In this document: positions 1 through 64,000 of the stretch, piece by piece
Numbering within the stretch: the stretch's first letter is position 1
Layout of the letters: each line of letters starts with the position of its first letter
Source: Nitrospira sp.
GTDB taxonomy: Bacteria > Nitrospirota > Nitrospiria > Nitrospirales > UBA8639
Reading direction: 5' to 3'
DNA: 64,000 nucleotides
NCBI GenBank assembly: GCA_011523385.1
Contig: WTGX01000004.1
Location: forward strand, 62,001-126,000
Notes under the pieces: generated by a model
Told to the model about the DNA's origin: nothing
The model's input: the letters and a program-made list of their open reading frames with translations, nothing else
Databases searched by the model: none
Program-made: the position numbers and the translations under genes

Positions 1-913
1 GGCGCTCAAAGCGGCCGAAGTCGTGGACTGTGTTCGCATCAATCCCGGAAACATCGGACCGTGGTGGCGATTGGCCGAAGTGATCAAAGCGGTGCAAGAC
101 CGGGGCATTCCCCTCAGGGTCGGTGTCAACGGTGGTTCGTTGGAACGTCCTCTGTTGGACAAGTACGGGTATCCCACGGCCGAGGCCCTGGCTGAATCGG
201 CATTGAACGCCGTCCATGCCATTGAGGATATGGGCTTCACGAACATGAAGGTGTCGTTGAAAGCCTCGGACGTGCACATGGCCGTTGACGCGTATTGGTT
301 GTTTGCCCATCAATCGGATTATCCCCTTCATATCGGGATCACCGAGGCGGGGACTGCCAGTACCGGCGCCGTCAAATCCGCCATCGGATTGGGCTGGTTG
401 TTGTCTCAGGGGATCGGCGACACCTTGAGGGTCTCGCTGGCCGCCGATCCCGTGGAAGAAGTGAAGGTTGGCTTTGAGATTCTCAAGTCCCTGGAGCTTC
501 GTCATCGCGGGGTAAACGTCATAGCCTGTCCGACTTGCGGCCGGGTCGAAATCGACGTGGTGCGACTGGCCGAGGAACTGGAAAAACGGCTCAGTCATAT
601 CAAAATGCCCTTAAACGTGTCCGTTCTGGGTTGTGTGGTGAATGGTATCGGCGAAGGGAAAGAGGCGGACATCGGCATTGCGGGCGGGCAGGGCATGGGA
701 ATCCTGTTCAAAAAAGGGAAGCTGGTCAAAAAAGTGCCGTCGGAACAATTGATGGATGTCCTCATCGAAGAAGTCGAACTGATGGCGTTGGAACAGAATG
801 ACTCGCGTGAAGAAACCTCCTCCTCCTCCTCCTCCTCCTCCTCGGATGCCTTCCAGGTTGCCGCTCCTTCTGACACCCCCAATCGCGAACTTCCGGTTTT
901 CTCCTCACGCTGA
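1..913 (+). CDS. ispG: 4-hydroxy-3-methylbut-2-enyl diphosphate synthase, 3' part
   Basis: Late MEP-pathway enzyme (isoprenoid precursors) that reductively opens MEcPP to HMBPP with a [4Fe-4S] cluster. The frame is open from base 2, so the true start lies upstream and about 304 residues are visible. The cluster-ligand region is clear: CPTC near bases 524-535 and a third Cys in LGCVVNGIGE near 627-656, the typical IspG C-terminal pattern. The C-terminus continues past the usual end into a low-complexity tail with nine consecutive serines (eight TCC, one TCG) and about 20 further residues. It sits upstream of hpnH, which fits a shared isoprenoid/hopanoid theme, although a tRNA gene lies between. 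Identity is very secure; only the tail is odd. Confidence 0.96.
   Translation, partial: ALKAAEVVDCVRINPGNIGPWWRLAEVIKAVQDRGIPLRVGVNGGSLERPLLDKYGYPTAEALAESALNAVHAIEDMGFTNMKVSLKASDVHMAVDAYWLFAHQSDYPLHIGITEAGTASTGAVKSAIGLGWLLSQGIGDTLRVSLAADPVEEVKVGFEILKSLELRHRGVNVIACPTCGRVEIDVVRLAEELEKRLSHIKMPLNVSVLGCVVNGIGEGKEADIGIAGGQGMGILFKKGKLVKKVPSEQLMDVLIEEVELMALEQNDSREETSSSSSSSSSDAFQVAAPSDTPNRELPVFSSR
816..844 (+). repeat. TCC trinucleotide microsatellite inside ispG
   Basis: Eight perfect TCC units followed by TCG encode a serine run in the C-terminal tail of IspG. Slippage here would change the tail by whole residues without shifting frame. No function is implied. Confidence 0.9.
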
Positions 914-966
914 CTCCCGCAGCTTCGATACAGGATCCTTGACGGAGGGGAGTCGCCGGAGTCTCC

Positions 967-995
967 TTGTCAGGGTTCGGGGTCCTCGCTATAAT
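967..995 (+). promoter_or_regulatory. sigma70-type promoter of tRNA-Cys
   Basis: TTGTCA at 967-972 and a perfect TATAAT at 990-995 are separated by 17 bases. The expected start is about 1002, so the primary transcript would begin within a few bases of the mature tRNA 5' end at 1004. Confidence 0.85.
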
Positions 996-1003
996 GGCGT
1001 GCG

Positions 1004-1079
1004 GGCGCCGTACCCAAGTGGCTAAGGGAGCAGTCTGCAAAACTGCGATTCAGCGGTTCGATCCCGCTCGGCGCCTCCA
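1004..1079 (+). tRNA. tRNA-Cys (anticodon GCA)
   Basis: Full cloverleaf. Acceptor GGCGCCG pairs with CGGCGCC at 1069-1075, anticodon stem GCAGT/ACTGC carries loop CTGCAAA with anticodon GCA, and the T arm has GGTTCGATCC. Discriminator base U and an encoded CCA at 1077-1079 fit a cysteine tRNA. Confidence 0.97.
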
Positions 1080-1125
1080 TAACCGTTTTATCTCGTAACT
1101 TGAATGGAAAGGCTCCCGGGAACCC

Positions 1126-2142
1126 ATGGCTGTTCCTCTCTCTCAGATGCTGAAGGTCACCAGCTACGTGATCGCGCAGAAACTCAAGGGCGTCGAACGC
1201 TATCCGTTGGTGTTGATGCTGGAGCCGCTCTTTCGATGTAATCTGGCCTGTGCCGGTTGCGGAAAAATCCAATATCCCGAACATGTCCTGGACCGGCGTT
1301 TAACGCCTGAACAATGTTGGGCGGCGGCTGAAGAATGTGGCGCCCCCGTGATCAGCATTCCCGGCGGGGAGCCACTCATTCATCCCGAGATGCCGGAAAT
1401 CGTTCGAGGATTGGTGCGCCGCAAGAAATTCGTGTATTTGTGCACGAATGCGATCCTGTTGGAACGCAAACTGGACGAGTATGAACCCTCCGACCGGTTG
1501 ATTTTCAGTATTCACATGGATGGATTGCGCGAGGAACATGATCTCGCAGTCTGTCGTGACGGGGTCTATGACGTGGCGACCAAAGCGATCAAAAGTGCCT
1601 TGAAAAGAGGATTCCGCGTCACGACCAACACGACCCTGTTCAACGATGCCAATCCGCCACGGGTTAGAGCCTTTTTTGACGAGATGATGGATCTGGGGGT
1701 GGAGGGGATGATGATTTCCCCGGGCTATAGCTACGAAAAGGCGCCTGACCAACATGGTTTTTTGAAGCGTCAGCGGACGCGCCAACTGTTTTCTGACCTG
1801 CTTGGGAAGAGAAAACGTCGCTGGCGATTTAACCAGTCACCGCTGTTCCTGGAATTTCTCATGGGCAAACGTGATTATCAATGTACCCCGTGGGGAAATC
1901 CCACCTATAATATTTTCGGTTGGCAGAAGCCCTGCTACCTCTTGCAGGATGGATACGTGTCGAGTTTCAAGGAATTGCTCGAGACGACGGAGTGGGAACG
2001 GTACGGCGTGGGGCGCCATGAGCAATGTCGGGACTGCATGGTGCATTGTGGGTTCGAAGCTTCGGCCGTGGAGGAAACGTTTGGTTCGTGGTCCGGGTTG
2101 GCCGGGACCGTGAGGGCCATGTTGTTCCCGAACGTCACCTGA
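1126..2142 (+). CDS. hpnH: Hopanoid biosynthesis radical SAM protein HpnH
   Basis: 338 residues. HpnH attaches the adenosyl moiety of S-adenosylmethionine to diploptene, the first step in extended (C35) hopanoids, at the cytoplasmic membrane. The radical SAM motif CNLACAGC (CxxxCxxC) is at about residues 37-44, followed by SIPGGEP, the glycine-rich SAM-binding segment. A second Cys cluster near the C-terminus (CRDCMVHC) resembles an auxiliary or SPASM-like ligand set. Length and motif order match the family. It begins 46 bases after tRNA-Cys and is followed within 28 bases by a small conserved gene, probably co-transcribed. The ATG at 1126 gives the family-typical N-terminus. Confidence 0.95.
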   Translation: MAVPLSQMLKVTSYVIAQKLKGVERYPLVLMLEPLFRCNLACAGCGKIQYPEHVLDRRLTPEQCWAAAEECGAPVISIPGGEPLIHPEMPEIVRGLVRRKKFVYLCTNAILLERKLDEYEPSDRLIFSIHMDGLREEHDLAVCRDGVYDVATKAIKSALKRGFRVTTNTTLFNDANPPRVRAFFDEMMDLGVEGMMISPGYSYEKAPDQHGFLKRQRTRQLFSDLLGKRKRRWRFNQSPLFLEFLMGKRDYQCTPWGNPTYNIFGWQKPCYLLQDGYVSSFKELLETTEWERYGVGRHEQCRDCMVHCGFEASAVEETFGSWSGLAGTVRAMLFPNVT

Positions 2143-2170
2143 TGCCCTTCTTGCCGGTTTCCACGGTACG

Positions 2171-2515
2171 GTGTTTATGTCTCAGGATGGGCTTGAAGAT
2201 CCTTCCGCGCAAAGCCTTCAGGGGGCAGTTTTCCATCCCGGCTCCCAGCAGGAGTTGCAAAGCGTCATTGAATTGGCTTTCGGCTACCGGGGGGACATTA
2301 CTCTGGAATTGAAATCCCGGGAACGGATCAACGGCTATCTGTTTAATCGCGTGTTGAATGGTCCGCACTCCTACGTGGAAATGTTTCAGGCTGCTCATTC
2401 GAGTCCACGGAGAATTCCCTGCCACGAGATTCACGCCTTCCATTTTACGGGACATGATACGGCCTCCGGAGAATCCTGGGAAGCCTGGATTCGAACACGC
2501 CGGCAGGAGAAGTAG
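2171..2515 (+). CDS. Small conserved protein downstream of hpnH
   Basis: 114 residues from a GTG at 2171; an ATG at 2177 is an equally good start, since neither has a convincing ribosome site. The central part (about residues 27-55) alternates short beta strands around GDITLELKSRERINGYLFNR. This resembles small beta-barrel proteins of Sm/LSm-like layout in which a solvent-exposed sheet binds a ligand. The segment HEIHAFHFTGHDTASG followed by SWEAW is distinctive, and I recall similar proteins in other bacteria without a settled function. No signal peptide or membrane segment is seen. The 28-base gap to hpnH suggests the same transcript. Function is unknown; the fold remark is inference. Confidence 0.7.
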   Translation: MFMSQDGLEDPSAQSLQGAVFHPGSQQELQSVIELAFGYRGDITLELKSRERINGYLFNRVLNGPHSYVEMFQAAHSSPRRIPCHEIHAFHFTGHDTASGESWEAWIRTRRQEK

Positions 2516-2992
2516 AAATACGGGCTGGACCCAGGCCATGATTATTGACAGATGAAAGCCCCTTATGCTAGAAGTCACGGACCTTTTTGCCCAGCATTTC
2601 CCTTCCTGTCAAACGGTTGGTTAAGGATTGAGGTGTGGTCTCTCCAAAGGAAAAACGGATCATCTGGATAGGCTCTCCGAAGTGGCAAGCACCGGACTCG
2701 ATTCTACGCAGCCCGTCATACGCTATCCCGCTCCAATATGACCATGTTGTGGCTCGTCGAGAGGGCCATGGCGCTTAAGAACATGACCGTCGGTCATCCT
2801 GACTGTGCAGACAGATAGGGGAAGAAGGCCAAGGGAAATTTTTTCCGAAATGCACCGAAATGCATTATGTGGGGAAAGGAATTCCCTTGTAAGGCTGAAG
2901 GAAGGTTTCTCAGGGAAAAGAAGACAGCAAAAAGCAGAGGTTTTGACACACAGGTCGTCTTTTGACCGGCTAAAGCGAATATAGGGGGGATT
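2516..2992. other. Intergenic region upstream of the respiratory operon
   Basis: 477 bases with no convincing gene. It holds a perfect tandem of a 10-base unit, CCGAAATGCA, at 2845-2864 (one DNA turn per unit), and a consensus -35 box TTGACA at 2943-2948. I could not find a good -10 box at normal spacing, so the promoter is not assigned. The region should contain the control signals for the 11-gene cluster beginning at 2993. Confidence 0.5.
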
Positions 2993-3619
2993 ATGGAGAA
3001 GGATACATGCCAAAAAATGATGAATCTTGTTGCCGTTGTGGCATTGGGATGGACGTTATCAGCCTGCGGAGAAGCCAAGCCGCCGGCCCCACCGCCTCCG
3101 GCACCTCCGGAATATGCCGATAAGCATATGCCGGATGGCTATTGGAATAATCCGGAGATTATTGAACAAGGGAAGGCGATCTTTACCGGTGTGGAAAATA
3201 TCGACGTGAATTGCGCCAGTTGCCACGGCAAGGACGGGAAGCCCGTCAAGGCCGGAGCCCGGGATTTTCGCAAGGGTGATTTCATGAAGCTGTTCTCTGA
3301 TTCCCAATGGTTCTGGCGCGTTTCCGAGGGGGTCAAGGGAACCAAAATGAAGGCTTGGAAATCAAAGCTGTCCGAGGATGAGCGGTGGAAGGTGATTGCC
3401 TATGAGTCGACCTTTGGGTTGAAAGGCCAGGAATATAGTGTCGCTGAGCAGAAATGGGTCCCCGCTGGGACGGCCAAGACGGCTGAGGAGGTAGCCGCTG
3501 AAAGGAATAAGGCTGCAGAAGGTGCAGCAGCCCCGGTGGCTGAAGAGGCGGCGGCTCCGGCGAATGGAGAGGCAGCCGCTCCGAATGGAGAAGCAGCCGG
3601 AGGAGAATCTCCCCGGTAA
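2993..3619 (+). CDS. Monohaem cytochrome c lipoprotein
   Basis: 208 residues. A short hydrophobic N-terminus ends in lipobox LSAC (Cys25), then a Pro/Ala linker (residues 28-39) leads into a class I-like cytochrome c domain with one haem site, CASCH, at residues 74-78. Candidate methionine ligands lie in the KGTKMKAW region. The last 50 residues are an Ala/Glu/Pro-rich low-complexity tail. It should be a membrane-anchored electron carrier on the periplasmic side. As first gene of the respiratory cluster, 53 bases before the bd-like gene, it probably exchanges electrons with that complex. There is no enzyme signature beyond haem binding. Confidence 0.88.
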   Translation: MEKDTCQKMMNLVAVVALGWTLSACGEAKPPAPPPPAPPEYADKHMPDGYWNNPEIIEQGKAIFTGVENIDVNCASCHGKDGKPVKAGARDFRKGDFMKLFSDSQWFWRVSEGVKGTKMKAWKSKLSEDERWKVIAYESTFGLKGQEYSVAEQKWVPAGTAKTAEEVAAERNKAAEGAAAPVAEEAAAPANGEAAAPNGEAAGGESPR

Positions 3620-3672
3620 CGCGGGCGATTCCCACGTTTTTTGCGGCATAAACGATAAGGAGGCCACCACCC

Positions 3673-5385
3673 TTGAAAACCTTAACCCGCAGTTCTGTGA
3701 TATTGGTAGGACTTGTGCTGGGCGGGCTTGCCGTCGCCTATGCCCAGTCTCCGGCTCCCCCGCCTGTGGAGTTTCCCTACACCGGGAATCGGACGGGGGT
3801 GTGGATCGTGGCCCAACTTCATATCTTGTTTGCGGCCTTCATCCTGGGAGCTCCGATATTCGCCGTGGTGTCGGAATGGTTGGGCTATAAAAACCAGGAC
3901 CCGAAGTATGATCGACTGGCCAAGGAAGTCACCAAAGTCACGGTGATCCTCTATAGTATGACCGCTTTGACGGGCGGGCTGTTTATTTTTGTCCTGCTCG
4001 CCACCTATCCCGGTTTCACCACTTGGCTCATCCAACATTTTTTCCTGATTTTCGCCGTGGTGTATCCGGTCCTGTTTATTCTCGAAACCATTATTCTGTA
4101 CGCGTATTTTTACTCCTGGGATTCCATGAAGGGTGAAAAGAAAGCCCGGCATATTGCCATCGGCGTCCTGTTGAACGTCGTCGGCACGGTCACGTTGTTC
4201 GTCATTGACGGTCCGACGGCGTTTATGAACACGCCTGCCAAATCCGCCGAAGGGGTCTCGTTGATTCAATTCGTTCAATCAGCGGGTCTGTGGGACAAGG
4301 TTGCCAATTACAGTTGGATGCCCCTGAATCTCCATCGGTTGGTCGGAAACGTGACGTTCGGCGGGTTCATCGCGGGACTGGTGGCGGCGTACATGTACAT
4401 GGGAGCCAAGACGGATGAAGAGCGTTCTTATTATGACTGGATGGGGTTCGTGGGAAATATGATCGGGGTGGGCGCCCTCCTGTTTCTCCCCTTCATGGGG
4501 TATCTCCTGGCCTATGAACTCTGTGATTACGACGCGTCCATCTGCCCGTACATGATGGCGGACCAACTGTCGATGTTTTTTGAGATGCAGGGAGCCATGG
4601 TCGGCCTGATCTTCCTGGCCAGCAATTATTATATCTGGCTGAGTATGAAGCGGATTCAAGGCGTGGAGCAGGTGCGTATCTCCGGGATGGTCATGCTTGC
4701 CGTGATTCTCATTCCGGCGGTCATGGGTGTCGCCTGGAAAATGTTCCCGCCACCGGAATGGCAGTCGCTGATTTTCCTGGCGGCACTGATCGTGCTGCCG
4801 CCGGTATTGAGCAGGCTTCCGGGTTTGCGATTTACCGTGTCGTCCTTCACCATGATCAAGGTCGGATTTCTGATGATCGTGGTCGCCAACGCCATCTGGA
4901 TGACGCCGCACGGATTCGTGGCGACACAGGGGCTGGCCACCGAAGAATTGGAACTGCCCTCCTGGGCCAGTGAATTGGCGCTGATGCCGGCGAAAAACGC
5001 GGCCGCGTTTACGCTGGTCTTTCTGACCATCGTCAACTATATTCTCTATAACCGGGCCATCAGGAGCGGCACCATTATCTGGGGGAAGATCGACTTCACG
5101 TCCCAATTCGTCCTGATCTTCCTGGCGTTCAGTGCCATCTGGACCATGGGCCTGATGGGGACGGTCCGATCCCTCACGAGAAAATACTTTCACGTGTATA
5201 ACCTTGTGCCGGACTTCACCCCCGAAGCCTTTACGCCCACGCTGGCCTATTCCGCCTGGTGGATTACGGGTGTCACCCTGGTCTTTTATCTCGTCGTAAG
5301 TTTCGCCATTATCGTGACGTTAAGAACCACCGGCCAAAAGACCGGGGCCCCGCAAGGAACTCCGGTGCCCGCCGGTGCGGAGTAA
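3673..5385 (+). CDS. Cytochrome bd-like membrane subunit 1 (CydA-related)
   Basis: 570 residues with about 13 predicted membrane helices and an N-terminal signal-like helix ending near VAYAQS. The TTG start is chosen because AAGGAGG lies at 3658-3664. Two histidines occupy positions expected of CydA haem ligands: His50 in AQLHILFAAF and His221 in LNLHRLVGNVTFGG. The CydA Q-loop signature GRQPW is not present, and no CydB partner is encoded nearby, so this is not a canonical bd quinol oxidase. Related bd-like proteins are known from Nitrospira and Leptospirillum, where their role is debated. It is a paralogue of the protein at 9259-11115. Here it sits between cytochrome c genes and a Rieske/cytochrome b pair, suggesting a subunit of one complex. 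Confidence 0.85.
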   Translation: MKTLTRSSVILVGLVLGGLAVAYAQSPAPPPVEFPYTGNRTGVWIVAQLHILFAAFILGAPIFAVVSEWLGYKNQDPKYDRLAKEVTKVTVILYSMTALTGGLFIFVLLATYPGFTTWLIQHFFLIFAVVYPVLFILETIILYAYFYSWDSMKGEKKARHIAIGVLLNVVGTVTLFVIDGPTAFMNTPAKSAEGVSLIQFVQSAGLWDKVANYSWMPLNLHRLVGNVTFGGFIAGLVAAYMYMGAKTDEERSYYDWMGFVGNMIGVGALLFLPFMGYLLAYELCDYDASICPYMMADQLSMFFEMQGAMVGLIFLASNYYIWLSMKRIQGVEQVRISGMVMLAVILIPAVMGVAWKMFPPPEWQSLIFLAALIVLPPVLSRLPGLRFTVSSFTMIKVGFLMIVVANAIWMTPHGFVATQGLATEELELPSWASELALMPAKNAAAFTLVFLTIVNYILYNRAIRSGTIIWGKIDFTSQFVLIFLAFSAIWTMGLMGTVRSLTRKYFHVYNLVPDFTPEAFTPTLAYSAWWITGVTLVFYLVVSFAIIVTLRTTGQKTGAPQGTPVPAGAE

Positions 5386-5403
5386 CGGAGGTGGGAAGCG
5401 AGT

Positions 5404-6210
5404 ATGGCTGAGCAAAGTTTGACGCGAAACATCATCAAGAAAGGCATCATTGGCGTCCTTCTGGGGATTGGCTTGGCAGGGGTGGCCAAGGCCACGCACT
5501 TTCCCCTCGTCTTCCAGGTCATGTTCTTTATTTATGCCATGCTCGGTGCCGGTGTGTTCATCCTGCTGGATGCGCCCTCCCTGAATCGTCTTGAGGGCAT
5601 CAAGGCGATCATCGGCCTGGTGCTGTTTTACCTGGTGCTTTCCGGGGTCTACATCGGCGGAGCGAGTGGCCTGCCCCAGTACGACCCGGAAGTCGAAAAA
5701 GGAAAAATCGAAAAGATCCTGAAAGCACGCCGGGCAAGGACCCAGCAAGGCAAAGCCGAAGAGCTGATCGCACGGGCCAAAGCCCTGAATGAGCGCGCCG
5801 TCTCGATCGAGCAACAATTGAAAGTCCTGGGCGGTGGCGTACAGGTCGTGGAGGAAGCCGCGACGCCCGCCTCAACGGCAGCGGCCGGGGACCTGGTGGC
5901 GCTCGGCAAAGAGCAATGGGAACTGCAAGAGTGTTACAACTGTCACAAACTCTTTGGAAAAGGCGGAAAGAAGCGGGGGCCGGAACTGGACAACATCGGC
6001 AATCTCATGACGCCTGAGGCCCTTCGGCAAAAAATCCTCGATCCCAAAAGCTGGAAGGCCGAAGGGTTCGACAAGCAGTACAAGAAGGGCAAAATGCCGG
6101 ACAAGTATAAAGATTTGATGTTCGATGAAGAGGTCGACGCGCTGGTGGCCTTTTTGGCGACGCTGAAAGACGCCTCGGTGAACACACCGAAACCCATCAA
6201 AATGAAATAA
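5404..6210 (+). CDS. Membrane-anchored monohaem cytochrome c
   Basis: 268 residues. Three hydrophobic helices occupy roughly residues 12-100. A charged coiled-coil-like stretch (residues 103-145) then leads to a C-terminal cytochrome c domain with CYNCH at residues 177-181 and probable Met ligands in KGKMPDKY. This domain order (helices, coil, haem) resembles the cytochrome c subunits of fused bc-type complexes rather than a free carrier. It starts 18 bases after the bd-like gene with a ribosome site GGAGG, and is followed 24 bases later by the Rieske gene, so it is clearly in the operon. It is likely the cytochrome c1-equivalent of the complex; that role is inference. Confidence 0.86.
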   Translation: MAEQSLTRNIIKKGIIGVLLGIGLAGVAKATHFPLVFQVMFFIYAMLGAGVFILLDAPSLNRLEGIKAIIGLVLFYLVLSGVYIGGASGLPQYDPEVEKGKIEKILKARRARTQQGKAEELIARAKALNERAVSIEQQLKVLGGGVQVVEEAATPASTAAAGDLVALGKEQWELQECYNCHKLFGKGGKKRGPELDNIGNLMTPEALRQKILDPKSWKAEGFDKQYKKGKMPDKYKDLMFDEEVDALVAFLATLKDASVNTPKPIKMK

Positions 6211-6234
6211 CCTCATCTCAGGATACGTTGGTCG

Positions 6235-7179
6235 ATGCAACCGAAAATCAAGGCTAAAGCGCGGTGTGCCGACGGGGAAGTCGGCAGTATTTCCAAGGTC
6301 ATCGTCGATCCGTTATCCCTCGAGATCAGTCACGTGGTGGTCCGGGAGGGGAGCGGGCAAGGCGTAGACCGGCAGGTTCCGGTCGGCCAGGTCCTGGAAA
6401 TCCCGAATGAAGAAGAGATCGTTTTGCGGGGGTCTCTGGAGGAATTCAGGGCGTGTCCCGTGCTGGATCGCGAGGCCTACGTTACGCATCATGAGGTGGA
6501 AATCGCCCACTTGGAAGATCGTCTCCACGTGGAGCCTGGCGAAATTCTCGTGCCCAGTCCCCGGCTCGAACAGGGGGTGCCCCGCCGCAGCTTTTTCATG
6601 AACATGACGCATGCCATCGGAACGTTAATTGCCCTTCCTCTGGCGTTCCCGGTTCTAAAATATATCATGAAGCCCATGTACAAGCCGTTCGATAATTCGT
6701 GGTTTTCCGTTGGAAACGTCCGCAAGATAAGAAAAGAAAACATCGGATACCAGTTCAAGTTTACGCGGGGCTTCAAGGAAGCGTTCATGCCCGAACAGCA
6801 AATCGAAAAAAACATCTGGGTCGTGAAGGCCACGCCTGAAGTCCAAAAGGCGGTCTACGGCGGGAAAGACAAAAAGTTTTATGACCATAAGGGAGAGTTG
6901 GTGTGGGTGAATAAAGCCAAGGCGCCCTACATCGGATTTTCCGGAAAATGCCCGCATTTGGGATGCGGGTACAAGTGGCGCAGGACGAAGAATTTTCCCG
7001 ACGGGGTCTTTCTGTGCCCCTGTCATTTAAGCATCTATGACGAGGCGGGCAAAGTGCTGGACGGCCCGGCTCCGCGGCCGCTCGACGTCCTGCCGATGCA
7101 AGTCAATGCCGCCGGGGAAGTGCAGATCATCGACGTCGAATACAAGGCCGGAGTGAAAAGCCAAATCCGGCTGCTGTAG
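6235..7179 (+). CDS. Rieske iron-sulfur protein with N-terminal PRC-barrel-like domain
   Basis: 314 residues. The C-terminal domain carries the two Rieske boxes: CPHLGC (Cys239, His241, Cys244) and CPCHLS (Cys261, Cys263, His264), giving two Cys and two His for the [2Fe-2S] cluster plus the usual disulfide pair. A membrane anchor is at about residues 123-142. The first about 90 residues (AKARCADGEVGSISKVIVDP) look like a PRC-barrel domain, an uncommon fusion for a Rieske subunit. It should take electrons from quinol and hand them to the cytochrome c subunit. It is tightly packed with the cytochrome b gene 8 bases downstream. The Rieske call is firm; the PRC call is by eye. Confidence 0.93.
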   Translation: MQPKIKAKARCADGEVGSISKVIVDPLSLEISHVVVREGSGQGVDRQVPVGQVLEIPNEEEIVLRGSLEEFRACPVLDREAYVTHHEVEIAHLEDRLHVEPGEILVPSPRLEQGVPRRSFFMNMTHAIGTLIALPLAFPVLKYIMKPMYKPFDNSWFSVGNVRKIRKENIGYQFKFTRGFKEAFMPEQQIEKNIWVVKATPEVQKAVYGGKDKKFYDHKGELVWVNKAKAPYIGFSGKCPHLGCGYKWRRTKNFPDGVFLCPCHLSIYDEAGKVLDGPAPRPLDVLPMQVNAAGEVQIIDVEYKAGVKSQIRLL

Positions 7180-7187
7180 CATCGCTC

Positions 7188-8294
7188 ATGAGCGACAATA
7201 CCACCAACGCACCCAACGCCTTTGAAAAAGTTGTCGATTTCGTCGATGAACGGGTCGGTCTGAAGACGATTCAGGCCAAAATGTTGAATGAGCCCGTTCC
7301 CGGCGGGTCTCGATGGGCGTACGCGTTCGGGTCGTGTTTGTTGTTCATCTTCATTATGCAGGTGGTGACCGGGATTCTGTTGATGTTTTACTACGTTCCG
7401 AGCACCGATCACGCGTACGCAAGCACGCAGTACATCATTCATGAAGTGGACTACGGATGGTTTCTGCTGAGTTACCATTTTTGGGGTTCCTCGGCCATGG
7501 TCGTGATGGTGTTCGCCCATATGTCGCAAGTGTTCTTGTGGGGAGCCTATAAGAAGCCCAGGGAATTGATTTGGTTGGTCGGGCTGGCCCTCTTCGGGCT
7601 GGTCATGGCGTTTGGTTTTACAGGTTACCTGCTTCCCTGGGACCAACGGGCGTACTGGGCCACGGTCGTGGGCGTCGAGATTATGGATAAGACCCCGGTC
7701 ATCGGGGATTTCCTGAGTCGTTTTTTGAAAGGCGGACCGACCCCGGGGCAAATGACCCTGAGCCGGTTTTTTGTCATTCACGTGATGATTTTGCCGGCGG
7801 CGTTAATGGGTCTGGCCGGTCTCCATCTCTTCCTGTTCCGGAAAGCCGGACCGGCCGGTCCGTTTCGTGGAACTCCCGAACAAATCAAGGCGAAGACGGA
7901 TTATTTCTTCCCCAGGCAAATCTGGAAAGACATCGTGGCCATGGCCACGGTCTTCCTGATCATTTGCACGTTGGCGTTTATCGAGCCGGTCGTGTTGTTG
8001 GAAGAGGCCACGCCGGACCCGGGGGACTATCATCCGGAACCCGAATGGTATTTTCTGTTTCTCTTCCAGATGTTGCGATTGAAGATCTTTGCCGGAGAAT
8101 TCGGTCAGTTTCTGGGTGCCGTGGCGATACCCGGAGCATTTATGGGGTTCCTCGCGGCGTTGCCTTTTCTTGACAGGAATCCGGAGCGGAATATTTTTAA
8201 ACGGCCGGTTGCGCTGATCGGCTGGATCGCCATTATGGCGGTGATCCTGATTTTCACCGTTTCCGCAATTCTGAACAGGGAATTTTTGGATTAA
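7188..8294 (+). CDS. Cytochrome b subunit of a bc/b6f-type complex
   Basis: 368 residues, one polypeptide covering the b6 part and much of subunit IV. Haem b ligands are visible as two pairs: His97 and His111 in one helix, and His198 and His213 in another. The second pair is separated by 14 residues, as in b6-type proteins. The Qo-site motif PEWY is at residues 285-288. About eight membrane helices are predicted. It oxidises and reduces quinones across the membrane in complex III. Its gene lies between the Rieske gene and a membrane protein gene starting 1 base after its stop. The identity is secure; the direction of electron flow in the cell is not shown by sequence. Confidence 0.95.
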   Translation: MSDNTTNAPNAFEKVVDFVDERVGLKTIQAKMLNEPVPGGSRWAYAFGSCLLFIFIMQVVTGILLMFYYVPSTDHAYASTQYIIHEVDYGWFLLSYHFWGSSAMVVMVFAHMSQVFLWGAYKKPRELIWLVGLALFGLVMAFGFTGYLLPWDQRAYWATVVGVEIMDKTPVIGDFLSRFLKGGPTPGQMTLSRFFVIHVMILPAALMGLAGLHLFLFRKAGPAGPFRGTPEQIKAKTDYFFPRQIWKDIVAMATVFLIICTLAFIEPVVLLEEATPDPGDYHPEPEWYFLFLFQMLRLKIFAGEFGQFLGAVAIPGAFMGFLAALPFLDRNPERNIFKRPVALIGWIAIMAVILIFTVSAILNREFLD

Positions 8295-8295
8295 G

Positions 8296-9237
8296 ATGTC
8301 GAACGCCAAACTCGGTCTGTTAGTTGTCTGGCCAACCTTCTGGACGGGCTTCCCCCTGAAACTGGTCTTGGGCCTGCTCATGTTGGCCGCCGGCGTTCAT
8401 CCCTGGGAAGGCGTCGGTCTGGAAGCGTTGCTGGTGCTTTCCATTCCCATCGACATCTGGGCGCTCGGCCTGTGCTCACGAACCGTTTTTCTGGAACGGT
8501 TGAGCGTGGACCCGCCCAAGGGAACGGGCCTTCGCTTGTGGGGGCTGTGGGCCGTTTTTTCCGTCGTTTATCTTCCCCTGTTGTTTATGATCCTGGGCGG
8601 CGTCAAGTCTCTGGCTCAATCCGCGGTCCACGCCACGTTGCATTTTGTTGAAAGCAACGTCATCGTGATTCCCATCGCGGAAAAGATCAGCCTGGAATTG
8701 GTCATGTGGGGATTGCCGGCCACCATCGTCCTGATCATCCTGGTATATGGCTGGTTGTTCGGCTTGGGCGCTTTGGCTCAACGCTTTGTTCGCGCGTCCA
8801 CGCCCGTCGAGGGGACGTTCCAGGATATCGTCTCGAAATGGGACCTTCTCAGGATTCCGCGAGATCAGCCACTCTTGCTGACGGCCTTTACGGGAACCGG
8901 CGTCGTGCTGATCATGGTGTTTTGGGGCTTGCTCCCCGTAAGCACCCCGCATCCCCATGAAGAATACGAATTCCTGGACGTGAAAAAGGCGGAAAAAAAG
9001 ATCGTTCCCAAAAAGGTCATAAAAAGCGCCGAGCAGATTCTGGCGCGCGCCGAAGCCACGTTGAAAGAATTGGAAAAAGAGAACCCCGTGGCGGAAACGG
9101 CGAAAGGGGAGAACGTAGCGGCGGGCCAGAAAAAGTCGGCACCCCTGGCGACACCGGCGGCTGCAAAGAAACCGGCGGCAACGGGTACTGCGGGGTCCGA
9201 CGGGCATGAGCACGACCATGGCGATCATAAGCATTAA
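8296..9237 (+). CDS. Multi-helix membrane protein with His-rich tail, respiratory operon
   Basis: 313 residues, five predicted membrane helices in the first about 220 residues, then a charged helical stretch rich in Lys/Glu and an Ala/Pro linker. It ends in a histidine-rich tail, DGHEHDHGDHKH, that looks able to bind metal. I do not recognise the family. It starts immediately after cytochrome b (start overlaps the intergenic base count by one) and 21 bases before the second bd-like gene, so it is almost certainly a subunit or assembly factor of the same complex. The tail could chelate copper, zinc or nickel, or simply be a chaperone-like metal buffer; this is inference. No haem-binding CxxCH is present. 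Confidence 0.8.
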   Translation: MSNAKLGLLVVWPTFWTGFPLKLVLGLLMLAAGVHPWEGVGLEALLVLSIPIDIWALGLCSRTVFLERLSVDPPKGTGLRLWGLWAVFSVVYLPLLFMILGGVKSLAQSAVHATLHFVESNVIVIPIAEKISLELVMWGLPATIVLIILVYGWLFGLGALAQRFVRASTPVEGTFQDIVSKWDLLRIPRDQPLLLTAFTGTGVVLIMVFWGLLPVSTPHPHEEYEFLDVKKAEKKIVPKKVIKSAEQILARAEATLKELEKENPVAETAKGENVAAGQKKSAPLATPAAAKKPAATGTAGSDGHEHDHGDHKH

Positions 9238-9258
9238 CGAACCAATGAGGGCTCACAT

Positions 9259-11115
9259 ATGAAAAACCACGGCATAATCGAAAATCTGAAGTCCATGGTG
9301 CCAACGGTGAAACCCTCGTCCCTCTTCGGATGGAGTGTCTTTTGGGCGCTCGTGCTTCTTCCTGCGCTTGTCTGGGCCCAGGACGCGGCCACTCAAGCCA
9401 TGTCCGTCGAATATCGCGACATTCCGGGACTCGGAAGCCGGAACGTGGTCTGGGTCGTGGCCCAACAGCATTTGCTGCTCGCCGGGTTCGTATTGGGCGT
9501 GCCGATTTTTGCCTGGGTGTGTGAAATCGTGGGGTGGAAGACCAAGGAAGCCCGGTACGACAAACTGGCAAAAGAGTTTACCAAGCTCCTGACGTCCGCG
9601 TACGCCACGACGGCCCTGTTTGGAGGCATTCTCCTCTTTTTGCTGATCGGGCTGTATCCGAAGCTCATGGCGTATTTATCCGATATCTTTTTCCCGTCCT
9701 TCATCGTGTATTGTCTGCTGTTCCTGTTGGAAACCGTCACCCTGTACCTGTACTGGTACGGATGGGACGCCATGCAGGGGAATAAAAAGACGTTCCATCT
9801 GTTTTTGGGGTTCCTCCTGAACGTCTTTGCCCTGGGTATCATGATCGTCCCCAACGCCTGGGCCACGTTTCAGGCCAGCCCCGTCGTGGTAGCCGAAGGC
9901 ACGGCGATTGACCGGGCCTGGGCGGCCACGTGGAATCCAACGTGGTGGCCGGTCAACATCCATCGACTCATTGCCAACGTTGTGTTGGGCGGGTTTATTT
10001 GCGGCGCCTATGCCGGTATCCGCTATCTTCTGGCGGCCAGTCAGGAAGAACGAGAGCATTATGACTGGATGGGCTACGTCGGAAACTTCATCGGCGTATT
10101 CGGTATGCTTCCCCTTCCCTTTGCCGGATATTGGCTCATGCGCGAGATCTATCAATACAACCAGCAGATGGGAATCACCCTCATGGGCGGTTTTCTGGCT
10201 TGGCTCTTCATCCTGCAGGCCATGCTTATCGGGGTGCTGTTCCTCGGGGCCAATTACTATTTCTGGATGGGTATTACCTACCGGATTCCCGGTTCCGAAC
10301 GATCGTACAGGCGGCCGATTCTGGCCATGCTGATCGTGCTCATGGTGTGCCTGGGCGTCTGGATGACCCCCCATTCCCTGGTGGCCAGCCTCGAGGAGGC
10401 CAGGAAGATGGGCGGGACCCATCACCCGTTGCTTGGGGTGTTCGGGGTGATGTCCGCAAAGATGACGGTCGCCAATCTCATGATCCTGGTCACATTCATG
10501 AGTTTCATCATGTATTGGCGGGCCGGCAAGCAGGAAACGGCCGCCTGGGCAAAGATCGCCAAAGCGGTGATGGGCGCCCTGCTGGTGATCGCGGGCATAG
10601 CGGTCATTGTGCTTGGGGTATGGGGGTATTTCGTGCCTGCCATTATCCGGATCAATTATTTCTCCGTCGCCCAGGTGTTGATCGTCCTGTTCGTCATGGT
10701 GACGTTCACGCCCCTGACGGCCGTGCTGATGAAAAGCGCCAAAACCACGACGGAAATGGTCTGGGGGCGGATGCCGATCCGGGCCGGGTATGCGTTGGTA
10801 TCCAATGCGGTCATGGTCATTCTGTTGATGTCGCTGATGGGCTATGCCCGATCATCGTCCAGGGTTCACTGGCACATCTACGGCGTGATGAGAGACACCT
10901 CGGAATACGCCTATTCGCCGGCGTTGGGATACGCGGCCGCCTTCATGTCCCTGAATACGTTCGTGTTCTGTTTGCTGGTGGCGTTTATCTTTTGGGTCGC
11001 CACAATGGGGGACAAGGGGAAGAAAACCCCGGACCAGGAAGAACCCGAACCGGCCAAGATCCCGGCGGGTGTGACCCCGGCCATGGCCGGCGGAGCGCCG
11101 CGGGAGAAAGCCTGA
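9259..11115 (+). CDS. Cytochrome bd-like membrane subunit 2 (CydA-related)
   Basis: 618 residues with about 13 predicted helices, paralogous to the protein at 3673-5385 along most of its length. It shares AQQHLLLAGFVLG (His71) and VNIHRLIANVVLGGF (His235) as likely haem ligands, and the GANYYFWM helix. A conserved MTPHSLVAS and a GGTHHPLLG segment add further histidines. The GRQPW Q-loop of true CydA is again missing, and there is no CydB. The C-terminus is a short Pro/Glu tail. It is in the middle of the operon, 21 bases after the previous gene. Possible roles are a terminal oxidase module, a quinone site or an electron wire; sequence alone cannot decide. Confidence 0.85.
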   Translation: MKNHGIIENLKSMVPTVKPSSLFGWSVFWALVLLPALVWAQDAATQAMSVEYRDIPGLGSRNVVWVVAQQHLLLAGFVLGVPIFAWVCEIVGWKTKEARYDKLAKEFTKLLTSAYATTALFGGILLFLLIGLYPKLMAYLSDIFFPSFIVYCLLFLLETVTLYLYWYGWDAMQGNKKTFHLFLGFLLNVFALGIMIVPNAWATFQASPVVVAEGTAIDRAWAATWNPTWWPVNIHRLIANVVLGGFICGAYAGIRYLLAASQEEREHYDWMGYVGNFIGVFGMLPLPFAGYWLMREIYQYNQQMGITLMGGFLAWLFILQAMLIGVLFLGANYYFWMGITYRIPGSERSYRRPILAMLIVLMVCLGVWMTPHSLVASLEEARKMGGTHHPLLGVFGVMSAKMTVANLMILVTFMSFIMYWRAGKQETAAWAKIAKAVMGALLVIAGIAVIVLGVWGYFVPAIIRINYFSVAQVLIVLFVMVTFTPLTAVLMKSAKTTTEMVWGRMPIRAGYALVSNAVMVILLMSLMGYARSSSRVHWHIYGVMRDTSEYAYSPALGYAAAFMSLNTFVFCLLVAFIFWVATMGDKGKKTPDQEEPEPAKIPAGVTPAMAGGAPREKA

Positions 11116-11191
11116 ACACGCGGGCGGTATCGGATCCCCCGCTTGAGAAACCGTTGACGCTGGAATTACCGAACCGGAGCGAGAGGAACCC

Positions 11192-11800
11192 ATGAGTGAA
11201 GTCGCATTACTCCAATTGATCGGTCTCACGGTCGTAGGACTCGGAATCTGCATCCTGCTCTTCATCAAGGGGAAATTCCTCAGGGTGGTCGGCTTCGTGG
11301 TGATCGTATTGGGGACGTTTACCCTGATTGCGTTGGGGGTGCCGCAGATGGCCTCCCTGCCTCCGGCAATCGAAACCTTTGACATTGCCGAAGTCAAGAC
11401 GCCGGATGATCTGGCCTCTATCGGGCAAAAGATTTTCTTCAGCAAAGGGCAGTGCGCCCTGTGTCATTCCATCGGCCCCAGTGAATCGGCCAGGTGTCCG
11501 GATTTGAAGGGCATCGGGGCGAAACTCGCTCCGGAATTCATCTATGAAAGCCTCACCGACCCGCAGGCCTATATTTATCTGGATTTCAGGCATGAAGGTC
11601 TGCCCAAGGAATATCCGGCACGGATGCCCTATATCCACAAGAATCCGATTGCCTTGTCGCAACAAGAGATATATTCGGTCATTTCCTTTCTCCAGAAAAT
11701 GAGCGGGGAACCCATTAGCGTCAAAATCGAAGACGTGATGAATATCGGCAAGGAAAACGAGATGGAGGTCGCTTCCCTCACCGTCAATGGAGCACCTTAA
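11192..11800 (+). CDS. Membrane-anchored monohaem cytochrome c
   Basis: 202 residues. Two hydrophobic segments span about residues 5-50, then a cytochrome c domain has CALCH at residues 88-92. A ribosome site GAGAGGA precedes the ATG. Met residues in ARMPYIH are plausible sixth ligands. It is separated from bd-like 2 by 76 bases and from the next cytochrome gene by 15 bases. It is likely a redox subunit linking the b-type core to periplasmic carriers. Similar in layout but not in sequence detail to the next gene, so they are not recent duplicates. Confidence 0.85.
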   Translation: MSEVALLQLIGLTVVGLGICILLFIKGKFLRVVGFVVIVLGTFTLIALGVPQMASLPPAIETFDIAEVKTPDDLASIGQKIFFSKGQCALCHSIGPSESARCPDLKGIGAKLAPEFIYESLTDPQAYIYLDFRHEGLPKEYPARMPYIHKNPIALSQQEIYSVISFLQKMSGEPISVKIEDVMNIGKENEMEVASLTVNGAP

Positions 11801-11815
11801 CCAAAAGGGTGAATT

Positions 11816-12541
11816 ATGAAAGGTCCTCTTGCGAAAACGGCTATCCTGTTGGTGGGCATGTATGTGTTTCTCAAATTCATACTCCCGCTGATCACAGCAC
11901 CGCTCCCGGCCAGTCTGATTTTCCTGTACCTGGCGCTGACCCTTGCCTCTGCGATGATTTTCTATACCATGAGCGGGGGAAGCCTGGACGAATTCATGGG
12001 CCCCATCGGGCGATTCCTCACCGGCTCGGGACAGGCGGGCATCGCCGGGACCGCGCGTATTCTGGTGTTCGTGTTGTTTCCCCTGTTGGTAGGGTGGCAA
12101 ACGTACACCCGGCTCGCCCCGAGCGATATGCCGCCGGCGGAAAATCGAACCATTCATCCCGCGCCTCCGGGCGAGTTTGTCGGGCTGGCCAACCCGTATC
12201 CGACGACGCCGGAAAATATCATGATGGGGAAAGGTCTCTATGCGGCGTTTTGTTCACCCTGTCACGGAGCCAACTTCGACGGGAAAGGCCCGGCCGCGGT
12301 GGGCTTCAATCCGCCTCCGGCGAATTTCAGCGATCCGGGAACCATCGCCCAATTGCAGGAATCCTATCTTTTCTGGCGGATCAAGAAAGGCGGCGTCGGG
12401 CTTCCGGTCGAAGCCATGCCCTGGAAATCAGCCATGCCGCGATGGGAAGTGGAATTGCCGGACGAATGGATCTGGAAAATCATCATGGGTGAATACGACG
12501 GTGCCGGCCAGTCTCCACGGACATGGGAGGAAGAGGAATAG
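11816..12541 (+). CDS. Membrane-anchored monohaem cytochrome c
   Basis: 241 residues. Three predicted helices in the first about 100 residues precede a periplasmic cytochrome c domain with CSPCH at residues 146-150. Candidate axial methionines lie in EAMPWKSAMPRW. The haem is close to GANFDGKGPAAVGFNPPPANF, which resembles cytochromes that accept electrons from molybdopterin enzymes or from bc complexes. It follows the previous cytochrome by 15 bases. The next gene encodes an ethylbenzene-dehydrogenase-type haem-domain protein 78 bases away. Confidence 0.86.
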   Translation: MKGPLAKTAILLVGMYVFLKFILPLITAPLPASLIFLYLALTLASAMIFYTMSGGSLDEFMGPIGRFLTGSGQAGIAGTARILVFVLFPLLVGWQTYTRLAPSDMPPAENRTIHPAPPGEFVGLANPYPTTPENIMMGKGLYAAFCSPCHGANFDGKGPAAVGFNPPPANFSDPGTIAQLQESYLFWRIKKGGVGLPVEAMPWKSAMPRWEVELPDEWIWKIIMGEYDGAGQSPRTWEEEE

Positions 12542-12619
12542 GTAACGGGGTGAGGTCGCGTCCTCGCAGGTCCGGCGATTCCCGGAAACGTCGCAGGGAA
12601 GGACCCAAGGAGCAGGAAA

Positions 12620-13456
12620 ATGGGATATAAGAAAATCTTCAACGTCGCGTTTGGGCTCACCCTCATGGTGACGGGAGCCGGGGCTTCCTGCGTGTTCGCA
12701 AGCGACCCGCCGCCGGAAGGCGGAGCCGGAAGTGTGGCCGTTCGTCTGCATTTGACCGACGAAGCCGTCCCTGCGGATGATCCGAACGCCGCGGTGTGGA
12801 ACACGATCCAGCCGGCGGAATTCAAGTTGGCTCCACAGGTTCATTGGCCGGACCGTATTCAGGAAGTCACGGTGAAGTCCGTGAAGGTCCGCGGAATCCA
12901 TAATGGCCAGGATTTGGCGATGCTCCTGGAATATGCCGACCCGTCCGAAGATGCCGCGGATGCCGCCGCCATCGAGTTTATGGTCGGCGATAAAATGGCC
13001 CACTTCGCCCATGGGCAGGAAATGCTCCAGGTCGAGGGGGGAGACGTCAACATCTGGTACTGGAAAAAAGAACACGGCAAAGCCACCGATATGAGTGCCA
13101 AGGGGTTCAAGACGCTTCGGGCACAAGAAAACCAGAACGTCTCGGCAACGGGAGCCTGGCAGGACGGAACGTGGCGCGTCGTGTTTTCCCGTCCGCTGCA
13201 AACGGGTGATGAACATGACGTGCAAGTCACCCCCGGTGAATGGCGAAACGTGGCGTTCGCGTTTTGGGACGGGGAAATCGTGGATGGGGCCGTGAAAGAA
13301 AGAGGGTCACAGAAAGCCGTGTCGTCATGGTGGTACTTTCGGGCCGAGCCGCCACCGGACAATTCCATTTATGGATACGTCGTGTTGGGCATCGTGCTTG
13401 CTGCCGGTTTTGAGTTTTTCCTGGTGAGAAAAATTCGGAGGGGTAACGAATCATGA
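12620..13456 (+). CDS. Ethylbenzene-dehydrogenase-type haem-binding protein (NxrC-like), membrane anchored
   Basis: 278 residues. An N-terminal signal peptide ends near CVFAS, a beta-rich domain follows (about residues 35-235), and a single C-terminal helix (YGYVVLGIVLAAGFEFF) anchors the protein. The beta domain resembles the family that binds haem b in the gamma subunit of ethylbenzene dehydrogenase and in the proposed NxrC of Nitrospira nitrite oxidoreductase. Supporting segments are VAVRLHLTDEAVPADDP with the WNTIQPAEF box, and WRVVFSRPLQT. The start is supported by AAGGAG eight bases upstream. In this operon it may pass electrons between an outside donor and the bc/bd-like complex. The NxrC comparison is from memory of the family, not from alignment. 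Confidence 0.78.
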   Translation: MGYKKIFNVAFGLTLMVTGAGASCVFASDPPPEGGAGSVAVRLHLTDEAVPADDPNAAVWNTIQPAEFKLAPQVHWPDRIQEVTVKSVKVRGIHNGQDLAMLLEYADPSEDAADAAAIEFMVGDKMAHFAHGQEMLQVEGGDVNIWYWKKEHGKATDMSAKGFKTLRAQENQNVSATGAWQDGTWRVVFSRPLQTGDEHDVQVTPGEWRNVAFAFWDGEIVDGAVKERGSQKAVSSWWYFRAEPPPDNSIYGYVVLGIVLAAGFEFFLVRKIRRGNES

Positions 13457-14532
13457 AGGGAGAGCAAGGCATGCAGCGGGTACTGAGCAAGGTCGCCATC
13501 GTGGTCGTCGCGGTGTTTGCCGTGACGAGCGGCTGCGCCTTGTTTGAAGATGAACGGACGGCAAAAGGCCGAAAACTCTATCGTCACTACTGCATGCACT
13601 GTCACGGCGAAAGCGGACAACAGCAGGAGGGCTTTAACTGGGAAAGGATGCCGGACCCACGTCCCCGCGACCTGTCGGAAGACGCGGCGATGTCGACCTT
13701 CTCGGACGAAGAAATCTTCAACACAATTTCCCGGGACATGCGCGATACCTCGTTGCAGGAAGTGATCGACGATGAAAATTACTTCGCGGTCTCGACCATG
13801 CCGACCTTCAAATATACGCTCTCCGAAGAAGAACTCTGGGCCGTGGTCGGCTACGTGCGAACGCTTCACGGCGGGTCGTTGACGTTTGACGTCGACGGCC
13901 GGAAAGCCGAACTGGAGTCCCAATTCCAAGCCGTCAACGCGGCCCATGATCAAGCCAAACAGGCCATGGATGAAGCCTTGGCGAAACAGGAAGCCGAAGA
14001 AGCCGCCAGGGCCGAGGCCGAAGAAGAAGCCGAGGAAGACGACGAAGACCTGGACATGGAGGACGAAGAAGATCTGGAAGACTACGACGATGAAGAAGAG
14101 GAGATCGTGCTTCCCGAAGAAGAGGCCTATGAAAAAGTGGCGGAGCAGTTTGAAGCCGCCAAGGCCGCTTTGGAAAATTTCTCGAAACGTCCGAAAATGA
14201 CTCAAATTGCGCGTCCGGACCTGACCACGACGGACGAGGAACGGGTCGCCCTTCAGGATAAAGGGAAAAATCTGTACTTCAACAAATACGGCTGTAACGG
14301 GTGTCACAGTGTCGGCGACACCGGGGGCCTGGTGGGACCAGCCTTGGACCGTGCCGGATTCCGCCTCAACGACACATGGGTCTATCGCTGGGTCCGTTAC
14401 CCGCAAGGCATGAAAAAGCACACACGCATGCCGAACTTGGGGCTTGATGACCCGGATGCGCGAGCCATAACGGCCTATCTCGACACCCTGCGTGCACCAA
14501 AACCGGACAAGCCCATCCCCCCACCTGAATAA
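13453..14532 (+). CDS. Dihaem cytochrome c lipoprotein with acidic linker
   Basis: 359 residues. A lipobox VTSGC follows a short hydrophobic segment; an alternative ATG at 13471 would give a more compact signal. Two haem sites are present: CMHCH at residues 47-51 and CNGCH at 281-285. Between them lies a long helical region, including an extremely acidic run of Glu/Asp around 14035-14110. The second haem domain contains the usual GPALDRAG and a Met in TRMPNL. Its ATG overlaps the stop of the previous gene by four bases (ATGA), indicating translational coupling. It is the last gene of the cluster and the fifth cytochrome c gene, bringing the total to six c haems. Confidence 0.88.
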   Translation: MKGEQGMQRVLSKVAIVVVAVFAVTSGCALFEDERTAKGRKLYRHYCMHCHGESGQQQEGFNWERMPDPRPRDLSEDAAMSTFSDEEIFNTISRDMRDTSLQEVIDDENYFAVSTMPTFKYTLSEEELWAVVGYVRTLHGGSLTFDVDGRKAELESQFQAVNAAHDQAKQAMDEALAKQEAEEAARAEAEEEAEEDDEDLDMEDEEDLEDYDDEEEEIVLPEEEAYEKVAEQFEAAKAALENFSKRPKMTQIARPDLTTTDEERVALQDKGKNLYFNKYGCNGCHSVGDTGGLVGPALDRAGFRLNDTWVYRWVRYPQGMKKHTRMPNLGLDDPDARAITAYLDTLRAPKPDKPIPPPE

Positions 14533-14811
14533 CGCGGTTCACGCAACTCAATGTTGCAGGTCGGATTAGCGAAACCCTTCGACTTTGCTCAGGACAGGCG
14601 TAATCCGACAACCTCCTTCTGTCATTCCCGACATTTTTAATCGGGAATCCAGGGTTTTTCTTTCATTCGCAAAGACAACGACACTGGATCTCCGATCAGA
14701 GCCTGTCCTCGACCCCCGATTACAAACGTCGAGGGCAGGCTGTCTTTAATCGGGGGTCGGGGATGACAGGGCGAGTAAGTCTGGGCGCAAAAGCGTCATC
14801 AGCAGGCACGG
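14533..14811. repeat. Intergenic palindromes between respiratory operon and ubiA-like gene
   Basis: No gene. Three palindromic pieces occupy it: an inverted pair TCGGATTA/TAATCCGA at about 14560-14612 enclosing a CTTCGAC...CTCAGGACAGG repeat; a ATTCCCGA/TCGGGAAT hairpin at about 14619-14655; and a perfect 13-base inverted repeat CGACCCCCGATTA with its complement around 14710-14755. The genes on either side converge here, so one or more of these may also end transcription, although none has a clear T-run. Confidence 0.7.
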
Positions 14812-15708
14812 CTACATCGTTCCTACCCAGATCACGACCAGGAGAACAAGGCCGATGCCCGTGTGTTGTTTGAACATGGAAAACGCCTCTGAGGGGGAGA
14901 CGCTGCCTCGCAGGCGAAGGACTTGTTGGCTCAAGAACCCTGCGACTCCGGCGAGTCCTCCATAAAACACCACATTCAGATTTTCCAGCCAACCCGCCGT
15001 TGCCAACAGCGCCAGCATGGCCGTCTCGATGATGCCCACGGCGACCCATACGTGAGAACCGAACAGAATCGCCGATGAGTTCACCCCGATACGAAGGTCG
15101 TCCTCAATGTCCTGAAGTGCATAAATGGTATCGTAGGCCAGGGCCCAGCAGATCGTGGCGGTGAAGAGCAGCCAGACCGCGGGATCGAGCTGATTGCGAA
15201 CGGCAGCCCAAGCCATCACGGCACCCCATCCGAACGCCAGCCCGAGAAAGAGTTGAGGGACACGAAAGAACCGTTTCGTAAAGGGATAGATCGCGGCCAA
15301 TGCCAAGGCGACCGGGCCGAGCCGTATGGCCAGCGGATTCAGGGACAACAGGAGGCTCACGGCTATGGCAAGGAGAACGCCGAGGAACAGGATGGCGTGC
15401 CAGGGGCGAAGGACCCCACTGGCGAGCGGCCGGGTTTGAGTGCGGGTGACTTGCCGGTCGAATGATCGATCGGCCAAATCATTAATAATGACTCCGGCGC
15501 TTCGCATGATGAACGACCCCGCAATGAAAAGAACGATCAGCAGGCCTGATGGACGGCCCTTTGATGCCAGGACCAATGCCCACAGGCACGGAAGCATGAG
15601 CAAGAGGGTGCCCGTTTGATTCGACAGTCTGATCAGGGAGCACAGTTGAGCGAACGAAAACCGGGGGATGGATGCCGAATTGGATCTGCCGGCCGGAGAG
15701 GACATCAC
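14812..15708 (-). CDS. ubiA: UbiA-family prenyltransferase (4-hydroxybenzoate polyprenyltransferase-like)
   Basis: 298 residues, about eight membrane helices. It would join a polyprenyl chain to an aromatic acceptor in quinone synthesis. The first prenyl-diphosphate motif NDLADRSFD is at residues 76-84, and the second Asp-rich motif is in YDTIYALQDIEDD further on. The spacing and the SFD/RPLASG context are typical of UbiA rather than MenA or haem O synthase. A second ATG one codon downstream is also possible. It faces the respiratory operon tail to tail, and a quinone enzyme next to a quinol complex fits. Whether the product is ubiquinone-like or another prenylated ring is not determined here. 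Confidence 0.88.
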   Translation of the reverse strand: MMSSPAGRSNSASIPRFSFAQLCSLIRLSNQTGTLLLMLPCLWALVLASKGRPSGLLIVLFIAGSFIMRSAGVIINDLADRSFDRQVTRTQTRPLASGVLRPWHAILFLGVLLAIAVSLLLSLNPLAIRLGPVALALAAIYPFTKRFFRVPQLFLGLAFGWGAVMAWAAVRNQLDPAVWLLFTATICWALAYDTIYALQDIEDDLRIGVNSSAILFGSHVWVAVGIIETAMLALLATAGWLENLNVVFYGGLAGVAGFLSQQVLRLRGSVSPSEAFSMFKQHTGIGLVLLVVIWVGTM

Positions 15709-15819
15709 GTCACGGTAGCGGAGAAGAAAAACTCATGTCAATCATGCCCTGATGACTCCCTCTCCCCTTTCCGCTTTCAGCGAGAAAGAGGGAGAGGGTT
15801 GGGGTGAGGTGAGCGATGG

Positions 15820-15848
15820 TTGACACGGCCCGTTTCAGAAAATAAGAT
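15820..15848 (+). promoter_or_regulatory. sigma70-type promoter of tRNA-Thr
   Basis: A perfect TTGACA at 15820-15825 is followed after 17 bases by TAAGAT at 15843-15848. Transcription would start near 15855, leaving a leader of about 50 bases before the tRNA at 15906. Confidence 0.75.
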
Positions 15849-15905
15849 GGCCGTCGGGTTGGAAACAGCCGCCTCCCGCCACGTTCACGACACGTTCTCT
15901 CCAAG

Positions 15906-15980
15906 GCCGGCGTAGCTCAGTGGTAGAGCAGCTGATTCGTAATCAGCAGGTCGGTGGTTCAATCCCACTCGCCGGCTCCA
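15906..15980 (+). tRNA. tRNA-Thr (anticodon CGU)
   Basis: Acceptor GCCGGCG pairs with CGCCGGC at 15970-15976. The anticodon arm GCTGA/TCAGC encloses TTCGTAA, anticodon CGT, reading ACG. T loop GGTTCAATCC is normal and CCA is encoded at 15978-15980. Confidence 0.96.
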
Positions 15981-16127
15981 TACAGCATCATCGTGGGGGT
16001 AGCCTGCCCTGTTGCTTCACCGAAGAAGAACGCTTACAATATCCGTAAAATGTGGCATGATAGGACGTGACGCCGGCTATCGGTGACGCGAGTAAGGTTT
16101 GTTCATCGGGTGGTGAAGGAGGTCTCG

Positions 16128-16400
16128 ATGAAATTGAAAGCCGGCAATTTTGTCGTCTATCAGAAAGAGAAAACCTCGACCCATCCCAGTCTGCGAGCCG
16201 AAAAGATCTTCCCCGCCCGGCACGGTGACACCTATTCTTACGTGATCAAGAAATTCTGGAAGGTGCTCCGGGTCTTTGATGACGAGACGATTGAAGTCGA
16301 AACCCGTCGAGGGAAACGCCGCACCTTGGCTCACGGCGATCACCGTCTGCGCAAAGCCGGACTGTGGCAACGGTTGTTCTTCAAAGATCGGTTTTTTTGA
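16128..16400 (+). CDS. Small basic conserved protein
   Basis: 90 residues. The start at 16128 is chosen over a longer reading because AAGGAGG lies at 16116-16122, six bases before the ATG. The protein is beta-rich and basic (KLKAGNFVVYQKEK, ETRRGKRRTL), with no signal peptide or membrane helix. It might bind nucleic acid, but no family was recognised. It lies alone, 147 bases after tRNA-Thr and convergent with the next gene. Confidence 0.72.
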   Translation: MKLKAGNFVVYQKEKTSTHPSLRAEKIFPARHGDTYSYVIKKFWKVLRVFDDETIEVETRRGKRRTLAHGDHRLRKAGLWQRLFFKDRFF

Positions 16401-16423
16401 AGACCCGCGCCTTCGTGCAGTGC

Positions 16424-16678
16424 TTAGGTATCAGAGTGTCTTTTACCTGACCCTAGTGCAGCAAACAGGACGCCTCCGACCAACACTCCAACCACAAACA
16501 CCATACCGAAAGTCAAACCCGTTTGCGCTTCAGATAAATTACGGAGCAGTGTGTTCAACAACGGAGACGGGGGAATATTGACGTGCCCCTCCCAGCCCAA
16601 GGCTTCATCAATGGTGGGATTTTCTGCCGACGGCTGATGGTCGGCCTGATTCATCGAACCTGAAGTAAAAGATGTCAT
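16424..16678 (-). CDS. Small single-helix membrane protein
   Basis: 84 residues: a hydrophilic N-terminal half (residues 1-50), then one predicted membrane helix (GLTFGMVFVVGVLVGGVLFAAL) and a short basic tail. GGAGCGAG lies about eight bases upstream of the ATG on the minus strand. No family was recognised. Codon use is like the rest of the window, so it is likely real, but evidence is limited to ribosome site and hydrophobic pattern. Confidence 0.6.
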   Translation of the reverse strand: MTSFTSGSMNQADHQPSAENPTIDEALGWEGHVNIPPSPLLNTLLRNLSEAQTGLTFGMVFVVGVLVGGVLFAALGSGKRHSDT

Positions 16679-16818
16679 AATGCTCGCTCCATTTGAGCTG
16701 AGGTATCGTTGACAGATTTCGCCAATATGGTGTCAGGCTCGCGGGTCCGTGTCAAGGTCTTGTCCTGAATCCTGTAGAAACAGGGAGTGCATCAGAGGGC
16801 AAAGAGATCGACGAGGCT

Positions 16819-18015
16819 TCAGGAGTCTCTCTCGATACCGGCAATGCGGGCTTCGAATTCCTTTGCGTCCTGTCCCCGGTTGGTTTTTTTCAACAGCGCG
16901 ACGTAGTTCTTGAGCAAGCGGGCGACGACCGGGTGTTCCTTCCCCAAGGTTTTTTCGTTGATTGCCAGTGCCCGGGCGAAGAGCGGTTCGGCTTTCGCGT
17001 ATTTCTCCTGTAAAAAATAGAGCAGCGCCAAATTGTTGGCGACGTTGGCGACCTTTTCATGGTCCGGGCCGAACTTCTTTTCGTTAATTTCCAATGCGCT
17101 GACCAGCAGAGGTTCGGCCTTTTCCAATTGCCCTTGCAGGCGATAGAAGTCGGCAAGTTTGGTCAGGCTGGCCACCAATCGCGGATTCTCCGGCCCGAAC
17201 GACCGTTCCGTGATAGTGAGCGCCTGCTTCAGCAGCTCTTCGGCTTTGTCGTGGGCACCTTGGGCCGCGAGCATGGATGCGAGGTTATTGAGGCTGCCGA
17301 GCAGCCCCGGACTTTCGGCGCCGTATTGTTTCGTATTGATGGCGAGCGCGCGTTCCAGCAACGGGATGGCCTTGTCATAGTCCTGTTGGGCCCGGTACAG
17401 GAGCGCGAGATTGTTGAGGCGTTCCACCAGTTGGGGGTCGTCCGGGCCCGTGGCGTTTTCCGCAATCGCAAGGGCCCGGAGTAAGTGCGTCTCCGCTTGG
17501 GCATAGTGTTCTTGAGCGGCCAGAACGGCGGCCAGATTTTTGAGATCCAGGGTCAGATCGATATGATCCGCCCCGAGTGCTTCTTGACGAACGTGTAAGG
17601 CCCGTTCAAAGAGGGGGAGAGCTTTCTCGTAGTGTCGTTGCGCGAAATACAGCGCCGCGAGGTTGCTCAGGCTGGCGGCGAATTGAGGATCGCGATCTCC
17701 AAGAATCGTTTCATTCAGACTGACGGCTCGATTCAAGAGTGGTTCGGCCTGCTCATATTCACCCTGCGCGTCATGGACAGCGGCCAGTTTCGTCAGCGAA
17801 CGAGGAAGCCGGGGATCCTGTTTTTCGAAGGTTTCCGCTTCCTTGAGCGCGGCGGCGTACTGTTCCTCGGCCTCTTTGAAGCGTCCTTGTTGGAAGAGCA
17901 GATCACCCCGGTCTACGTGTGTGTCCCAAGGAGATTGCGCATCCCCGCATCCCGTGAGGCCGATCACCGCGACCAGGCATCCTGCCATCAGCCCTCTCCG
18001 CCAACCATTCAGCAC
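16819..18015 (-). CDS. TPR-repeat lipoprotein (kinesin-light-chain-type repeats)
   Basis: 398 residues. Hydrophobic N-terminus with lipobox GLTGC (Cys23), then eight or more tandem TPR units of 42 residues, each with the pattern LNNLALLYRAQQDYDKAIPL followed by an ALAIxE helix. The 42-residue spacing is that of kinesin-light-chain/TPR_10-12 repeats. Such proteins are protein-binding scaffolds; the lipobox puts this one on a membrane facing the periplasm. It has no enzymatic domain. It is followed by a 102-base gap to the radical SAM gene on the same strand, so the two may or may not be co-transcribed. Confidence 0.85.
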   Translation of the reverse strand: MLNGWRRGLMAGCLVAVIGLTGCGDAQSPWDTHVDRGDLLFQQGRFKEAEEQYAAALKEAETFEKQDPRLPRSLTKLAAVHDAQGEYEQAEPLLNRAVSLNETILGDRDPQFAASLSNLAALYFAQRHYEKALPLFERALHVRQEALGADHIDLTLDLKNLAAVLAAQEHYAQAETHLLRALAIAENATGPDDPQLVERLNNLALLYRAQQDYDKAIPLLERALAINTKQYGAESPGLLGSLNNLASMLAAQGAHDKAEELLKQALTITERSFGPENPRLVASLTKLADFYRLQGQLEKAEPLLVSALEINEKKFGPDHEKVANVANNLALLYFLQEKYAKAEPLFARALAINEKTLGKEHPVVARLLKNYVALLKKTNRGQDAKEFEARIAGIERDS

Positions 18016-18117
18016 GTCGTCACCTTTTTTCTGTTTTGCAAGAATTTCTCGTACAGGCTCTCATTCGATTGTAAAGAGAGAAGCAGTTCCGTGCCAACCG
18101 TAAAAGGTAAAAGTTTC

Positions 18118-19134
18118 TCAAAACAACTCGAGTTGATCCTTCGGTGGTCTGGTGAAGGTTGCGGGAACGGCATCGTCTGGACCGAATCGATGAAAGCCTT
18201 CTTTGCGAAATGCCAGATCAAATAATTGTTCAATGGTTTGCCACGTTGAGCCTCGTCCCCGGTGGCGCGCGAAGAACCGCTTTTCTTCCAACGTGCCGCC
18301 CCTGGTTTCTTTCAGGCGATTGGCGATTTTCCTGATACGGTCGGGAAAGGCCTCGGCCATCCGTTCCAGAAACACCGGTTGCACGTTGTCGTTAAGCCGC
18401 AACAGCGTATACGCGGCGCGTGTGGCGCCGGCCCGTCTCGCACGGTGAAGAATCTCCGGAATGTCCTGCTCATTCAGTCCCGGAATGACGGGACCGATCA
18501 TGACGGCCGTGGGGATGCCGGCTGCGGACAGGGTAGCCATGGCTTCCAAGCGTTTGGTGATGGAAGGCGTCTGTGGCTCGACTTTTCGAGCAACCTCGTT
18601 GTCTGCAAAAGGGATACTGAAATACACGCGGACCCAAGCCCGTTCATGGAGGACGCGCAGCAGGTCGAGGTCCCGTTGAATGAGCGCGGCTTTGGTAATG
18701 ACGGTGACGGGGTTGCGAAATTCGGCGCACACCTCTAAACAGGCGCGTGTGAGTTCATGCGTGGCTTCCAGTGGCTGATAGCAGTCGGTGTTGCCGGAAA
18801 AGACCACGAGTTCGCCTTTCCACGAGGGTTTCAAGAACGCCGTGCGAAGCGCCGCCGCCGCGTTGGGTTTTACGATGAGTTTGGATTCGAAATCCGTGCC
18901 CGCGCCGAACCCCCAATATTGGTGACTCGGGCGCGCATAGCAATAGGCGCAGGCATGAAAGCAGCCGCGATACGGATTCACGCTCCACCGGAAGGGCAGG
19001 TCCGGGCTGTCGTTTCGACTCAGAATGGTTCCGGTCGTTTCCTCAAAAACTTGAGTCGTGGCGTGGGGCGCCGGTTCGAGCAGTTCCCGGTGGTGCGAGT
19101 CAAAGGGGTTCGGCGGATTGGCGATGGGCTTCAC
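18118..19134 (-). CDS. PA0069-family radical SAM protein
   Basis: 338 residues. The radical SAM motif is CFHACAYC at about residues 59-66 (CxxxCxxC), preceded by the family-typical SVNPYRGC. FSGNTDCYQPLE and YFSIPFADNEVARKVEP are also characteristic of this SPL-related group. Members have been called spore-photoproduct-lyase-like, but the substrate is unknown. No auxiliary cluster motif is obvious in the C-terminal third, which is rich in Arg and Phe. It is the last core-like gene before the accessory strip starting at about 19.3 kb. Confidence 0.88.
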   Translation of the reverse strand: MKPIANPPNPFDSHHRELLEPAPHATTQVFEETTGTILSRNDSPDLPFRWSVNPYRGCFHACAYCYARPSHQYWGFGAGTDFESKLIVKPNAAAALRTAFLKPSWKGELVVFSGNTDCYQPLEATHELTRACLEVCAEFRNPVTVITKAALIQRDLDLLRVLHERAWVRVYFSIPFADNEVARKVEPQTPSITKRLEAMATLSAAGIPTAVMIGPVIPGLNEQDIPEILHRARRAGATRAAYTLLRLNDNVQPVFLERMAEAFPDRIRKIANRLKETRGGTLEEKRFFARHRGRGSTWQTIEQLFDLAFRKEGFHRFGPDDAVPATFTRPPKDQLELF

Positions 19135-19174
19135 GGGTTCATTGGCCGGCGAGGCAATTGTTAGTCGGTCGATT

Positions 19175-19268
19175 CTACCCCACCTAACCTCCCCTTACAA
19201 AGGGGAGGAACAAGACGCTCATTCTTGCTTCATTCCCCTCCTTTGTAAGGAGGGGGAAGGGGAGGTAG
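19175..19268. repeat. Dispersed palindromic repeat (CCTCCCC...TTACAAAGG family), copy 1
   Basis: Two related arms face each other: CTACCCCACCTAACC leading into CCCCTTACAAAGGGGAGG, and the inverted arm with CCTCCTTTGTAAGGAGG ending in GGAGGTAG. Each arm contains its own small hairpin. The same two arms occur at 56920-57042. The remaining bases up to 19418 contain no gene and a short inverted pair GGTCA/TGACC near 19280-19308. Confidence 0.8.
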
Positions 19269-19418
19269 AGTCAGTTGTAGGTCAGGTTAGCGAAGCGTAA
19301 CTTGACCTCTTTGCTAAAGCCCCTCCAAAAATCAGGGTGGCCTTCGCTTCTTGACGCCAATATGGCAGGGAATGATAATGAACATAGTCTAACCATCATG
19401 AGAAGGGGGTTCTGCGTC

Positions 19419-19643
19419 GTGAGTCCGAAATTGCAGGAAGAGTTGCTCAGTGAGATGGCTCGGCTATCGCAAGAAGAGCAACAGAGGGTAATAGCTTTCG
19501 TGAGGAGTCTAGCTGCAGGGCCTGCCGGGAAAGCCAGCAAGGATCTGGCAAGATTTGCCGGCGCGATTGATCCAGATGATCTCAAACAAATGGCCGCGGT
19601 CATCGAGGAGGGTTGTGAAAGGATAAACGAGAGTGAGTGGTAG
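19419..19643 (+). CDS. Antitoxin of a VapBC-like pair
   Basis: 74 residues from a GTG at 19419, chosen because AAGGGGG at 19403-19409 is ten bases upstream and the longer reading adds unrelated sequence. The first half is helical (LLSEMARLSQEEQQRVIAFV). The C-terminus IDPDDLKQMAAVIEEGCERI followed by NESEW matches the toxin-wrapping tail common in antitoxins paired with PIN toxins. It overlaps the toxin start by 11 bases, the usual coupling in such modules. No DNA-binding domain of a named class is obvious. Probably autoregulatory with the toxin. Confidence 0.8.
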   Translation: MSPKLQEELLSEMARLSQEEQQRVIAFVRSLAAGPAGKASKDLARFAGAIDPDDLKQMAAVIEEGCERINESEW

Positions 19644-20022
19644 TGTCCTACTGGACACCAACATTATTATCGGTATCCTCGCGAAAGACGAAGCCATTCT
19701 TTCCCGTTTGGCAGAAACAGAATCAGTTTTTCTTCCAAGCATCGCCCTTGGCGAATTGTATTTCGGAGCATTTAAGTCGGCTCATCCCGATGACAACGCC
19801 GAACGTATTGACCGCTTGGCGGATTCCACGGCAATCCTCTACTGCGATGGCACCACTGCTCTGCATTATGGCCGGATCAAGACAACTCTACGCGCAAGAG
19901 GCCGGCCGATTCCTGAAAATGACATCTGGATCGCAGCAATTGCGCAGCAACACGGCCTAACTGTCGTCTCCCGAGATCTGCACTTCAGGGAAATCGAGAA
20001 TCTGTCTGTCGAGGAGTGGTAA
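19633..20022 (+). CDS. vapC: PIN-domain toxin (VapC-like ribonuclease)
   Basis: 129 residues from a GTG that overlaps the antitoxin reading frame. The PIN acidic residues are present: Asp in LLDTNI (about residue 8), Glu in ALGELYFG (about 41), Asp in PENDIWIA (about 97) and Asp in VSRDLHF (about 115). VapC toxins cut tRNA or rRNA in a magnesium-dependent way. Length and motif order fit well. The pair opens an accessory region that ends at tRNA-Arg. Confidence 0.9.
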   Translation: MSGSVLLDTNIIIGILAKDEAILSRLAETESVFLPSIALGELYFGAFKSAHPDDNAERIDRLADSTAILYCDGTTALHYGRIKTTLRARGRPIPENDIWIAAIAQQHGLTVVSRDLHFREIENLSVEEW

Positions 20023-20109
20023 GCAGCGAAAGTCGGGGCTACCAGCCAGCACACTTCATAATTGGGCAATATAACCTGTAAAGACAGGACTTATTTATAA
20101 GAAGTGCAT

Positions 20110-20730
20110 ATGGGCATTTTCTCACGCTTGTTTCAAGGTGCCGATAAACAGGTCGAGGCGGAATTGGAAGAACTCTACTCAAAAGCCTGCGCCTCGTATA
20201 GCGGACAATCGATTTCAGAAGCCAGAAGAACTGTGCGTGAAACCATCAAAGGGTGTAAGAAACAAGCACAGCAGGAGGGTACTGATAAGCTACCCGAAAA
20301 CTTCGGAACGGTATTGATCACCAAATCGGAAGAACTTCACGTCATGGGTTTCACGATGGTTCAGAATGCAAGGGCAGACGGCGCTTGTGATGAAGACATA
20401 GAAGAGTGGTGGAATCTTCATGACCTTCAACGACGGATGGTGATCTGGCACGAAAATGCACTCCGTTATGCAAACTTCTTATCCCTTCGGGAAGATGGTT
20501 TGGAAGCTGATGAAGCTATGGCAAGGGTTCGGGTTATTTTCCCAATGTATGGTGATCCAAATGACACCATCCACACAAGTGGTGACGACAGGCCACTGCG
20601 TCATGAATTACGAGGTCGCGTCGACCGATACCGAGAGCGTTACAGTCCGCAGGAAGTTGCTGAGGCTTGCAAGCATTTTACTACATTCAATGCATTTGTG
20701 AGATCTGAGATAAGGAATGGCCGCCTCTAA
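20110..20730 (+). CDS. Orphan protein of accessory region
   Basis: 206 residues from the ATG at 20110; a GTG two codons upstream is also possible. Soluble, mostly helical, no signal or known motif recognised. Base composition is more AT-rich than the neighbours, in line with transfer. Its stop codon lies inside the left arm of an attC-like hairpin (20725-20796), as is usual for integron gene cassettes. Function unknown. Confidence 0.65.
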   Translation: MGIFSRLFQGADKQVEAELEELYSKACASYSGQSISEARRTVRETIKGCKKQAQQEGTDKLPENFGTVLITKSEELHVMGFTMVQNARADGACDEDIEEWWNLHDLQRRMVIWHENALRYANFLSLREDGLEADEAMARVRVIFPMYGDPNDTIHTSGDDRPLRHELRGRVDRYRERYSPQEVAEACKHFTTFNAFVRSEIRNGRL

Positions 20731-20796
20731 TCTGCGCGTTGCAGTGGACTGGTGCTTGCGTTACTCTCGCCCCGGCCGCTGACCGCGTGATTAGCC
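20725..20796 (+). repeat. attC-like recombination hairpin 1
   Basis: Imperfect palindrome. CTAATC at 20727-20732 pairs with GATTAG at 20789-20794, CGCG pairs with CGCG, and CAGTGG pairs with CCGCTG (one G-U). Small unpaired spacers and a large variable loop separate them, as in integron attC sites. The outer boxes CTCTAAT and ATTAGCC resemble the RYYYAAC/GTTRRRY consensus but have a compensated C-to-T and G-to-A change at the crossover position. It overlaps the stop of the previous gene and lies 14 bases before the next start. Confidence 0.6.
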
Positions 20797-20810
20797 ACAG
20801 AGGAGAGAAC

Positions 20811-21407
20811 ATGGACTACAACGTGAAGAGGTCGTGGGAGGAGTTCCTGAACCCTGAGGTCACGCGTCCCCGCCTGATCGCTGCCTCCATCTACATTGCT
20901 GGATTCGAGGTCCTCAAGGAAGCCATCGTGGATCGCACACGCGACTTCTTTTGGATGGGCTTTGACGAATCCGGTGACCATATTGACCTCAGGTACCAGT
21001 CTGATGTCCGCGCTCGGAATGAGAGCCCCGTCTACGCCAGCCTTAGTTGGCTGAGGGAGATGAACGTGATCAATGACGCCGACATAGGTGTCTTCGATCG
21101 CGTCAAAGCCTGCCGAAATACGCTTGCGCACAAGTTGTTCTCGACATTGGCCTCAGAGGGCTTGCCACCCGATTTCGAGCAGCGCTTCACGGAGATGGTC
21201 GCGCTGCTCCATAAGATCGAAGTGTGGTGGATCGTCAACGTCGAGATCCCCGCCAACCCAGATTATGACGGAAGCCACATCGATGAAGAGGAAATCGTGC
21301 CAGGTCGGCTCGCGGGCATTCAACTCCTGCGGGACATCGCCCTAGGGGACGAGGAGCGAAGCCGGTTCTATTACGAGGAATTTCGCAAGCAAAGTGGGGG
21401 TGGCTGA
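20811..21407 (+). CDS. HEPN-like protein with R-N-x3-H motif
   Basis: 198 residues. The ATG at 20811 is chosen because GGAGAG lies just upstream; the longer frame runs into the hairpin. Mostly helical. RNTLAH at residues 102-107 fits the R-x4-H signature (here R-N-x3-H) of HEPN ribonuclease domains, set in a helix VFDRVKACRNTLAHKLF. HEPN proteins act as toxins or defence RNases, often with a nucleotidyltransferase antitoxin; no such partner is next to it. The gene is bracketed by two attC-like hairpins, so it looks like a mobile cassette. HEPN assignment is by motif only. Confidence 0.65.
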   Translation: MDYNVKRSWEEFLNPEVTRPRLIAASIYIAGFEVLKEAIVDRTRDFFWMGFDESGDHIDLRYQSDVRARNESPVYASLSWLREMNVINDADIGVFDRVKACRNTLAHKLFSTLASEGLPPDFEQRFTEMVALLHKIEVWWIVNVEIPANPDYDGSHIDEEEIVPGRLAGIQLLRDIALGDEERSRFYYEEFRKQSGGG

Positions 21408-21460
21408 CAAGGCGATGCGCCGGACGGCTTTCGACCGCCGCTGATCGCCAAACCTTTGCC
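21402..21460 (+). repeat. attC-like recombination hairpin 2
   Basis: GGCGAT (21411-21416) pairs with ATCGCC (21444-21449). Inside, CGG-A-CGG pairs with CCGCCG leaving one extrahelical A at 21424. Between these lies an asymmetric internal loop (gcgc opposite ctg), and the apical loop is about 7 bases. This layout of outer stem, central spacer, inner stem with an extrahelical base and loop is that of attC sites. Outer boxes GGCTGAC and CTTTGCC are degenerate. Confidence 0.6.
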
Positions 21461-21485
21461 AGACACAAGAAAAGAGGAGACCAAC

Positions 21486-21812
21486 ATGGACTTTACTGAC
21501 AAACAAGAAACAAAGATCACCCGTATGATCACTAGAGGTGAAAAAATGGATACGATCGCGAGGGAGATCGGAGGGAATTGTACGTGTCAGGACATCCAAC
21601 AGTTTTGTTGGGAATCTGGGTATATGAGCTGGCAGGGCTCAAAAAAGATGATATCAAATCGGCTGAAACGGTTCAAAGCGGCTGGGACACAAGCGGAACG
21701 GGAAAAACTCGCGGTGGAAATTGACGAAGCAGTTAGCTACCTTTACTACTGCGCAAAAGAAATGCGGAGCCGCATCGTCGCGATTGAAAAAGCTTTGAGG
21801 CACATCTCTTGA
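21486..21812 (+). CDS. Small helical orphan protein, possible DNA binding
   Basis: 108 residues from the ATG at 21486, preceded by AGAGGAG at 21473-21479. The segment ITRGEKMDTIAREIGG followed by TCQDIQQFCWE reads like a helix-turn-helix, and ISNRLKRF adds basic residues; no named family was recognised. It lies between attC-like hairpin 2 and tRNA-Arg, and a weaker palindrome with a GTTAAAT box follows its stop at about 21813-21850. It is probably a third cassette-borne gene. Confidence 0.6.
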   Translation: MDFTDKQETKITRMITRGEKMDTIAREIGGNCTCQDIQQFCWESGYMSWQGSKKMISNRLKRFKAAGTQAEREKLAVEIDEAVSYLYYCAKEMRSRIVAIEKALRHIS

Positions 21813-21950
21813 TTAACTGTCGAACAAAAGATTCAACTGAACACTGTTAAATGCACGTTGCGCTTTGCGGCGATGTCAGTGGCGCACGAAAAACTGTTCT
21901 TTTTCCAACGTGCCATTGTCTCACTCCGGGCATTGCGGTAGACTCCATGG

Positions 21951-21981
21951 TTGTCACGTACCCTTCCCTGAACGGCATATC
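21951..21981 (+). promoter_or_regulatory. Probable promoter of tRNA-Arg
   Basis: TTGTCA at 21951-21956 with CATATC at 21976-21981, spacing 19 bases. The -35 box matches that of tRNA-Cys. The spacing is long, so this is tentative. Confidence 0.4.
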
Positions 21982-21988
21982 GTTGGAT

Positions 21989-22065
21989 GCCCCCGTAGCT
22001 CAGGTGGATAGAGCAACGGTTTCCTAAACCGCAGGTCGGACGTTCAAATCGTCTCGGGGGCACCA
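21989..22065 (+). tRNA. tRNA-Arg (anticodon CCU)
   Basis: Acceptor GCCCCCG pairs with CGGGGGC at 22055-22061, discriminator A, CCA encoded. The anticodon loop TTCCTAA gives CCT, reading AGG. The top pair of the anticodon stem appears to be an A-C mismatch. The tRNA borders the accessory strip, a common location for island ends, although no duplicated tRNA 3' end was found. Confidence 0.95.
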
Positions 22066-22142
22066 GATTTGGTCGTGGAATGGTGTGAAGTGAGAAGAAT
22101 GAGTCACCTGATGGGACACGTTTTTGCCGAAATAGAATTAAG

Positions 22143-22277
22143 TAGCTGCGGGGTCCCTGCTGGGGGCAGGGACATGCCTTATCCCGCCGCCTTCCTGGCC
22201 GCATAAGATGCGGCAGCTACAAATGAAGGCGTTTTTCTATGAAGAACGGTCATTGTCCACTATTCTGAATAAGTCCC
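22143..22277. repeat. Dispersed repeat with CCGCATAAGATGCGG hairpin, copy 1
   Basis: Starts with GTAGCTGC and contains its complement GCAGCTAC after a CCGCATAAGATGCGG hairpin. It then has a conserved 60-base flank reading GGCGTTTTTCT, GAAGAACGGTCATTGTC, ACTATTCTG and ATAAGTCCC in order. Near-identical copies are at 25145-25259 and 33564-33641. It ends 13 bases from the stop of the next minus-strand gene. The gap 22066-22290 holds no gene. Confidence 0.85.
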
Positions 22278-22290
22278 AATTTTTTTCAGC

Positions 22291-23238
22291 TTAGGGCGCT
22301 TGGATTTCGTGGGTGGGTTGAATGTCGATGCGCTCCCCGAAGGTGTCGAGCGTCCCGATCCCGAAGTGGGGATTGTCAACCATCGTGGTGTGGGCCATGC
22401 GACGGTCCGTGGCGTTCTCGAATTCGAACCTGACTTGCAGAGTATCGTCTTTCAGCACGACGGCCTTCATATCCAGTATGCCGCCCATGCCGGGATGCCA
22501 TGCGACCAGGGTATAGACGCCTTCCGGGATGTCCGAGATGGTGAAACGGCCCTGGGCGTCCGTCACGGCGTAATAGGGGTTGGTCACGGCCACGCCCCAC
22601 GTCTGCATGAACTCGTGGAATCCGCATTCCAGGTAAAAGATCCGGCGTCCTTTGGTAAAGGCGATGGTATCGATCAGCGGCGTGCCAGGGAGGTGGTCGT
22701 GGGCCCCGGCGTCGTTCCTGGGGTGATGGGGATTCATGCGCAGCAGGCGATGAAACATCACCTCGGACTCGAAAGGAGCGACTTCATACACCTGGATGTC
22801 GTGGATAATGGGATCCATGTTCACGATACGGAGGTCCTGCTGGTTCCGTACCGCCATGACCGGCGGAGTGAGCGTACAATCCCGGGCTTCTATAGTGGAT
22901 GAGGCAGCGGGAAATGGCTTCCCACGATCAACGCCTTCCAGCATGACCACGGCATGTTGCAGACCTCCGTCCCGTGCGACGCGAACCTGGTCAAGCAGTC
23001 GCCAGACCGTACCGGTGGAGATGCGGCCGCAAAACACGGTTTCGGGATAGGTAATGAGATTAAACGCCTTGGGCGGCGGTGGGGTGCCGTTCAGGACGAC
23101 CTTCCCGGACACATGGCCACCGTTGGTGATGGGCTGCCCGGTATAAGCCCAACCCGGCGAACCGGGTAGCAGGGCCAGAAGGACGCCGAGCAGTCCCATC
23201 GGGACAGTTTTAACGGAATTGATGAATGGAAAAGACAC
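22291..23238 (-). CDS. Secreted protein with carboxypeptidase-regulatory-like/cupredoxin-like domain
   Basis: About 315 residues from a GTG at 23238 (reading MSFPFINSVKTVPMGLLG); an ATG at 23199 would give a shorter signal lacking a basic residue. A signal peptide ends near PGWA. The mature part has an N-terminal beta segment (GGHVSGKVVLNGTPPPPKAF) and Cys residues in FCGRIS. A middle region is rich in His (NMDPIIHDIQVYE, RMNPHHPRND, CGFHEFMQTWG), and the C-terminus is carboxypeptidase-regulatory-like (AVTDAQGRFTISDIPEGVY). The His/Cys/Met pattern hints at copper binding, as in plastocyanin-like methylamine-utilisation proteins. Expected in the periplasm. Upstream extension of the frame overlaps the next gene and is probably not translated. 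Confidence 0.75.
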   Translation of the reverse strand: MSFPFINSVKTVPMGLLGVLLALLPGSPGWAYTGQPITNGGHVSGKVVLNGTPPPPKAFNLITYPETVFCGRISTGTVWRLLDQVRVARDGGLQHAVVMLEGVDRGKPFPAASSTIEARDCTLTPPVMAVRNQQDLRIVNMDPIIHDIQVYEVAPFESEVMFHRLLRMNPHHPRNDAGAHDHLPGTPLIDTIAFTKGRRIFYLECGFHEFMQTWGVAVTNPYYAVTDAQGRFTISDIPEGVYTLVAWHPGMGGILDMKAVVLKDDTLQVRFEFENATDRRMAHTTMVDNPHFGIGTLDTFGERIDIQPTHEIQAP

Positions 23239-23315
23239 GACTTGTGGGGGGGGCTTGGACCGGGACGGAACAGTCGTGATCCCCGACCAGTAAGACCGGG
23301 GATCACGGTGTTTTT

Positions 23316-23819
23316 TTATTTCACGCCGACCCGTTCGGCGGCGTCTTTCTTGGGCCGTCCCTGTTTGGCCCGGGTTCTGGCGCGAGTGTTTAACGTCGTG
23401 TCGTCCGTCAGATAGAAAAATTGATCGTCCACCGACAACTTGTCGGACCAAGCCCGGCAGGCGTCGCACATCCGGATTTTGCGCCGGTCGGGACTCCAAA
23501 AGCGTTTTTCGCAGTGACAGGCTTTTCCGCAGAGGCAATTCACCCAGCCTGCATAGGGAGATGGTTCGGGTTCCGGAATCTCCTGTTGGTCGACCAGTTC
23601 CCGCGCCTTTTCGACGGCACGGGCCCATGACCCCCAATGCCGAACAAAAAATTGAACCGAATATGCTTTTTCTTCGGCAAGATCGTATTCCAACTGTGTC
23701 AAATGAGGACGGCCTTCCTGACCCATGAATCGCGCCAATTCCTGCAAGGCTTGGTGTCGTTTCCAGGCGCTGAGCGGTTCCAGCGTCCCGCGGCCTCCCG
23801 CGTTCTTAGTTTTTGGCAT
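23316..23819 (-). CDS. Cys-rich protein with homing-endonuclease-associated-repeat-like segment
   Basis: 167 residues from the ATG at 23819, supported by AAGGGG nine bases upstream. Residues about 20-78 contain the pattern ALQELARFMGQEGRPHLTQ then VRHWGSWARAVEKA. This resembles the short helical repeat found beside homing endonucleases (HNH-associated repeat), which binds DNA. A Cys/His cluster follows (CLCGKACHCEKRFW, MCDACRAW) that could hold zinc. The C-terminus is basic. The combination suggests a nucleic-acid-binding protein, but no nuclease motif is visible. The repeat match is by eye. Confidence 0.65.
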   Translation of the reverse strand: MPKTKNAGGRGTLEPLSAWKRHQALQELARFMGQEGRPHLTQLEYDLAEEKAYSVQFFVRHWGSWARAVEKARELVDQQEIPEPEPSPYAGWVNCLCGKACHCEKRFWSPDRRKIRMCDACRAWSDKLSVDDQFFYLTDDTTLNTRARTRAKQGRPKKDAAERVGVK

Positions 23820-24036
23820 GGTGCAACCCCTTATGTCTATATCCATTCTACGGTACAGGTGGATTACCTTACGTTTTGAATCGTACGACAAAGACTGTAT
23901 ATTTTCCAGTACATTTGATTATTATAACCACACCGGGGCAAAAAGGTAAGGCGACGCTTCAAAATCATGAAAACCCCGATGGTTTCTTGGCAATCTTGGC
24001 AAAATTGACCGCATTTTCAAATTTGAACAGAATAAC

Positions 24037-25107
24037 ATGAAATTCACGATAAAGCCAGTAGAAAAGAAGAAAAAAGTGGTAGAAGAATGGACGGACCCCA
24101 CGACGCGGGACGCCGGTGCGACAGTTGAAGAATTCCTGGCGCGCTTGGGTGGGCCGGCGTGGGTGTTTCTGACCGGGGAAGACCCGTCCCGCACGCGAGC
24201 CGTGACGACCCTGTTGCACGGTAACGAACCATCCGGGGTCCGGGCGATCTTCCAGTGGCTCCGTGCCGGGACCCGGCCTCGCGTCAATCTCGCTTGTTTC
24301 ATCGGGGCTGTGGATGCTGCCGTGGCTCCACCGGGATTCGCCCACCGGCAGTTGCCGGACAGCCGGGATTTGAACCGCTGTTTCCGTATGCCGTTCGAGG
24401 GCCGTGAAGGCCGGCTGGCAGCCGGGGTGCTCGATCGGTTGCGCGTCATCGGCCCCGAGGCTCTCGTGGATTTTCACAATACGTCCGGTCGCAGTCCCGC
24501 GTATGGCGTGACAACGCAATTGGGAGAACCGCAAAAAGCCTTGACTGCTCTGGTCTCGAATCATTTGATTGTGACGGATCTGCGGCTGGGGACCTTGATG
24601 GAAGCCACAGAAGACGATTTCCCCACCATTACGGCCGAATGCGGCGGGGCTGGCGACGTCCGGTCCGATCAAACCGCGATGACGGCGCTCCGGTCCTATG
24701 CCATGGCAGAATCGTTATGGGACGAGTCTCAGCGCTATGCGCACGTGAAAACCTTTCATCACCCCATCCGGGTATCATTGGAAACGGGGAAACGGGTGGC
24801 GTATGGCGCTGCAGCCGTGCCCGGCGCGGACCTGACGTTACGGCAGGACGCCGATCACTTCAATTTCGGCATCCTGAATCAAGGGCAGGTTCTGGGGTGG
24901 GTCCGGGATGCTTCGCCTGGGGTGGTCGTGGCCCGTGACGCCAAGGGGCGTGACCGGACCCTGGAGTTGTTTGCCGTAGACGCAGGCCGGCTCGTGGTCG
25001 CACAGGCTTCTCGCATCATGATGATGACCACGAACCCGCAGATTGCCGTGAGCGATTGCCTCTTCTATTGTCTGCCAGAGGCAAAGACCTTGGATCCCCG
25101 ATTATGA
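24037..25107 (+). CDS. Succinylglutamate desuccinylase/aspartoacylase-family metallopeptidase
   Basis: 356 residues. Zinc-site motifs of the AstE/AspA family are present: LLHGNEPSG (His and Glu ligands), DSRDLNRCF (family Asn-Arg), VDFHNTSG (third His) and ITAECGG (catalytic Glu) in order over residues about 55-205. A C-terminal beta domain follows. Family members cleave N-acyl amino acids or glutathione-like amides; the exact substrate here is not clear. The first about 20 residues are very Lys-rich. No ribosome site is strong. A 217-base AT-rich region upstream (23820-24036) shows no other gene, and a dispersed repeat sits just downstream. Confidence 0.82.
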   Translation: MKFTIKPVEKKKKVVEEWTDPTTRDAGATVEEFLARLGGPAWVFLTGEDPSRTRAVTTLLHGNEPSGVRAIFQWLRAGTRPRVNLACFIGAVDAAVAPPGFAHRQLPDSRDLNRCFRMPFEGREGRLAAGVLDRLRVIGPEALVDFHNTSGRSPAYGVTTQLGEPQKALTALVSNHLIVTDLRLGTLMEATEDDFPTITAECGGAGDVRSDQTAMTALRSYAMAESLWDESQRYAHVKTFHHPIRVSLETGKRVAYGAAAVPGADLTLRQDADHFNFGILNQGQVLGWVRDASPGVVVARDAKGRDRTLELFAVDAGRLVVAQASRIMMMTTNPQIAVSDCLFYCLPEAKTLDPRL

Positions 25108-25144
25108 AGGGAATTATCCAGAGTCGTTGACGGTCTCTCTTCCT

Positions 25145-25259
25145 TGTAGCTGCGGGATCTTATCCCGCTGTCTTCCTGGCCGCATAAGATGCGGCAGCTA
25201 CAAATCAAGGCGTTTTTCTCAGAAGAACGGTCATTGTCCACTATTCTGGATAAGTCCCA
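25145..25259. repeat. Dispersed repeat with CCGCATAAGATGCGG hairpin, copy 2
   Basis: Same element as 22143-22277, with the short spacer form between GTAGCTGC and the hairpin. It fills the space between two convergent genes and touches the stop codon of msrA. Confidence 0.87.
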
Positions 25260-25820
25260 TTATGAAGTGGGTTTCAGTTTTGCGGTAAATTGCTGGCGGA
25301 ATTTGGCGAGTTTAGGGGCGATGAGGTAGGCGCAGTAGGGTTGGGTGGGGTTTCGTATGAAGTATTCCCGGTGATAGGCCTCCGCGGGGTAGAAGGGTTG
25401 GGCGGGTGAGACTTCTGTCACGATCGGGGAAGGAAAGACATTGTCTGCGGTAAGGGCGGCGATGACGGTTTTGGCCACGGCGTCTTGTTCAAGGGAATGG
25501 TAAAAAATGACGGAACGGTATTGCGTGCCGGCGTCGTTGCCTTGGCGGTTGAGCGTCGTGGGGTCGTGTACGGCAAAAAAGATTTGCAGTACGTCGCGGT
25601 AGGTCACGACGGCAGGGTCGAACGTGACCTGCACGACTTCGGCGTGACCGGTCACGCCGGTGCAAACGGCTTCGTAGGAGGGGTTGGGGTGTTTGCCGCC
25701 CATGTAGCCTGATTCCACGGTCGTCACGCCCAGCACGTGCTGGTACACGGCTTCGATGCACCAGAAGCATCCGCCTCCGAGTGTCGCAACGTCTTTGCCG
25801 TTATCGGGTGTGCCAGCCAT
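25260..25820 (-). CDS. msrA: Peptide methionine-S-sulfoxide reductase MsrA
   Basis: 186 residues. Repairs oxidised methionine. The catalytic motif GCFWCIE is at residues 17-23 with nucleophile Cys18. GYMGG, the EVVQVTFDP segment and HDPTTLNRQGNDAGTQYRS are all family hallmarks. A resolving Cys is available near the C-terminus (PYCAYL). No signal peptide, so cytosolic. It ends against a dispersed repeat. Identity is secure. Confidence 0.96.
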   Translation of the reverse strand: MAGTPDNGKDVATLGGGCFWCIEAVYQHVLGVTTVESGYMGGKHPNPSYEAVCTGVTGHAEVVQVTFDPAVVTYRDVLQIFFAVHDPTTLNRQGNDAGTQYRSVIFYHSLEQDAVAKTVIAALTADNVFPSPIVTEVSPAQPFYPAEAYHREYFIRNPTQPYCAYLIAPKLAKFRQQFTAKLKPTS

Positions 25821-26156
25821 GCGTCTGCCGTCTATTCTATCCGGATATCAAAATGCCATTATACTGTTTGTGCGCATTTGATGCGACCGTCCCGGCCATG
25901 TGTTTGAATAGTGCAGAGCAATACTCTGCCCGGCAGATTTTTCCTTTTTCCCTTGCGTCGGCGCGCGCATTTATTTACGGTACTGCGCAGAGCATTGCTT
26001 TGGCCCTGGCTGCCGGGTTCGAGACGGCATCCTTCGACCCTTCGACAAGCTCAGAACCAACGGCTTCTCCCTCTGTTCGTCCTGAGCGTAGCGTTAGCGA
26101 AGTCGAAGGGCGCTCAGGACAGGCTTCGGCCTGTCCTCCCCGCAAAGAGAGGCGAG
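25821..26156. other. Gap holding CTTCGAC-type palindromic repeat before the exporter gene
   Basis: 336 bases. The frame of the downstream exporter stays open through it, but bases about 26036-26150 are a dispersed repeat: CCTTCGACAAGCTCAG, then inverted GCGAAGTCGAAGG, then CGCTCAGGACAGGC with its complement. I see no promoter good enough to name. Confidence 0.6.
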
Positions 26157-28700
26157 GTGAGTTCACTCCTGCTCCGATTGTATAGAACGATCGTGATCGA
26201 TCTACCGGTCGTGGCATTGGGGCTGGTGTTGGTCCCGGTGGCATTCTTCGCGTTTTACGTGCCGGATCTCAAACTCGACGCATCCTCCGAATCGATTATC
26301 CTGGAGCACGACAAGGCGCTGAAATATTATCGCGCCAGCCGGGAAATCTACGGCTCGGATGATTTTCTCATCGTCGTCTATACGCCGCGCGACGATCTGT
26401 TCGCTCCCTCTTCACTTGCCCGCTTAAAAAAACTTCGCGATGAATTGGCCGGAATGGACTCGGTCGAAACGGTCCTCTCGATCCTGGACGTGCCGCTTGT
26501 CAATAGTCCTAAAGTGTCCCTTGCGGAATTGAAAGGCGGGGAGGGGATACGGACGCTGGAGACCCCGGGTACCGACAAGGAACTTGCCAGAACAGAATTT
26601 CTGGAAAGCCCCATTTATCGCAATAATCTCATCAGCGCGGACGGCCGGACGACGGCACTGCAAGTCATCTTTAAGGAAGACGCAACCTATAGTGAACTGC
26701 TGAACAAGCGGAACCGGTTGAGAGAAAAGGAAGCCGGGCCGGGACTCACGGCGGATGAAGCGGCAACCCTGCAAACGGTGGAGCAGACTTTTCACGAATA
26801 TCACGCCATTGTGATCGCGGCTGAAAACAAGGATACCGAGGTCGTCCGCGGTATACTGGACAAGTATCGTGACCATGCCCAATTGTATCTGGGCGGGGCG
26901 CGCATGATCGTCGCCGATATGATCAGTTTTATCGAGCACGACCTGACCACGTTCGGCTTTGGTATCCTCGTGTTCCTGCTCGCGGCGCTGGTCTATTTTT
27001 TTCGTGCGCTGCGCTGGGTACTGTTGTCCATGTCCTGCTGTCTGATTTCCGTCATCGTGATGATGGGCTACCTGGGATTCGTGGACTGGAGAGTGACGGT
27101 CATTTCCTCCAATTTCGTGTCGTTGTTGCTCATCATCACCATGTCCTTAACCATCCACCTCATCGTCCGCTACCGGATTCTCAATGAGGTCCGCTACCGG
27201 ATTCTGAAAGAAGAAGCCCCGATGGTGGACCAGAAAACGTTGGTTTTTCATACGATGAAGGACATGACGAAACCCTGTTTTTATACGGCCATTACGACGA
27301 TTGTGGCGTTCTGTTCCCTGATCGTCAGTGATATCCGGCCCGTCATTGATTTCGGCTGGATGATGACGATCGGCATTGCCCTGGCGTTCGTGCTGAATTT
27401 CATCTATTTCCCGGCGGTGCTGGTGCTGCTCAAGCCGGAGCAGGTGAGTCTGCGAACGGATGCCACCAAGGCATTTACCATGGCGGTGGCGGGCTTTACG
27501 CTCAGGCATGCCAAGCCGATTGTGGCGGTCTCGGTGCTGGTGGCCGTGTTGGGTGGAATAGGTATCGCGCAATTGGAGGTGGAAAACCGGTTTATCGATC
27601 ATTTCAAAAGCACGACGGAAATTTACCGGGGCATGGAATTGGTGGATATGAAGTTGGGGGGAACCATTCCGTTGGATTTCGTGATTGACGCCGATGAAAC
27701 GGTTGCCGCTTCGCTTGAAGCGACGGACGATCCCTTTGATGATCCGTTTGATGACCCGGATTCACTGGCCGATCCCTTCGCCGGGGAAGAGGGGGCGGCC
27801 GGCGAGACGCCTTATTGGTTCAACGGATACCGGTTGACGCAGATCGAAACGATTCACGATTACCTCGAAACCTTACCGGAAGTGGGTAAGGTTCTGTCTC
27901 TGGCCACGGGCATGAAAGTGATCAAGCAGTTGAATGACGGCCGGATGCCCGAGGATTATGAGTTGACCCTGTTGAGAAAGTACGTGCCGGAGGACGTGAA
28001 AAAAGCACTGCTCGATCCGTACCTGTCTCCCGATGCAACCCAAACGCGGTTGACGATGCGACTGATTGAATCCGCGCCGACGCTCAAACGAAAAGAATTG
28101 ATCGAACGCATCCGAACGTACCTGGTCGGGGAAATGGGGTTTGCCGAAACGGCCGTGCATCCCACGGGCATGGCGCTCCTCTACAGTCACCTGCTGCACA
28201 GTCTCTACCGCTCGCAGATCCTGACGATGAGTACGGTTTTTGTGAGCATTCTTCTGATGTTCGTGATGCTGTTTCGCAGGGTTTCACTGTCGATCGTGGC
28301 GATTCTGCCGAATCTGTTGGCGGCCTGTGCGGTACTCGGTTTGATGGGCTGGTGGGGGATTCCCCTGGACATCATGACCATTACCATTGCGGCGATTACG
28401 GTGGGTATCGCCGTTGATCACGCGATTCACTACATTCACCGGTTTCAGGTGGAATTCGTGAAACACCAATCGTACCGGGACACCATCGTGGCGTGCCACG
28501 GGAGTATCGGCCGCGCCATCTATTATACGGCGCTCACGATCACCGTGGGATTCAGTATCCTGGCCTTTTCCGATTTCATCCCCACCATCTACTTCGGGTT
28601 GCTCACCGGCTTTGCCATGATGGTGGCCCTCATGAGTAATCTCACCCTCCTGGCCGCGTTACTCATGATCGTGAAGCCGTTAGGCCCTGCATCCACGTAA
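26157..28700 (+). CDS. MMPL/RND-family exporter (HAE3-like)
   Basis: 847 residues from a GTG at 26157; the longer open frame would translate a dispersed repeat and is not used. It has two halves, each with a large periplasmic loop and a five- to six-helix bundle, with first helices at about residues 15-35. Helix bundles begin near FGFGILVFLLAALVYF and LTMSTVFVSILLMFVML. NFVSLLLIITMSLTIHLIVRY and IAAITVGIAVDHAIHY are typical proton-relay helix segments. Such transporters export hydrophobic lipids, including hopanoids (HpnN). The second loop contains an acidic DDPFDDPFDDP repeat. Substrate unknown; a hopanoid role is plausible given hpnH but not shown. Confidence 0.87.
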   Translation: MSSLLLRLYRTIVIDLPVVALGLVLVPVAFFAFYVPDLKLDASSESIILEHDKALKYYRASREIYGSDDFLIVVYTPRDDLFAPSSLARLKKLRDELAGMDSVETVLSILDVPLVNSPKVSLAELKGGEGIRTLETPGTDKELARTEFLESPIYRNNLISADGRTTALQVIFKEDATYSELLNKRNRLREKEAGPGLTADEAATLQTVEQTFHEYHAIVIAAENKDTEVVRGILDKYRDHAQLYLGGARMIVADMISFIEHDLTTFGFGILVFLLAALVYFFRALRWVLLSMSCCLISVIVMMGYLGFVDWRVTVISSNFVSLLLIITMSLTIHLIVRYRILNEVRYRILKEEAPMVDQKTLVFHTMKDMTKPCFYTAITTIVAFCSLIVSDIRPVIDFGWMMTIGIALAFVLNFIYFPAVLVLLKPEQVSLRTDATKAFTMAVAGFTLRHAKPIVAVSVLVAVLGGIGIAQLEVENRFIDHFKSTTEIYRGMELVDMKLGGTIPLDFVIDADETVAASLEATDDPFDDPFDDPDSLADPFAGEEGAAGETPYWFNGYRLTQIETIHDYLETLPEVGKVLSLATGMKVIKQLNDGRMPEDYELTLLRKYVPEDVKKALLDPYLSPDATQTRLTMRLIESAPTLKRKELIERIRTYLVGEMGFAETAVHPTGMALLYSHLLHSLYRSQILTMSTVFVSILLMFVMLFRRVSLSIVAILPNLLAACAVLGLMGWWGIPLDIMTITIAAITVGIAVDHAIHYIHRFQVEFVKHQSYRDTIVACHGSIGRAIYYTALTITVGFSILAFSDFIPTIYFGLLTGFAMMVALMSNLTLLAALLMIVKPLGPAST

Positions 28701-28719
28701 CACTGTCCCTCCTTGCCGT

Positions 28720-28845
28720 CATCCCCGACCTTTACTCTCTCGCCCCTTGAGGGAGAGGGCTGGGGTGAGGGGTCTCTTTGCCTTTGCCTGTGAAGAGAAA
28801 GACACTGGATTCCTGCTTCCGCAGGAATGACGGAAGGAGGAAGAT
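28720..28845. repeat. Intergenic palindromic repeats
   Basis: A TGAGGGAGAGGGCTGGGGTG-type repeat at about 28740-28771 also occurs near 15790-15815. A ATTCCTGC/GCAGGAAT hairpin at about 28808-28828 is followed by GACGGAAGGAG, the same tail as the hairpin at 33475-33509. The gap contains no gene. Confidence 0.7.
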
Positions 28846-28876
28846 CGAGACAAACGCCAGAAAAGGCTAAGCAGCC

Positions 28877-29893
28877 CTACGTTGCGTGATGCGTGATGAT
28901 GATGTGTTCTTTGGAGTTGGGCACCGCGAGCAGTTCGCTGCGGCCGAATCCGGCGTTTTGAAACATGGCGTCCCATTCATTGAACGTGTACGCGTCACCC
29001 GCCGGGGTCGTGACCAGCATGATGAGGGCAAAATCCGCGGACGCGGGACTGATTCGATCGTCATTCGGGACAAACTCCAACGTGATCACCCGGCCACCCG
29101 GTGCCATTGCGGCCCGCACCTTGCGGAGAAAGTCCTCACATTCCGGGATCCCGAAGTGGTGCAGAAAGTTGGTGAGCAGGACCAGGTCATACCCTTCACC
29201 CAAATCGACGTCAAAGGCGCTCCCGGCAATCGTTTTAAAGCGGTTGTCCAACGCTGCGGCCTCCGCGTTTTCCCGGGCGACAGTGAGGACGTTCGACCAA
29301 TCGACCGCGGTGACTTCGGCGTCCGGGAACCGTTTTCCGATCTCGATGCCGTAGAGGCCATGGCCCGCGGCCACGTCCAGAACCTTGTTAATCGCCCCGC
29401 CCGTTGACGCCAGATGTTCGGCGATCCATTTGGCCGGTCCGACCATCATGGGCATCATCGCCCGGGCGAAGGTGACCCACTCAGGATGTTCCTCGGCGAT
29501 AGTCCCCCGGTCAGGCAACGTCGTCCCGCCTTTGCGCACGGCCTCGGTGAGGTCGCAGAAACCCTTGAACAGCGTCGGACTGAGAAGGAATTCCAGTGTC
29601 CCTCCGAGGTAGGCCGGCGAGGTTTTGACCAGAAACATCTCGGAATCCCGCGTGAGAGCGTAGGTGTTTTCCGATTTCGTGAGAAACCCGAGCATCGCCA
29701 GATAGTCGGCCAGCATACGCATGCCCCGCTCCGCGGTGCCGCACCGGTTGGCCAGGGCGGACGAAGTATTCTGCCCTTCCTTGATGGCCGTGAAGACTTC
29801 CAGGTCCACGGCGGCTCTGATGGAGAAGGTGCGTTGAATGGCAAAAGCCGTTTCTAAAAACAGGATCGGCGACGGAGAGGGAGCTTGTGTCAT
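28877..29893 (-). CDS. SAM-dependent methyltransferase (O-methyltransferase/acetylserotonin type)
   Basis: 338 residues from the ATG at 29893 (AAAGGC ribosome site); a start seven codons upstream has no support. The N-terminal about 100 residues form a winged-helix dimerisation domain. The C-terminal Rossmann domain has VLDVAAGHGLYGIEIGKR (SAM motif I), VDWSNVL and GSAFDVDLG, then the LLTNFLHHF segment near the catalytic region and PGGRVITLEF. This layout is the small-molecule O-methyltransferase type found in quinone, carotenoid and polyketide pathways. The substrate cannot be told. It stands alone between repeat-rich gaps. Confidence 0.85.
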   Translation of the reverse strand: MTQAPSPSPILFLETAFAIQRTFSIRAAVDLEVFTAIKEGQNTSSALANRCGTAERGMRMLADYLAMLGFLTKSENTYALTRDSEMFLVKTSPAYLGGTLEFLLSPTLFKGFCDLTEAVRKGGTTLPDRGTIAEEHPEWVTFARAMMPMMVGPAKWIAEHLASTGGAINKVLDVAAGHGLYGIEIGKRFPDAEVTAVDWSNVLTVARENAEAAALDNRFKTIAGSAFDVDLGEGYDLVLLTNFLHHFGIPECEDFLRKVRAAMAPGGRVITLEFVPNDDRISPASADFALIMLVTTPAGDAYTFNEWDAMFQNAGFGRSELLAVPNSKEHIIITHHAT

Positions 29894-30263
29894 GGTTCTG
29901 CCTTTCAGGTGCAAGATTGGTAAAAGACGGGTACGTCAGGAAAGACGTGATTCGTGTCCACTATACCATGTTCTTGAATTCGGTTCGCAAAGGCAGGTCC
30001 CGGGCTGTGACCCGGGATTGTAAATGTTCACTCATTCCCTTCGACAAGCTCAGGACAGGCTCAATCCCCCTTCTCAGGGGGACAGCAAACCCGCTCTCCC
30101 CGGAGCAGCCCGGCAGCAAGCCTCTCCCCCCTGACAAGGGGGGCAGGGGGGGGGTCCGTAGGGGCGGACCGGAGCTTGCCCTGAGCGAAAGCGAACGGGC
30201 GTAATCGAAGGGCCTGAATGAACATGTACAATTCCCTGCGCAGAGCCGGCACGTCAGCGCCAG
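29894..30263. other. Gap with MITE-like element bounded by IS-like ends
   Basis: 370 bases without a gene. Positions 30019-30230 (212 bases) begin TGTAAATGTTCACT and end with the near-inverse AATGAACATGTACA, both close to the terminal sequence of the IS481-like element at 38377-39435. Inside are a CTTCGAC-type repeat, GGGGGA/TCCCCC palindromes and a GCTTGCCCTGAGCG segment also present inside glyS. It looks like a non-autonomous element or a composite of repeats. Confidence 0.6.
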
Positions 30264-30653
30264 TCAGCCGCAGGGATCGGTGTCGGACGAGCCGCAGGTG
30301 TCGCTCAACACCCGCAGGAACTTCAGCAGCCCTTTGCGCGTGGGGTCCGGCAGGCGGCGAATATGATGAAGAATCGCTTTTTCTTCACGGGTGAGGAGGG
30401 GGGCGTCCAGTTTCGGGGGCGTCGCCTGGGTCTGGCGCACATAAGGAAAGACCGTACCGGTGGCCAGCCATTGCGGGTCTTGCCGCAGCAAACGGGCGAG
30501 GGCGAAGAAATGCTCCAATTTGATGCTTTTGCTGAAGCCCAACTCCCACTGATTCACCGCGGAAGCTGAGATGCGCAACGCCTTGGCCACGTCGGCTTGA
30601 GACAAACCCGCCTGTTTCCGTGCGACTCGAATCCTTTGGGTTAACGTATTCAT
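30264..30653 (-). CDS. XRE-family transcriptional regulator
   Basis: 129 residues. The N-terminal helix-turn-helix of the lambda-repressor type covers residues 5-60 (RIRVARKQAGLSQADVAKAL then SASAVNQWELG). The C-terminal 65 residues are helical with no peptidase motif, so it is not a self-cleaving phage repressor. Its start is 27 bases from a set of three evenly spaced octamers (30681-30734) that are likely its operators. It is divergent from the surface lipoprotein gene at 30873 and may control that gene, itself, or both. The last residues contain two Cys. Confidence 0.88.
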   Translation of the reverse strand: MNTLTQRIRVARKQAGLSQADVAKALRISASAVNQWELGFSKSIKLEHFFALARLLRQDPQWLATGTVFPYVRQTQATPPKLDAPLLTREEKAILHHIRRLPDPTRKGLLKFLRVLSDTCGSSDTDPCG

Positions 30654-30680
30654 GGAAAATAGCGGTCCCTTCGTTCTGTT

Positions 30681-30734
30681 AGCATGCTGTATTTTTTTAA
30701 TAAAGTATGCTTGATTTGATAAATTCAGTATGCT
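30681..30734. promoter_or_regulatory. Three AGYATGCT operator-like repeats at 23-base spacing
   Basis: AGCATGCT at 30681-30688, AGTATGCT at 30704-30711 and AGTATGCT at 30727-30734: starts are exactly 23 bases apart. The first is a perfect palindrome, and with its flank TTAGCATGCTGTATT it is nearly the inverse of the third. The location between an XRE gene and a divergent gene makes operators the simplest reading. Confidence 0.65.
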
Positions 30735-30774
30735 AAATTTCCGTCACGAACAACGAAACACACACTGACTCGCA

Positions 30775-30833
30775 TTCAGAACGGCAAGCAATCTTCTATG
30801 CGTTCTGAAACAGCCATTCAGTACATTCAGTAG
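30775..30833. promoter_or_regulatory. Second dyad and tandem 9-mers upstream of surface lipoprotein gene
   Basis: TTCAGAACG (30775-30783) and CGTTCTGAA (30801-30809) form a perfect 9-base dyad. It is followed by a perfect tandem CATTCAGTA at 30816-30824 and 30825-30833. A TAGAAT box at 30835-30840 could be a -10 box, without a good -35. Probably regulatory. Confidence 0.5.
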
Positions 30834-30872
30834 ATAGAATTTAGACAACCTCTCACAGAAAGGGTGACGAGT

Positions 30873-33047
30873 ATGAGAAAGCAGAAATCTGTATGGTTTC
30901 TAATCTTAGGCCTGCTAATTGCGTTGGCCGGATGTGGCAGCGACGGCAATGGCAGGTCGCCAATGGACGGTATGGGAGGCGACACCGTAGATATGACGGC
31001 GCTGAATGCTGCGAAGGCGGCAGCCATGGCGGCATATGATGCGGCCATGGCTGCGTTGGCTGACGTGGAAGCTAACCAGAGTGCCGACCAGGCCTCCTAC
31101 GACAAGGCTGCGGAACAGGTGGAGGCAGCCAAAGCGGCCAACGACCAGGCTCAGGCAGCCGAGACTGCGGCAGATGCACAGAAGTATCAAAAAATGGCGG
31201 AGGACGCGAACACGGAAGCCATGAAGTACGCCGGCATGGTGACGACAGCAGCAAACGATATGATGGCGAATGCTGCGAAGGCGGCAGCAATGACGGCATA
31301 TGAGGCAGCCATGGCTGCGTTGGAGGCCGTGAAGGATGACCAGAGTGCCGATCAGGCCTCCTACGACAAGGCCAAAAAGCAGGTGGATGCAGCCAAGGCT
31401 GCCAACGACCAGGCTCAGGCAGCCGAGACTGCGGCAGATGCACAGAAGTATCAAAAAATGGCGGAGGACGCGAACACGGAAGCCATGAAGTACGCCGGCA
31501 TGGTGACGGCAGCAGCAAACAAAGCTGCTAGCGCCGCTGCCATGGCCATGGCCGGGAAAATCGCCACGGCTATTGCCGACCCTGATGGTGATATGACGTT
31601 GGGAGAAAACAACGCAGCCGCTGGCCAGGAAACTAATGACGATCTCGACAATCCATTGCGACCGGGGAAAGCCACGGCGGCTACTGATGATTTTGTGGTC
31701 TCGGCAGGTGCAATAGGTACCCCGCCGGTCATCAGGATAGGTGACGTCGCTACTAGTGACAGGTTGGGTATGGAAGATGTCGGTATCAACAATAATGTTG
31801 AATTCGCCGAAGAGCCAGGAACAGCCGTGGACGGCTTTACCCGCAATGTCCATACGCGGACTCGGACCATCGGTGGGACTAAGACTACGGATAAGGTTAC
31901 GGTGTTGGACAACATCGATGCGCCGAAAAACTTGCCGTACCGTGAGTTCTATGATGATGGAGCAGGCAGCCCCATCGTCCGCACTGACTCAGCAAGTTTA
32001 AACACCGGAGCCTTTGACAGGGCTGCCGTGATCTCAATCAACGCGGCGGGAGTTTTGACCCTTGATACCGGTGCTGACGGTGGCGGTGACATTGATGGCA
32101 ACCATGCATTATTCTCTTCGACGGCGCTTCCCTCCGGCGAAGACCAGACCTACACGTATGTGAATGACGACCCCACGACTGAGAACGCGAATGAGGAAAG
32201 GCGTGGCGGCCGGACGTTGGATGGCATGTTCAACGGTGTTCCGGGTAAGTTTGCATGTACTGGTGACACATGCAGTGCTAGGACCGACTCAGACGGAAAC
32301 CTTGATCAACTCGTTGGCGTGTGGACCTTCACGCCTGCTGCAGGGGACCATTTCGTTACAGGCGGCAGTCATGACAATGACTACCTGGCGTTCGGCTACT
32401 GGCTGCAATCGGCTGGAGAAGGTGACGCGACGACCTATAAGGTCGGCACCTTTGCCAATGGCTCGATGCCGTTTGGCGGGGATGCGGTAGCCGCGGCGGT
32501 CTCGGCCCTTACAGGCACCGCGACCTATACGGGTTCGGCAATCGGTATGTTCGTGATGAAGACGGACATCGACGGTGACAACAAGGGTCCCGTGGCGACC
32601 GGTTCCGGTGAGTTCACGGCCAACACGACTCTAACGGCGATATTCGGCGGTAACACTGACACAAATAATAGGGATAAATTCACCATCAGCGGTATGGTGA
32701 ACAATTTCGTCCTCACGAATTCTGACGATACCACGATCGATAACGACTGGTCGCTGAATTTGAAGTCGGCCCCCTTTGCTGACCGGGTTTATGATCAGGG
32801 CACTGGCGCGGTTAATGCGGCACCAACAGCCCACAGAAACACCTTCAGCGGTGCCACCAGCGGTATGGAGAAGGGGACTGACGGAAGATGGGCAGGCATG
32901 TTTTACGGCCCCTCCCCGGATACTAATCTGGACGATGCCGGAATCCAATACGGTGCAACGAACTATCCGGGCGGCGTCGCTGGCGAATTCATTGGCCATT
33001 TCGAAGACGGGCATGCGATCGGCGCCTTTGGGGCAACAAAGCAGTAA
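30873..33047 (+). CDS. Surface lipoprotein with duplicated Ala-rich coil and TbpB-like barrel
   Basis: 724 residues from the ATG at 30873 (AAAGGG ribosome site). Lipobox ALAGC at about residues 18-22. Residues about 45-220 are Ala-rich helical and consist of two near-identical 88-residue units (264-base tandem, 31005-31268 and 31269 on), including QAQAAETAADAQKYQKMAED in both. The rest is Gly/Asn/Thr-rich beta sequence, ending with WAGMFYGPSPD and AGEFIGHFEDGHAIGAFGAT. This ending resembles the beta-barrel lobes of transferrin-binding protein B and other Slam-dependent lipoproteins. No Slam gene was seen. Possibly an exposed adhesin or ligand binder; ligand unknown. Confidence 0.75.
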   Translation: MRKQKSVWFLILGLLIALAGCGSDGNGRSPMDGMGGDTVDMTALNAAKAAAMAAYDAAMAALADVEANQSADQASYDKAAEQVEAAKAANDQAQAAETAADAQKYQKMAEDANTEAMKYAGMVTTAANDMMANAAKAAAMTAYEAAMAALEAVKDDQSADQASYDKAKKQVDAAKAANDQAQAAETAADAQKYQKMAEDANTEAMKYAGMVTAAANKAASAAAMAMAGKIATAIADPDGDMTLGENNAAAGQETNDDLDNPLRPGKATAATDDFVVSAGAIGTPPVIRIGDVATSDRLGMEDVGINNNVEFAEEPGTAVDGFTRNVHTRTRTIGGTKTTDKVTVLDNIDAPKNLPYREFYDDGAGSPIVRTDSASLNTGAFDRAAVISINAAGVLTLDTGADGGGDIDGNHALFSSTALPSGEDQTYTYVNDDPTTENANEERRGGRTLDGMFNGVPGKFACTGDTCSARTDSDGNLDQLVGVWTFTPAAGDHFVTGGSHDNDYLAFGYWLQSAGEGDATTYKVGTFANGSMPFGGDAVAAAVSALTGTATYTGSAIGMFVMKTDIDGDNKGPVATGSGEFTANTTLTAIFGGNTDTNNRDKFTISGMVNNFVLTNSDDTTIDNDWSLNLKSAPFADRVYDQGTGAVNAAPTAHRNTFSGATSGMEKGTDGRWAGMFYGPSPDTNLDDAGIQYGATNYPGGVAGEFIGHFEDGHAIGAFGATKQ

Positions 33048-33129
33048 GCAGGGCGGGTGGTGGCCAGGCTCCGGTCTGGTCACCTCGTTTCTGTTCGATG
33101 GAAAACGAATTTTCTGTGAGGGTTGTGAC

Positions 33130-33160
33130 GGCAGGTACCCTTGGGAAAGGGGTACCTGCC
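33130..33160 (+). terminator. Strong hairpin after surface lipoprotein gene
   Basis: GGCAGGTACCC pairs perfectly with GGGTACCTGCC across a 9-base loop (11-base stem), 83 bases after the stop. The following GGTTCTCTTG is not a good T-run, so it could be a terminator of weak type or an mRNA-stabilising hairpin. Confidence 0.5.
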
Positions 33161-33563
33161 GGTTCTCTTGATGGGGGCTGAACCTTTGCGAGGGGTTCTC
33201 TTGCCATCACCCAGTCTGGTGAGAACACGTCCCATGTCCAGCGTGTTCCCATCGTCTCCGGGCGGGATCCGGGAGTGAAAGAGAGAGCACTCCCCCCGCC
33301 TTGACTGGGCTTCCCGGGTTCTTCCGGCATGACGCGACGGTCATGCGCGCGAAGCCCGCAGCCTCTGATTTCCCGCACGCTATACCATACCCCACGTCTG
33401 ATGTCAAAACGGAACCAGGACTAAATCGGTCCGGGCCGTCTTGTGCAAAAGCCATAAACAAAGACCCTGGATTCCCGCTAAAAGCTTGCGGGAATGACGG
33501 AAGGAGACTGTGAAATTGTCAACGCCTGTCCTGAGCTTGTTTTTCTTGACGGCCGTTCCAAGC

Positions 33564-33641
33564 CGCATAAGATGCGGCAGCTACGAATCAAGGCGTTTTT
33601 CTATGAAGAACGGTCATTGTCAACTATTCTGGATAAGTCCC
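33564..33641. repeat. Dispersed repeat with GCCGCATAAGATGCGG hairpin, copy 3 (5'-truncated)
   Basis: Starts at the hairpin and keeps the whole flank (AAGGCGTTTTTCT, GAAGAACGGTCATTGTC, ACTATTCTGGATAAGTCCC) seen at 22143-22277 and 25145-25259, with one or two base changes. The first GTAGCTGC arm is missing. Confidence 0.83.
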
Positions 33642-33743
33642 TTTCCATGTGCTTGGCTCCATCCACCCCGATCGTTGTCATCGGGGAGTGGTGGCCTCAT
33701 CCACGTGCTTGTATTTCTGGTCAGCTTTGCCTATCTTAGGGTC

Positions 33744-33791
33744 ATGCAGACCGTCCGTATTGCTGATTTGAAAAGCCGCCTGAGTGAATTC
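33744..33791 (+). pseudogene. N-terminal fragment of a Phd/YefM-type antitoxin gene
   Basis: ATG at 33744 reads MQTVRIADLKSRLSEF, the standard opening of Phd/YefM antitoxins, and then joins without stop to the next gene's ribosome site and signal peptide. The remainder of an antitoxin and any toxin are absent. It is in the same frame as the following gene, so a fusion protein from 33744 is formally possible. Confidence 0.55.
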
Positions 33792-33803
33792 AGGAGGGAC
33801 TCG

Positions 33804-34679
33804 TTGAAAGTTTCGGCAGCATGGTTGTGTGTGGTCGGGGTGATCGTGATGAGCTTTGCAGCGTCTGGTGAGGCGGGCGCGGAGCCGGGACGGTCCGGGT
33901 GGTACGTCGGCGGAGGAATCGGGGTGAACTGGACGTCCCGGATGGATCAGGTGGGGTGGAACCGGGATGTCTATTGCTATCCGGATTCCGGTTTTTGTTC
34001 CAACCCAGGTCCCAGTGAGAATATACCGGGCTACCGCTGGGCGTATGATCTTGACATGGACGCCGGCAGCGTCTTTGAAGTTTCGGTGGGCCGCATGTTC
34101 AACAAGTGGCGACTGGAACTGTCTGCTTCACAACGCAACAATGCCATTCAACAGCAATTCAAGGATATTGCCTTGTTGGATGGAAGGCGTGACGCTCGAC
34201 CGCCCGGCAATATGGTGGAATCCAACGGCACGTTCAGTATCGATGATCTCACGACACGCACGCTTTCGGTCAACGCGTATTACGACTTCACTGACGTGTT
34301 CGGGCGGATCACTCCGTACGTGGGCGTTGGGCTGGGGGTCGCGTTTGTGGAGGTCTCCGGCATTCATTTTTCCACGCGCTATGAAGACCCGGCCGCCCCG
34401 TCGAGAAACCTGTCAGGGTTCGACAGCAGACAGGATGCCGATTTTTCCGATACTGTTTTCCTGGGGAATATCCATGCCGGTGCGGATTACAGTCTGACCG
34501 ACGAGACGCTCTTGGGTATGAAGCTGACGTATTCCCTGATAGATGACGTGGAAGACACGGGCACGTACTCGAAGCATCCGATGCATCAACAGGATCCCGC
34601 TTTCGGCAACCACACCGCGTTCAGCGGTCCGCGTCAATTCTCGGTCATGTTCACGGTGAAATATTTGTTCGGCGATTGA
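33804..34679 (+). CDS. Outer-membrane beta-barrel protein
   Basis: 291 residues from a TTG at 33804; AGGAGGG at 33792-33798 is five bases upstream and gives a proper signal peptide (KVSAAWLCVVGVIVMSFAAS, cleavage near AGA-EP). The mature protein alternates polar and hydrophobic residues in strands (SGWYVGGGIGVNW, RTLSVNAYYDFTDV, ITPYVGVGLGVAFVEV, FSVMFTVKYLFGD), as in eight-stranded porin/OmpW-like barrels. The C-terminal strand ends in Phe-Gly-Asp rather than a terminal Phe. Two Cys lie in the first loop (YCYPDSGFCSN). It is 38 bases before a second surface lipoprotein gene, probably one transcript. Confidence 0.75.
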   Translation: MKVSAAWLCVVGVIVMSFAASGEAGAEPGRSGWYVGGGIGVNWTSRMDQVGWNRDVYCYPDSGFCSNPGPSENIPGYRWAYDLDMDAGSVFEVSVGRMFNKWRLELSASQRNNAIQQQFKDIALLDGRRDARPPGNMVESNGTFSIDDLTTRTLSVNAYYDFTDVFGRITPYVGVGLGVAFVEVSGIHFSTRYEDPAAPSRNLSGFDSRQDADFSDTVFLGNIHAGADYSLTDETLLGMKLTYSLIDDVEDTGTYSKHPMHQQDPAFGNHTAFSGPRQFSVMFTVKYLFGD

Positions 34680-34717
34680 GTCTGACTTGGTGGAGTTACC
34701 GGAAAGGAGTCAACCTG

Positions 34718-35746
34718 ATGCGAGACCAACGAATGCTGATGGTCGTCATGGCGGGCTGGATCATGGTCTTCAGTGGGTGTTTGGGGAGCGGTGGGTCGCT
34801 GCCCGACGTCCCCATCCCCACGCTCACGCCCGTCCCCCAACCGTTTCGGACGCAGACCAGTTTTGTCGATGGCGTTCTCAGCGTGACCATTCCCACCCCG
34901 GACGGCCAGACCCGCACTCTCGATACCATTCGGGACCTTGAAGTGACGTGGGGACGGTTCCTCCCCCGCCCGGTGCAACCCAATCACTCCAACCGCGAAT
35001 GGCTTCTCGTGGACAACCACTACGACGGCAGGATTATGATCTACGCCGTCGCGTCGTGGGACAACGCCGACGCGACCGACTACCTCGCGGCCGGATGGTG
35101 GCTGACCTACCCGCCCGGTGTGCCCTATCAGGCGTTCGAGGCTGCCACCCGTGGAGTCTTTCTCGATGGCCCGGAACTGAATCCGGCCAATCCACCTGAT
35201 TTGCCCCTCATGGGTACGGCGACCTATGTTGGGGGGATGGGTGGCCTCTACACGTACCAATACGGCCGGAATTGGGGCGAGTTGGCCGATTCCTCCGAGG
35301 TCGCGGAATTTGCGGGAACGGTGTTGTTGACGGCGGACTTCGACCAAAACCGCCTCACCGGGTGTATGGGGTGCGCGGAACCCATCGAGACCGCACCCGG
35401 TCGCCACCTCTTTCCCGCCGTGCCGTGGCGGGGAGACGATCCGGCGGCATTGCCCGCCGACTACGATCTGCACTTTGAAGCCTCGTTTGGTGCCAATGGG
35501 GCCTTTGAGGATACCGCCATTACCGTGATGCATCCCGACCGCACCATCACGACCAGTGCGGGAACGTGGCAGGGACAGTTCTCCAACGTGCCGGATGTCG
35601 ACGGCAACCCCCGCCGTGTGGTCGGCTCGACCGATGTGCACTTCGCCGAAGCCGATGGCTCGCGCGGACGCTTTACGGGCATCTTCGATGCGCTTACGCC
35701 CGCCACGCTCACGCCTCCGGGTGGCAACGCAGTCAATACGGAATGA
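34718..35746 (+). CDS. TbpB-like surface lipoprotein 2
   Basis: 342 residues from the ATG at 34718 (AAAGGAG nine bases upstream). Lipobox FSGC at about residues 17-20. The mature protein is beta-rich with repeated aromatic/Gly strands (MGTATYVGGMGGLYTYQYG, HFEASFGANGAFEDTAI). It ends with a strand GRFTGIFDA, and its MGTATYVGG recalls TGTATYTGS in the lipoprotein at 30873, so the two seem distantly related. A Cys pair CMGC sits mid-protein. Likely held at the outer-membrane surface; ligand unknown. Confidence 0.72.
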   Translation: MRDQRMLMVVMAGWIMVFSGCLGSGGSLPDVPIPTLTPVPQPFRTQTSFVDGVLSVTIPTPDGQTRTLDTIRDLEVTWGRFLPRPVQPNHSNREWLLVDNHYDGRIMIYAVASWDNADATDYLAAGWWLTYPPGVPYQAFEAATRGVFLDGPELNPANPPDLPLMGTATYVGGMGGLYTYQYGRNWGELADSSEVAEFAGTVLLTADFDQNRLTGCMGCAEPIETAPGRHLFPAVPWRGDDPAALPADYDLHFEASFGANGAFEDTAITVMHPDRTITTSAGTWQGQFSNVPDVDGNPRRVVGSTDVHFAEADGSRGRFTGIFDALTPATLTPPGGNAVNTE

Positions 35747-35782
35747 AACGTGACGCCCTTAAGTATATAACTCCCGCGCCCG

Positions 35783-36253
35783 TCAGCCTTTGCTGACGAT
35801 CGACGCCACGACGAGAATCGTCAAGGCCGTGATCACGGCAACGTACACGGTCACGCTCCGGTCATTCAACCAGGCGGTTTGCCAATCTTTCGGGTACAGG
35901 GCTTTTCCCACCAGGTAGAGACCTTCTTCGTACAGGCCGAGCACCTGTTCCATTTCGATCAAGGTCCGCTTGGCCACGCGGTGGCGGTCGCGCTGTTGCA
36001 GGATCAGGTAGATGAACAAGGCCGAGAACAGGGCGGTGCCGGTAATGGCAAAGACCTTGATGGTGAGGTGAACGGGACCCGGCGGGGAAAGCGCCAGAAT
36101 CGTGATGAGCAGCAGGACCAGGAACGCGCTGCCGAAGGCCGTCAGGCGCATCATCTGTTCCCGGCGACGGAACACCTCCTCCTTATACCAGGGGTAGAGC
36201 ACCCGAAAAACTTCGAGCTGTTCTTCGGTCAATTTGGCGGGTGGTTCGGTCAT
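35783..36253 (-). CDS. Small membrane protein with three helices
   Basis: 156 residues. Helices at about residues 40-57 and 66-85, and one near the C-terminus (VTVYVAVITALTILVVASIV). The loop between helices 2 and 3 (about 87-125) is amphipathic and charged. No family was recognised. Its ATG overlaps the stop of the hydrolase gene by four bases, so it is translationally coupled to it. No signal peptide or enzyme motif. Confidence 0.72.
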   Translation of the reverse strand: MTEPPAKLTEEQLEVFRVLYPWYKEEVFRRREQMMRLTAFGSAFLVLLLITILALSPPGPVHLTIKVFAITGTALFSALFIYLILQQRDRHRVAKRTLIEMEQVLGLYEEGLYLVGKALYPKDWQTAWLNDRSVTVYVAVITALTILVVASIVSKG

Positions 36254-37032
36254 GATCGGTTCGTCCCCGGGAGATGGGACTGCATCCAGTCGGCCAGATG
36301 TACGGTCATCCGGCGAAAATCTTCGGGTCTGCCGAACTGATGGTCGGCTTCGGGGAGCAGGACGAGTTTTGTGTCGCCGGGCAAGGCTTCCTCCAATCGC
36401 CGGATCTGGTGGAAGGGGACCAATTCATCCTGTTCGCCATGGACGATCAGGACGGGAACTTTGATGTTGCGCGCGGCCGCATATGCGTCGACGGCCCGGC
36501 AACTCTCGTAAAAGGCGAAATCCAACGCAACCGGCGCCGTTCCTCCCGTCACGTCGGGAATATAATTGGTGCGTTTCCATTCTTCAATTCCATTGGAACC
36601 GAATTCGTGGTCCAGCATTTCCGGGAAATCCGGGACCGGACATTTGAGACCGATGGTCCGCAGTTCGGGGTGGTGCTGACCCACCAGGATAGCCAGGAGC
36701 CCGCCGAAACTCGACCCGGTCAGTCCCAGCTCGTGATACCCGCGTTCACGCATCAGGCTGATGGCGCGTTCCAATTGGTCGCAACAAGTCGGTACCGTGA
36801 TCCGGCCGAATTCTCCTTCGGATTCACCCATTCCGAACCAATCAAATCGCAAGGTGCTGATTCCCTGGGCAACATGGAGTTCCGTCAGCCGGAGATTGGT
36901 GCGACTGTCTTTATTCGAGAGGAAGCCATGGCAGAGGATCACGGCACGCCCTGTTTTATTTTCAGGCTCCGCCAGGATGGCAGCGATGGTGTTGCGTGCG
37001 CCGTCCTGAAAGGTAAGGGGTGTTTCCTGCAT
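36250..37032 (-). CDS. Alpha/beta hydrolase (BAAT/dienelactone-like)
   Basis: 260 residues from the ATG at 37032, 10 bases from thiD's stop; the longer frame overlaps thiD and is not used. The nucleophile elbow is GSSFGG (about residues 105-110), with the oxyanion loop CHGFLSNK. The acid is in HGEQDELVPF and the His in EADHQFGR, giving a full Ser-Asp-His triad. Cytosolic. Such enzymes are esterases or thioesterases of unknown substrate. It follows thiD and precedes a membrane protein, forming a three-gene minus-strand unit. Confidence 0.85.
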   Translation of the reverse strand: MQETPLTFQDGARNTIAAILAEPENKTGRAVILCHGFLSNKDSRTNLRLTELHVAQGISTLRFDWFGMGESEGEFGRITVPTCCDQLERAISLMRERGYHELGLTGSSFGGLLAILVGQHHPELRTIGLKCPVPDFPEMLDHEFGSNGIEEWKRTNYIPDVTGGTAPVALDFAFYESCRAVDAYAAARNIKVPVLIVHGEQDELVPFHQIRRLEEALPGDTKLVLLPEADHQFGRPEDFRRMTVHLADWMQSHLPGTNRS

Positions 37033-37042
37033 GGTCTTGCAT

Positions 37043-37831
37043 TCAGGAGAGAAAATAGAAATGGTTGGTCGGACCCCGGCCTTGGCCGATGGCCAGACCA
37101 TGGCGAATCGCCTCCGTCACGTACTGTTTTGCCGCGTCGACCGCGTCGGGAAGAGGTTTGTCCAACGCGAGGTGAGCGGCCAGGGCCGAGGCGAAGGTAC
37201 AGCCGGTGCCATGGGTGTGCGGCGTGTCGATCCATTCGCCTTTGTACATGCGAAAGAACCGGCCGTCATACAACAGATCGGTGGCGGGGCGTTCCAGTAA
37301 ATGCCCGCCTTTGATCAGGACGTGTTGGCAGCCAAGCCGGTGAAGCGCCTTCGCCGCCTGCCGGGCTTCGGCCAGCGACCGGATCGTCAGGCCGGTGAGC
37401 CGTTCGGCTTCATGGATATTGGGCGTGATGACGGAAGCCAGGGGAATGAGGGCCTGCTTCACGGCGTCAACCGCGTTGCCCTGCAACAGGTCATGCCCGC
37501 TTTTCGACACCATGACGGGATCGACGACAATCCAGGGCACGTGGTACTGTTGCAACTTCCGGCCCACCAGGGACGCGAGTGAGGCCGAGGACAGCATTCC
37601 GGTTTTGACCGCGGCCACGTCGAAATCGGCAAAGATCGCGTCGATCTGCGCTTCGACGATGGACTCCGGCAGATCGTGAATGGCCGTGACGCCCGTGGTA
37701 TTTTGGGCGGTAATCGACGTGATCACCGACATGGCATAGGTGCCATTGGCGGACATGGCTTTCAGGTCCGCCTGGACCCCGGCGCCGCCACCCGAGTCGG
37801 AACCGGCGATGGTCAGGACTTGTTTAAGCAT
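37043..37831 (-). CDS. thiD: Hydroxymethylpyrimidine/phosphomethylpyrimidine kinase ThiD
   Basis: 262 residues from the ATG at 37831. Phosphorylates HMP and HMP-P in thiamine synthesis. IAGSDSGGGAGVQADLK at the N-terminus and GTGCTFASALAAHLA (anion hole and catalytic Asp region replaced by the usual GTGC motif) are diagnostic of the ribokinase-like ThiD family. VKTGMLSS and DPVMVSKSGHDLL also match. It heads the minus-strand unit with the hydrolase and membrane gene and is divergent from the cupredoxin gene, separated by 76 bases. Identity is secure. Confidence 0.95.
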   Translation of the reverse strand: MLKQVLTIAGSDSGGGAGVQADLKAMSANGTYAMSVITSITAQNTTGVTAIHDLPESIVEAQIDAIFADFDVAAVKTGMLSSASLASLVGRKLQQYHVPWIVVDPVMVSKSGHDLLQGNAVDAVKQALIPLASVITPNIHEAERLTGLTIRSLAEARQAAKALHRLGCQHVLIKGGHLLERPATDLLYDGRFFRMYKGEWIDTPHTHGTGCTFASALAAHLALDKPLPDAVDAAKQYVTEAIRHGLAIGQGRGPTNHFYFLS

Positions 37832-37907
37832 GGTACGGGAAAGAGAACGGGAGAATGGAAGCCGGCTCGTCGTGTCACGGGCTTCGACTCTAGCACGGGG
37901 CCTGGGA

Positions 37908-38294
37908 GTGGTCAAATGCCTGACAGTCCTCCTGCTGGGACTCGCGGCCTGTGCCTCCGAATATCAGGACGTGACTATCGTCATCGACGATTTTCGATTC
38001 TCACCGGCTCGGGTGGACGTGCAGGCGAGGCAGCCCTTGCGCCTCGTGGTGAGGAACCAAGGCCGGGAAACGCACCGGTTTCAGAGTGGCCTGTTTGCCA
38101 GCCCGGGCGTTGAGGTCGTGTGGGATTCCGGTAAGCCTGCTGGCTCCTTCGAGCAGGGGGTGTCCCTGGCCCCAGGCCAACGCCTTGAACTTGATCTGAC
38201 GTTGCCGCCCGGCGTCTATCATTTCCGGTGCCCCATCAAAGGCCACCGCGGCATGCAGGGCATGATCGTGGTTCAAGCCCCCACCCGGACGTGA
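37908..38294 (+). CDS. Cupredoxin-like lipoprotein
   Basis: 128 residues from a GTG at 37908; the longer open frame overlaps thiD antisense. Lipobox GLAAC at residues about 12-16. The remaining about 110 residues form a plastocyanin-like barrel with type 1 copper ligands visible: His in RETHRF, then Cys-P-I-K-G-His in FRCPIKGHRG and Met in MQGMIVV. This is an electron carrier or copper sensor on the membrane, facing the periplasm. It fits a lithotroph's periplasmic redox chain. The ribosome site is weak (GGGA). Confidence 0.82.
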   Translation: MVKCLTVLLLGLAACASEYQDVTIVIDDFRFSPARVDVQARQPLRLVVRNQGRETHRFQSGLFASPGVEVVWDSGKPAGSFEQGVSLAPGQRLELDLTLPPGVYHFRCPIKGHRGMQGMIVVQAPTRT

Positions 38295-38369
38295 GCCGAG
38301 GGCAGGGCGAGGGGTGTCTGTCATTCCGAACGTAGTGAGGAATCTCGTAGTTGGTCTTTGCCTTTGCTG

Positions 38370-39359
38370 TCATTCCTGTATGTGTTCAGTAATTCGTTGA
38401 CAAGATTCGTTCGTTTGCTTGGGAGTTTTCCCCTCCAACGCCTGATGGGGTCTGACCTCATTGTAGTAGAGCAAATATTGCTGCAATTCGTCTTGAAATT
38501 CCTCGAGAGACGCAAACGTCGTGCCGTCGATCAGGTCGTCATTCAATGTCCGCCAGAATCGTTCCACCTTCCCATTCGTCTGCGGCCGGTACGGCCGGGT
38601 ATACCGATGCTTGATCCCCAACTCCAAGAGCATCCGTTCAAACGGGTGCGTGGCCGGCTGCGTGGGGGCCGCGAACTCCGAGCCATTGTCCGTTAAGACT
38701 TCCGCAAACTGGAGTTGATACCGCTGGTGCAGCAGATTGAAGCTCTTCAAGGCGCTGAACATCACGGTCAGGCTCTTCAGATCCGTGACCACCTCGGCCC
38801 AGGCCAGGCGGGTACAGGCGTCGATCACGCACACGAGATAGTACCGCGTGGGATCACTCGCAATCAGATCCTTGCTCAAGTGATGGCAGTCCAGATGCCC
38901 TAATTCCCCCGCTTTCTGCTTCACAATCCGCCGTTTCTCCTCTTTCAGCTTGGGCGTTAAGCGGTTTAGCCCGTACCGTTGCGTAATCCGATAGCCCGTA
39001 CTCGGCGACGGCGTCAGGCGCTTGAGTTTCGGGGCCAGGAGTTGGCCAATCTCATAGCGATTGACGCCCTGCTGCCGGTGTAAGAGCACTTGCTGCTCAC
39101 TAGACCCGTAGACCCGGCGACTTTTCCACTTGGGGCCGCGTTTTTGGGGGACCAGGGCGTGGTCAGCCCCACTGTGGCGGAACCGATGATAATACTTGAA
39201 GAAGGTCTGCCGGTGGGTCTGGTGAAACCGGTAGAAGTCGGCGGCAAACCGGAACTTGGGATGCCGTTTCTGTTTGACCAACTCGTATTCCTGGATCAGG
39301 AATTTCCACTTGCTCACATAGTTGCGGTAGAGGGTCTTGTCTTGGGTATTGTGTCGCAT
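38370..39359 (-). CDS. IS481-like DDE transposase
   Basis: 329 residues from the ATG at 39359; a start 16 codons upstream is possible. N-terminal helix-turn-helix region, then an rve integrase core with the DDE triad: Asp in LGHLDCHH, Asp in LTDNGSEF, Glu in NGKVERFWRTL. PYRPQTNGKVER and the C-terminal YNEVRPHQALEGKTP are hallmarks of IS481/IS3-type transposases. The gene is intact. Its last codons and TGA stop fall in the left flank, outside the inverted repeat, so the stop is supplied by the target site. Confidence 0.9.
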   Translation of the reverse strand: MRHNTQDKTLYRNYVSKWKFLIQEYELVKQKRHPKFRFAADFYRFHQTHRQTFFKYYHRFRHSGADHALVPQKRGPKWKSRRVYGSSEQQVLLHRQQGVNRYEIGQLLAPKLKRLTPSPSTGYRITQRYGLNRLTPKLKEEKRRIVKQKAGELGHLDCHHLSKDLIASDPTRYYLVCVIDACTRLAWAEVVTDLKSLTVMFSALKSFNLLHQRYQLQFAEVLTDNGSEFAAPTQPATHPFERMLLELGIKHRYTRPYRPQTNGKVERFWRTLNDDLIDGTTFASLEEFQDELQQYLLYYNEVRPHQALEGKTPKQTNESCQRITEHIQE

Positions 39360-39435
39360 AGATTCGCCTCCAGATGATAAGATAATAGGGTGTGTGTCAT
39401 CCTCCATTCTGTCAACGAATTAGTGAACATCTACA
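38377..39435 (-). mobile_element. IS481-family-like insertion sequence, intact
   Basis: 1059 bases. Terminal inverted repeats of 26 bases at 38377-38402 and 39410-39435 match at 23 positions; the common core is TAATTCGTTGACA with TGTTCA before it. ATTCC flanks both sides (38372-38376 and 39436-39440) as a target duplication. Removing the element and one ATTCC rejoins a GTCATTCCCCGAC/GGGGATCCAG palindrome of the window's dispersed type, so it inserted into a repeat. One transposase gene on the minus strand. Confidence 0.85.
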
Positions 39436-39537
39436 ATTCCCCGACTCGATCGGGGATCCAGTGTCGTTCACTTTCCTGGAATGCGGAGTCTCTCTTAATA
39501 GATATAAAATTACCATTTCTTGCTATTTCATGCACAA

Positions 39538-39558
39538 TTATGGAAAAATATGCCATAA
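39538..39558. promoter_or_regulatory. Dyad TTATGG/CCATAA upstream of the RloA-like gene
   Basis: Perfect 6-base inverted repeat separated by 9 bases, 24 bases before the RloA-like ATG, in an AT-rich stretch with CATAAT as a possible -10. The gene has no Shine-Dalgarno, so translation and transcription may both be unusual here. Confidence 0.4.
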
Positions 39559-39581
39559 TTAATCTTAAAACATGACTTAAA

Positions 39582-40853
39582 ATGCTAATTGAGTTCGAAG
39601 TTGACAATTTCATGTCCATCAAGGAACAGCAGACGTTCAGTTTGGTGGCGTCGAAGAACAAGGAATTGATGGACTCCCACACATTTGATGCTCCGCTTGC
39701 AGAGCAATCCAGCATCAAATTGTTGCGCTCGGCCGCGGTCTATGGCCCCAATGCAGGAGGGAAAACCAATTTGATCGATGCTCTCAGAATTATGAGAGAA
39801 ATTGTCCTGAAATCCGCTTTGGAGAAGGGCCGTGGAGATGCGCTTCCTGTTGTTCCATTTAAATTACATCATGAGACACGCCAAGCACCCTCTAAATTCC
39901 AGGTTACGTTCATTGTAGGTGACATTCGCTATCGGTATGGTTTTTCAGCCACTCTGGAACGCATCATTGAAGAATGGCTCTATGCGTTTCCCAGGAATCG
40001 CATCCAACGCTGGTTCAAACGCACGTGGAACGCGAAGGAACAGAAACATCACTGGCGGTTTGGAGCGTTCCTGACCGGTGAAAAAACCGTTTGGCAAAAA
40101 TCGACCCGGGACAACGCTCTGTTCCTTTCCACGGCGGTCCAACTCAACAGCCAGCAGTTGCAACCCATATATGATTGGTTCAAAGAAACCTTACATTGCG
40201 TAGGTGCTGCGGGGCTGAATCCGGATTTCAGCGCGTCGCTCTGTGAGGCTGGCGATAAGATGCGGATCCCAGATTTTCTCAATACAGCCGATTTGGGTAT
40301 TGATGATGTGCGTATTGAAAAGGAGAAGTTCAATCCACAGGAATTTCCTCAAGATATGCCGGATACTTTGAAACAAGCTTTCATCAAAGAAATGGAAGAC
40401 AAAGAACTTTATTCGATTAGAACCGTTCACCATGGTTCAGAAGGTGAATCCATCGAATTTGATCTGGAAGAAGAGTCGAAGGGCACACAAAAGATGTTTT
40501 CCCTTGCGGGGCCTTTTCTTGACAGTCTGGTCAATGGTTGTATTGTGTTCATCGATGAACTGGGTGGCAGCCTCCACCCGGACTTAGTGAAATTTTTGAT
40601 CGGGTTATTCAACAACAAAAAAACCAATCCCGCCAACGCCCAACTGGTTTTCACCACCCACGAAACGCATATGTTGGATCAAACGATTCTGCGCCGGGAC
40701 CAAATCTGGTTCTGCGAAAAAGACGACACGCAGGCAACGCGCGTCTTTCCTCTCACGGATTTTCGACCGCGCAAAATGCGCGAAAATTTGGAAGCGGCGT
40801 ATTTATCGGGCCGATACGGAGCCGTACCGTACATTTCCGAACCTCAAACGTAG
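39582..40853 (+). CDS. rloA: RloA-like AAA/ABC-type ATPase of an AbiL-type defence pair
   Basis: 423 residues. ABC/SMC-like ATPase head: Walker A GPNAGGKT at residues 55-62, signature-like region SKGTQKMFSLAGPFL, Walker B CIVFIDELGGSLHP (about 321-334) and an H-loop FTTHETHMLD (about 357). The opening MLIEFEVDNFMSIKEQQTF is typical of RloA/AAA_21 proteins. In known AbiL/RloAB and PARIS-like systems the ATPase senses phage and controls a TOPRIM effector. The partner gene starts four bases downstream. The region is AT-rich and next to an IS. No ribosome site is visible. Confidence 0.87.
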   Translation: MLIEFEVDNFMSIKEQQTFSLVASKNKELMDSHTFDAPLAEQSSIKLLRSAAVYGPNAGGKTNLIDALRIMREIVLKSALEKGRGDALPVVPFKLHHETRQAPSKFQVTFIVGDIRYRYGFSATLERIIEEWLYAFPRNRIQRWFKRTWNAKEQKHHWRFGAFLTGEKTVWQKSTRDNALFLSTAVQLNSQQLQPIYDWFKETLHCVGAAGLNPDFSASLCEAGDKMRIPDFLNTADLGIDDVRIEKEKFNPQEFPQDMPDTLKQAFIKEMEDKELYSIRTVHHGSEGESIEFDLEEESKGTQKMFSLAGPFLDSLVNGCIVFIDELGGSLHPDLVKFLIGLFNNKKTNPANAQLVFTTHETHMLDQTILRRDQIWFCEKDDTQATRVFPLTDFRPRKMRENLEAAYLSGRYGAVPYISEPQT

Positions 40854-40857
40854 CGGC

Positions 40858-41472
40858 ATGGGTAAACGGACGCAGGGCAATTCTCTTACGCGCCGGCAAT
40901 ATGTCAGAGAACCTTACGACAAAGTTCTCATCGTCTGTGAAGGCGAAAAGACCGAACCCAACTATTTCAAGGGGCTGAAGAATCATCTCAGATTGAAGAC
41001 TGCCAATGTGGCAATCGTTGGAGAAGGGGCGACTCCTGCGAAAATCGTCGAACGCGCCAAAGAATTGGAGAAGCAGGAGAAAGAAAGAGGCGATCCTTTT
41101 GACACGATATTCTGTGTGTTCGACAAGGATAGACATACCGATTATGAAAAAGCCTTAGGCCAGTTGAAAGCACGAAAGAACTACGAGGCCATCCCCTCGG
41201 TTCCCGCCTTTGAATATTGGCTGTTACTGCATTTTCGCTACACCACAAGCCCATACCAGGATGCATCGGAGTTGGTGCGCGATTTGAAGAAGCATCTGCC
41301 GGATTACGAAAAAAACGATGCGACAATATTCGGCAAATTACAGGATAAGCTGGAAACCGCAAAGGAAAACGCAGCGCGATCGCTGGAAGATAGAAGCCAG
41401 GCAAAAACCGACAACCCATCCACGAAAGTCCACATCCTTGTAGAAGCACTGCAGGGCATCAAACAGCCCTGA
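40858..41472 (+). CDS. rloB: RloB-like TOPRIM protein of an AbiL-type defence pair
   Basis: 204 residues. TOPRIM-like residues: Glu28 in VLIVCEGEKTEPNYF and the Asp pair in VFDKDRH (about 89-91), then PAFEYWLLLHF, a box typical of RloB (PF13707-type). RloB proteins pair with RloA; in abortive-infection systems (AbiLi/AbiLii) they are the presumed nuclease effector. The ATG follows the ATPase stop by four bases, so the pair is one unit. The C-terminus is helical and hydrophilic. No further defence gene lies next to it; the next gene is a TonB receptor 234 bases away. Confidence 0.87.
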   Translation: MGKRTQGNSLTRRQYVREPYDKVLIVCEGEKTEPNYFKGLKNHLRLKTANVAIVGEGATPAKIVERAKELEKQEKERGDPFDTIFCVFDKDRHTDYEKALGQLKARKNYEAIPSVPAFEYWLLLHFRYTTSPYQDASELVRDLKKHLPDYEKNDATIFGKLQDKLETAKENAARSLEDRSQAKTDNPSTKVHILVEALQGIKQP

Positions 41473-41529
41473 ACCTGAATTGGGGGCGGTCATTTGTTCA
41501 TGCGCCGAAGACTGGTAGATGCGATAAAT

Positions 41530-41580
41530 ATGAGATCCCCGATTGCAAACGTCGGGGACAAGCGTCGAGGATGACAGCAC
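41530..41580. repeat. Palindromic repeat (GATCCCCGA type)
   Basis: ATCCCCGA then TCGGGGA with the trailing AGGATGACAG: a copy of the palindromic family seen at 14619, 28808, 33475 and at the IS target. The 234-base gap before the TonB receptor also holds its ribosome site. Confidence 0.65.
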
Positions 41581-41706
41581 TTTTCCTTTTTACGGTCGTT
41601 TGTTAGCATTTTGTCCGTTTTGGCGTGAATACGTAATGATTGTGATACAGTCTTGTCCGGCCAGGGAAAGGAGTGCGCGTGGACCGCTATTCGGGAGGGA
41701 GTGAAC

Positions 41707-44652
41707 ATGTCGAATAAGGCAGCTTTGTGGAGTGGGGGCATGGTGGGTGCGGCATTGCTGCTGGCCGTGGCTATGCCGGTTCTTGCCGCGAGTGAGGGGC
41801 CGGCGGAGGTTGACGTTGCCGAAGCGCCGGTTCAGTTGGAAGAGGTGGTGGTAACCGGTTCTCGCATCCACATCCCCAATTTGGCCAGTGCCAATCCGGT
41901 CTACCACATCGACGCAGAGACCTTGTCGTATCAGGGCAATGTCCGGGTGGAGGACACGTTGCGCATCCTTCCGCAGGTGTTTTCCGCGCAGAACGCCGGC
42001 ATATCCAACGGTGCCACCGGGACGGCCACCCTCAACCTGCGCAACCTGGGCGCGCAGCGGACGTTGGTGCTGGTCAACGGCCGGCGTCTTCCGATCGGTT
42101 CACCCCTCCAGGGGGGCATTGGTGCCGACATCAACCAGATCCCCGGGGCATTGATCAAAAGCGTCGAGGTGTTGACCGGCGGCTCCTCGGCGACCTACGG
42201 GGCCGACGCCGTGGCCGGGGTGGTCAATTTCCTGATGGCGGACGATTTCGAGGGCGTCAAGCTTGATTACCAGTTCAGCCAATACCAGCACGGTAACGAC
42301 AACGACAGGTGGCAGGGGATTGTCCGTGACGCCGGATATTCACCAGCCACTGGTTCCTCGTGGGACGGCGATATTTCGAATGTCTCCCTGGTCATGGGGA
42401 AAAATCTGGGGCGACGAGGGAACGTCACGGTCTACGGGACCTATCGCAACATCGAGGCGGTCTTGCACGGGGATCGCGATTACAGCTCTTGTGACTTGAT
42501 CAACGGCCTGACCGCGTGCGGCGGTTCGGGCACGACACCGCAGGGGACCTTCTCCGACTTCGGCGCGCTGGGCAGCCGGGGGTTTGAAAAGGGTTTCGAT
42601 TACAAGGTGGAGGACCACCGATTCGTGCCCCGTGATGGTACAGTGTACAACTATGCGCCGACGAACTATTTCCAGCGTCCTGACACACGCTGGACCGCCG
42701 GTCTGTTTGCGAACTATGACGTGCATGACAAAGTCGAAGCCTACACCGAGTTCATGTTCATGGACGACCAATCGGTAGCCCAGATCGCTCCTTCCGGGTC
42801 GTTCTTCCACCCCGACACGCTCAACTGCGATAATCCTCTCCTGTCCCCGCAACAGTTCGAGGCGGTCTGCGGCGCCTATGGTCTGACGAAGGACGATGTG
42901 CAGACGGTGAGGATCGGCCGGCGCAACGTGGAAGGCGGCAGCCGTCAGGATGATCTGCGTCACACCTCCTACCGCAGCGTGTTCGGTCTGCGGGGCGATC
43001 TGAGTGACCGTTGGTTCTATGAGCTGCACTATCAATACTCCAAGGTGAACATGAAGAACACCTACCGGAACGACCTGTCGATTACCCGGATCAAACGCTC
43101 GCTGGACGTGGTGGAACATCCGGGAACCGGCGAACCCGTGTGCCGGTCCGTGCTGGACGGCTCCGACCCGGGCTGTGTGCCCTGGAATATCTTTCGGGAA
43201 GGCGGGGTGACGCCGGACATGGTGAATTACCTGTCCTTACCGTTGACCGCCGAGGGATCAACGGACCAGACGGTGATTTCCGGTTACCTGACTGGTCATC
43301 TCGGCCGGTATGGCATCAAGTCTCCCTTCGCTGAAAACAGCGTGGACGTCGTGCTGGGCGGCGAATACCGCGAAGAAAATTTACGATTCGCGCCGGGCGC
43401 GGCCTACCGTAGCGGCGACGGTGCCGGTCAGGGCGGCGCCAGACCTTCGGTCAGCGGAGGATTCGACGTGAAGGAATTTTTCTTTGAAGCCGGTATCCCG
43501 CTGGTCGAAGGCGCACCTTACGCGGAAGAATTCGGGCTGGACGTGGGCTATCGCTATTCCGACTACGATTTCGATTTGCAGACCAACACCTTCGGTGTCC
43601 GTTCAGTTTGGGACGTCAATTCCGGCGTCAAGTTGCGGGCCAGTTTTCAACGGGCAATCCGTGGACCGAACGTGCGGGAACGATTTCGGCCGCAGGGCTT
43701 GAACCTGTTCGATATGCCTGCTGATCCCTGTGGCGGTCCCGTGACCGATGGCCAAACGGCTGCGGGCCGCACCTTCGAGGAATGCGCCCGGAGCGGCGTC
43801 ACGGCTGCCCAGTTCGGTAATATCGCCCACTCGCCGGCGAAACAATACAATTTCCTGCAAGGAGGAAACCGGGACCTGGGAGCAGAGGAAGCCGACACCT
43901 ACTCTTTCGGTCTGGTGTGGACGCCCCGCTTCGTGGCCGGGTTCAACTTCAGTGTGGACTACTATTCGATCAGAATCCAGAAAGGAGTCAGCGCGTTGAA
44001 CCCGCAGTTCATCCTGAATGAATGTCTGGACGGCAATACCGCACAATGCGCCAAAGTCAGACGCGGGCAGGGCGGTGACCTGTGGGTGGGGTCCGACGTC
44101 GACAGGAGCGGCCATATTGTGTCCCTCTTGGACAACCTGGCCATCGAGAAAGTACAAGGCTACGACGTTACCGCCCTCTATGACCTTGACGTGGGTGAGT
44201 GGGGGCGGTTGAACTTCAATGATATTCTCTCGGTCACCGCCACGTGGGACCAGCAGGAATTGGAAGGCGCGCCGATAGAAGACTGCCTTGGTAAATGGGG
44301 GCTTACGTGCGGCTCACCGACCCCGGACGTGCGCAACAATCTGCGGGCCACCTGGATCACGCCTTGGGGTGTACGACCCAGCCTCATGTGGCGTTACGTC
44401 AGCGGCGTCGAAGCCTTGAGCGACACCGGGGTGGATCTCGGAGAACGACACTATATCGATCTGGCTGCGATTTGGGATTTCGCCGACTACGCCAGCCTTC
44501 GTGCCGGAATCAACAACCTGTTCGATCGAGAGCCGCCGGTCGCCGGCCAGCAGGCAGGCCCGAGTATTTCCGGCAATGGCGGCACTTTCCCCGGTCTTTA
44601 CGACGTCCTGGGTCGATACTTCTTTTTCGGAATTACGGCCAATTTCCTCTAG
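41707..44652 (+). CDS. TonB-dependent outer-membrane receptor
   Basis: 981 residues from the ATG at 41707 (GGGAGGGAG ribosome site); a longer frame upstream is not used. Signal peptide ends near VLAAS (about residue 28). TonB box region EEVVVTGSRI, then plug motifs (LRNLGAQRTLVLVNGRRLP, GGSSATYGADAVAGVVNF) and a 22-strand barrel to a C-terminal FFFGITANF ending. The large size and the RILPQVFSAQNAG plug region place it in the CarO/Oar-like group with wide substrate range (siderophores, peptides or sugars). No substrate is indicated. It is unlinked to the B12 locus at 57 kb. Confidence 0.93.
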   Translation: MSNKAALWSGGMVGAALLLAVAMPVLAASEGPAEVDVAEAPVQLEEVVVTGSRIHIPNLASANPVYHIDAETLSYQGNVRVEDTLRILPQVFSAQNAGISNGATGTATLNLRNLGAQRTLVLVNGRRLPIGSPLQGGIGADINQIPGALIKSVEVLTGGSSATYGADAVAGVVNFLMADDFEGVKLDYQFSQYQHGNDNDRWQGIVRDAGYSPATGSSWDGDISNVSLVMGKNLGRRGNVTVYGTYRNIEAVLHGDRDYSSCDLINGLTACGGSGTTPQGTFSDFGALGSRGFEKGFDYKVEDHRFVPRDGTVYNYAPTNYFQRPDTRWTAGLFANYDVHDKVEAYTEFMFMDDQSVAQIAPSGSFFHPDTLNCDNPLLSPQQFEAVCGAYGLTKDDVQTVRIGRRNVEGGSRQDDLRHTSYRSVFGLRGDLSDRWFYELHYQYSKVNMKNTYRNDLSITRIKRSLDVVEHPGTGEPVCRSVLDGSDPGCVPWNIFREGGVTPDMVNYLSLPLTAEGSTDQTVISGYLTGHLGRYGIKSPFAENSVDVVLGGEYREENLRFAPGAAYRSGDGAGQGGARPSVSGGFDVKEFFFEAGIPLVEGAPYAEEFGLDVGYRYSDYDFDLQTNTFGVRSVWDVNSGVKLRASFQRAIRGPNVRERFRPQGLNLFDMPADPCGGPVTDGQTAAGRTFEECARSGVTAAQFGNIAHSPAKQYNFLQGGNRDLGAEEADTYSFGLVWTPRFVAGFNFSVDYYSIRIQKGVSALNPQFILNECLDGNTAQCAKVRRGQGGDLWVGSDVDRSGHIVSLLDNLAIEKVQGYDVTALYDLDVGEWGRLNFNDILSVTATWDQQELEGAPIEDCLGKWGLTCGSPTPDVRNNLRATWITPWGVRPSLMWRYVSGVEALSDTGVDLGERHYIDLAAIWDFADYASLRAGINNLFDREPPVAGQQAGPSISGNGGTFPGLYDVLGRYFFFGITANFL

Positions 44653-44673
44653 TGGATTGCCGGGCTCCCGTGC

Positions 44674-44702
44674 TTGACACTCCAAGGGTTTGTTGTTAGG
44701 TT
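44674..44702 (+). promoter_or_regulatory. Possible promoter before glyQ
   Basis: TTGACA at 44674-44679 is perfect, but the best -10 at 17 bases is TAGGTT, only a partial match. Kept as tentative. Confidence 0.3.
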
Positions 44703-44776
44703 CAGTCGCTTATATCGTTCATACTCTTTTGCCGGTCAGGCCGAACGGCTACTGGTGCCTGGCGGCAACGACCCTC

Positions 44777-45709
44777 GTGACCGTTCAGAATCTTATCCTC
44801 TCGCTTCATCAGTTTTGGTCTAAACACGACTGCATCATTTGTCAGCCGTATGATTTGGAAAAGGGTGCCGGTACCTTCAACCCGGCCACTTTTTTGCGTG
44901 CCCTGGGGCCGGAGCCCTGGCGCGCGGCATACGTCGAGCCGTGCCGTCGTCCGACCGATGGACGGTACGGTGAAAATCCCAACCGGTTGCAGCACTATTA
45001 TCAGTACCAGGTGGTCATCAAGCCGTGCGTGGACACGATCCAGTCGTTGTACCTGGACAGTCTCTCGACCTTGGGGATTGATCCCCGAAAACATGACATC
45101 CAATTCCGGCAGGATGATTGGGAATCGCCGACGTTGGGCGCGTGGGGACTGGGCTGGGAGGTCCGGCTCGACGGCATGGAGATTACCCAATTCACGTATT
45201 TTCAGGAAGCTGGCGGACATACCCTCGATCCGGTGACCGTGGAACTCACCTATGGGACGGAGCGGATTGCCATGTATTTGCAGGGCGTGGACAACGTGTA
45301 CGATCTCCGGTGGTCGGACGGCGTTAGCTACGGGGATTTATTCCGCGATTCGGAGGTCCAGTTCTCGCAGTACAATTTCGAGGTTGCGAATATCGCCATG
45401 ATCCGAACGATGTTTGATGCCTGTGAGGCCGAATGCCGCACGTTGTTGGAGAAGGGGCTCGTGTTGCCGGCCTATGACTATTGTATGAAAAGCTCGCACC
45501 TGTTCAACGTGCTGGATGCGCGGGGTGCGCTGAGCGTGGCGGAGCGAACGAGCTATATCGGGCGCGTGCGCGGACTCGCGCGGGGCTGCGCGGACGCCTA
45601 CGTCGAACGACGACAGCGTCTGGGTTTTCCGTTACTGGCCGGAGCAGGGGTGGAGCCTGCCACGTCTGCCGCGTCTGCCAAAGGCAAGCCGAAGCGTTTT
45701 GCATCATAG
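44777..45709 (+). CDS. glyQ: Glycyl-tRNA synthetase alpha subunit
   Basis: 310 residues from a GTG at 44777 ([15 protein letters not shown]), which aligns with the usual GlyQ N-terminus; the longer frame adds 29 odd residues and lacks support. Class II catalytic subunit: [39 protein letters not shown] and [20 protein letters not shown] are near-diagnostic, with [12 protein letters not shown] further on. The C-terminus has a 20-residue Ala/Lys tail. It is followed 18 bases later by glyS; the two subunits form the alpha2beta2 enzyme. No strong ribosome site. Confidence 0.96.
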
Positions 45710-45727
45710 TTGTCCATAGCCTGACCT

Positions 45728-47968
45728 ATGTCATCCCGACGGCCGACTTCAGTACCCACGACCAAACGAGACCGTCTCCCCACGACCTCTTTTCTCCTGG
45801 AAATCGGGTCCGAGGAGTTGCCCTGGCAGATGATTCACCCGGCCATGACGCAACTCGCCAATTTGATGAAAGATTTTCTGGCGAATCACCGTCTCGCCCA
45901 TGACCGGATTCAGACCTTCGGGACCCCGCGTCGTCTCGCGGTTCTGGTTCAAGGACTGGCCTCCAAGCAAACCTCGACCCTGCGGGAAACACTGGGGCCT
46001 TCCAAAGCCGTGGCGTTCGATGCCCAGGGGCATCCCACCAAAGCCGCCGAAGGGTTTGCGAAATCGCAGGGCGTGGACGTCGGCGAACTGGAGACCCGGG
46101 AAACGCCCAAAGGTGGTTACCTCTGCGCAGTCAAACGGGAGAATGGGTTGCCCGCTGCCACGGTCCTGACTGAACATCTCCCCGGGCTTCTTCAACGACT
46201 CGCGTTTCCGAAGACCATGCGATGGAATGCCTCGGGAGTCCGGTATCCCCGGCCTATCCGGTGGTTGGTCGCGCTCGTGGGTGCCAAGGCCTTGTCCTTC
46301 GATTTCGCCGGAGTGCGTTCCGGGGCCCGGTCGTGGGGGCATCGGTTCCTGGCGGATGGAAAATCCGGTGAGGCGAGCAAAGGGATCAGGATTTCACGGC
46401 CGGAAATATATGAAGCGACTTTGGCCGGCTCCGGTGTGGTGGTTGATCCGGTTTGGCGCAGGGATGTGCTTGCCGGACAACTCAAGCAGCTTGCCCGTTC
46501 GGTCAAGGGACGGGTGTACCAAGCCAACTATGAAGAACTCCTCGATCAGGCCGTGTTTTCATTGGAATGTCCCAATGTTGTGTGCGGGACGTTTGATCAG
46601 GCTTACCTGTCCGTGCCGCAGGAAGTGCTGATTGCCTCCATGGCAGAGCATCAGGGGTTTTTCTCGGTCGTCAATCGCAAAGGGGAACTCCTTCCCCGGT
46701 TTTTCGCTCCCACCAACATGGAGGTGAAAAACATGGAGTTGATCAGGACCGGTAATGAGCGGGTCCTGGCCGCCCGTCTGGCGGACGCCCGCTACTTTTT
46801 CGACGATGACCGCAAGGTGAAACTGGCCGGTCGTGTGTCTGACCTGAATGGGGTCGTATTTCACAAACAACTGGGCTCCTTGTACCAGAAGACCGAACGG
46901 ATGGTTGCCCTGGCCGGAGTCCTGGCGGATGCTGCCGGATTCCCGGATGTCAAGGAATCGTGTCAGCGTGCGGCACATTTGAGCAAGGCTGATCTGGTGA
47001 CGGGAATGGTCGGTGAATTTCCTGCGCTTCAGGGCGTGATGGGTGAACATTATGCGGCGCATGATGGGGAATCCGTCGAGGTCTGCCGGGCCATCGGCGA
47101 ATGTTACCGGCCTCGCACGCCTGATGACGCCATCCCCGGGACCACGGTGGGCCGGTTGTTGTCGCTGACCGACCGGCTGGATACCTTGGCGGCGTTTTTC
47201 CATGCCGGGATCGTTCCGTCCGGGTCTGAGGATCCTTTCGGTCTTCGCCGTAGCGCGTTCGGCGTGATTCGGATCGTGATCGAAGCCGGGTTGAACCTCA
47301 ACATCGCGGACGTTCTGCGACAGGCGGAACGCCTGGTTGTCGAGCAGGGCGTTAAAACGGGCGGACACCCGTTCGCTACGCTCAGGGCAAGCTCAGGGCA
47401 AGCTCAGGGCAAGCTCAGGACAGGTGGGGCAGGCTCCGGTCCATCCCTGCAGAAATTTTTGGAGGAGCGGCTTCGCTATTATGGGCGGGTCGTGGCGGTC
47501 TATCGGGAAGACGTGATGGATAGCGTGCTGGTCCGCGCCGATGATGCCGCTTGCAATCTGCGCGATTTGTTTTTGCGTATGGATGCGTTGCAGGCGATCA
47601 CGAGTCAACGGGATTTCGAGTCGCTGATCGTCGGGTTCAAGCGGGTTCACAGAATCGTGGAAAAAGAGGCCTGGACGGACAGGACCGTTGATGTCGCGCT
47701 GTTGACCCATTCCACGGAGCTGACGTTACAGCAGGCCGTGGAAACGGCCGGACGTGCGGTTGGGCAGGCGCTTGGCGCCCATGATTATCACGGCGCCCTG
47801 AGTCAACTCATCGGGCTGAAAAGCCCCATCGACCAGTTTTTCGACGGGGTGCTGGTGAATGCCCCGGAACCCGATGTGCGTGCGAACCGGTTGTCGCTCT
47901 TGCGCCGGGTGGATGACCTGTTTTCAGCCTTCGGGGATTTGTCTCAAATCCAGGTGCAGGGCCAATAG
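45728..47968 (+). CDS. glyS: Glycyl-tRNA synthetase beta subunit, with in-frame repeat insertion
   Basis: 746 residues. The beta subunit binds tRNA. LLEIGSEELPWQMIHPAM at the start, RPIRWLVALVGAKALSFDF, PTNMEVKNMELIRTGNERVL and the C-terminal DQFFDGVLVNAPEPDVRANR are typical. Near residue 550 the coding sequence contains 11-base tandem units CTCAGGGCAAG (47381-47424), the same repeat found between genes, adding the low-complexity stretch ATLRASSGQAQGKLRTGG. The frame is kept because the unit count plus flank is a multiple of three. The site lies before the conserved KFLEERLRYYG helix, in a variable loop by inference. The gene is surely functional, being essential. Confidence 0.96.
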   Translation: MSSRRPTSVPTTKRDRLPTTSFLLEIGSEELPWQMIHPAMTQLANLMKDFLANHRLAHDRIQTFGTPRRLAVLVQGLASKQTSTLRETLGPSKAVAFDAQGHPTKAAEGFAKSQGVDVGELETRETPKGGYLCAVKRENGLPAATVLTEHLPGLLQRLAFPKTMRWNASGVRYPRPIRWLVALVGAKALSFDFAGVRSGARSWGHRFLADGKSGEASKGIRISRPEIYEATLAGSGVVVDPVWRRDVLAGQLKQLARSVKGRVYQANYEELLDQAVFSLECPNVVCGTFDQAYLSVPQEVLIASMAEHQGFFSVVNRKGELLPRFFAPTNMEVKNMELIRTGNERVLAARLADARYFFDDDRKVKLAGRVSDLNGVVFHKQLGSLYQKTERMVALAGVLADAAGFPDVKESCQRAAHLSKADLVTGMVGEFPALQGVMGEHYAAHDGESVEVCRAIGECYRPRTPDDAIPGTTVGRLLSLTDRLDTLAAFFHAGIVPSGSEDPFGLRRSAFGVIRIVIEAGLNLNIADVLRQAERLVVEQGVKTGGHPFATLRASSGQAQGKLRTGGAGSGPSLQKFLEERLRYYGRVVAVYREDVMDSVLVRADDAACNLRDLFLRMDALQAITSQRDFESLIVGFKRVHRIVEKEAWTDRTVDVALLTHSTELTLQQAVETAGRAVGQALGAHDYHGALSQLIGLKSPIDQFFDGVLVNAPEPDVRANRLSLLRRVDDLFSAFGDLSQIQVQGQ
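47381..47424 (+). repeat. Tandem 11-base units within glyS (dispersed-repeat derived)
   Basis: Three perfect CTCAGGGCAAG units followed by CTCAGGACAGG, preceded by CCCGTTCGCTACG. CCGTTCGCTTTCGCTCAGGGC is the complement of bases about 30178-30199, linking this coding insertion to the intergenic repeat family. Confidence 0.85.
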
Positions 47969-47979
47969 AGATGAGCAGA

Positions 47980-48018
47980 AAAGCATCTAAAGTGAGCGAA
48001 AATACATCTAAAATGTCA
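47980..48018. promoter_or_regulatory. Paired CATCTAAA motifs
   Basis: AAGCATCTAAAGTG and TACATCTAAAATG: the shared CATCTAAA cores start at 47984 and 48005, exactly 21 bases (two turns) apart, in an AT-rich gap before the gene at 48064. Looks like a two-site regulator binding region; no promoter boxes are assigned. Confidence 0.4.
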
Positions 48019-48063
48019 CATATTGTACTCAAATAAGATCGTTATTGCATCAAATTTGTCGCC

Positions 48064-48507
48064 ATGACTTTTTCCGAGTCCGGATTACGATGGTTTCGCC
48101 GTGGGGTGACGTTGAGCCTCATCGTCGTCTGCAACCTGGTGCTGTTGAGTGCCTTGTGGGTCTCCGGTCTTGATTTGGATTTCGTACTCACCAATTCCGA
48201 GCTCTACGACCCGGAGTCGGGGCATTGCGTGGGGGTCGCCTGGGCCGACGTGTCCGGGGTCGAGGGGCCGATCCGGGTGTGTTCGGAATGGTTGGATACG
48301 ACCGACCCCACCGGCCGGGTTCATACCTTGCGCGTGGGTGAGCCGTTGGCCATGAGCGACGCCGGAAACCTGTATTATGAAAACGCCAGAAATGCCGACC
48401 GTTGGGTGTTGGGGTTGTTGCTGTTTGTCGTGGCCGTCATCTATCTGGGCATGCGAACCAAACGCGTTTTGCTGACTTGGTACGAGACGCATCTTCGCAG
48501 GCCGTGA
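48064..48507 (+). CDS. Small two-helix membrane protein
   Basis: 147 residues: membrane helix near residues 14-36, a periplasmic domain of about 85 residues containing two Cys (GHCVGV and IRVCSEW) that could be disulfide-linked, and a second helix near 117-135 with a basic tail. No family was recognised. The paired CATCTAAA motifs lie upstream. It is separated from ppdK by 101 bases. There is no obvious ribosome site. Hypothetical but probably real, given codon use. Confidence 0.65.
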   Translation: MTFSESGLRWFRRGVTLSLIVVCNLVLLSALWVSGLDLDFVLTNSELYDPESGHCVGVAWADVSGVEGPIRVCSEWLDTTDPTGRVHTLRVGEPLAMSDAGNLYYENARNADRWVLGLLLFVVAVIYLGMRTKRVLLTWYETHLRRP

Positions 48508-48608
48508 AGAAATTTTTGAGGGAAATCAGATCGTTGTGATACCATTGCCTTTCCGGAGTCAACCGGCAGAAAAGAATGGTTGCTCCGTTCAAGGGGGAGA
48601 ACTCATGC

Positions 48609-51440
48609 ATGCGTAACAAGAAGTACGTGTATTCTTTTGGTGACGGCAAAGCGCAAGGCACGGGTGCCATGAAAGCATTGCTCGGGGGAAAGGGCGCCGG
48701 CCTGGCGGAAATGACCAATCTCAAGATTTCTGTCCCTCCGGGTTTTACCATCACGACCGACGCCTGCCTCGAATATTTCAAAACCAAAAAACGATATCCC
48801 GCCGGCATGTGGGAGCAAACCCTGAAAGGGATGAAGCAGGTCGAGCGGTTGATGAAATCCGGATTTGGGGATCCGCGGAATCCGTTGTTGGTGTCCGTGC
48901 GGTCCGGCGCGCGCGCGTCCATGCCCGGGATGATGGATACGGTGTTAAACCTCGGCTTGAACTCGAAGACCGTCATGGGCTTGGCCGAGAAGACGAACAA
49001 TCCCCGCTTTGCCATGGATTCGTATCGCCGGTTCATCACGATGTTTGCCTCCGTGGTGATGAACGTGCCACGCGAAAAATTCGACGAAGTCCTGGAACAC
49101 AAAAAGCATGACGTAGGCGCCGCAACCGATACCGACCTGTCCGCAAAGGCTCTTCGAGAGGTGGTCGCCGCGTATCAATGCCTTGTGCAGCAGGAAACCG
49201 GCCTGGCGTTTCCCGAGGATCCTCTTGAGCAACTCGATATGGCGGTCCGGGCGGTCTTTGCCTCCTGGTTCGGTGACCGGGCGGTGACGTATCGAAAGAT
49301 TTACGGTATTCCGGATTCGTGGGGTACGGCGGTGAACGTTGTGGCCATGGTGTTCGGCAACATGGGCGAGACCAGCGGGACCGGCGTCATGTTTTCCCGG
49401 AATCCCTCCACGGGCGAACGCGCGGTTTTCGGGGAATGTTTGTTGAATGCGCAGGGAGAAGACGTGGTTGCCGGGCTACGCACGCCCCTTCCCGTGTCCG
49501 CGCTGAAGGATACCCTTCCCGCCGCCTATCGCTCGCTCATGACCACCCAGAAGATCCTGGAGAAGCATTACCGTGACATGCAGGACATGGAATTTACGAT
49601 TCAGGAAGGCAAGCTCTACATGCTGCAAACGCGGGTGGGCAAGCGAACGGGGATCGCCGCGGTGCGGGTTGCCGTGGATATGGTCAAGGAACGGCTGATC
49701 GACAAGAGAGAAGCCGTGCGCCGGGTCGAACCGGAACAACTGGCGCAGTACCTCTACCCCGTGTTTGAACAGGCCGAAGAAAAGAAGTTTCAACCGATCG
49801 GCAAAGGGTTGCCGGCAGGGCCTGGCGCCGCCTGCGGGAAAATCGCCTTGACCCCGGATCATGCCGTGGCCCTCAGGGCGCGGGGAGAAAAAGCCGTGCT
49901 GGTGCGGAAGGAAACCAGTCCCGACGACATTCACGGCATGCACGCCGCGGAAGGCTTCCTGACCGCCACGGGCGGGATGACGTCCCATGCCGCGGTCGTG
50001 GCCCGGCAGATGGGCAAGGTGTGTGTCGCCGGGTGTGAAGACGTGGAAGTCTTCGAGGAGGAAGCCAAGGTCCGCATCGGCCCTTCGGTTTTCAAGGAAG
50101 AGGATTATATTTCGATCAACGGGTTCTCCGGGTGTGTCTACGGCGGGATGTTGTCCGTGGTGGACTCGGAAGTGATCCAGGTGATCCAGGGCAAACGTTT
50201 GGCCGCGCAGTCGGACAAAATCCACTATTTTTTCACGGTCCTGAAATGGGCGGACGAGATCCGGCGCCTCACTGTCCGGGCCAATGCCGATGACCCGGGC
50301 CAGGCCGGAATCGCGCGCGGGTTCGGCGCGGAGGGCATCGGTCTCTGTCGAACCGAACACATGTTCTTTTCAGAAGACCGTGCGCCGGTCATGCAGGCCA
50401 TGATCCTGGCCTCGACGCGAAAAGAGCGCGAGCAATACCTGGAACAACTCCTTCCCCTTCAGAAACAGGATTTCATCGGACTCTACCGGGAAATGAAAGG
50501 GTACCCGGTCACCATTCGGCTGTTGGACCCGCCCCTGCATGAGTTTTTGCCGAAGCGCGAACAACTCATGGTCGAGATTGCACGAGCCGAAGCCACGAAC
50601 GCGAATTCGCCGGACGTCGAGGAAAAGCGAAAAATGCTGGCGCGGGTTGAGGAGTTGCATGAATTCAATCCCATGCTCGGACTCCGGGGCTGCCGCCTGG
50701 GCATTACCATGCCTGAAATCACGCGCATGCAGGCGCGGGCGATCATGGAAGCGGCCTGCGAGGTGGCCAAGGAAGGGAAAAAGATCGTGCCGGAGATCAT
50801 GATTCCCCTGGTGGGTATGGCCTCGGAAATGAAGGCGCAAAAAGCCCTGATCAAAGAAGTCGCCGACGAGACCATGCGACGCTACGGGAAGACCCTCACC
50901 TATCTGGTCGGCACCATGATCGAGTTGCCCCGGGCCGCGGTCACGGCCGCGCAGATCGCCGAAGATGCCGAGTTCTTTTCGTTCGGCACGAATGACTTGA
51001 CCCAGACCACGTTCGGGTTTTCCAGGGACGACGCCGCCAAGTTCACGGGTTTTTACCGGGACAACGACCTGTTGGCGTTCGATCCGTTTGCCGTGCTCGA
51101 CCGCGAAGGCGTGGGGGCGGTCATGCGATTGGCCATGCGCGAGGGACGGGCGACTCGTCCCGACATCAAACTCGGGATCTGCGGGGAACACGGCGGGGAA
51201 CCCAGTTCCGTGGAATTCTGCCATCAACTCGGTCTCGACTACGTGAGCTGTTCTCCGTACCGGGTCGCCATTGCCCGGTTGGCCGCGGCCCAGGCCGCGT
51301 TGAATGCCGAAGGTGAACAGCCGGTGGTCTCGTCGAAGAAAAAAGCGGCCAACCCCCGCGCTCGTCGCGTGAGTGCCGCCACGTCTCCATCCAGGTCGAA
51401 ATCCCGAGGGCGGTCACGCACAACCCGATCCCGCCGGTGA
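48609..51440 (+). CDS. ppdK: Pyruvate, phosphate dikinase with basic C-terminal tail
   Basis: 943 residues from the ATG at 48609 (GGGGGAG about 10 bases upstream). Interconverts pyruvate, ATP and Pi with PEP; in autotrophs with the reductive TCA cycle it makes PEP. N-terminal ATP-grasp domain (GGKGAGLAEM), central swivelling His domain GGMTSHAAVVARQMGK (His about 460), C-terminal PEP-binding barrel with GICGEHGGEP (catalytic Cys858). An extra about 36 residues after the normal end are very rich in Lys, Arg and Ser (KKKAANPRARR, SRSKSRGRSR). The tail runs to the TGA, and the next gene starts within it by a four-base overlap. Tail function unknown. Confidence 0.96.
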   Translation: MRNKKYVYSFGDGKAQGTGAMKALLGGKGAGLAEMTNLKISVPPGFTITTDACLEYFKTKKRYPAGMWEQTLKGMKQVERLMKSGFGDPRNPLLVSVRSGARASMPGMMDTVLNLGLNSKTVMGLAEKTNNPRFAMDSYRRFITMFASVVMNVPREKFDEVLEHKKHDVGAATDTDLSAKALREVVAAYQCLVQQETGLAFPEDPLEQLDMAVRAVFASWFGDRAVTYRKIYGIPDSWGTAVNVVAMVFGNMGETSGTGVMFSRNPSTGERAVFGECLLNAQGEDVVAGLRTPLPVSALKDTLPAAYRSLMTTQKILEKHYRDMQDMEFTIQEGKLYMLQTRVGKRTGIAAVRVAVDMVKERLIDKREAVRRVEPEQLAQYLYPVFEQAEEKKFQPIGKGLPAGPGAACGKIALTPDHAVALRARGEKAVLVRKETSPDDIHGMHAAEGFLTATGGMTSHAAVVARQMGKVCVAGCEDVEVFEEEAKVRIGPSVFKEEDYISINGFSGCVYGGMLSVVDSEVIQVIQGKRLAAQSDKIHYFFTVLKWADEIRRLTVRANADDPGQAGIARGFGAEGIGLCRTEHMFFSEDRAPVMQAMILASTRKEREQYLEQLLPLQKQDFIGLYREMKGYPVTIRLLDPPLHEFLPKREQLMVEIARAEATNANSPDVEEKRKMLARVEELHEFNPMLGLRGCRLGITMPEITRMQARAIMEAACEVAKEGKKIVPEIMIPLVGMASEMKAQKALIKEVADETMRRYGKTLTYLVGTMIELPRAAVTAAQIAEDAEFFSFGTNDLTQTTFGFSRDDAAKFTGFYRDNDLLAFDPFAVLDREGVGAVMRLAMREGRATRPDIKLGICGEHGGEPSSVEFCHQLGLDYVSCSPYRVAIARLAAAQAALNAEGEQPVVSSKKKAANPRARRVSAATSPSRSKSRGRSRTTRSRR

Positions 51441-52558
51441 ACGACGTCGAGCAAGACGTCCTTTTCATGAGACAGGCCCTCAGGCTTGCGGCTCGAGGCC
51501 GGAGGACAGTTCGTCCGAATCCCATGGTGGGTGCCGTGGTCGTGGTAAACGGGACAGTTGTCGGATCCGGTTATCACAAACGGGCCGGTGGACCGCATGC
51601 GGAAATCGTTGCGTTACGTCAGGCCCGCGACCGGTCGCGCAACGCGACCCTCTATACCACGCTCGAACCCTGTTGCCATACGGATAAACGTACCCCGCCC
51701 TGCGCGCCGGCGATTCTTGAGTCGGGCATTCATCGCGTGGTGGTGGCCATGCGCGATCCCAATCCGAAAGTGGCGGGTCGCGGCATCCGGCAACTCCGGC
51801 GGGTGGGGCTTTCCGTGGATGTTGGGTGTCTCGGCAAGGAAGCGGCCGCACTCAATGAGGTCTATCTGCATTGGATCAAAACCGGCCGGCCCTTTGTCGT
51901 GCTCAAGGCGGCGATGACGCTGGACGGCAAGATCGCCACGGCGAGCGGCGAATCGCAGTGGATCACGGGACCCAAGGCGCGAGCCCACGTCCACGAACTG
52001 AGAAGCCGGTTCGACGTCATTGCCGTGGGTGCTGAGACGGTTCTCAAGGATGACCCGCAATTGACGGTTCGGGGCTCCGCGGGTAAGCGGTCCTCAACCG
52101 GGGTCCGTCAACCGCTTCGGCTGATCTTCGACAGTCGCCTGCGAATTCCGTTCGGTGCGCGCGTGCTCCAGGGGATCGAGCAGGTTCCCACGGTCATTGC
52201 CACGACGAAGCTGGCCAACCCCCGAAAAGTTGAACGATTGCGAAAGATGGGTGTACAGGTATTGGTGTTGCCTCGAACAGGAACCCGTGTCTCTCTTGGC
52301 GCGTGTCTCCAAGTCCTTGGGAACATGGGGTTCACCAGCATGCTGCTGGAAGGAGGAGCGGAGTTGAACGTCGCTTTTTTACGCGAAGGCTTGGTGAAGC
52401 GGGTGCATCTTTACGTGGCGCCGGCTCTGTTGGGTGGACAACGGGCCAAAAGCCTCTTGGGAGGCCCCTCGCCCCGGCGGTTGGCCGAAATCGTCCCGGT
52501 GTCCAATCTTCATCTTCAGTCGCTTGGCGAGGACGTGCTCATCACGGGAGACGTGTAA
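51437..52558 (+). CDS. ribD: Bifunctional riboflavin biosynthesis deaminase/reductase RibD
   Basis: 373 residues from a GTG overlapping the ppdK stop by four bases (GTGA). Deaminates and reduces the pyrimidine intermediates of riboflavin synthesis. The N-terminal deaminase has the zinc-site GGPHAEIVALRQA and PCCHTDKRTPPC; the C-terminal reductase has LKAAMTLDGKIA, SQWITGPKA and LLEGGAELNVAFL. Order and length are standard. Coupling to ppdK is unusual and may be a quirk of local packing. No other riboflavin gene is next to it; elbB follows after 53 bases. Confidence 0.95.
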   Translation: MNDVEQDVLFMRQALRLAARGRRTVRPNPMVGAVVVVNGTVVGSGYHKRAGGPHAEIVALRQARDRSRNATLYTTLEPCCHTDKRTPPCAPAILESGIHRVVVAMRDPNPKVAGRGIRQLRRVGLSVDVGCLGKEAAALNEVYLHWIKTGRPFVVLKAAMTLDGKIATASGESQWITGPKARAHVHELRSRFDVIAVGAETVLKDDPQLTVRGSAGKRSSTGVRQPLRLIFDSRLRIPFGARVLQGIEQVPTVIATTKLANPRKVERLRKMGVQVLVLPRTGTRVSLGACLQVLGNMGFTSMLLEGGAELNVAFLREGLVKRVHLYVAPALLGGQRAKSLLGGPSPRRLAEIVPVSNLHLQSLGEDVLITGDV

Positions 52559-52611
52559 GGAAGCATCAGCGCGTTATCGGGACATAACGTCAACCATTCA
52601 GGGAGGGTGTC

Positions 52612-53265
52612 ATGAAAAAAGTTGCTGTCATTTTATCGGGCTGCGGGTTTTTGGATGGAGCGGAAATCACCGAAGCGATCAGCACGCTGGTGGCGATCGG
52701 GCAGCACGGTGCGGACTATACGTGTTTCGCGCCCAATAAAGACGTGGCCGAGACCAACCACCTGACTCAACAGGCTACCGGCCAAACGAGAAACGTTCTG
52801 CAGGAGGCCGCCCGGATCGCACGGGGGGACATTCAGCCGTTGGAGGAACTCAAGGCGCAGGATTTCGACGCGCTGGCGTTTCCCGGAGGGTTTGGGGCTG
52901 CGCTGCATTTGTGTGATTTTGCGCAAAAGGGGAGCGGGGGGCAGATCGATCCGCAAGTCCTGCGCATCGTGAAGGAATTTCACGAGAGCCGGAAACCCAT
53001 CGCCGCGATTTGTATTGCCCCGGCCATCATGGCCCTGGCGTTCGGGGATAAGGGAGTGAACGTCACGATCGGCGAGGATCAGGGGACGGCGTCCGAGGTC
53101 GAAAAAACCGGGGCCAAGCACACCAATTGCGCGGTCGAGAAGTTCGTGGTTGATTCCTCCAATAAAGTGATCACCACTCCGGCCTACATGTACGGCACGG
53201 CCAAGCCGCACCAGATTTTCGAAGGCGTGAGCGGGGCCATCGCCGAATTGATGAAGATGGCGTAG
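52612..53265 (+). CDS. elbB: DJ-1/PfpI-family protein ElbB
   Basis: 217 residues. Conserved family linked to isoprenoid metabolism by genetics in E. coli; enzymatic activity (glyoxalase-like) is not firmly established. N-terminus [18 protein letters not shown] is diagnostic. The nucleophile-elbow position lies in AICIAPAIM (Cys about 130), with the [11 protein letters not shown] glycine-rich loop and TGAKHTNC segment. No signal peptide. The ribosome site GGGAGG is before the ATG. It is followed by recQ after 100 bases. Confidence 0.93.
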
Positions 53266-53365
53266 GGGGGCGGTGGTTTCTACTTTGCCAACTTCACAAA
53301 CTCTTCTATGCCGAGATCGACTTGTCTCATCCCTTCGCCTTTCTTTTGAGCAAGGACAATACCCG

Positions 53366-55204
53366 ATGAAACCCCTTCAATCTACCGATGACGCGCTTCG
53401 GCTTCTTCGGACCGTCTTCGGCCATTCGTCTTTTCGCCTGCGCCAGGAGGAAGTGATTGGGGACCTGCTGGCCGGCAGGGACGCCATGGTCCTGATGCCG
53501 ACGGGCGGGGGCAAGTCGTTGTGTTACCAGGTGCCGGCCATGATGCGTGCCGGGGTGGGCGTCGTGGTGTCGCCCCTGATCGCGTTGATGAAGGATCAGG
53601 TGGACGCGCTTCGCCAGTGCGGGGTGCGGGCGGCTTGCCTGAACTCCACGCTGGACTTTGAGGAGGTCCGGGCGGTGGAGGCGGCGGTGAACGGCGGGCG
53701 GTTGGATTTGCTTTACGTCGCGCCGGAGCGCCTGCTGCAGGAACGGACCCTGGAGTGGCTGGACAAGCAAACCATCGCCTTGTTCGCCATTGACGAAGCA
53801 CATTGTGTGTCGCGTTGGGGGCACGACTTCCGCGAGGAGTATTTGCAGTTGTCGGTGCTGCACGAGCGGTATCCCTCGGTCCCGCGCATCGCCCTGACGG
53901 CCACGGCCGACCACGCGACCCGCCGCGAAATCATTACCCAATTGCAACTGGAAGAGGCCAACGTCTATATCCACAGTTGTGATCGACCCAATATCCGTTA
54001 TGCCATCTCCGGCGATGACAACGGGCGTGAGCGTATGTGGCGATTTCTCCAAAGCGAGCATCCCAACGACGCCGGTATCGTCTATTGCCTGACGCGCAAA
54101 AAAGTGGAGGAGATCGCCGAATGGCTGTGCGCCCGCGGGCGAGATGCGTTGCCCTATCACGCGGGTCTTGCGGATCACACTCGTCGCCGGCACCAGGAAC
54201 GGTTCCTGCGCGAGGAAGGCGTGGTGATCGTCGCCACGGTGGCGTTCGGCATGGGCATCGACAAACCCGACGTGCGTTTTGTTGCCCATCTCAGTCTGCC
54301 CAAGAGCATTGAGGCCTATTACCAGGAAACCGGTCGCGCGGGTCGCGACGGCCTGCCGGCCAGCGCGTGGATGAATTACGGCCTGAAGGAAATCATCGTC
54401 TTTCGCCAGTGGTTGTCCGAGTCCGAAGCCGACGAGGCGCACAAGCGGGTCGAGCACCAGAAACTGGAAGCCATGATTGGTCTGTGTGAACTCCCCACGT
54501 GCCGACGCCGGGCCATTCGCGCCTATTTCGGGGAAGAGCCGGGGGAGGACTGCGGCAATTGCGACAACTGTTTGGACCCGCCGCAGACCTGGGACGGCAC
54601 CGAGGCCGCGCAAAAGGCCCTGTCCTGCGTCTCACGAACCGGCCAGCGTTTCGGCGTGAACTACCTGGTCGACGTGCTCATTGGGAAGGACCATGCACGC
54701 ATCCGTGACTGGCGTCACGACCGGCTGGACGTGTTCGGCATGGGCGCGGAGCACGGTGCCGCCGAGTGGCGTTCCATTTTTCGCCAGCTTATTGCCCAGG
54801 GCTGCCTTTGGGTGGATGCTGAGCGTTTCGATGCCCTGCGCCTGACGGAGCAGGCGTTTCGGGTGTTGCGGGGTGAGTGTGAGCTGACCTTGCGTCGATT
54901 GCGGCGTGCCGTCATGGTGAAGAAAGGAAAGGTTGCCGCAAGACCTGCGCCGATTGCGTCAAGCGATGAGGCCCTGTGGGAGGCGTTGCGCAAGGCGCGG
55001 ACGGCCCTGGCCAAGGAGCAGGGAGTGCCGCCTTACGTCGTGTTTCACGATACAACCCTGCGTGAGTTGGTACAACTCAAGCCCACACGGCTCGTGGAAA
55101 TGGAGCGCATTCAGGGTGTCGGCGAGCACAAGCTGAGAAAATATGGCGAGGCTTTTTTACGGGTCATGCGGGAACACGTGCCGGCGGAGCGTGCCGGTGA
55201 ATAG
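53366..55204 (+). CDS. recQ: ATP-dependent DNA helicase RecQ
   Basis: 612 residues from the ATG at 53366 (AAGGA nine bases upstream); the longer frame adds an unrelated N-terminus. Superfamily 2 helicase: Walker A PTGGGKS at residues 45-51, DEAH at 145-148, motif [18 protein letters not shown] and motif [13 protein letters not shown] zinc site CELPTC...CGNCDNC follows, then a winged helix, and a C-terminal HRDC domain ([19 protein letters not shown]). Acts in recombination and fork repair. The gene is free-standing; a repeat-derived gap follows. Confidence 0.95.
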
Positions 55205-55240
55205 AGGGACCTGCATTCGTCATGTTGTGGTGATGCTGCG

Positions 55241-55317
55241 GCGAGTCCCACATTCTTGCCTGTCCGACGTCCATAGCGGGGACGTGGTGGACTCAGGCTA
55301 AGGGAAGAGTTGGTGCT
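55241..55317 (+). pseudogene. 77-base copy of an internal segment of the downstream esterase gene
   Basis: GCGAGTCCCACATTCTTGCC onward is nearly identical to 56029-56104 inside the gene at 55557, including CCGACGTCCAT and GGGGACGTGGTGGA, with a few changes and one base inserted near the end. The rest of the 55205-55556 gap shows no gene; a partial duplication of the neighbour explains this piece. Confidence 0.8.
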
Positions 55318-55556
55318 TTCTACTCTGCGCAAGATTCATCGGCGCACATGCTTCAGGGACCACCTCAGCGGTCGGCTTGCGCAAATTTGCTCATGGGGTT
55401 AGCCTCGGCAATAATTGCGGAGAATGGAGTATTATATCCCAATCACTTTTCTGAGTCAGACAGATTTCCAGAACAGCCTCAAAACGAAAATGTTGTTGTG
55501 GCAGACATGCCGCACCAATTGACGAAGACTTGGGGTCGGCTTTGTGGGTGGCGTTT

Positions 55557-56897
55557 ATGGTTTTTGCTCGCCGTGACCCGGTTGTGATGCTGCAATTCGT
55601 GCTTTTTGTCGGGTTATTGGCTGTTGGGAGCCTGTCCGTTGGTGTCGATGCATGGGCTCAGGACACGCAATCCGGTTCGGCGATTGCGCAACCAGATGCG
55701 TCCAGTCAATCCTTGGCAACGCTTCTCGAACAGTATCTCACGGTAGACGATCGTGAAGGGGCCGAAACGTCGTTGCAGGCGATTCTGGTGCATCCCGAGG
55801 TGAGCGTTGAGCGAGTGAGCGAGGTCCTTCGAGAAAGCCGGATTTACGAGGCGGCTCCGGTGGGCATGCTTCCGGGGCAGCCGGTTCGGGTTCGCGGAAA
55901 AACCTTGTCGTATGGGTTGTTCGTGCCTCCTGCCTATGATCCGAAAGTCGCCTTTCCTTTGGTGGTGTGTCTGCACGGCGCGGGGTTTACCGGAGATTCT
56001 TATCTGGAGCGTTGGGCCACGCGGTTGGGCGAGTCCCACATTCTTGCCTGTCCGACGTCCATGGCGGGGACGTGGTGGACCCGGATCAGCGAGGAGTTGG
56101 TGCTGGCGACCATCAAGACCGTCCGCGCGCGTTATCGCATCGATCCCGATCGCATCTACCTGACGGGCATGTCGAACGGCGGCATCGGCGCGTGGATCAT
56201 CGGGATGCATCACGCCCCGCGGTTCGCCGCGGTGGCGCCGATGGCGAGTGGCATCGATGACGTGCTGTTTCCCTTCCTGGAAAATCTTCGGTACACGTCG
56301 TTGTACGTGATCCATGGGGCCAAGGACCAGATCATGCCGGTCTGGTTGAGCCGGAACATGACCAATGAGTTGGCGCGAATCGGCATCGCGTTTACGTATC
56401 GTGAACATGAATGGTCGCATCCGCACGCCGGCGGGCATTTTTTCCCCAGGCAGGAGTTGCCGGCCCTGGTCGAGTGGTTTGAGCATCAACGCCGCGACCC
56501 GTATCCGCGGAGAGTGACCGTGGTTCGTGACGCGAGCCACTTGACGGATTTCGGGTGGGTGCGCATTGACGCCACAGACCGCATCGCCATGTTTTCAGAA
56601 CAGTTGATCGATCAACATGGTGATCTGATCAAACGCAAGGTCTACGCAAAGTTGACGGTTGAAGTGAAAGACGGCAATCATATTGAGGTCAGCACCGAAC
56701 GGGTCCGGCGCTATACCCTGTTTTTGAACGATACGCTGATTGATTTTTCCGGACCCGTGACCGTGGCTACCAACGGCCGAACCAGTTTTCATGGTCCGGT
56801 GACGCCTCGGGTCGAGACGCTGCTCCGGGACGTGCGCCGCCGCCAGGACGTTGACCGCCTCTTCCCCGCCCAATTGACGATTGATGTGTTGCCGTGA
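55557..56897 (+). CDS. Secreted esterase/PHB-depolymerase-like alpha/beta hydrolase
   Basis: 446 residues from the ATG at 55557, which gives a signal peptide with basic residues (FARRDPVVMLQF, cleavage near AWA-Q); ATGs at 55530 and 55587 are alternatives. The nucleophile elbow is TGMSNGGIGAW. The oxyanion loop is CLHGAGFTGDSY, the acid is in HGAKDQIMP and the His in WSHPHAGGHFF. The C-terminal about 120 residues form a beta-rich domain (DFGWVRIDATDRIAMF) of unknown role. Periplasmic or outer surface. Substrate not known. A fragment of this gene is duplicated just upstream. Confidence 0.82.
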   Translation: MVFARRDPVVMLQFVLFVGLLAVGSLSVGVDAWAQDTQSGSAIAQPDASSQSLATLLEQYLTVDDREGAETSLQAILVHPEVSVERVSEVLRESRIYEAAPVGMLPGQPVRVRGKTLSYGLFVPPAYDPKVAFPLVVCLHGAGFTGDSYLERWATRLGESHILACPTSMAGTWWTRISEELVLATIKTVRARYRIDPDRIYLTGMSNGGIGAWIIGMHHAPRFAAVAPMASGIDDVLFPFLENLRYTSLYVIHGAKDQIMPVWLSRNMTNELARIGIAFTYREHEWSHPHAGGHFFPRQELPALVEWFEHQRRDPYPRRVTVVRDASHLTDFGWVRIDATDRIAMFSEQLIDQHGDLIKRKVYAKLTVEVKDGNHIEVSTERVRRYTLFLNDTLIDFSGPVTVATNGRTSFHGPVTPRVETLLRDVRRRQDVDRLFPAQLTIDVLP

Positions 56898-56919
56898 ACG
56901 TGCCGGGTGAGTTGGTTTC

Positions 56920-57042
56920 CTCCCCTTTGTAAGGGGAGGGTAGGTGGGGTAGAGCAGAATGGACATGGGGTGATCGAGCATTTGCTTACTGTGCTATCCT
57001 TAGACTCTACCTCCCCTCACCCCTCCTTACAAAGGAGGGGAA
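56920..57042. repeat. Dispersed palindromic repeat (CCTCCCC...TTACAAAGG family), permuted copy 2
   Basis: Both arms of the element at 19175-19268 recur: CCTCCCCTTTGTAAGGGGAGG with GGTGGGGTAG at 56920-56953, and CTACCTCCCC with CCTCCTTACAAAGGAGGGG at 57007-57042. Relative to copy 1 the arms are in swapped order around a 53-base spacer. It lies between the esterase gene and cobQ. Confidence 0.75.
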
Positions 57043-57100
57043 AAGTGGATGGAAATTGTCAACACATTCGTGAACATTTTCAATCGCTTCTTCGTCAACC

Positions 57101-58612
57101 ATGGCTAAGGCTCTTGCCATTCTCGGAACGGGCTCCGACGTTGGAAAGAGTCTCGTTACGGCGGGACTCGGACGGCTCTTCCATCGCTCCGGGATCAGGG
57201 TGGCCCCGTTCAAATCCCAAAACATGTCCTTGAATTCGTTTGTGACCGTGGAAGGCGGGGAGATGGGCCGCGCGCAAGTCCTGCAAGCGCAGGCGTGCGG
57301 ACTTCGTCCGCACGTGGACATGAATCCCATCCTGCTGAAACCGGAGGCCGACCGGCGTTCGCAGGTGATTGTGCAGGGACACGTGTGGCGAAGTCAGGAT
57401 GCCGGAGACTATTTCGACTCGAAGGCAGAGATGTTTCGCTATGTACGGGAGAGCTATGAACGGTTGGCGGCGCACCACGAGTTGATCCTCATTGAAGGTG
57501 CGGGTAGTGCGGCCGAGGTGAATCTGCGCGACCGGGACATTGTCAACTGGCCGGTGGTCCGGATGGCCGATGCCGGAGTGGTCCTCGTGGCGGATATTGA
57601 TCGCGGCGGGGTCTTTGCCCAGGTCATCGGCACATTGGACTTGTTGGAATCCGGCGAACGGGAACGGGTGCTCGGAATCGTGATCAACAAGTTTCGTGGA
57701 GACCGCCGTCTCTTCGATGACGGCGTGGCATTTCTCGAGCAGCGGACGGGCATCCCCGTGCTCGGGGTGATCCCTTTTTTACGGGACCTGGTGCTGGACC
57801 AGGAAGATAGCGTGACCATCGAGCCGGGTTCGTCCGTTGCCTCGTTTTCGCCGGAGATGGTAAACGTCGCGATCATCCTGTTGCCTCGTATGAGCAACTT
57901 TACGGATTTCAACGCGTTGTCCGCTGAACCCGACGTGACGTTGCGGTATGCCCGGTCTCCCAAGGAGGTCGTTGACGCGGACGTGCTGATCCTGCCCGGA
58001 AGTAAACAGACGATTCAGGATCTTGAATACGTCAAGGAAAAAGGCTTCGGTCCGGTCGTGGCCTCGCACGTTCTGGCCGGACGAGAGGTCGTCGGCCTGT
58101 GTGGCGGGTTTCAGATGCTGGGCGGACGAATTGAAGACCCTCATCAGGTCGAAGGGGGCGGGCAAACGGATGGCCTCCGCCTTTTGCCGGTCGATACGGA
58201 GTTGCATCATGAAAAGCGGACCGTGCAGGTGCAGGCGAATTCTTTGTTGCCCGGCGTCACTGATTCTGAAATGGTCCGGGGTTATGAAATTCACGTGGGG
58301 CTGACGTCCCGTCGCCAAGGCGGACCGTGTTTTCGCATTCTCGACCCGGACGGAGATCGTGAAGACGGCGCCGTTTCCTCTGACGGACTGGTGTGGGGCA
58401 CCTATATTCACGGCGTGTTCGATGATCCGTCCTTTCGCCGGGCCTGGATCAATCGTGTGCGCGCCCGCAAGAGTCTGGCTCCGAATCCGGTTGCGGATTC
58501 GGAACTGGTGACCGGACGCCTGACGTCGGCTCTCGATCAGTGGGCCGATCACGTGGCGCATCACGTGGATATGAAGACCGTGTTTCAGGCTTTACACTTC
58601 CCTGCTGCTTGA
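57101..58612 (+). CDS. cobQ: Cobyric acid synthase CobQ
   Basis: 503 residues. Amidates four side chains of adenosylcobyrinic a,c-diamide during B12 synthesis. N-terminal P-loop ILGTGSDVGKS, KSQNMSLNSF and MGRAQVLQAQAC are typical; the C-terminal glutaminase has nucleophile Cys334 in VGLCGGFQMLGG and a His in WGTYIHGVFD. It lies 27 bases after an IS-end-like motif and just before a B12 riboswitch that controls the transporter genes, so it probably sits at the 5' end of a corrinoid locus but upstream of the switch. Confidence 0.95.
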   Translation: MAKALAILGTGSDVGKSLVTAGLGRLFHRSGIRVAPFKSQNMSLNSFVTVEGGEMGRAQVLQAQACGLRPHVDMNPILLKPEADRRSQVIVQGHVWRSQDAGDYFDSKAEMFRYVRESYERLAAHHELILIEGAGSAAEVNLRDRDIVNWPVVRMADAGVVLVADIDRGGVFAQVIGTLDLLESGERERVLGIVINKFRGDRRLFDDGVAFLEQRTGIPVLGVIPFLRDLVLDQEDSVTIEPGSSVASFSPEMVNVAIILLPRMSNFTDFNALSAEPDVTLRYARSPKEVVDADVLILPGSKQTIQDLEYVKEKGFGPVVASHVLAGREVVGLCGGFQMLGGRIEDPHQVEGGGQTDGLRLLPVDTELHHEKRTVQVQANSLLPGVTDSEMVRGYEIHVGLTSRRQGGPCFRILDPDGDREDGAVSSDGLVWGTYIHGVFDDPSFRRAWINRVRARKSLAPNPVADSELVTGRLTSALDQWADHVAHHVDMKTVFQALHFPAA

Positions 58613-58654
58613 CAAACGGATTCCGGGTTCCCTACAGTTCCGAGAAAATTATGG

Positions 58655-58805
58655 TATGCCCGGGTGCAGGGAAGAAGGTGCAAGTCCTTCGCGGTCCCGC
58701 CGCTGTAACCGGAAACGAACCCCGCGGAAGCCACTGTCGTAACACGGACGGGAAGGTGCGGGTAGTAGGTTAGGATCCGGAAGCCAGAAGACCTACCCGG
58801 GCGGA
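58655..58805 (+). promoter_or_regulatory. Cobalamin riboswitch 1 (upstream of btuF-like gene)
   Basis: Standard conserved core: GGTGCAAGTCC, GCCGCTGTAA, GGAAGCCACTG and the B12 box GATCCGGAAGCCAGAAGACC ending at 58793. P1 is a perfect 8-base stem, GCCCGGGT (58658-58665) with ACCCGGGC (58795-58802). It controls the btuF-btuC-btuD-like genes. Confidence 0.95.
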
Positions 58806-58900
58806 GAATCCCAGGATGCCGAATCAAACCGGCGACCGGGATTCGCGACCTTCGATCCCTCGTGGGCTGGGGAGCGGGTGAGGATGAAGACGCGGGAACA

Positions 58901-58935
58901 ATCCTCAGGGTCGTTCAGGCCTTGGGGATTTTTTT
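58901..58935 (+). terminator. Riboswitch expression platform: hairpin plus T7 at the btuF start
   Basis: ATCCTCAGGG (58901-58910) can pair with CCTTGGGGAT (58920-58929), immediately followed by seven T and then the ATG at 58936. The hairpin's 3' arm contains the only GGGG ribosome-like site, so pairing would both stop transcription and hide initiation. Confidence 0.75.
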
Positions 58936-59979
58936 ATGTTGTCGGGTATTCGGTTTGTCCGAGGTCGTCGGCAGACGCCGGGGAGGAAGCGAGCCCTTTG
59001 GTTTGCCTGTGTCCTGACGGTCACCGCGCTGGTTGTCCCCGTCTGTGAACCGCTTTTCGGTTTTTCCGATCACTCCACGACCATGAAACGCCGCCAACAG
59101 GGAATTCTCACCGGTATGCCGTTTATGGCCAACGTGGCGCCCCGGACGTTTGTCGATGATCTCGGGCGTAAGCTCTACCTTGCCCAACCACCGAAGCGCA
59201 TCGTGTCCCTGGCACCGAGTATCACGGAAATGTTGTTCGCCCTTGGCTTGGACCGGGAAATAATCGGCGTGACGGAATTTTGCAACTATCCGCCTGCCGC
59301 CTTGGACAAACCCAAGGTTGGGTACGCCCAACCGAATCTGGAATCCATTGTCGCGCTAGAGCCTGAACTTATCGTTGCGCCCAAATCGTTCTTGAGAGTC
59401 GACTTGCTCAACCGGTTGGAGCAATTGAAGATCCCGACGGTGCTGCTGGACGCCCAAACCGTTGAGGATATTTTGCGCCACATTCAACTGTTGGGCCGCA
59501 TGGTCGGACGGGTCCCCGAATCCCTCAAGGTGACGGAAACGATTCGAAAGCAAATGACCGTGTTGACCGATCCCTTGGCCGGACGGCCTCGTCCCACCTT
59601 GTTGTTCGTGATCAACACCGATCCACTCATTACGGTCGGTCCGGGGAGTTATATTCATCAACTGATCGAACTGGCCGGGGCGAGAAACGCCGCGGAACAA
59701 GCGGGGACCCCGTATCCGCGTCTGAGCATCGAGGAAGTGCTACGGCAAAACCCCGAGTTTTTGCTGTTCCCCACCGGTCAATTTGAAGGCATTCCCCAGG
59801 CCGAACAGGATCAATGGCGACGGTGGACGTCTCTTGAAGCGGTCAAACGGAATCAATTTGTGCATATCAACAGTGACATCCTCAATAGACCAGGGCCGCG
59901 AGTGATTGAAGCCTTGAAAGCTCTTATTACCATACTTCACCCTGACGCGGTTCCATCCGCGACGGGACAGGAGGAATGA
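58936..59979 (+). CDS. btuF: ABC transporter substrate-binding protein, BtuF-like
   Basis: 347 residues. N-terminal membrane anchor or uncleaved signal (residues 19-42, ALWFACVLTVTALVVPV), then a Fe/B12-type periplasmic binding protein: PPKRIVSLAPSITEMLFALG, NLESIVALEPELIVAP and FVHINSDILNRPGPRV are family features. It sits under a cobalamin riboswitch and in front of BtuC- and BtuD-like genes, so B12 or cobinamide is the likely ligand. The start overlaps the switch terminator. The long N-terminus beyond the anchor is unusual, and the mature start is uncertain. Confidence 0.87.
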   Translation: MLSGIRFVRGRRQTPGRKRALWFACVLTVTALVVPVCEPLFGFSDHSTTMKRRQQGILTGMPFMANVAPRTFVDDLGRKLYLAQPPKRIVSLAPSITEMLFALGLDREIIGVTEFCNYPPAALDKPKVGYAQPNLESIVALEPELIVAPKSFLRVDLLNRLEQLKIPTVLLDAQTVEDILRHIQLLGRMVGRVPESLKVTETIRKQMTVLTDPLAGRPRPTLLFVINTDPLITVGPGSYIHQLIELAGARNAAEQAGTPYPRLSIEEVLRQNPEFLLFPTGQFEGIPQAEQDQWRRWTSLEAVKRNQFVHINSDILNRPGPRVIEALKALITILHPDAVPSATGQEE

Positions 59980-59989
59980 CCGCGTCGTT

Positions 59990-61156
59990 ATGGCTTCCGT
60001 CACGTCTCAATCAGGAGAATCCCATGCCGGTGGCACTTCAGCCGTGCCGGCACCGGCTTTTCTCTCCCGGTCGGCACCGGATTCCTTTGTGGGAGGGTCT
60101 CGACCTTCGCAAGCGGTTGCCACGCTTTCACCGATCAAATGGCTTGGCGTGTCCGGCGGGTTGGGGACGTTGGCCCTCTTGACCTTCGTGGCTTGTCTGG
60201 GGTTCGGTACCGAGACTATTTCATTTCCGAAAGTTGCGGCCCTTTTGGCACAGGGACCGTTTGCCGAAGGAGCGATGCAGAACGCCCCCCACTACATCAT
60301 TCTCTGGCAGGTCAGGGTCCCTCGAGTCCTGCTTGCCTTTATGGTCGGCGGTAGCCTGGCTGCCGTGGGAGCGTCGCTTCAGGCGTTGCTTCGGAATCCC
60401 CTGGCCGATCCCTACGTCATCGGCATTTCGAGCGGGGCCGCACTGGGTGCGGCCGTGGCCGTCCTGTTCGGCATCGGCCTTTCCATTCTCGGTTTGTCGG
60501 TTTTGCCGGTTTATGCCTTCCTGGGCGCTTTGCTGGCTCTCCTCATCGTCTATCGCATTGCCGTGTCCTATGGGAGTTTTTCGATTCATACGCTGTTGCT
60601 GGGCGGGGTGGTGCTGAATGCCATTTTTTCGGCGCTCATTCTTTTTCTGACGACTTTGGCTGATCCATATAAAGCCTCCGGGATGTACGCGTGGCTGATG
60701 GGCTCGTTGACCGGGCCGGATTTTCCGACCGTCCTGGTCCTGGCCGTGTATCTGCTCATGGGAGTGGCCGTCCTGGTTTCCCAGACGTCCAGCTTGAACC
60801 TGCTCACGCTGGGCGAAGAGGCGGCCCGGTCGCTGGGCGTCGAAGTCGAACGGGTCAAGCGCGTCCTGTTTGCCGCGGCCGCGCTCCTGACGGGATCGGT
60901 CGTGGCCTTCAGCGGCCTCATCGGATTTGTGGGCCTCATCGTGCCCCATGCGGTGCGTTTGGTGTTTGGCGCCGACCACCGGTTGCTGTTGATCGCGTCG
61001 GGCATGGCCGGAGGCATCTTCCTCATGCTGGCGGATACCGTGGCCAGGACGTTGTTGAGTCCGACGGAAATCCCCGTGGGCGTGATCACGGCCCTGGTCG
61101 GAGGACCGGTTTTTCTGTATCTGCTGGTCCGGCAACGCGGGAGAATCGTCGCGTGA
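59990..61156 (+). CDS. btuC: ABC transporter permease, BtuC/FecCD-like
   Basis: 388 residues with about ten helices. FecCD-family signatures: VRVPRVLLAFMVGGSLAAVG, RNPLADPYVIGISSGAALG, GFVGLIVPHAVRLVFGADHR (coupling-loop region) and TEIPVGVITALVGGPVFLYLL. The N-terminal about 40 residues are hydrophilic, long for the family; an internal start is possible. It follows the binding protein by 10 bases and overlaps the ATPase gene by four bases. Confidence 0.9.
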   Translation: MASVTSQSGESHAGGTSAVPAPAFLSRSAPDSFVGGSRPSQAVATLSPIKWLGVSGGLGTLALLTFVACLGFGTETISFPKVAALLAQGPFAEGAMQNAPHYIILWQVRVPRVLLAFMVGGSLAAVGASLQALLRNPLADPYVIGISSGAALGAAVAVLFGIGLSILGLSVLPVYAFLGALLALLIVYRIAVSYGSFSIHTLLLGGVVLNAIFSALILFLTTLADPYKASGMYAWLMGSLTGPDFPTVLVLAVYLLMGVAVLVSQTSSLNLLTLGEEAARSLGVEVERVKRVLFAAAALLTGSVVAFSGLIGFVGLIVPHAVRLVFGADHRLLLIASGMAGGIFLMLADTVARTLLSPTEIPVGVITALVGGPVFLYLLVRQRGRIVA

Positions 61157-61986
61157 GCGAACGTCCGGAAACGTTGAAACGCCAACCGCCCTTTGTGATG
61201 GATGCCGTGACCTTCGGGTTCGGACGAAAGGAAACGGCCGCGCAAGCCCCCGCTCTAAAGAACGTCTCGCTCACGATTGCTGCCGGCGAAGTGTTGGGCA
61301 TCCTGGGTCCCAATGGATCGGGCAAGAGCACCTTGCTGAAAATACTCATGAGAATCCTGATCCCTCAACGGGGAAAGGTTGAACTGTTTGGTCAGCCCCA
61401 TGCTGTGTTCTCCCAGTCCGAGATTTCCCGCCGTGTGGCTTTCGTTCCCCAGGAGACCCAGCAGGCGTTTCCTTTTACGATCAACGAAATGGTGTTGATG
61501 GGGCGGTATCCCCACCACAATCGCACGTGGGGTTTGGGTTGGGAAAGCTCACAGGATTGTGCCGTTGCCATGCAGGCGATGAATGACCTGGGTGTTTCCC
61601 ATCTTGGGGCACGGTTGATCACGAACGTCTCCGGCGGGGAGCGACAACGGGCCGTGATTGCCCGGGCCTTGGCGCAGGAGCCGGAGGTCCTGCTGTTGGA
61701 TGAGCCGACGGCCTTTCTGGATCTCCATCACCAATTGGAAATTGCGCGAATCATTCGCCGTCTGAATCGGGAACGAGGGTTGACCGTCGTGCTTGTGTCC
61801 CATGATCTGAACCTGGCCAGTCAATACTGCGACCGGTTGTTGTTGTTACGGGAAGGAGAGATTGCGACCATGGGTTCACCGGCAGAAGTTATTGCCGTGG
61901 AATCGCTGGAACGGGTTTACGGCTGCTCCGTTCTCGTCGATCGACATCCGCAATCCGGTATGCCGCGGGTCACCTTGCCGGTTTGA
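61153..61986 (+). CDS. btuD: ABC transporter ATPase, BtuD-like
   Basis: 277 residues from a GTG overlapping the permease stop by four bases (GTGA). Walker A GPNGSGKST, Q-loop VPQETQQAF, signature SGGERQRAVIARALAQ, Walker B VLLLDEPTAFLD and H-loop VSHDLNLA are all present. Extra about 15 residues at the N-terminus. It powers the corrinoid importer with the two preceding genes, followed by the second riboswitch. The longer upstream frame overlaps the permease gene and is a shadow. Confidence 0.93.
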   Translation: MSERPETLKRQPPFVMDAVTFGFGRKETAAQAPALKNVSLTIAAGEVLGILGPNGSGKSTLLKILMRILIPQRGKVELFGQPHAVFSQSEISRRVAFVPQETQQAFPFTINEMVLMGRYPHHNRTWGLGWESSQDCAVAMQAMNDLGVSHLGARLITNVSGGERQRAVIARALAQEPEVLLLDEPTAFLDLHHQLEIARIIRRLNRERGLTVVLVSHDLNLASQYCDRLLLLREGEIATMGSPAEVIAVESLERVYGCSVLVDRHPQSGMPRVTLPV

Positions 61987-62093
61987 CAGGAGGATGCCAG
62001 CGGATCAAAACGGCCGACGTGGTGACGGCCTTGAAACGTTCACCGCACGTTGTACACATTCAATCATTCAGGAGGAGTTCCTAAGGACAACAC

Positions 62094-62242
62094 AACGACA
62101 GCGACGGGGAAGATGGTGCAAATCCATCACGGTGCCGCCACTGTAAGCGGGGAATGATCTGCAAGAGACCACTGTGAACGGAACGTTCATGGGAAGGCGC
62201 AGGGTAGTGATGATCCGCGAGTCAGGAGACCCGACTGTCGTT
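62094..62242 (+). promoter_or_regulatory. Cobalamin riboswitch 2 (upstream of btuB-like gene)
   Basis: GGTGCAAATCC, GCCGCCACTGTAA, GACCACTGTG and the B12 box GATCCGCGAGTCAGGAGACC (62212-62231). P1 is AACGACAG (62094-62101) with CTGTCGTT (62235-62242). It precedes the TonB receptor gene. Confidence 0.93.
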
Positions 62243-62252
62243 GACCTCTGGA

Positions 62253-62276
62253 CCCACCCTTCGAGCCAAAGGGAGG
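62253..62276 (+). promoter_or_regulatory. Shine-Dalgarno-sequestering hairpin of riboswitch 2
   Basis: CCACCCTT (62254-62261) pairs with AAGGGAGG (62269-62276) over a seven-base loop with one A-A mismatch. The right arm is the ribosome site, seven bases before the ATG at 62283. This supports translational control, unlike the T-run platform of riboswitch 1. Confidence 0.7.
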
Positions 62277-62282
62277 TAACGC

Positions 62283-64000
62283 ATGTTTCAGCGATTCTTT
62301 TTCATTTGTCTTTTTCTCCACGTGCTGTTTGTTCCCTCTTTCTCTTTCGGTGAATCAGATACGACTTCCTCGGATGTCCAGACCTTGGACCCCGTGGTCG
62401 TGAGTGCCACGAAAACGCCGGTTCCCCTTCGGCAGGTAACGAGTGCGGTCGAAGTCTGGACCGAAGAAGACCTCCAGCAGCGGCAAATCAAGACGGTGGT
62501 GGAAGCTCTTCGCCTGTCACAAGGTGCAGCCGTGTTTCAAAACGGTGGTCCGGGCGGCAGTACGGCTGTACGGATTCGAGGTGGGAGTTCCAGCCAAACC
62601 CTGGTTCTCATCGACGGAGCGATCGTGAATAGCTCGACGTTGGGACAATTCAATTTCGCGCATTTGACCACAGATAATATTGAAACAATAGAAATCGTTC
62701 GGGGTGCCCAGAGCACGCTTTGGGGAGCCGATGCCATGGGTGGAGTGATCAATATTACGACGAAACGGGGACAAGGGGTCCCGAAGGCCGGTGCGTTCTT
62801 TGAATACGGATCGTTCAACACCTTGCGGGAAGGTGGACACGTGTCAGGAAGCAAGGGGCCGTTTGACTTTTCATTTGCGCTTTCCCGGTGGGACACGACC
62901 GGCATATCGCAGATCAATCATCGAAGAGGAGCAACTGAACGCGACGCCTACCGGAATTGGCAGGCTTCTTCCCGAGTCGGGGTAGCCCTGCCTCGGGACG
63001 GCCGGCTCGATTTCAATTTTCGGTGGTGGGATGGTTCCTTGAATATCGATAGCAGTTTCGGCCCTTCTGACGTATTACATGCTAAAAGTGACAGCAGACG
63101 ATTCAACTTTGGCGGAACGTATCAACAACCCGTGACCGATTGGTGGAATCACGTGTTGACGCTGTCTCGCTCTCAAGAAGCAAGCCTGTTCGACCCGGGA
63201 ACGTTACAGCGTAATTTGACAACAGGAATGACACGCACACCCTTTGGTGATCCTAATGAAACGCACGTCGTGGCCAACCGAATCGAAAGTCAACACGACT
63301 TTCGCCTGAATCAATACGTGACGTTGACGGCAGGCTATCAATTTCGTGAGCAATTGGGAGAGAATGACGCAGGCATCTCGGAGAAGATCGTCTCTTCTCA
63401 TGCGGGGTTCGGTCAAATGCAACTCAATCTGTTTGATCGATTCTTTGCCACTGCCGGGGTGAGGCATGATGCGTATAACGTGTTTGGCGATGCCACGACC
63501 TATCGCGTCACCGGCGGATATCTGATCAAGGAAACGAATACGAAGATACGCGGCAGCTATGCCACGGGATTCCGGGCCCCTGCAATCAACGAATTGTACT
63601 GGCCGGGTTTTGGTAATCCCGCTTTGCAGCCTGAAGAAAACCAAAGTCTCGACGTAGGCGTCGATCAGACCTTTCTTGCCGGCAGAGTGACAATGAGTGG
63701 CGGCTATTTTTGGAATCGGTATCGTGATCTCATTCAGACGATTCAGAGTGAACCAATATGCGGGACAGGCTCTTTTGGAGTCAATTTTTGTCCCGTCAAC
63801 GTGGCTTCGGCAAGCACGCAAGGGTGGGAGGGCATGGTGAATATTGTCGTGGCCCAAGAACAACCCTGGATCAAGCGGTTGGAACTGAAAGGGCAATATA
63901 CCATGACCCTGACCCGTGACCTGATGTCCGGTGCCAGATTGCGTCGCTGGCCGGTCAATCAAGCCAGTCTGAGCCTGTTTTATCAACCAATGGATTCCGT
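62283..64000 (+). CDS. btuB: TonB-dependent B12/cobinamide receptor, BtuB-like (cut by window end)
   Basis: At least 572 residues, open to the last base. Signal peptide MFQRFFFICLFLHVLFVPS, cleavage near FSFG-ES. TonB box LDPVVVSATKTP at about residues 35-46, then the plug (VRIRGGSSSQTLVLIDGAI, VRGAQSTLWGADAMGGVINI), with barrel strands from about residue 160. It lies under a cobalamin riboswitch right after the btuFCD-like genes, so BtuB is the natural reading. GGGAGG precedes the ATG. The C-terminal strands are missing. Confidence 0.92.
   Translation, partial: MFQRFFFICLFLHVLFVPSFSFGESDTTSSDVQTLDPVVVSATKTPVPLRQVTSAVEVWTEEDLQQRQIKTVVEALRLSQGAAVFQNGGPGGSTAVRIRGGSSSQTLVLIDGAIVNSSTLGQFNFAHLTTDNIETIEIVRGAQSTLWGADAMGGVINITTKRGQGVPKAGAFFEYGSFNTLREGGHVSGSKGPFDFSFALSRWDTTGISQINHRRGATERDAYRNWQASSRVGVALPRDGRLDFNFRWWDGSLNIDSSFGPSDVLHAKSDSRRFNFGGTYQQPVTDWWNHVLTLSRSQEASLFDPGTLQRNLTTGMTRTPFGDPNETHVVANRIESQHDFRLNQYVTLTAGYQFREQLGENDAGISEKIVSSHAGFGQMQLNLFDRFFATAGVRHDAYNVFGDATTYRVTGGYLIKETNTKIRGSYATGFRAPAINELYWPGFGNPALQPEENQSLDVGVDQTFLAGRVTMSGGYFWNRYRDLIQTIQSEPICGTGSFGVNFCPVNVASASTQGWEGMVNIVVAQEQPWIKRLELKGQYTMTLTRDLMSGARLRRWPVNQASLSLFYQPMDS

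Follow-up and report, generated by a model that had tools for sequence, protein, structure and literature searches.

Two separable modules in a Nitrospira respiratory gene cluster: a possible operon for a joined complex III–complex IV

How O2 is reduced, and how electrons are pushed uphill to quinone, in Nitrospira, the most widespread nitrite oxidisers, is an unsettled question. In the window analysed here (the whole stretch of 64,000 nucleotides of Nitrospira sp. DNA), eleven ORFs, all on the + strand, occupy positions 2993–14532. A preliminary description had seen in them a one-strand cluster with two CydA-like proteins, a Rieske protein, a cytochrome b and six c haems, and the ORFs, the profile matches and the haem-motif counts agree with it: Pfam/NCBIfam recognised Rieske, cytochrome b, five cytochromes c, a DMSO-reductase-type haem-b protein (NxrC/EbdC-like) and two Cyt_bd_oxida_I, and the five cytochrome c genes hold 1+1+1+1+2 = 6 CXXCH motifs, the same number in every homologue examined. 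The cluster is already known as the published CIII_1/bd-like_1/bd-like_2/alt_nxrC_1 region of Nitrospira. A supercomplex III–IV has been proposed for the N. moscoviensis locus, and all its parts are strongly transcribed in that organism (PMC6606698); a joint III–IV unit with a bd-like oxidase is thus in print (PMC6606698; PMC12342949). We give about even chances that the eleven genes form a single operon encoding a joined complex III–complex IV of Nitrospirales, put together from two modules with the roles proposed below. The module split and the clusters in genomes without NxrA are refinements, which we did not find stated in the literature examined, a scope that leaves Murali 2021 and Lücker 2010 outside.

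The genes fall into module A (c1-bd1-c2-Rieske-cytb-TMhis-c5) and module B (bd2-c3-c4-NxrC-like). Module A begins with c1 (2993–3619), a lipoprotein-like monohaem cytochrome c with a lipobox at C25 and CXXCH at residue 74, followed by bd1 (3673–5385), a CydA-like protein with a signal peptide and 13 hydrophobic segments, which is the published bd-like_1 and probably OR-N1, and by c2 (5404–6210), a membrane-anchored monohaem cytochrome c. The Rieske [2Fe-2S] protein (6235–7179; ligands C239/H241/C261/H264), cytochrome b (7188–8294; 7 TM; H97/H111/H198/H213; PEWY at 285–288), in which a b6 part and a C-terminal part are fused, and TMhis (8296–9237), a membrane protein with 5-6 TM, come next. Module B consists of bd2 (9259–11115), the other CydA-like protein, again with a signal peptide and 13 hydrophobic segments, which is the published bd-like_2/complex IV and probably a NIDE0901-like OR-N2, as inferred via the N. 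defluvii locus L051; of two membrane-anchored monohaem cytochromes c, c3 (11192–11800) and c4 (11816–12541); and of the NxrC/EbdC-like protein (12620–13456), the published alt_NxrC_1, with a predicted haem b and a C-terminal TM helix. The last gene, c5 (13453–14532), encodes a dihaem cytochrome c with a lipobox at C28 and belongs to module A. Its two haem domains are separated by a long Glu/Asp-rich insert (window 13980–14130), possibly a docking or linker region.

From c1 to c5 the genes are spaced by 53, 18, 24, 8, 1, 21, 76, 15, 78 and −4 nt. The two start/stop overlaps described earlier reduce to a single one, of 4 nt between nxrC and c5, since 1 nt separates cytb from the gene after it. 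Scanning the c1–bd1, bd2–c3 and c4–nxrC gaps gave no terminator-like site. A sigma-70 scan returned 8 promoter-like sites against 7.3 in shuffles, that is, no excess, so that the scan is uninformative on the start of transcription.

The Rieske ligands, the four cytochrome b His and the PEWY motif are kept in 63/63 and 66/66 homologues, and S266/Y268, the Ser/Tyr pair that high-potential Rieske proteins have, is invariant. Together, S266/Y268 and the PEWY of cytochrome b fit a higher-potential benzoquinone. These ligands and the PEWY Qo motif are common to the cluster and to b6f/bc1 complexes, from which it differs in the CydA-like partner, in the PRC-barrel-like extension of the Rieske protein and in cytochrome b itself: b6-like in its match to PRK03735 (226 bits), this is a single chain of 368 aa with A46 where b6f has the c_n Cys. 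A genuine b6f was rejected, since the c_n Cys is missing and b6 and subunit IV are not split. The PRC-barrel-like domain fused to this respiratory Rieske protein lies at window 6235–6510, and a PRC-barrel domain was found at the Rieske N terminus in 12 of 21 homologues. As for the NxrC-like protein, it scores 107 bits against TIGR03477, below the cut-off of 169.85, and its invariant Lys232 aligns with Kuenenia NxrC (7b04_C).

The comparison of gene order across relatives proposed in the preliminary description was carried out with one contig scan using bd2 as query, which yielded 80 loci, mainly of Nitrospirota, N. moscoviensis and N. defluvii included. The 11 genes stand in identical order and on the same strand in 52 of the 80, which are all of the loci long enough to be read (52/52), N. 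moscoviensis (L028) having the same content and order as here; in the other 28 the cluster breaks off at a contig end or, for L013, at an N-run, so that the arrangement is not a product of chance. L013 was accordingly rejected as a split cluster, the N-run being an assembly gap, and two apparent reorderings (L002 and L015) were rejected because these loci are truncated and the altered order came from weak cross-hits between cytochromes c. Unlinked orthologues, named beforehand as an observation that would speak against a single unit, are found in one genome outside the order Nitrospirales, G375. It is quite possible, although we place it below an even chance, that the eleven genes, while co-regulated, encode a bc-type complex and a bd-like oxidase that are separate and form no physical supercomplex: the modules come apart in evolution, and binding does not follow from co-transcription alone. 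On the other hand, the order is invariant across Nitrospirales, the modules are interleaved, c5 of module A standing after module B, and the several membrane-anchored cytochromes c suggest a fixed electron wiring.

The separation of the modules is seen in several genomes. In two members of genus g12, G041 and G038, the locus reads c1-bd1-c2-Rieske-cytb-TMhis-c3-c5 without interruption; bd2, c4 and the NxrC-like gene are missing from it, no bd2 orthologue was found elsewhere in either genome, nor any NxrA, COX1 or CydB, and bd1 retains all its conserved His. The module borders are therefore imperfect, c3 remaining with module A in both. In G375, c1-bd1-c2-Rieske-cytb-TMhis-c5 lies on contig C63 and bd2-c3-c4-NxrC on contig C29. 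These three genomes (G038, G041 and G375) are incomplete MAGs of 90, 96 and 85%, respectively. Module B has a colinear paralogue, bd3-c-c-NxrC, whose bd3 is 42% identical to bd2, and it is tandemly duplicated in L148 (G319:C94), where a divergent bd2b, 47% identical to bd2, groups with bd3/bd4. In a tree built without the Murali CydA reference set, with the OR-N1/OR-N2 names taken from PMC12342949 and PMC10839748, bd1 forms one clade (99/99), bd2 joins bd3/bd4 (96/74), and all are separate from CydA. Taken together, these loci and the tree indicate that module B is copied and moved as a unit and that bd1 stays with Rieske/b.

The cluster is thus a fusion of two separable modules, and bd1 and bd2 probably differ in their job. 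This suggests that bd1 goes with the Rieske/b unit and that bd2 is the candidate oxidase, against a simple bd1+bd2 heterodimer. More tentatively, bd1 (OR-N1), rather than being half of the terminal oxidase, might be the constitutive CydA-like subunit of a novel complex III made up of Rieske, fused cytochrome b, TMhis and bd1 itself, with a mobile oxidase module (bd2-c-c-NxrC) joined to it in one operon. The relatives with module A and no bd2 make the roles of both bd-like proteins separately testable.

In the published view, bd1 (OR-N1) and bd2 (OR-N2) form a heteromeric cytochrome c oxidase of the CydAA' type, which has been proposed for Nitrospirales and Nitrospinota (PMC12342949; PMC10839748), and Rieske/cytochrome b stand alongside as complex III; bd-like_2 is a proposed cytochrome-c-oxidising OR-N oxidase. 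Indeed, bd1 and bd2 resemble the OR-N type CydAA' in that they are two co-encoded paralogues of the CydA superfamily which have lost the quinol site and come without CydB; both genes occur in nearly every relative, no clear bd2-only genome was found, and this co-occurrence in almost all genomes keeps the heteromer under consideration. They differ in that the module evidence puts bd1 with Rieske/b and not necessarily with bd2: bd1, with its conserved His complete, accompanies Rieske/b in the two genomes that have no bd2, the bd2 of G375 sits with c3-c4-NxrC on another contig without bd1, and the colinear bd3 and bd2b modules have no bd1-like neighbour. A CydAA' pair appears to us, on balance, rather unlikely.

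As to the bd-like proteins themselves, the CydA profile search and haem-ligand alignment suggested in the preliminary description gave PF01654 matches above cut-off for both, and an alignment with the CydA of E. coli and that of Nitrospira showed that the equivalents of E. coli H19/E107/H186 are kept, as H50/E138/H221 in bd1 and H71/E158/H235 in bd2, the haem-ligand His (H50/H221 and H71/H235) being invariant among homologues. In E. coli bd-II, haem d is bound by His19, haem b595 by Glu445 and haem b558 by His186/Met393 (PMC8585947). The position of E. coli E99 is an invariant Tyr in both proteins (Tyr131 in bd1), and the quinol site is gone, with I/M at K252 and M at E257; E445 is replaced by L. 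The GRQPW string reported as missing is indeed absent from bd1 and bd2, but this string does not form the quinol loop, whose residues K252/E257 are missing as well; of the E445/GRQPW block, both proteins retain R448, and bd2 alone W451. Eight residues (H71, E158, H235, H372, H388, H389, H537 and H539) are invariant in 80/80 bd2 homologues, H388 being the sole bd2-only residue among the histidines examined. Judging from hydropathy, the cleaved signal peptide, 13 TM and K+R counts, the loops with H372/H388/H389/H537/H539, as well as H71 and H235, would be periplasmic. A copper site was reportedly proposed earlier for NIDE0901. The AlphaFold model of bd2 has a pLDDT of 56 and thus lends the haem geometry no support.

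The 2.5 Mb genome to which the window belongs, with an estimated completeness of 100%, was searched as a whole: it has no COX1 or other haem-copper oxidase, no PF02322 match, which bears out the earlier statement on the missing CydB, a single cytochrome b, inside the cluster, and a single NxrA. A canonical CydAB oxidase was consequently rejected, both CydB and the quinol site being absent. Among 14 members of the genus, 13 lack COX1, all lack CydB and 13 have a single cytochrome b; N. moscoviensis, by contrast, has also CIII_2 and two CydAB oxidases. CydA-like genes number four, two in the cluster and two on contig C20, in line with a sponge symbiont of this kind for which four bd-like oxidases, no cbb3 and no ACIII were reported (PMC11812461). 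Since there is no haem-copper oxidase, no CydB and only one cytochrome b, the cluster and one paralogous bd-like module elsewhere are the whole recognisable III–IV machinery of this small sponge-lineage genome, which represents a minimal case. The second locus (L086, G000:C20:12000-31999) encodes bd3, a dihaem c, a c, a dihaem NxrC-like protein, two formylglycine-generating-enzyme-like proteins, so labelled by eye from the sequence, and bd4. It is the published bd-like_3/4 cluster; the bd-like_3/alt_NxrC_2 cluster of Nitrospira, Nitrospina and anammox bacteria is colinear with module B (bd-c-c-NxrC), and differs in having no adjoining Rieske or cytochrome b and an extra haem c in its alt_NxrC_2.

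The absence of COX1 and CydB genome-wide supports a bd-like protein as the oxidase, and the supercomplex with a bd-like oxidase put forward in the preliminary description holds in this respect, less so as a single unit, given the two separable modules and the probably different jobs of bd1 and bd2. It is quite improbable that the bd-like proteins have no oxidase function and instead serve an alternative complex III for reverse electron flow, as subunits that carry haem and transfer electrons or reduce quinone. Such a role was suggested for related bd-like proteins found in Nitrospina and in anammox bacteria (PMC3578206), the latter being anaerobes that carry a bd3-type module, and both E445, the ligand of haem b595, and E99 have been lost; yet this genome, like nearly all its congeners, lacks any further candidate for an oxygen reductase, although its lineage is one of aerobic nitrite oxidisers, the residues of the quinol site are missing, and quinone access is already given by the Rieske/b pair.

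A joint III–IV unit with a bd-like protein as oxidase is the best reading of the sequence. Module A would act as a quinone:cytochrome c oxidoreductase, which a nitrite oxidiser would run largely in reverse, so that electrons at the level of cytochrome c could pass through Rieske and cytochrome b to methyl-plastoquinone, driven by the proton-motive force; methyl-plastoquinone, at about +58 mV, is the quinone of Nitrospira (PMC12324825). In module B the NxrC-like haem b, c4 and c3 would bring electrons from periplasmic donors, here the NXR pathway, to bd2, which, as a member of the bd superfamily without a quinol site, may reduce O2 close to the periplasmic face of the membrane, with protons taken from the cytoplasm. 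Electrons would branch at the NxrC-like/c subunits, towards bd2 and O2 or in reverse via Rieske/cytochrome b to quinone, and bd1 may be a second haem-bearing CydA-like subunit, primarily of module A. The bd3/bd4 module could be the oxidase instead; since no candidate besides it and the cluster is present, we infer that a bd-like protein must generate the proton-motive force of nitrite oxidation, by cytoplasmic proton uptake or pumping.

The cluster was also said to suit a nitrite oxidiser, a view that does not extend to specificity: the full cluster occurs in G214, G219 and G288, none of which has an NxrA match, and this indicates that it is not nitrite-specific; G259 and G319 have bd1 and bd2, likewise with no NxrA match. 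In G288 (L109 10040–15905), two Proton_antipo_M subunits lie within module B, between c3 and c4, and bd2 and c3 are fused in one ORF of 805 aa. This antiporter pair resembles the MrpD-like pair reported for TO_2 of Ca. Manganitrophaceae, whose TO_1/TO_2 combine, as here, a bd-like protein with a periplasmic NxrC/EbdC-like cytochrome b (PMC9040806). Unlike them, the window holds no antiporter subunits, and its donor is presumably nitrite via NXR.

Almost every sampled genome of the order Nitrospirales has TMhis, as do a few related families. The protein matched no Pfam family, and its AlphaFold model (pLDDT 76) gave no match better than E 0.6 among PDB folds. The metal-binding tail noted earlier for this protein is present as a His-rich tail, but is confined to close relatives, the invariant His being H219/H221; the last helix and the HPH region are the only part common to distant homologues. 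Such tails, with GHEHDHGDHKH and GGHDHAMGGHDHAMGG repeats, occur in two separate lineages (window 9199–9237; L112 9362–9880), the second being genus g12, and most homologues are without.

Beside the cluster, a gene for the hopanoid radical SAM protein HpnH (window 1126–2142, +) and an ORF of 114 aa with no Pfam match (window 2171–2515, +) are each kept upstream in about 50 of the 80 loci. Downstream, a convergent gene for UbiA (4-hydroxybenzoate octaprenyltransferase; window 14812–15708, −), with an NCBIfam score above cut-off, is the neighbour in 62 of the 80 loci and may possibly take part in the synthesis of methyl-plastoquinone.
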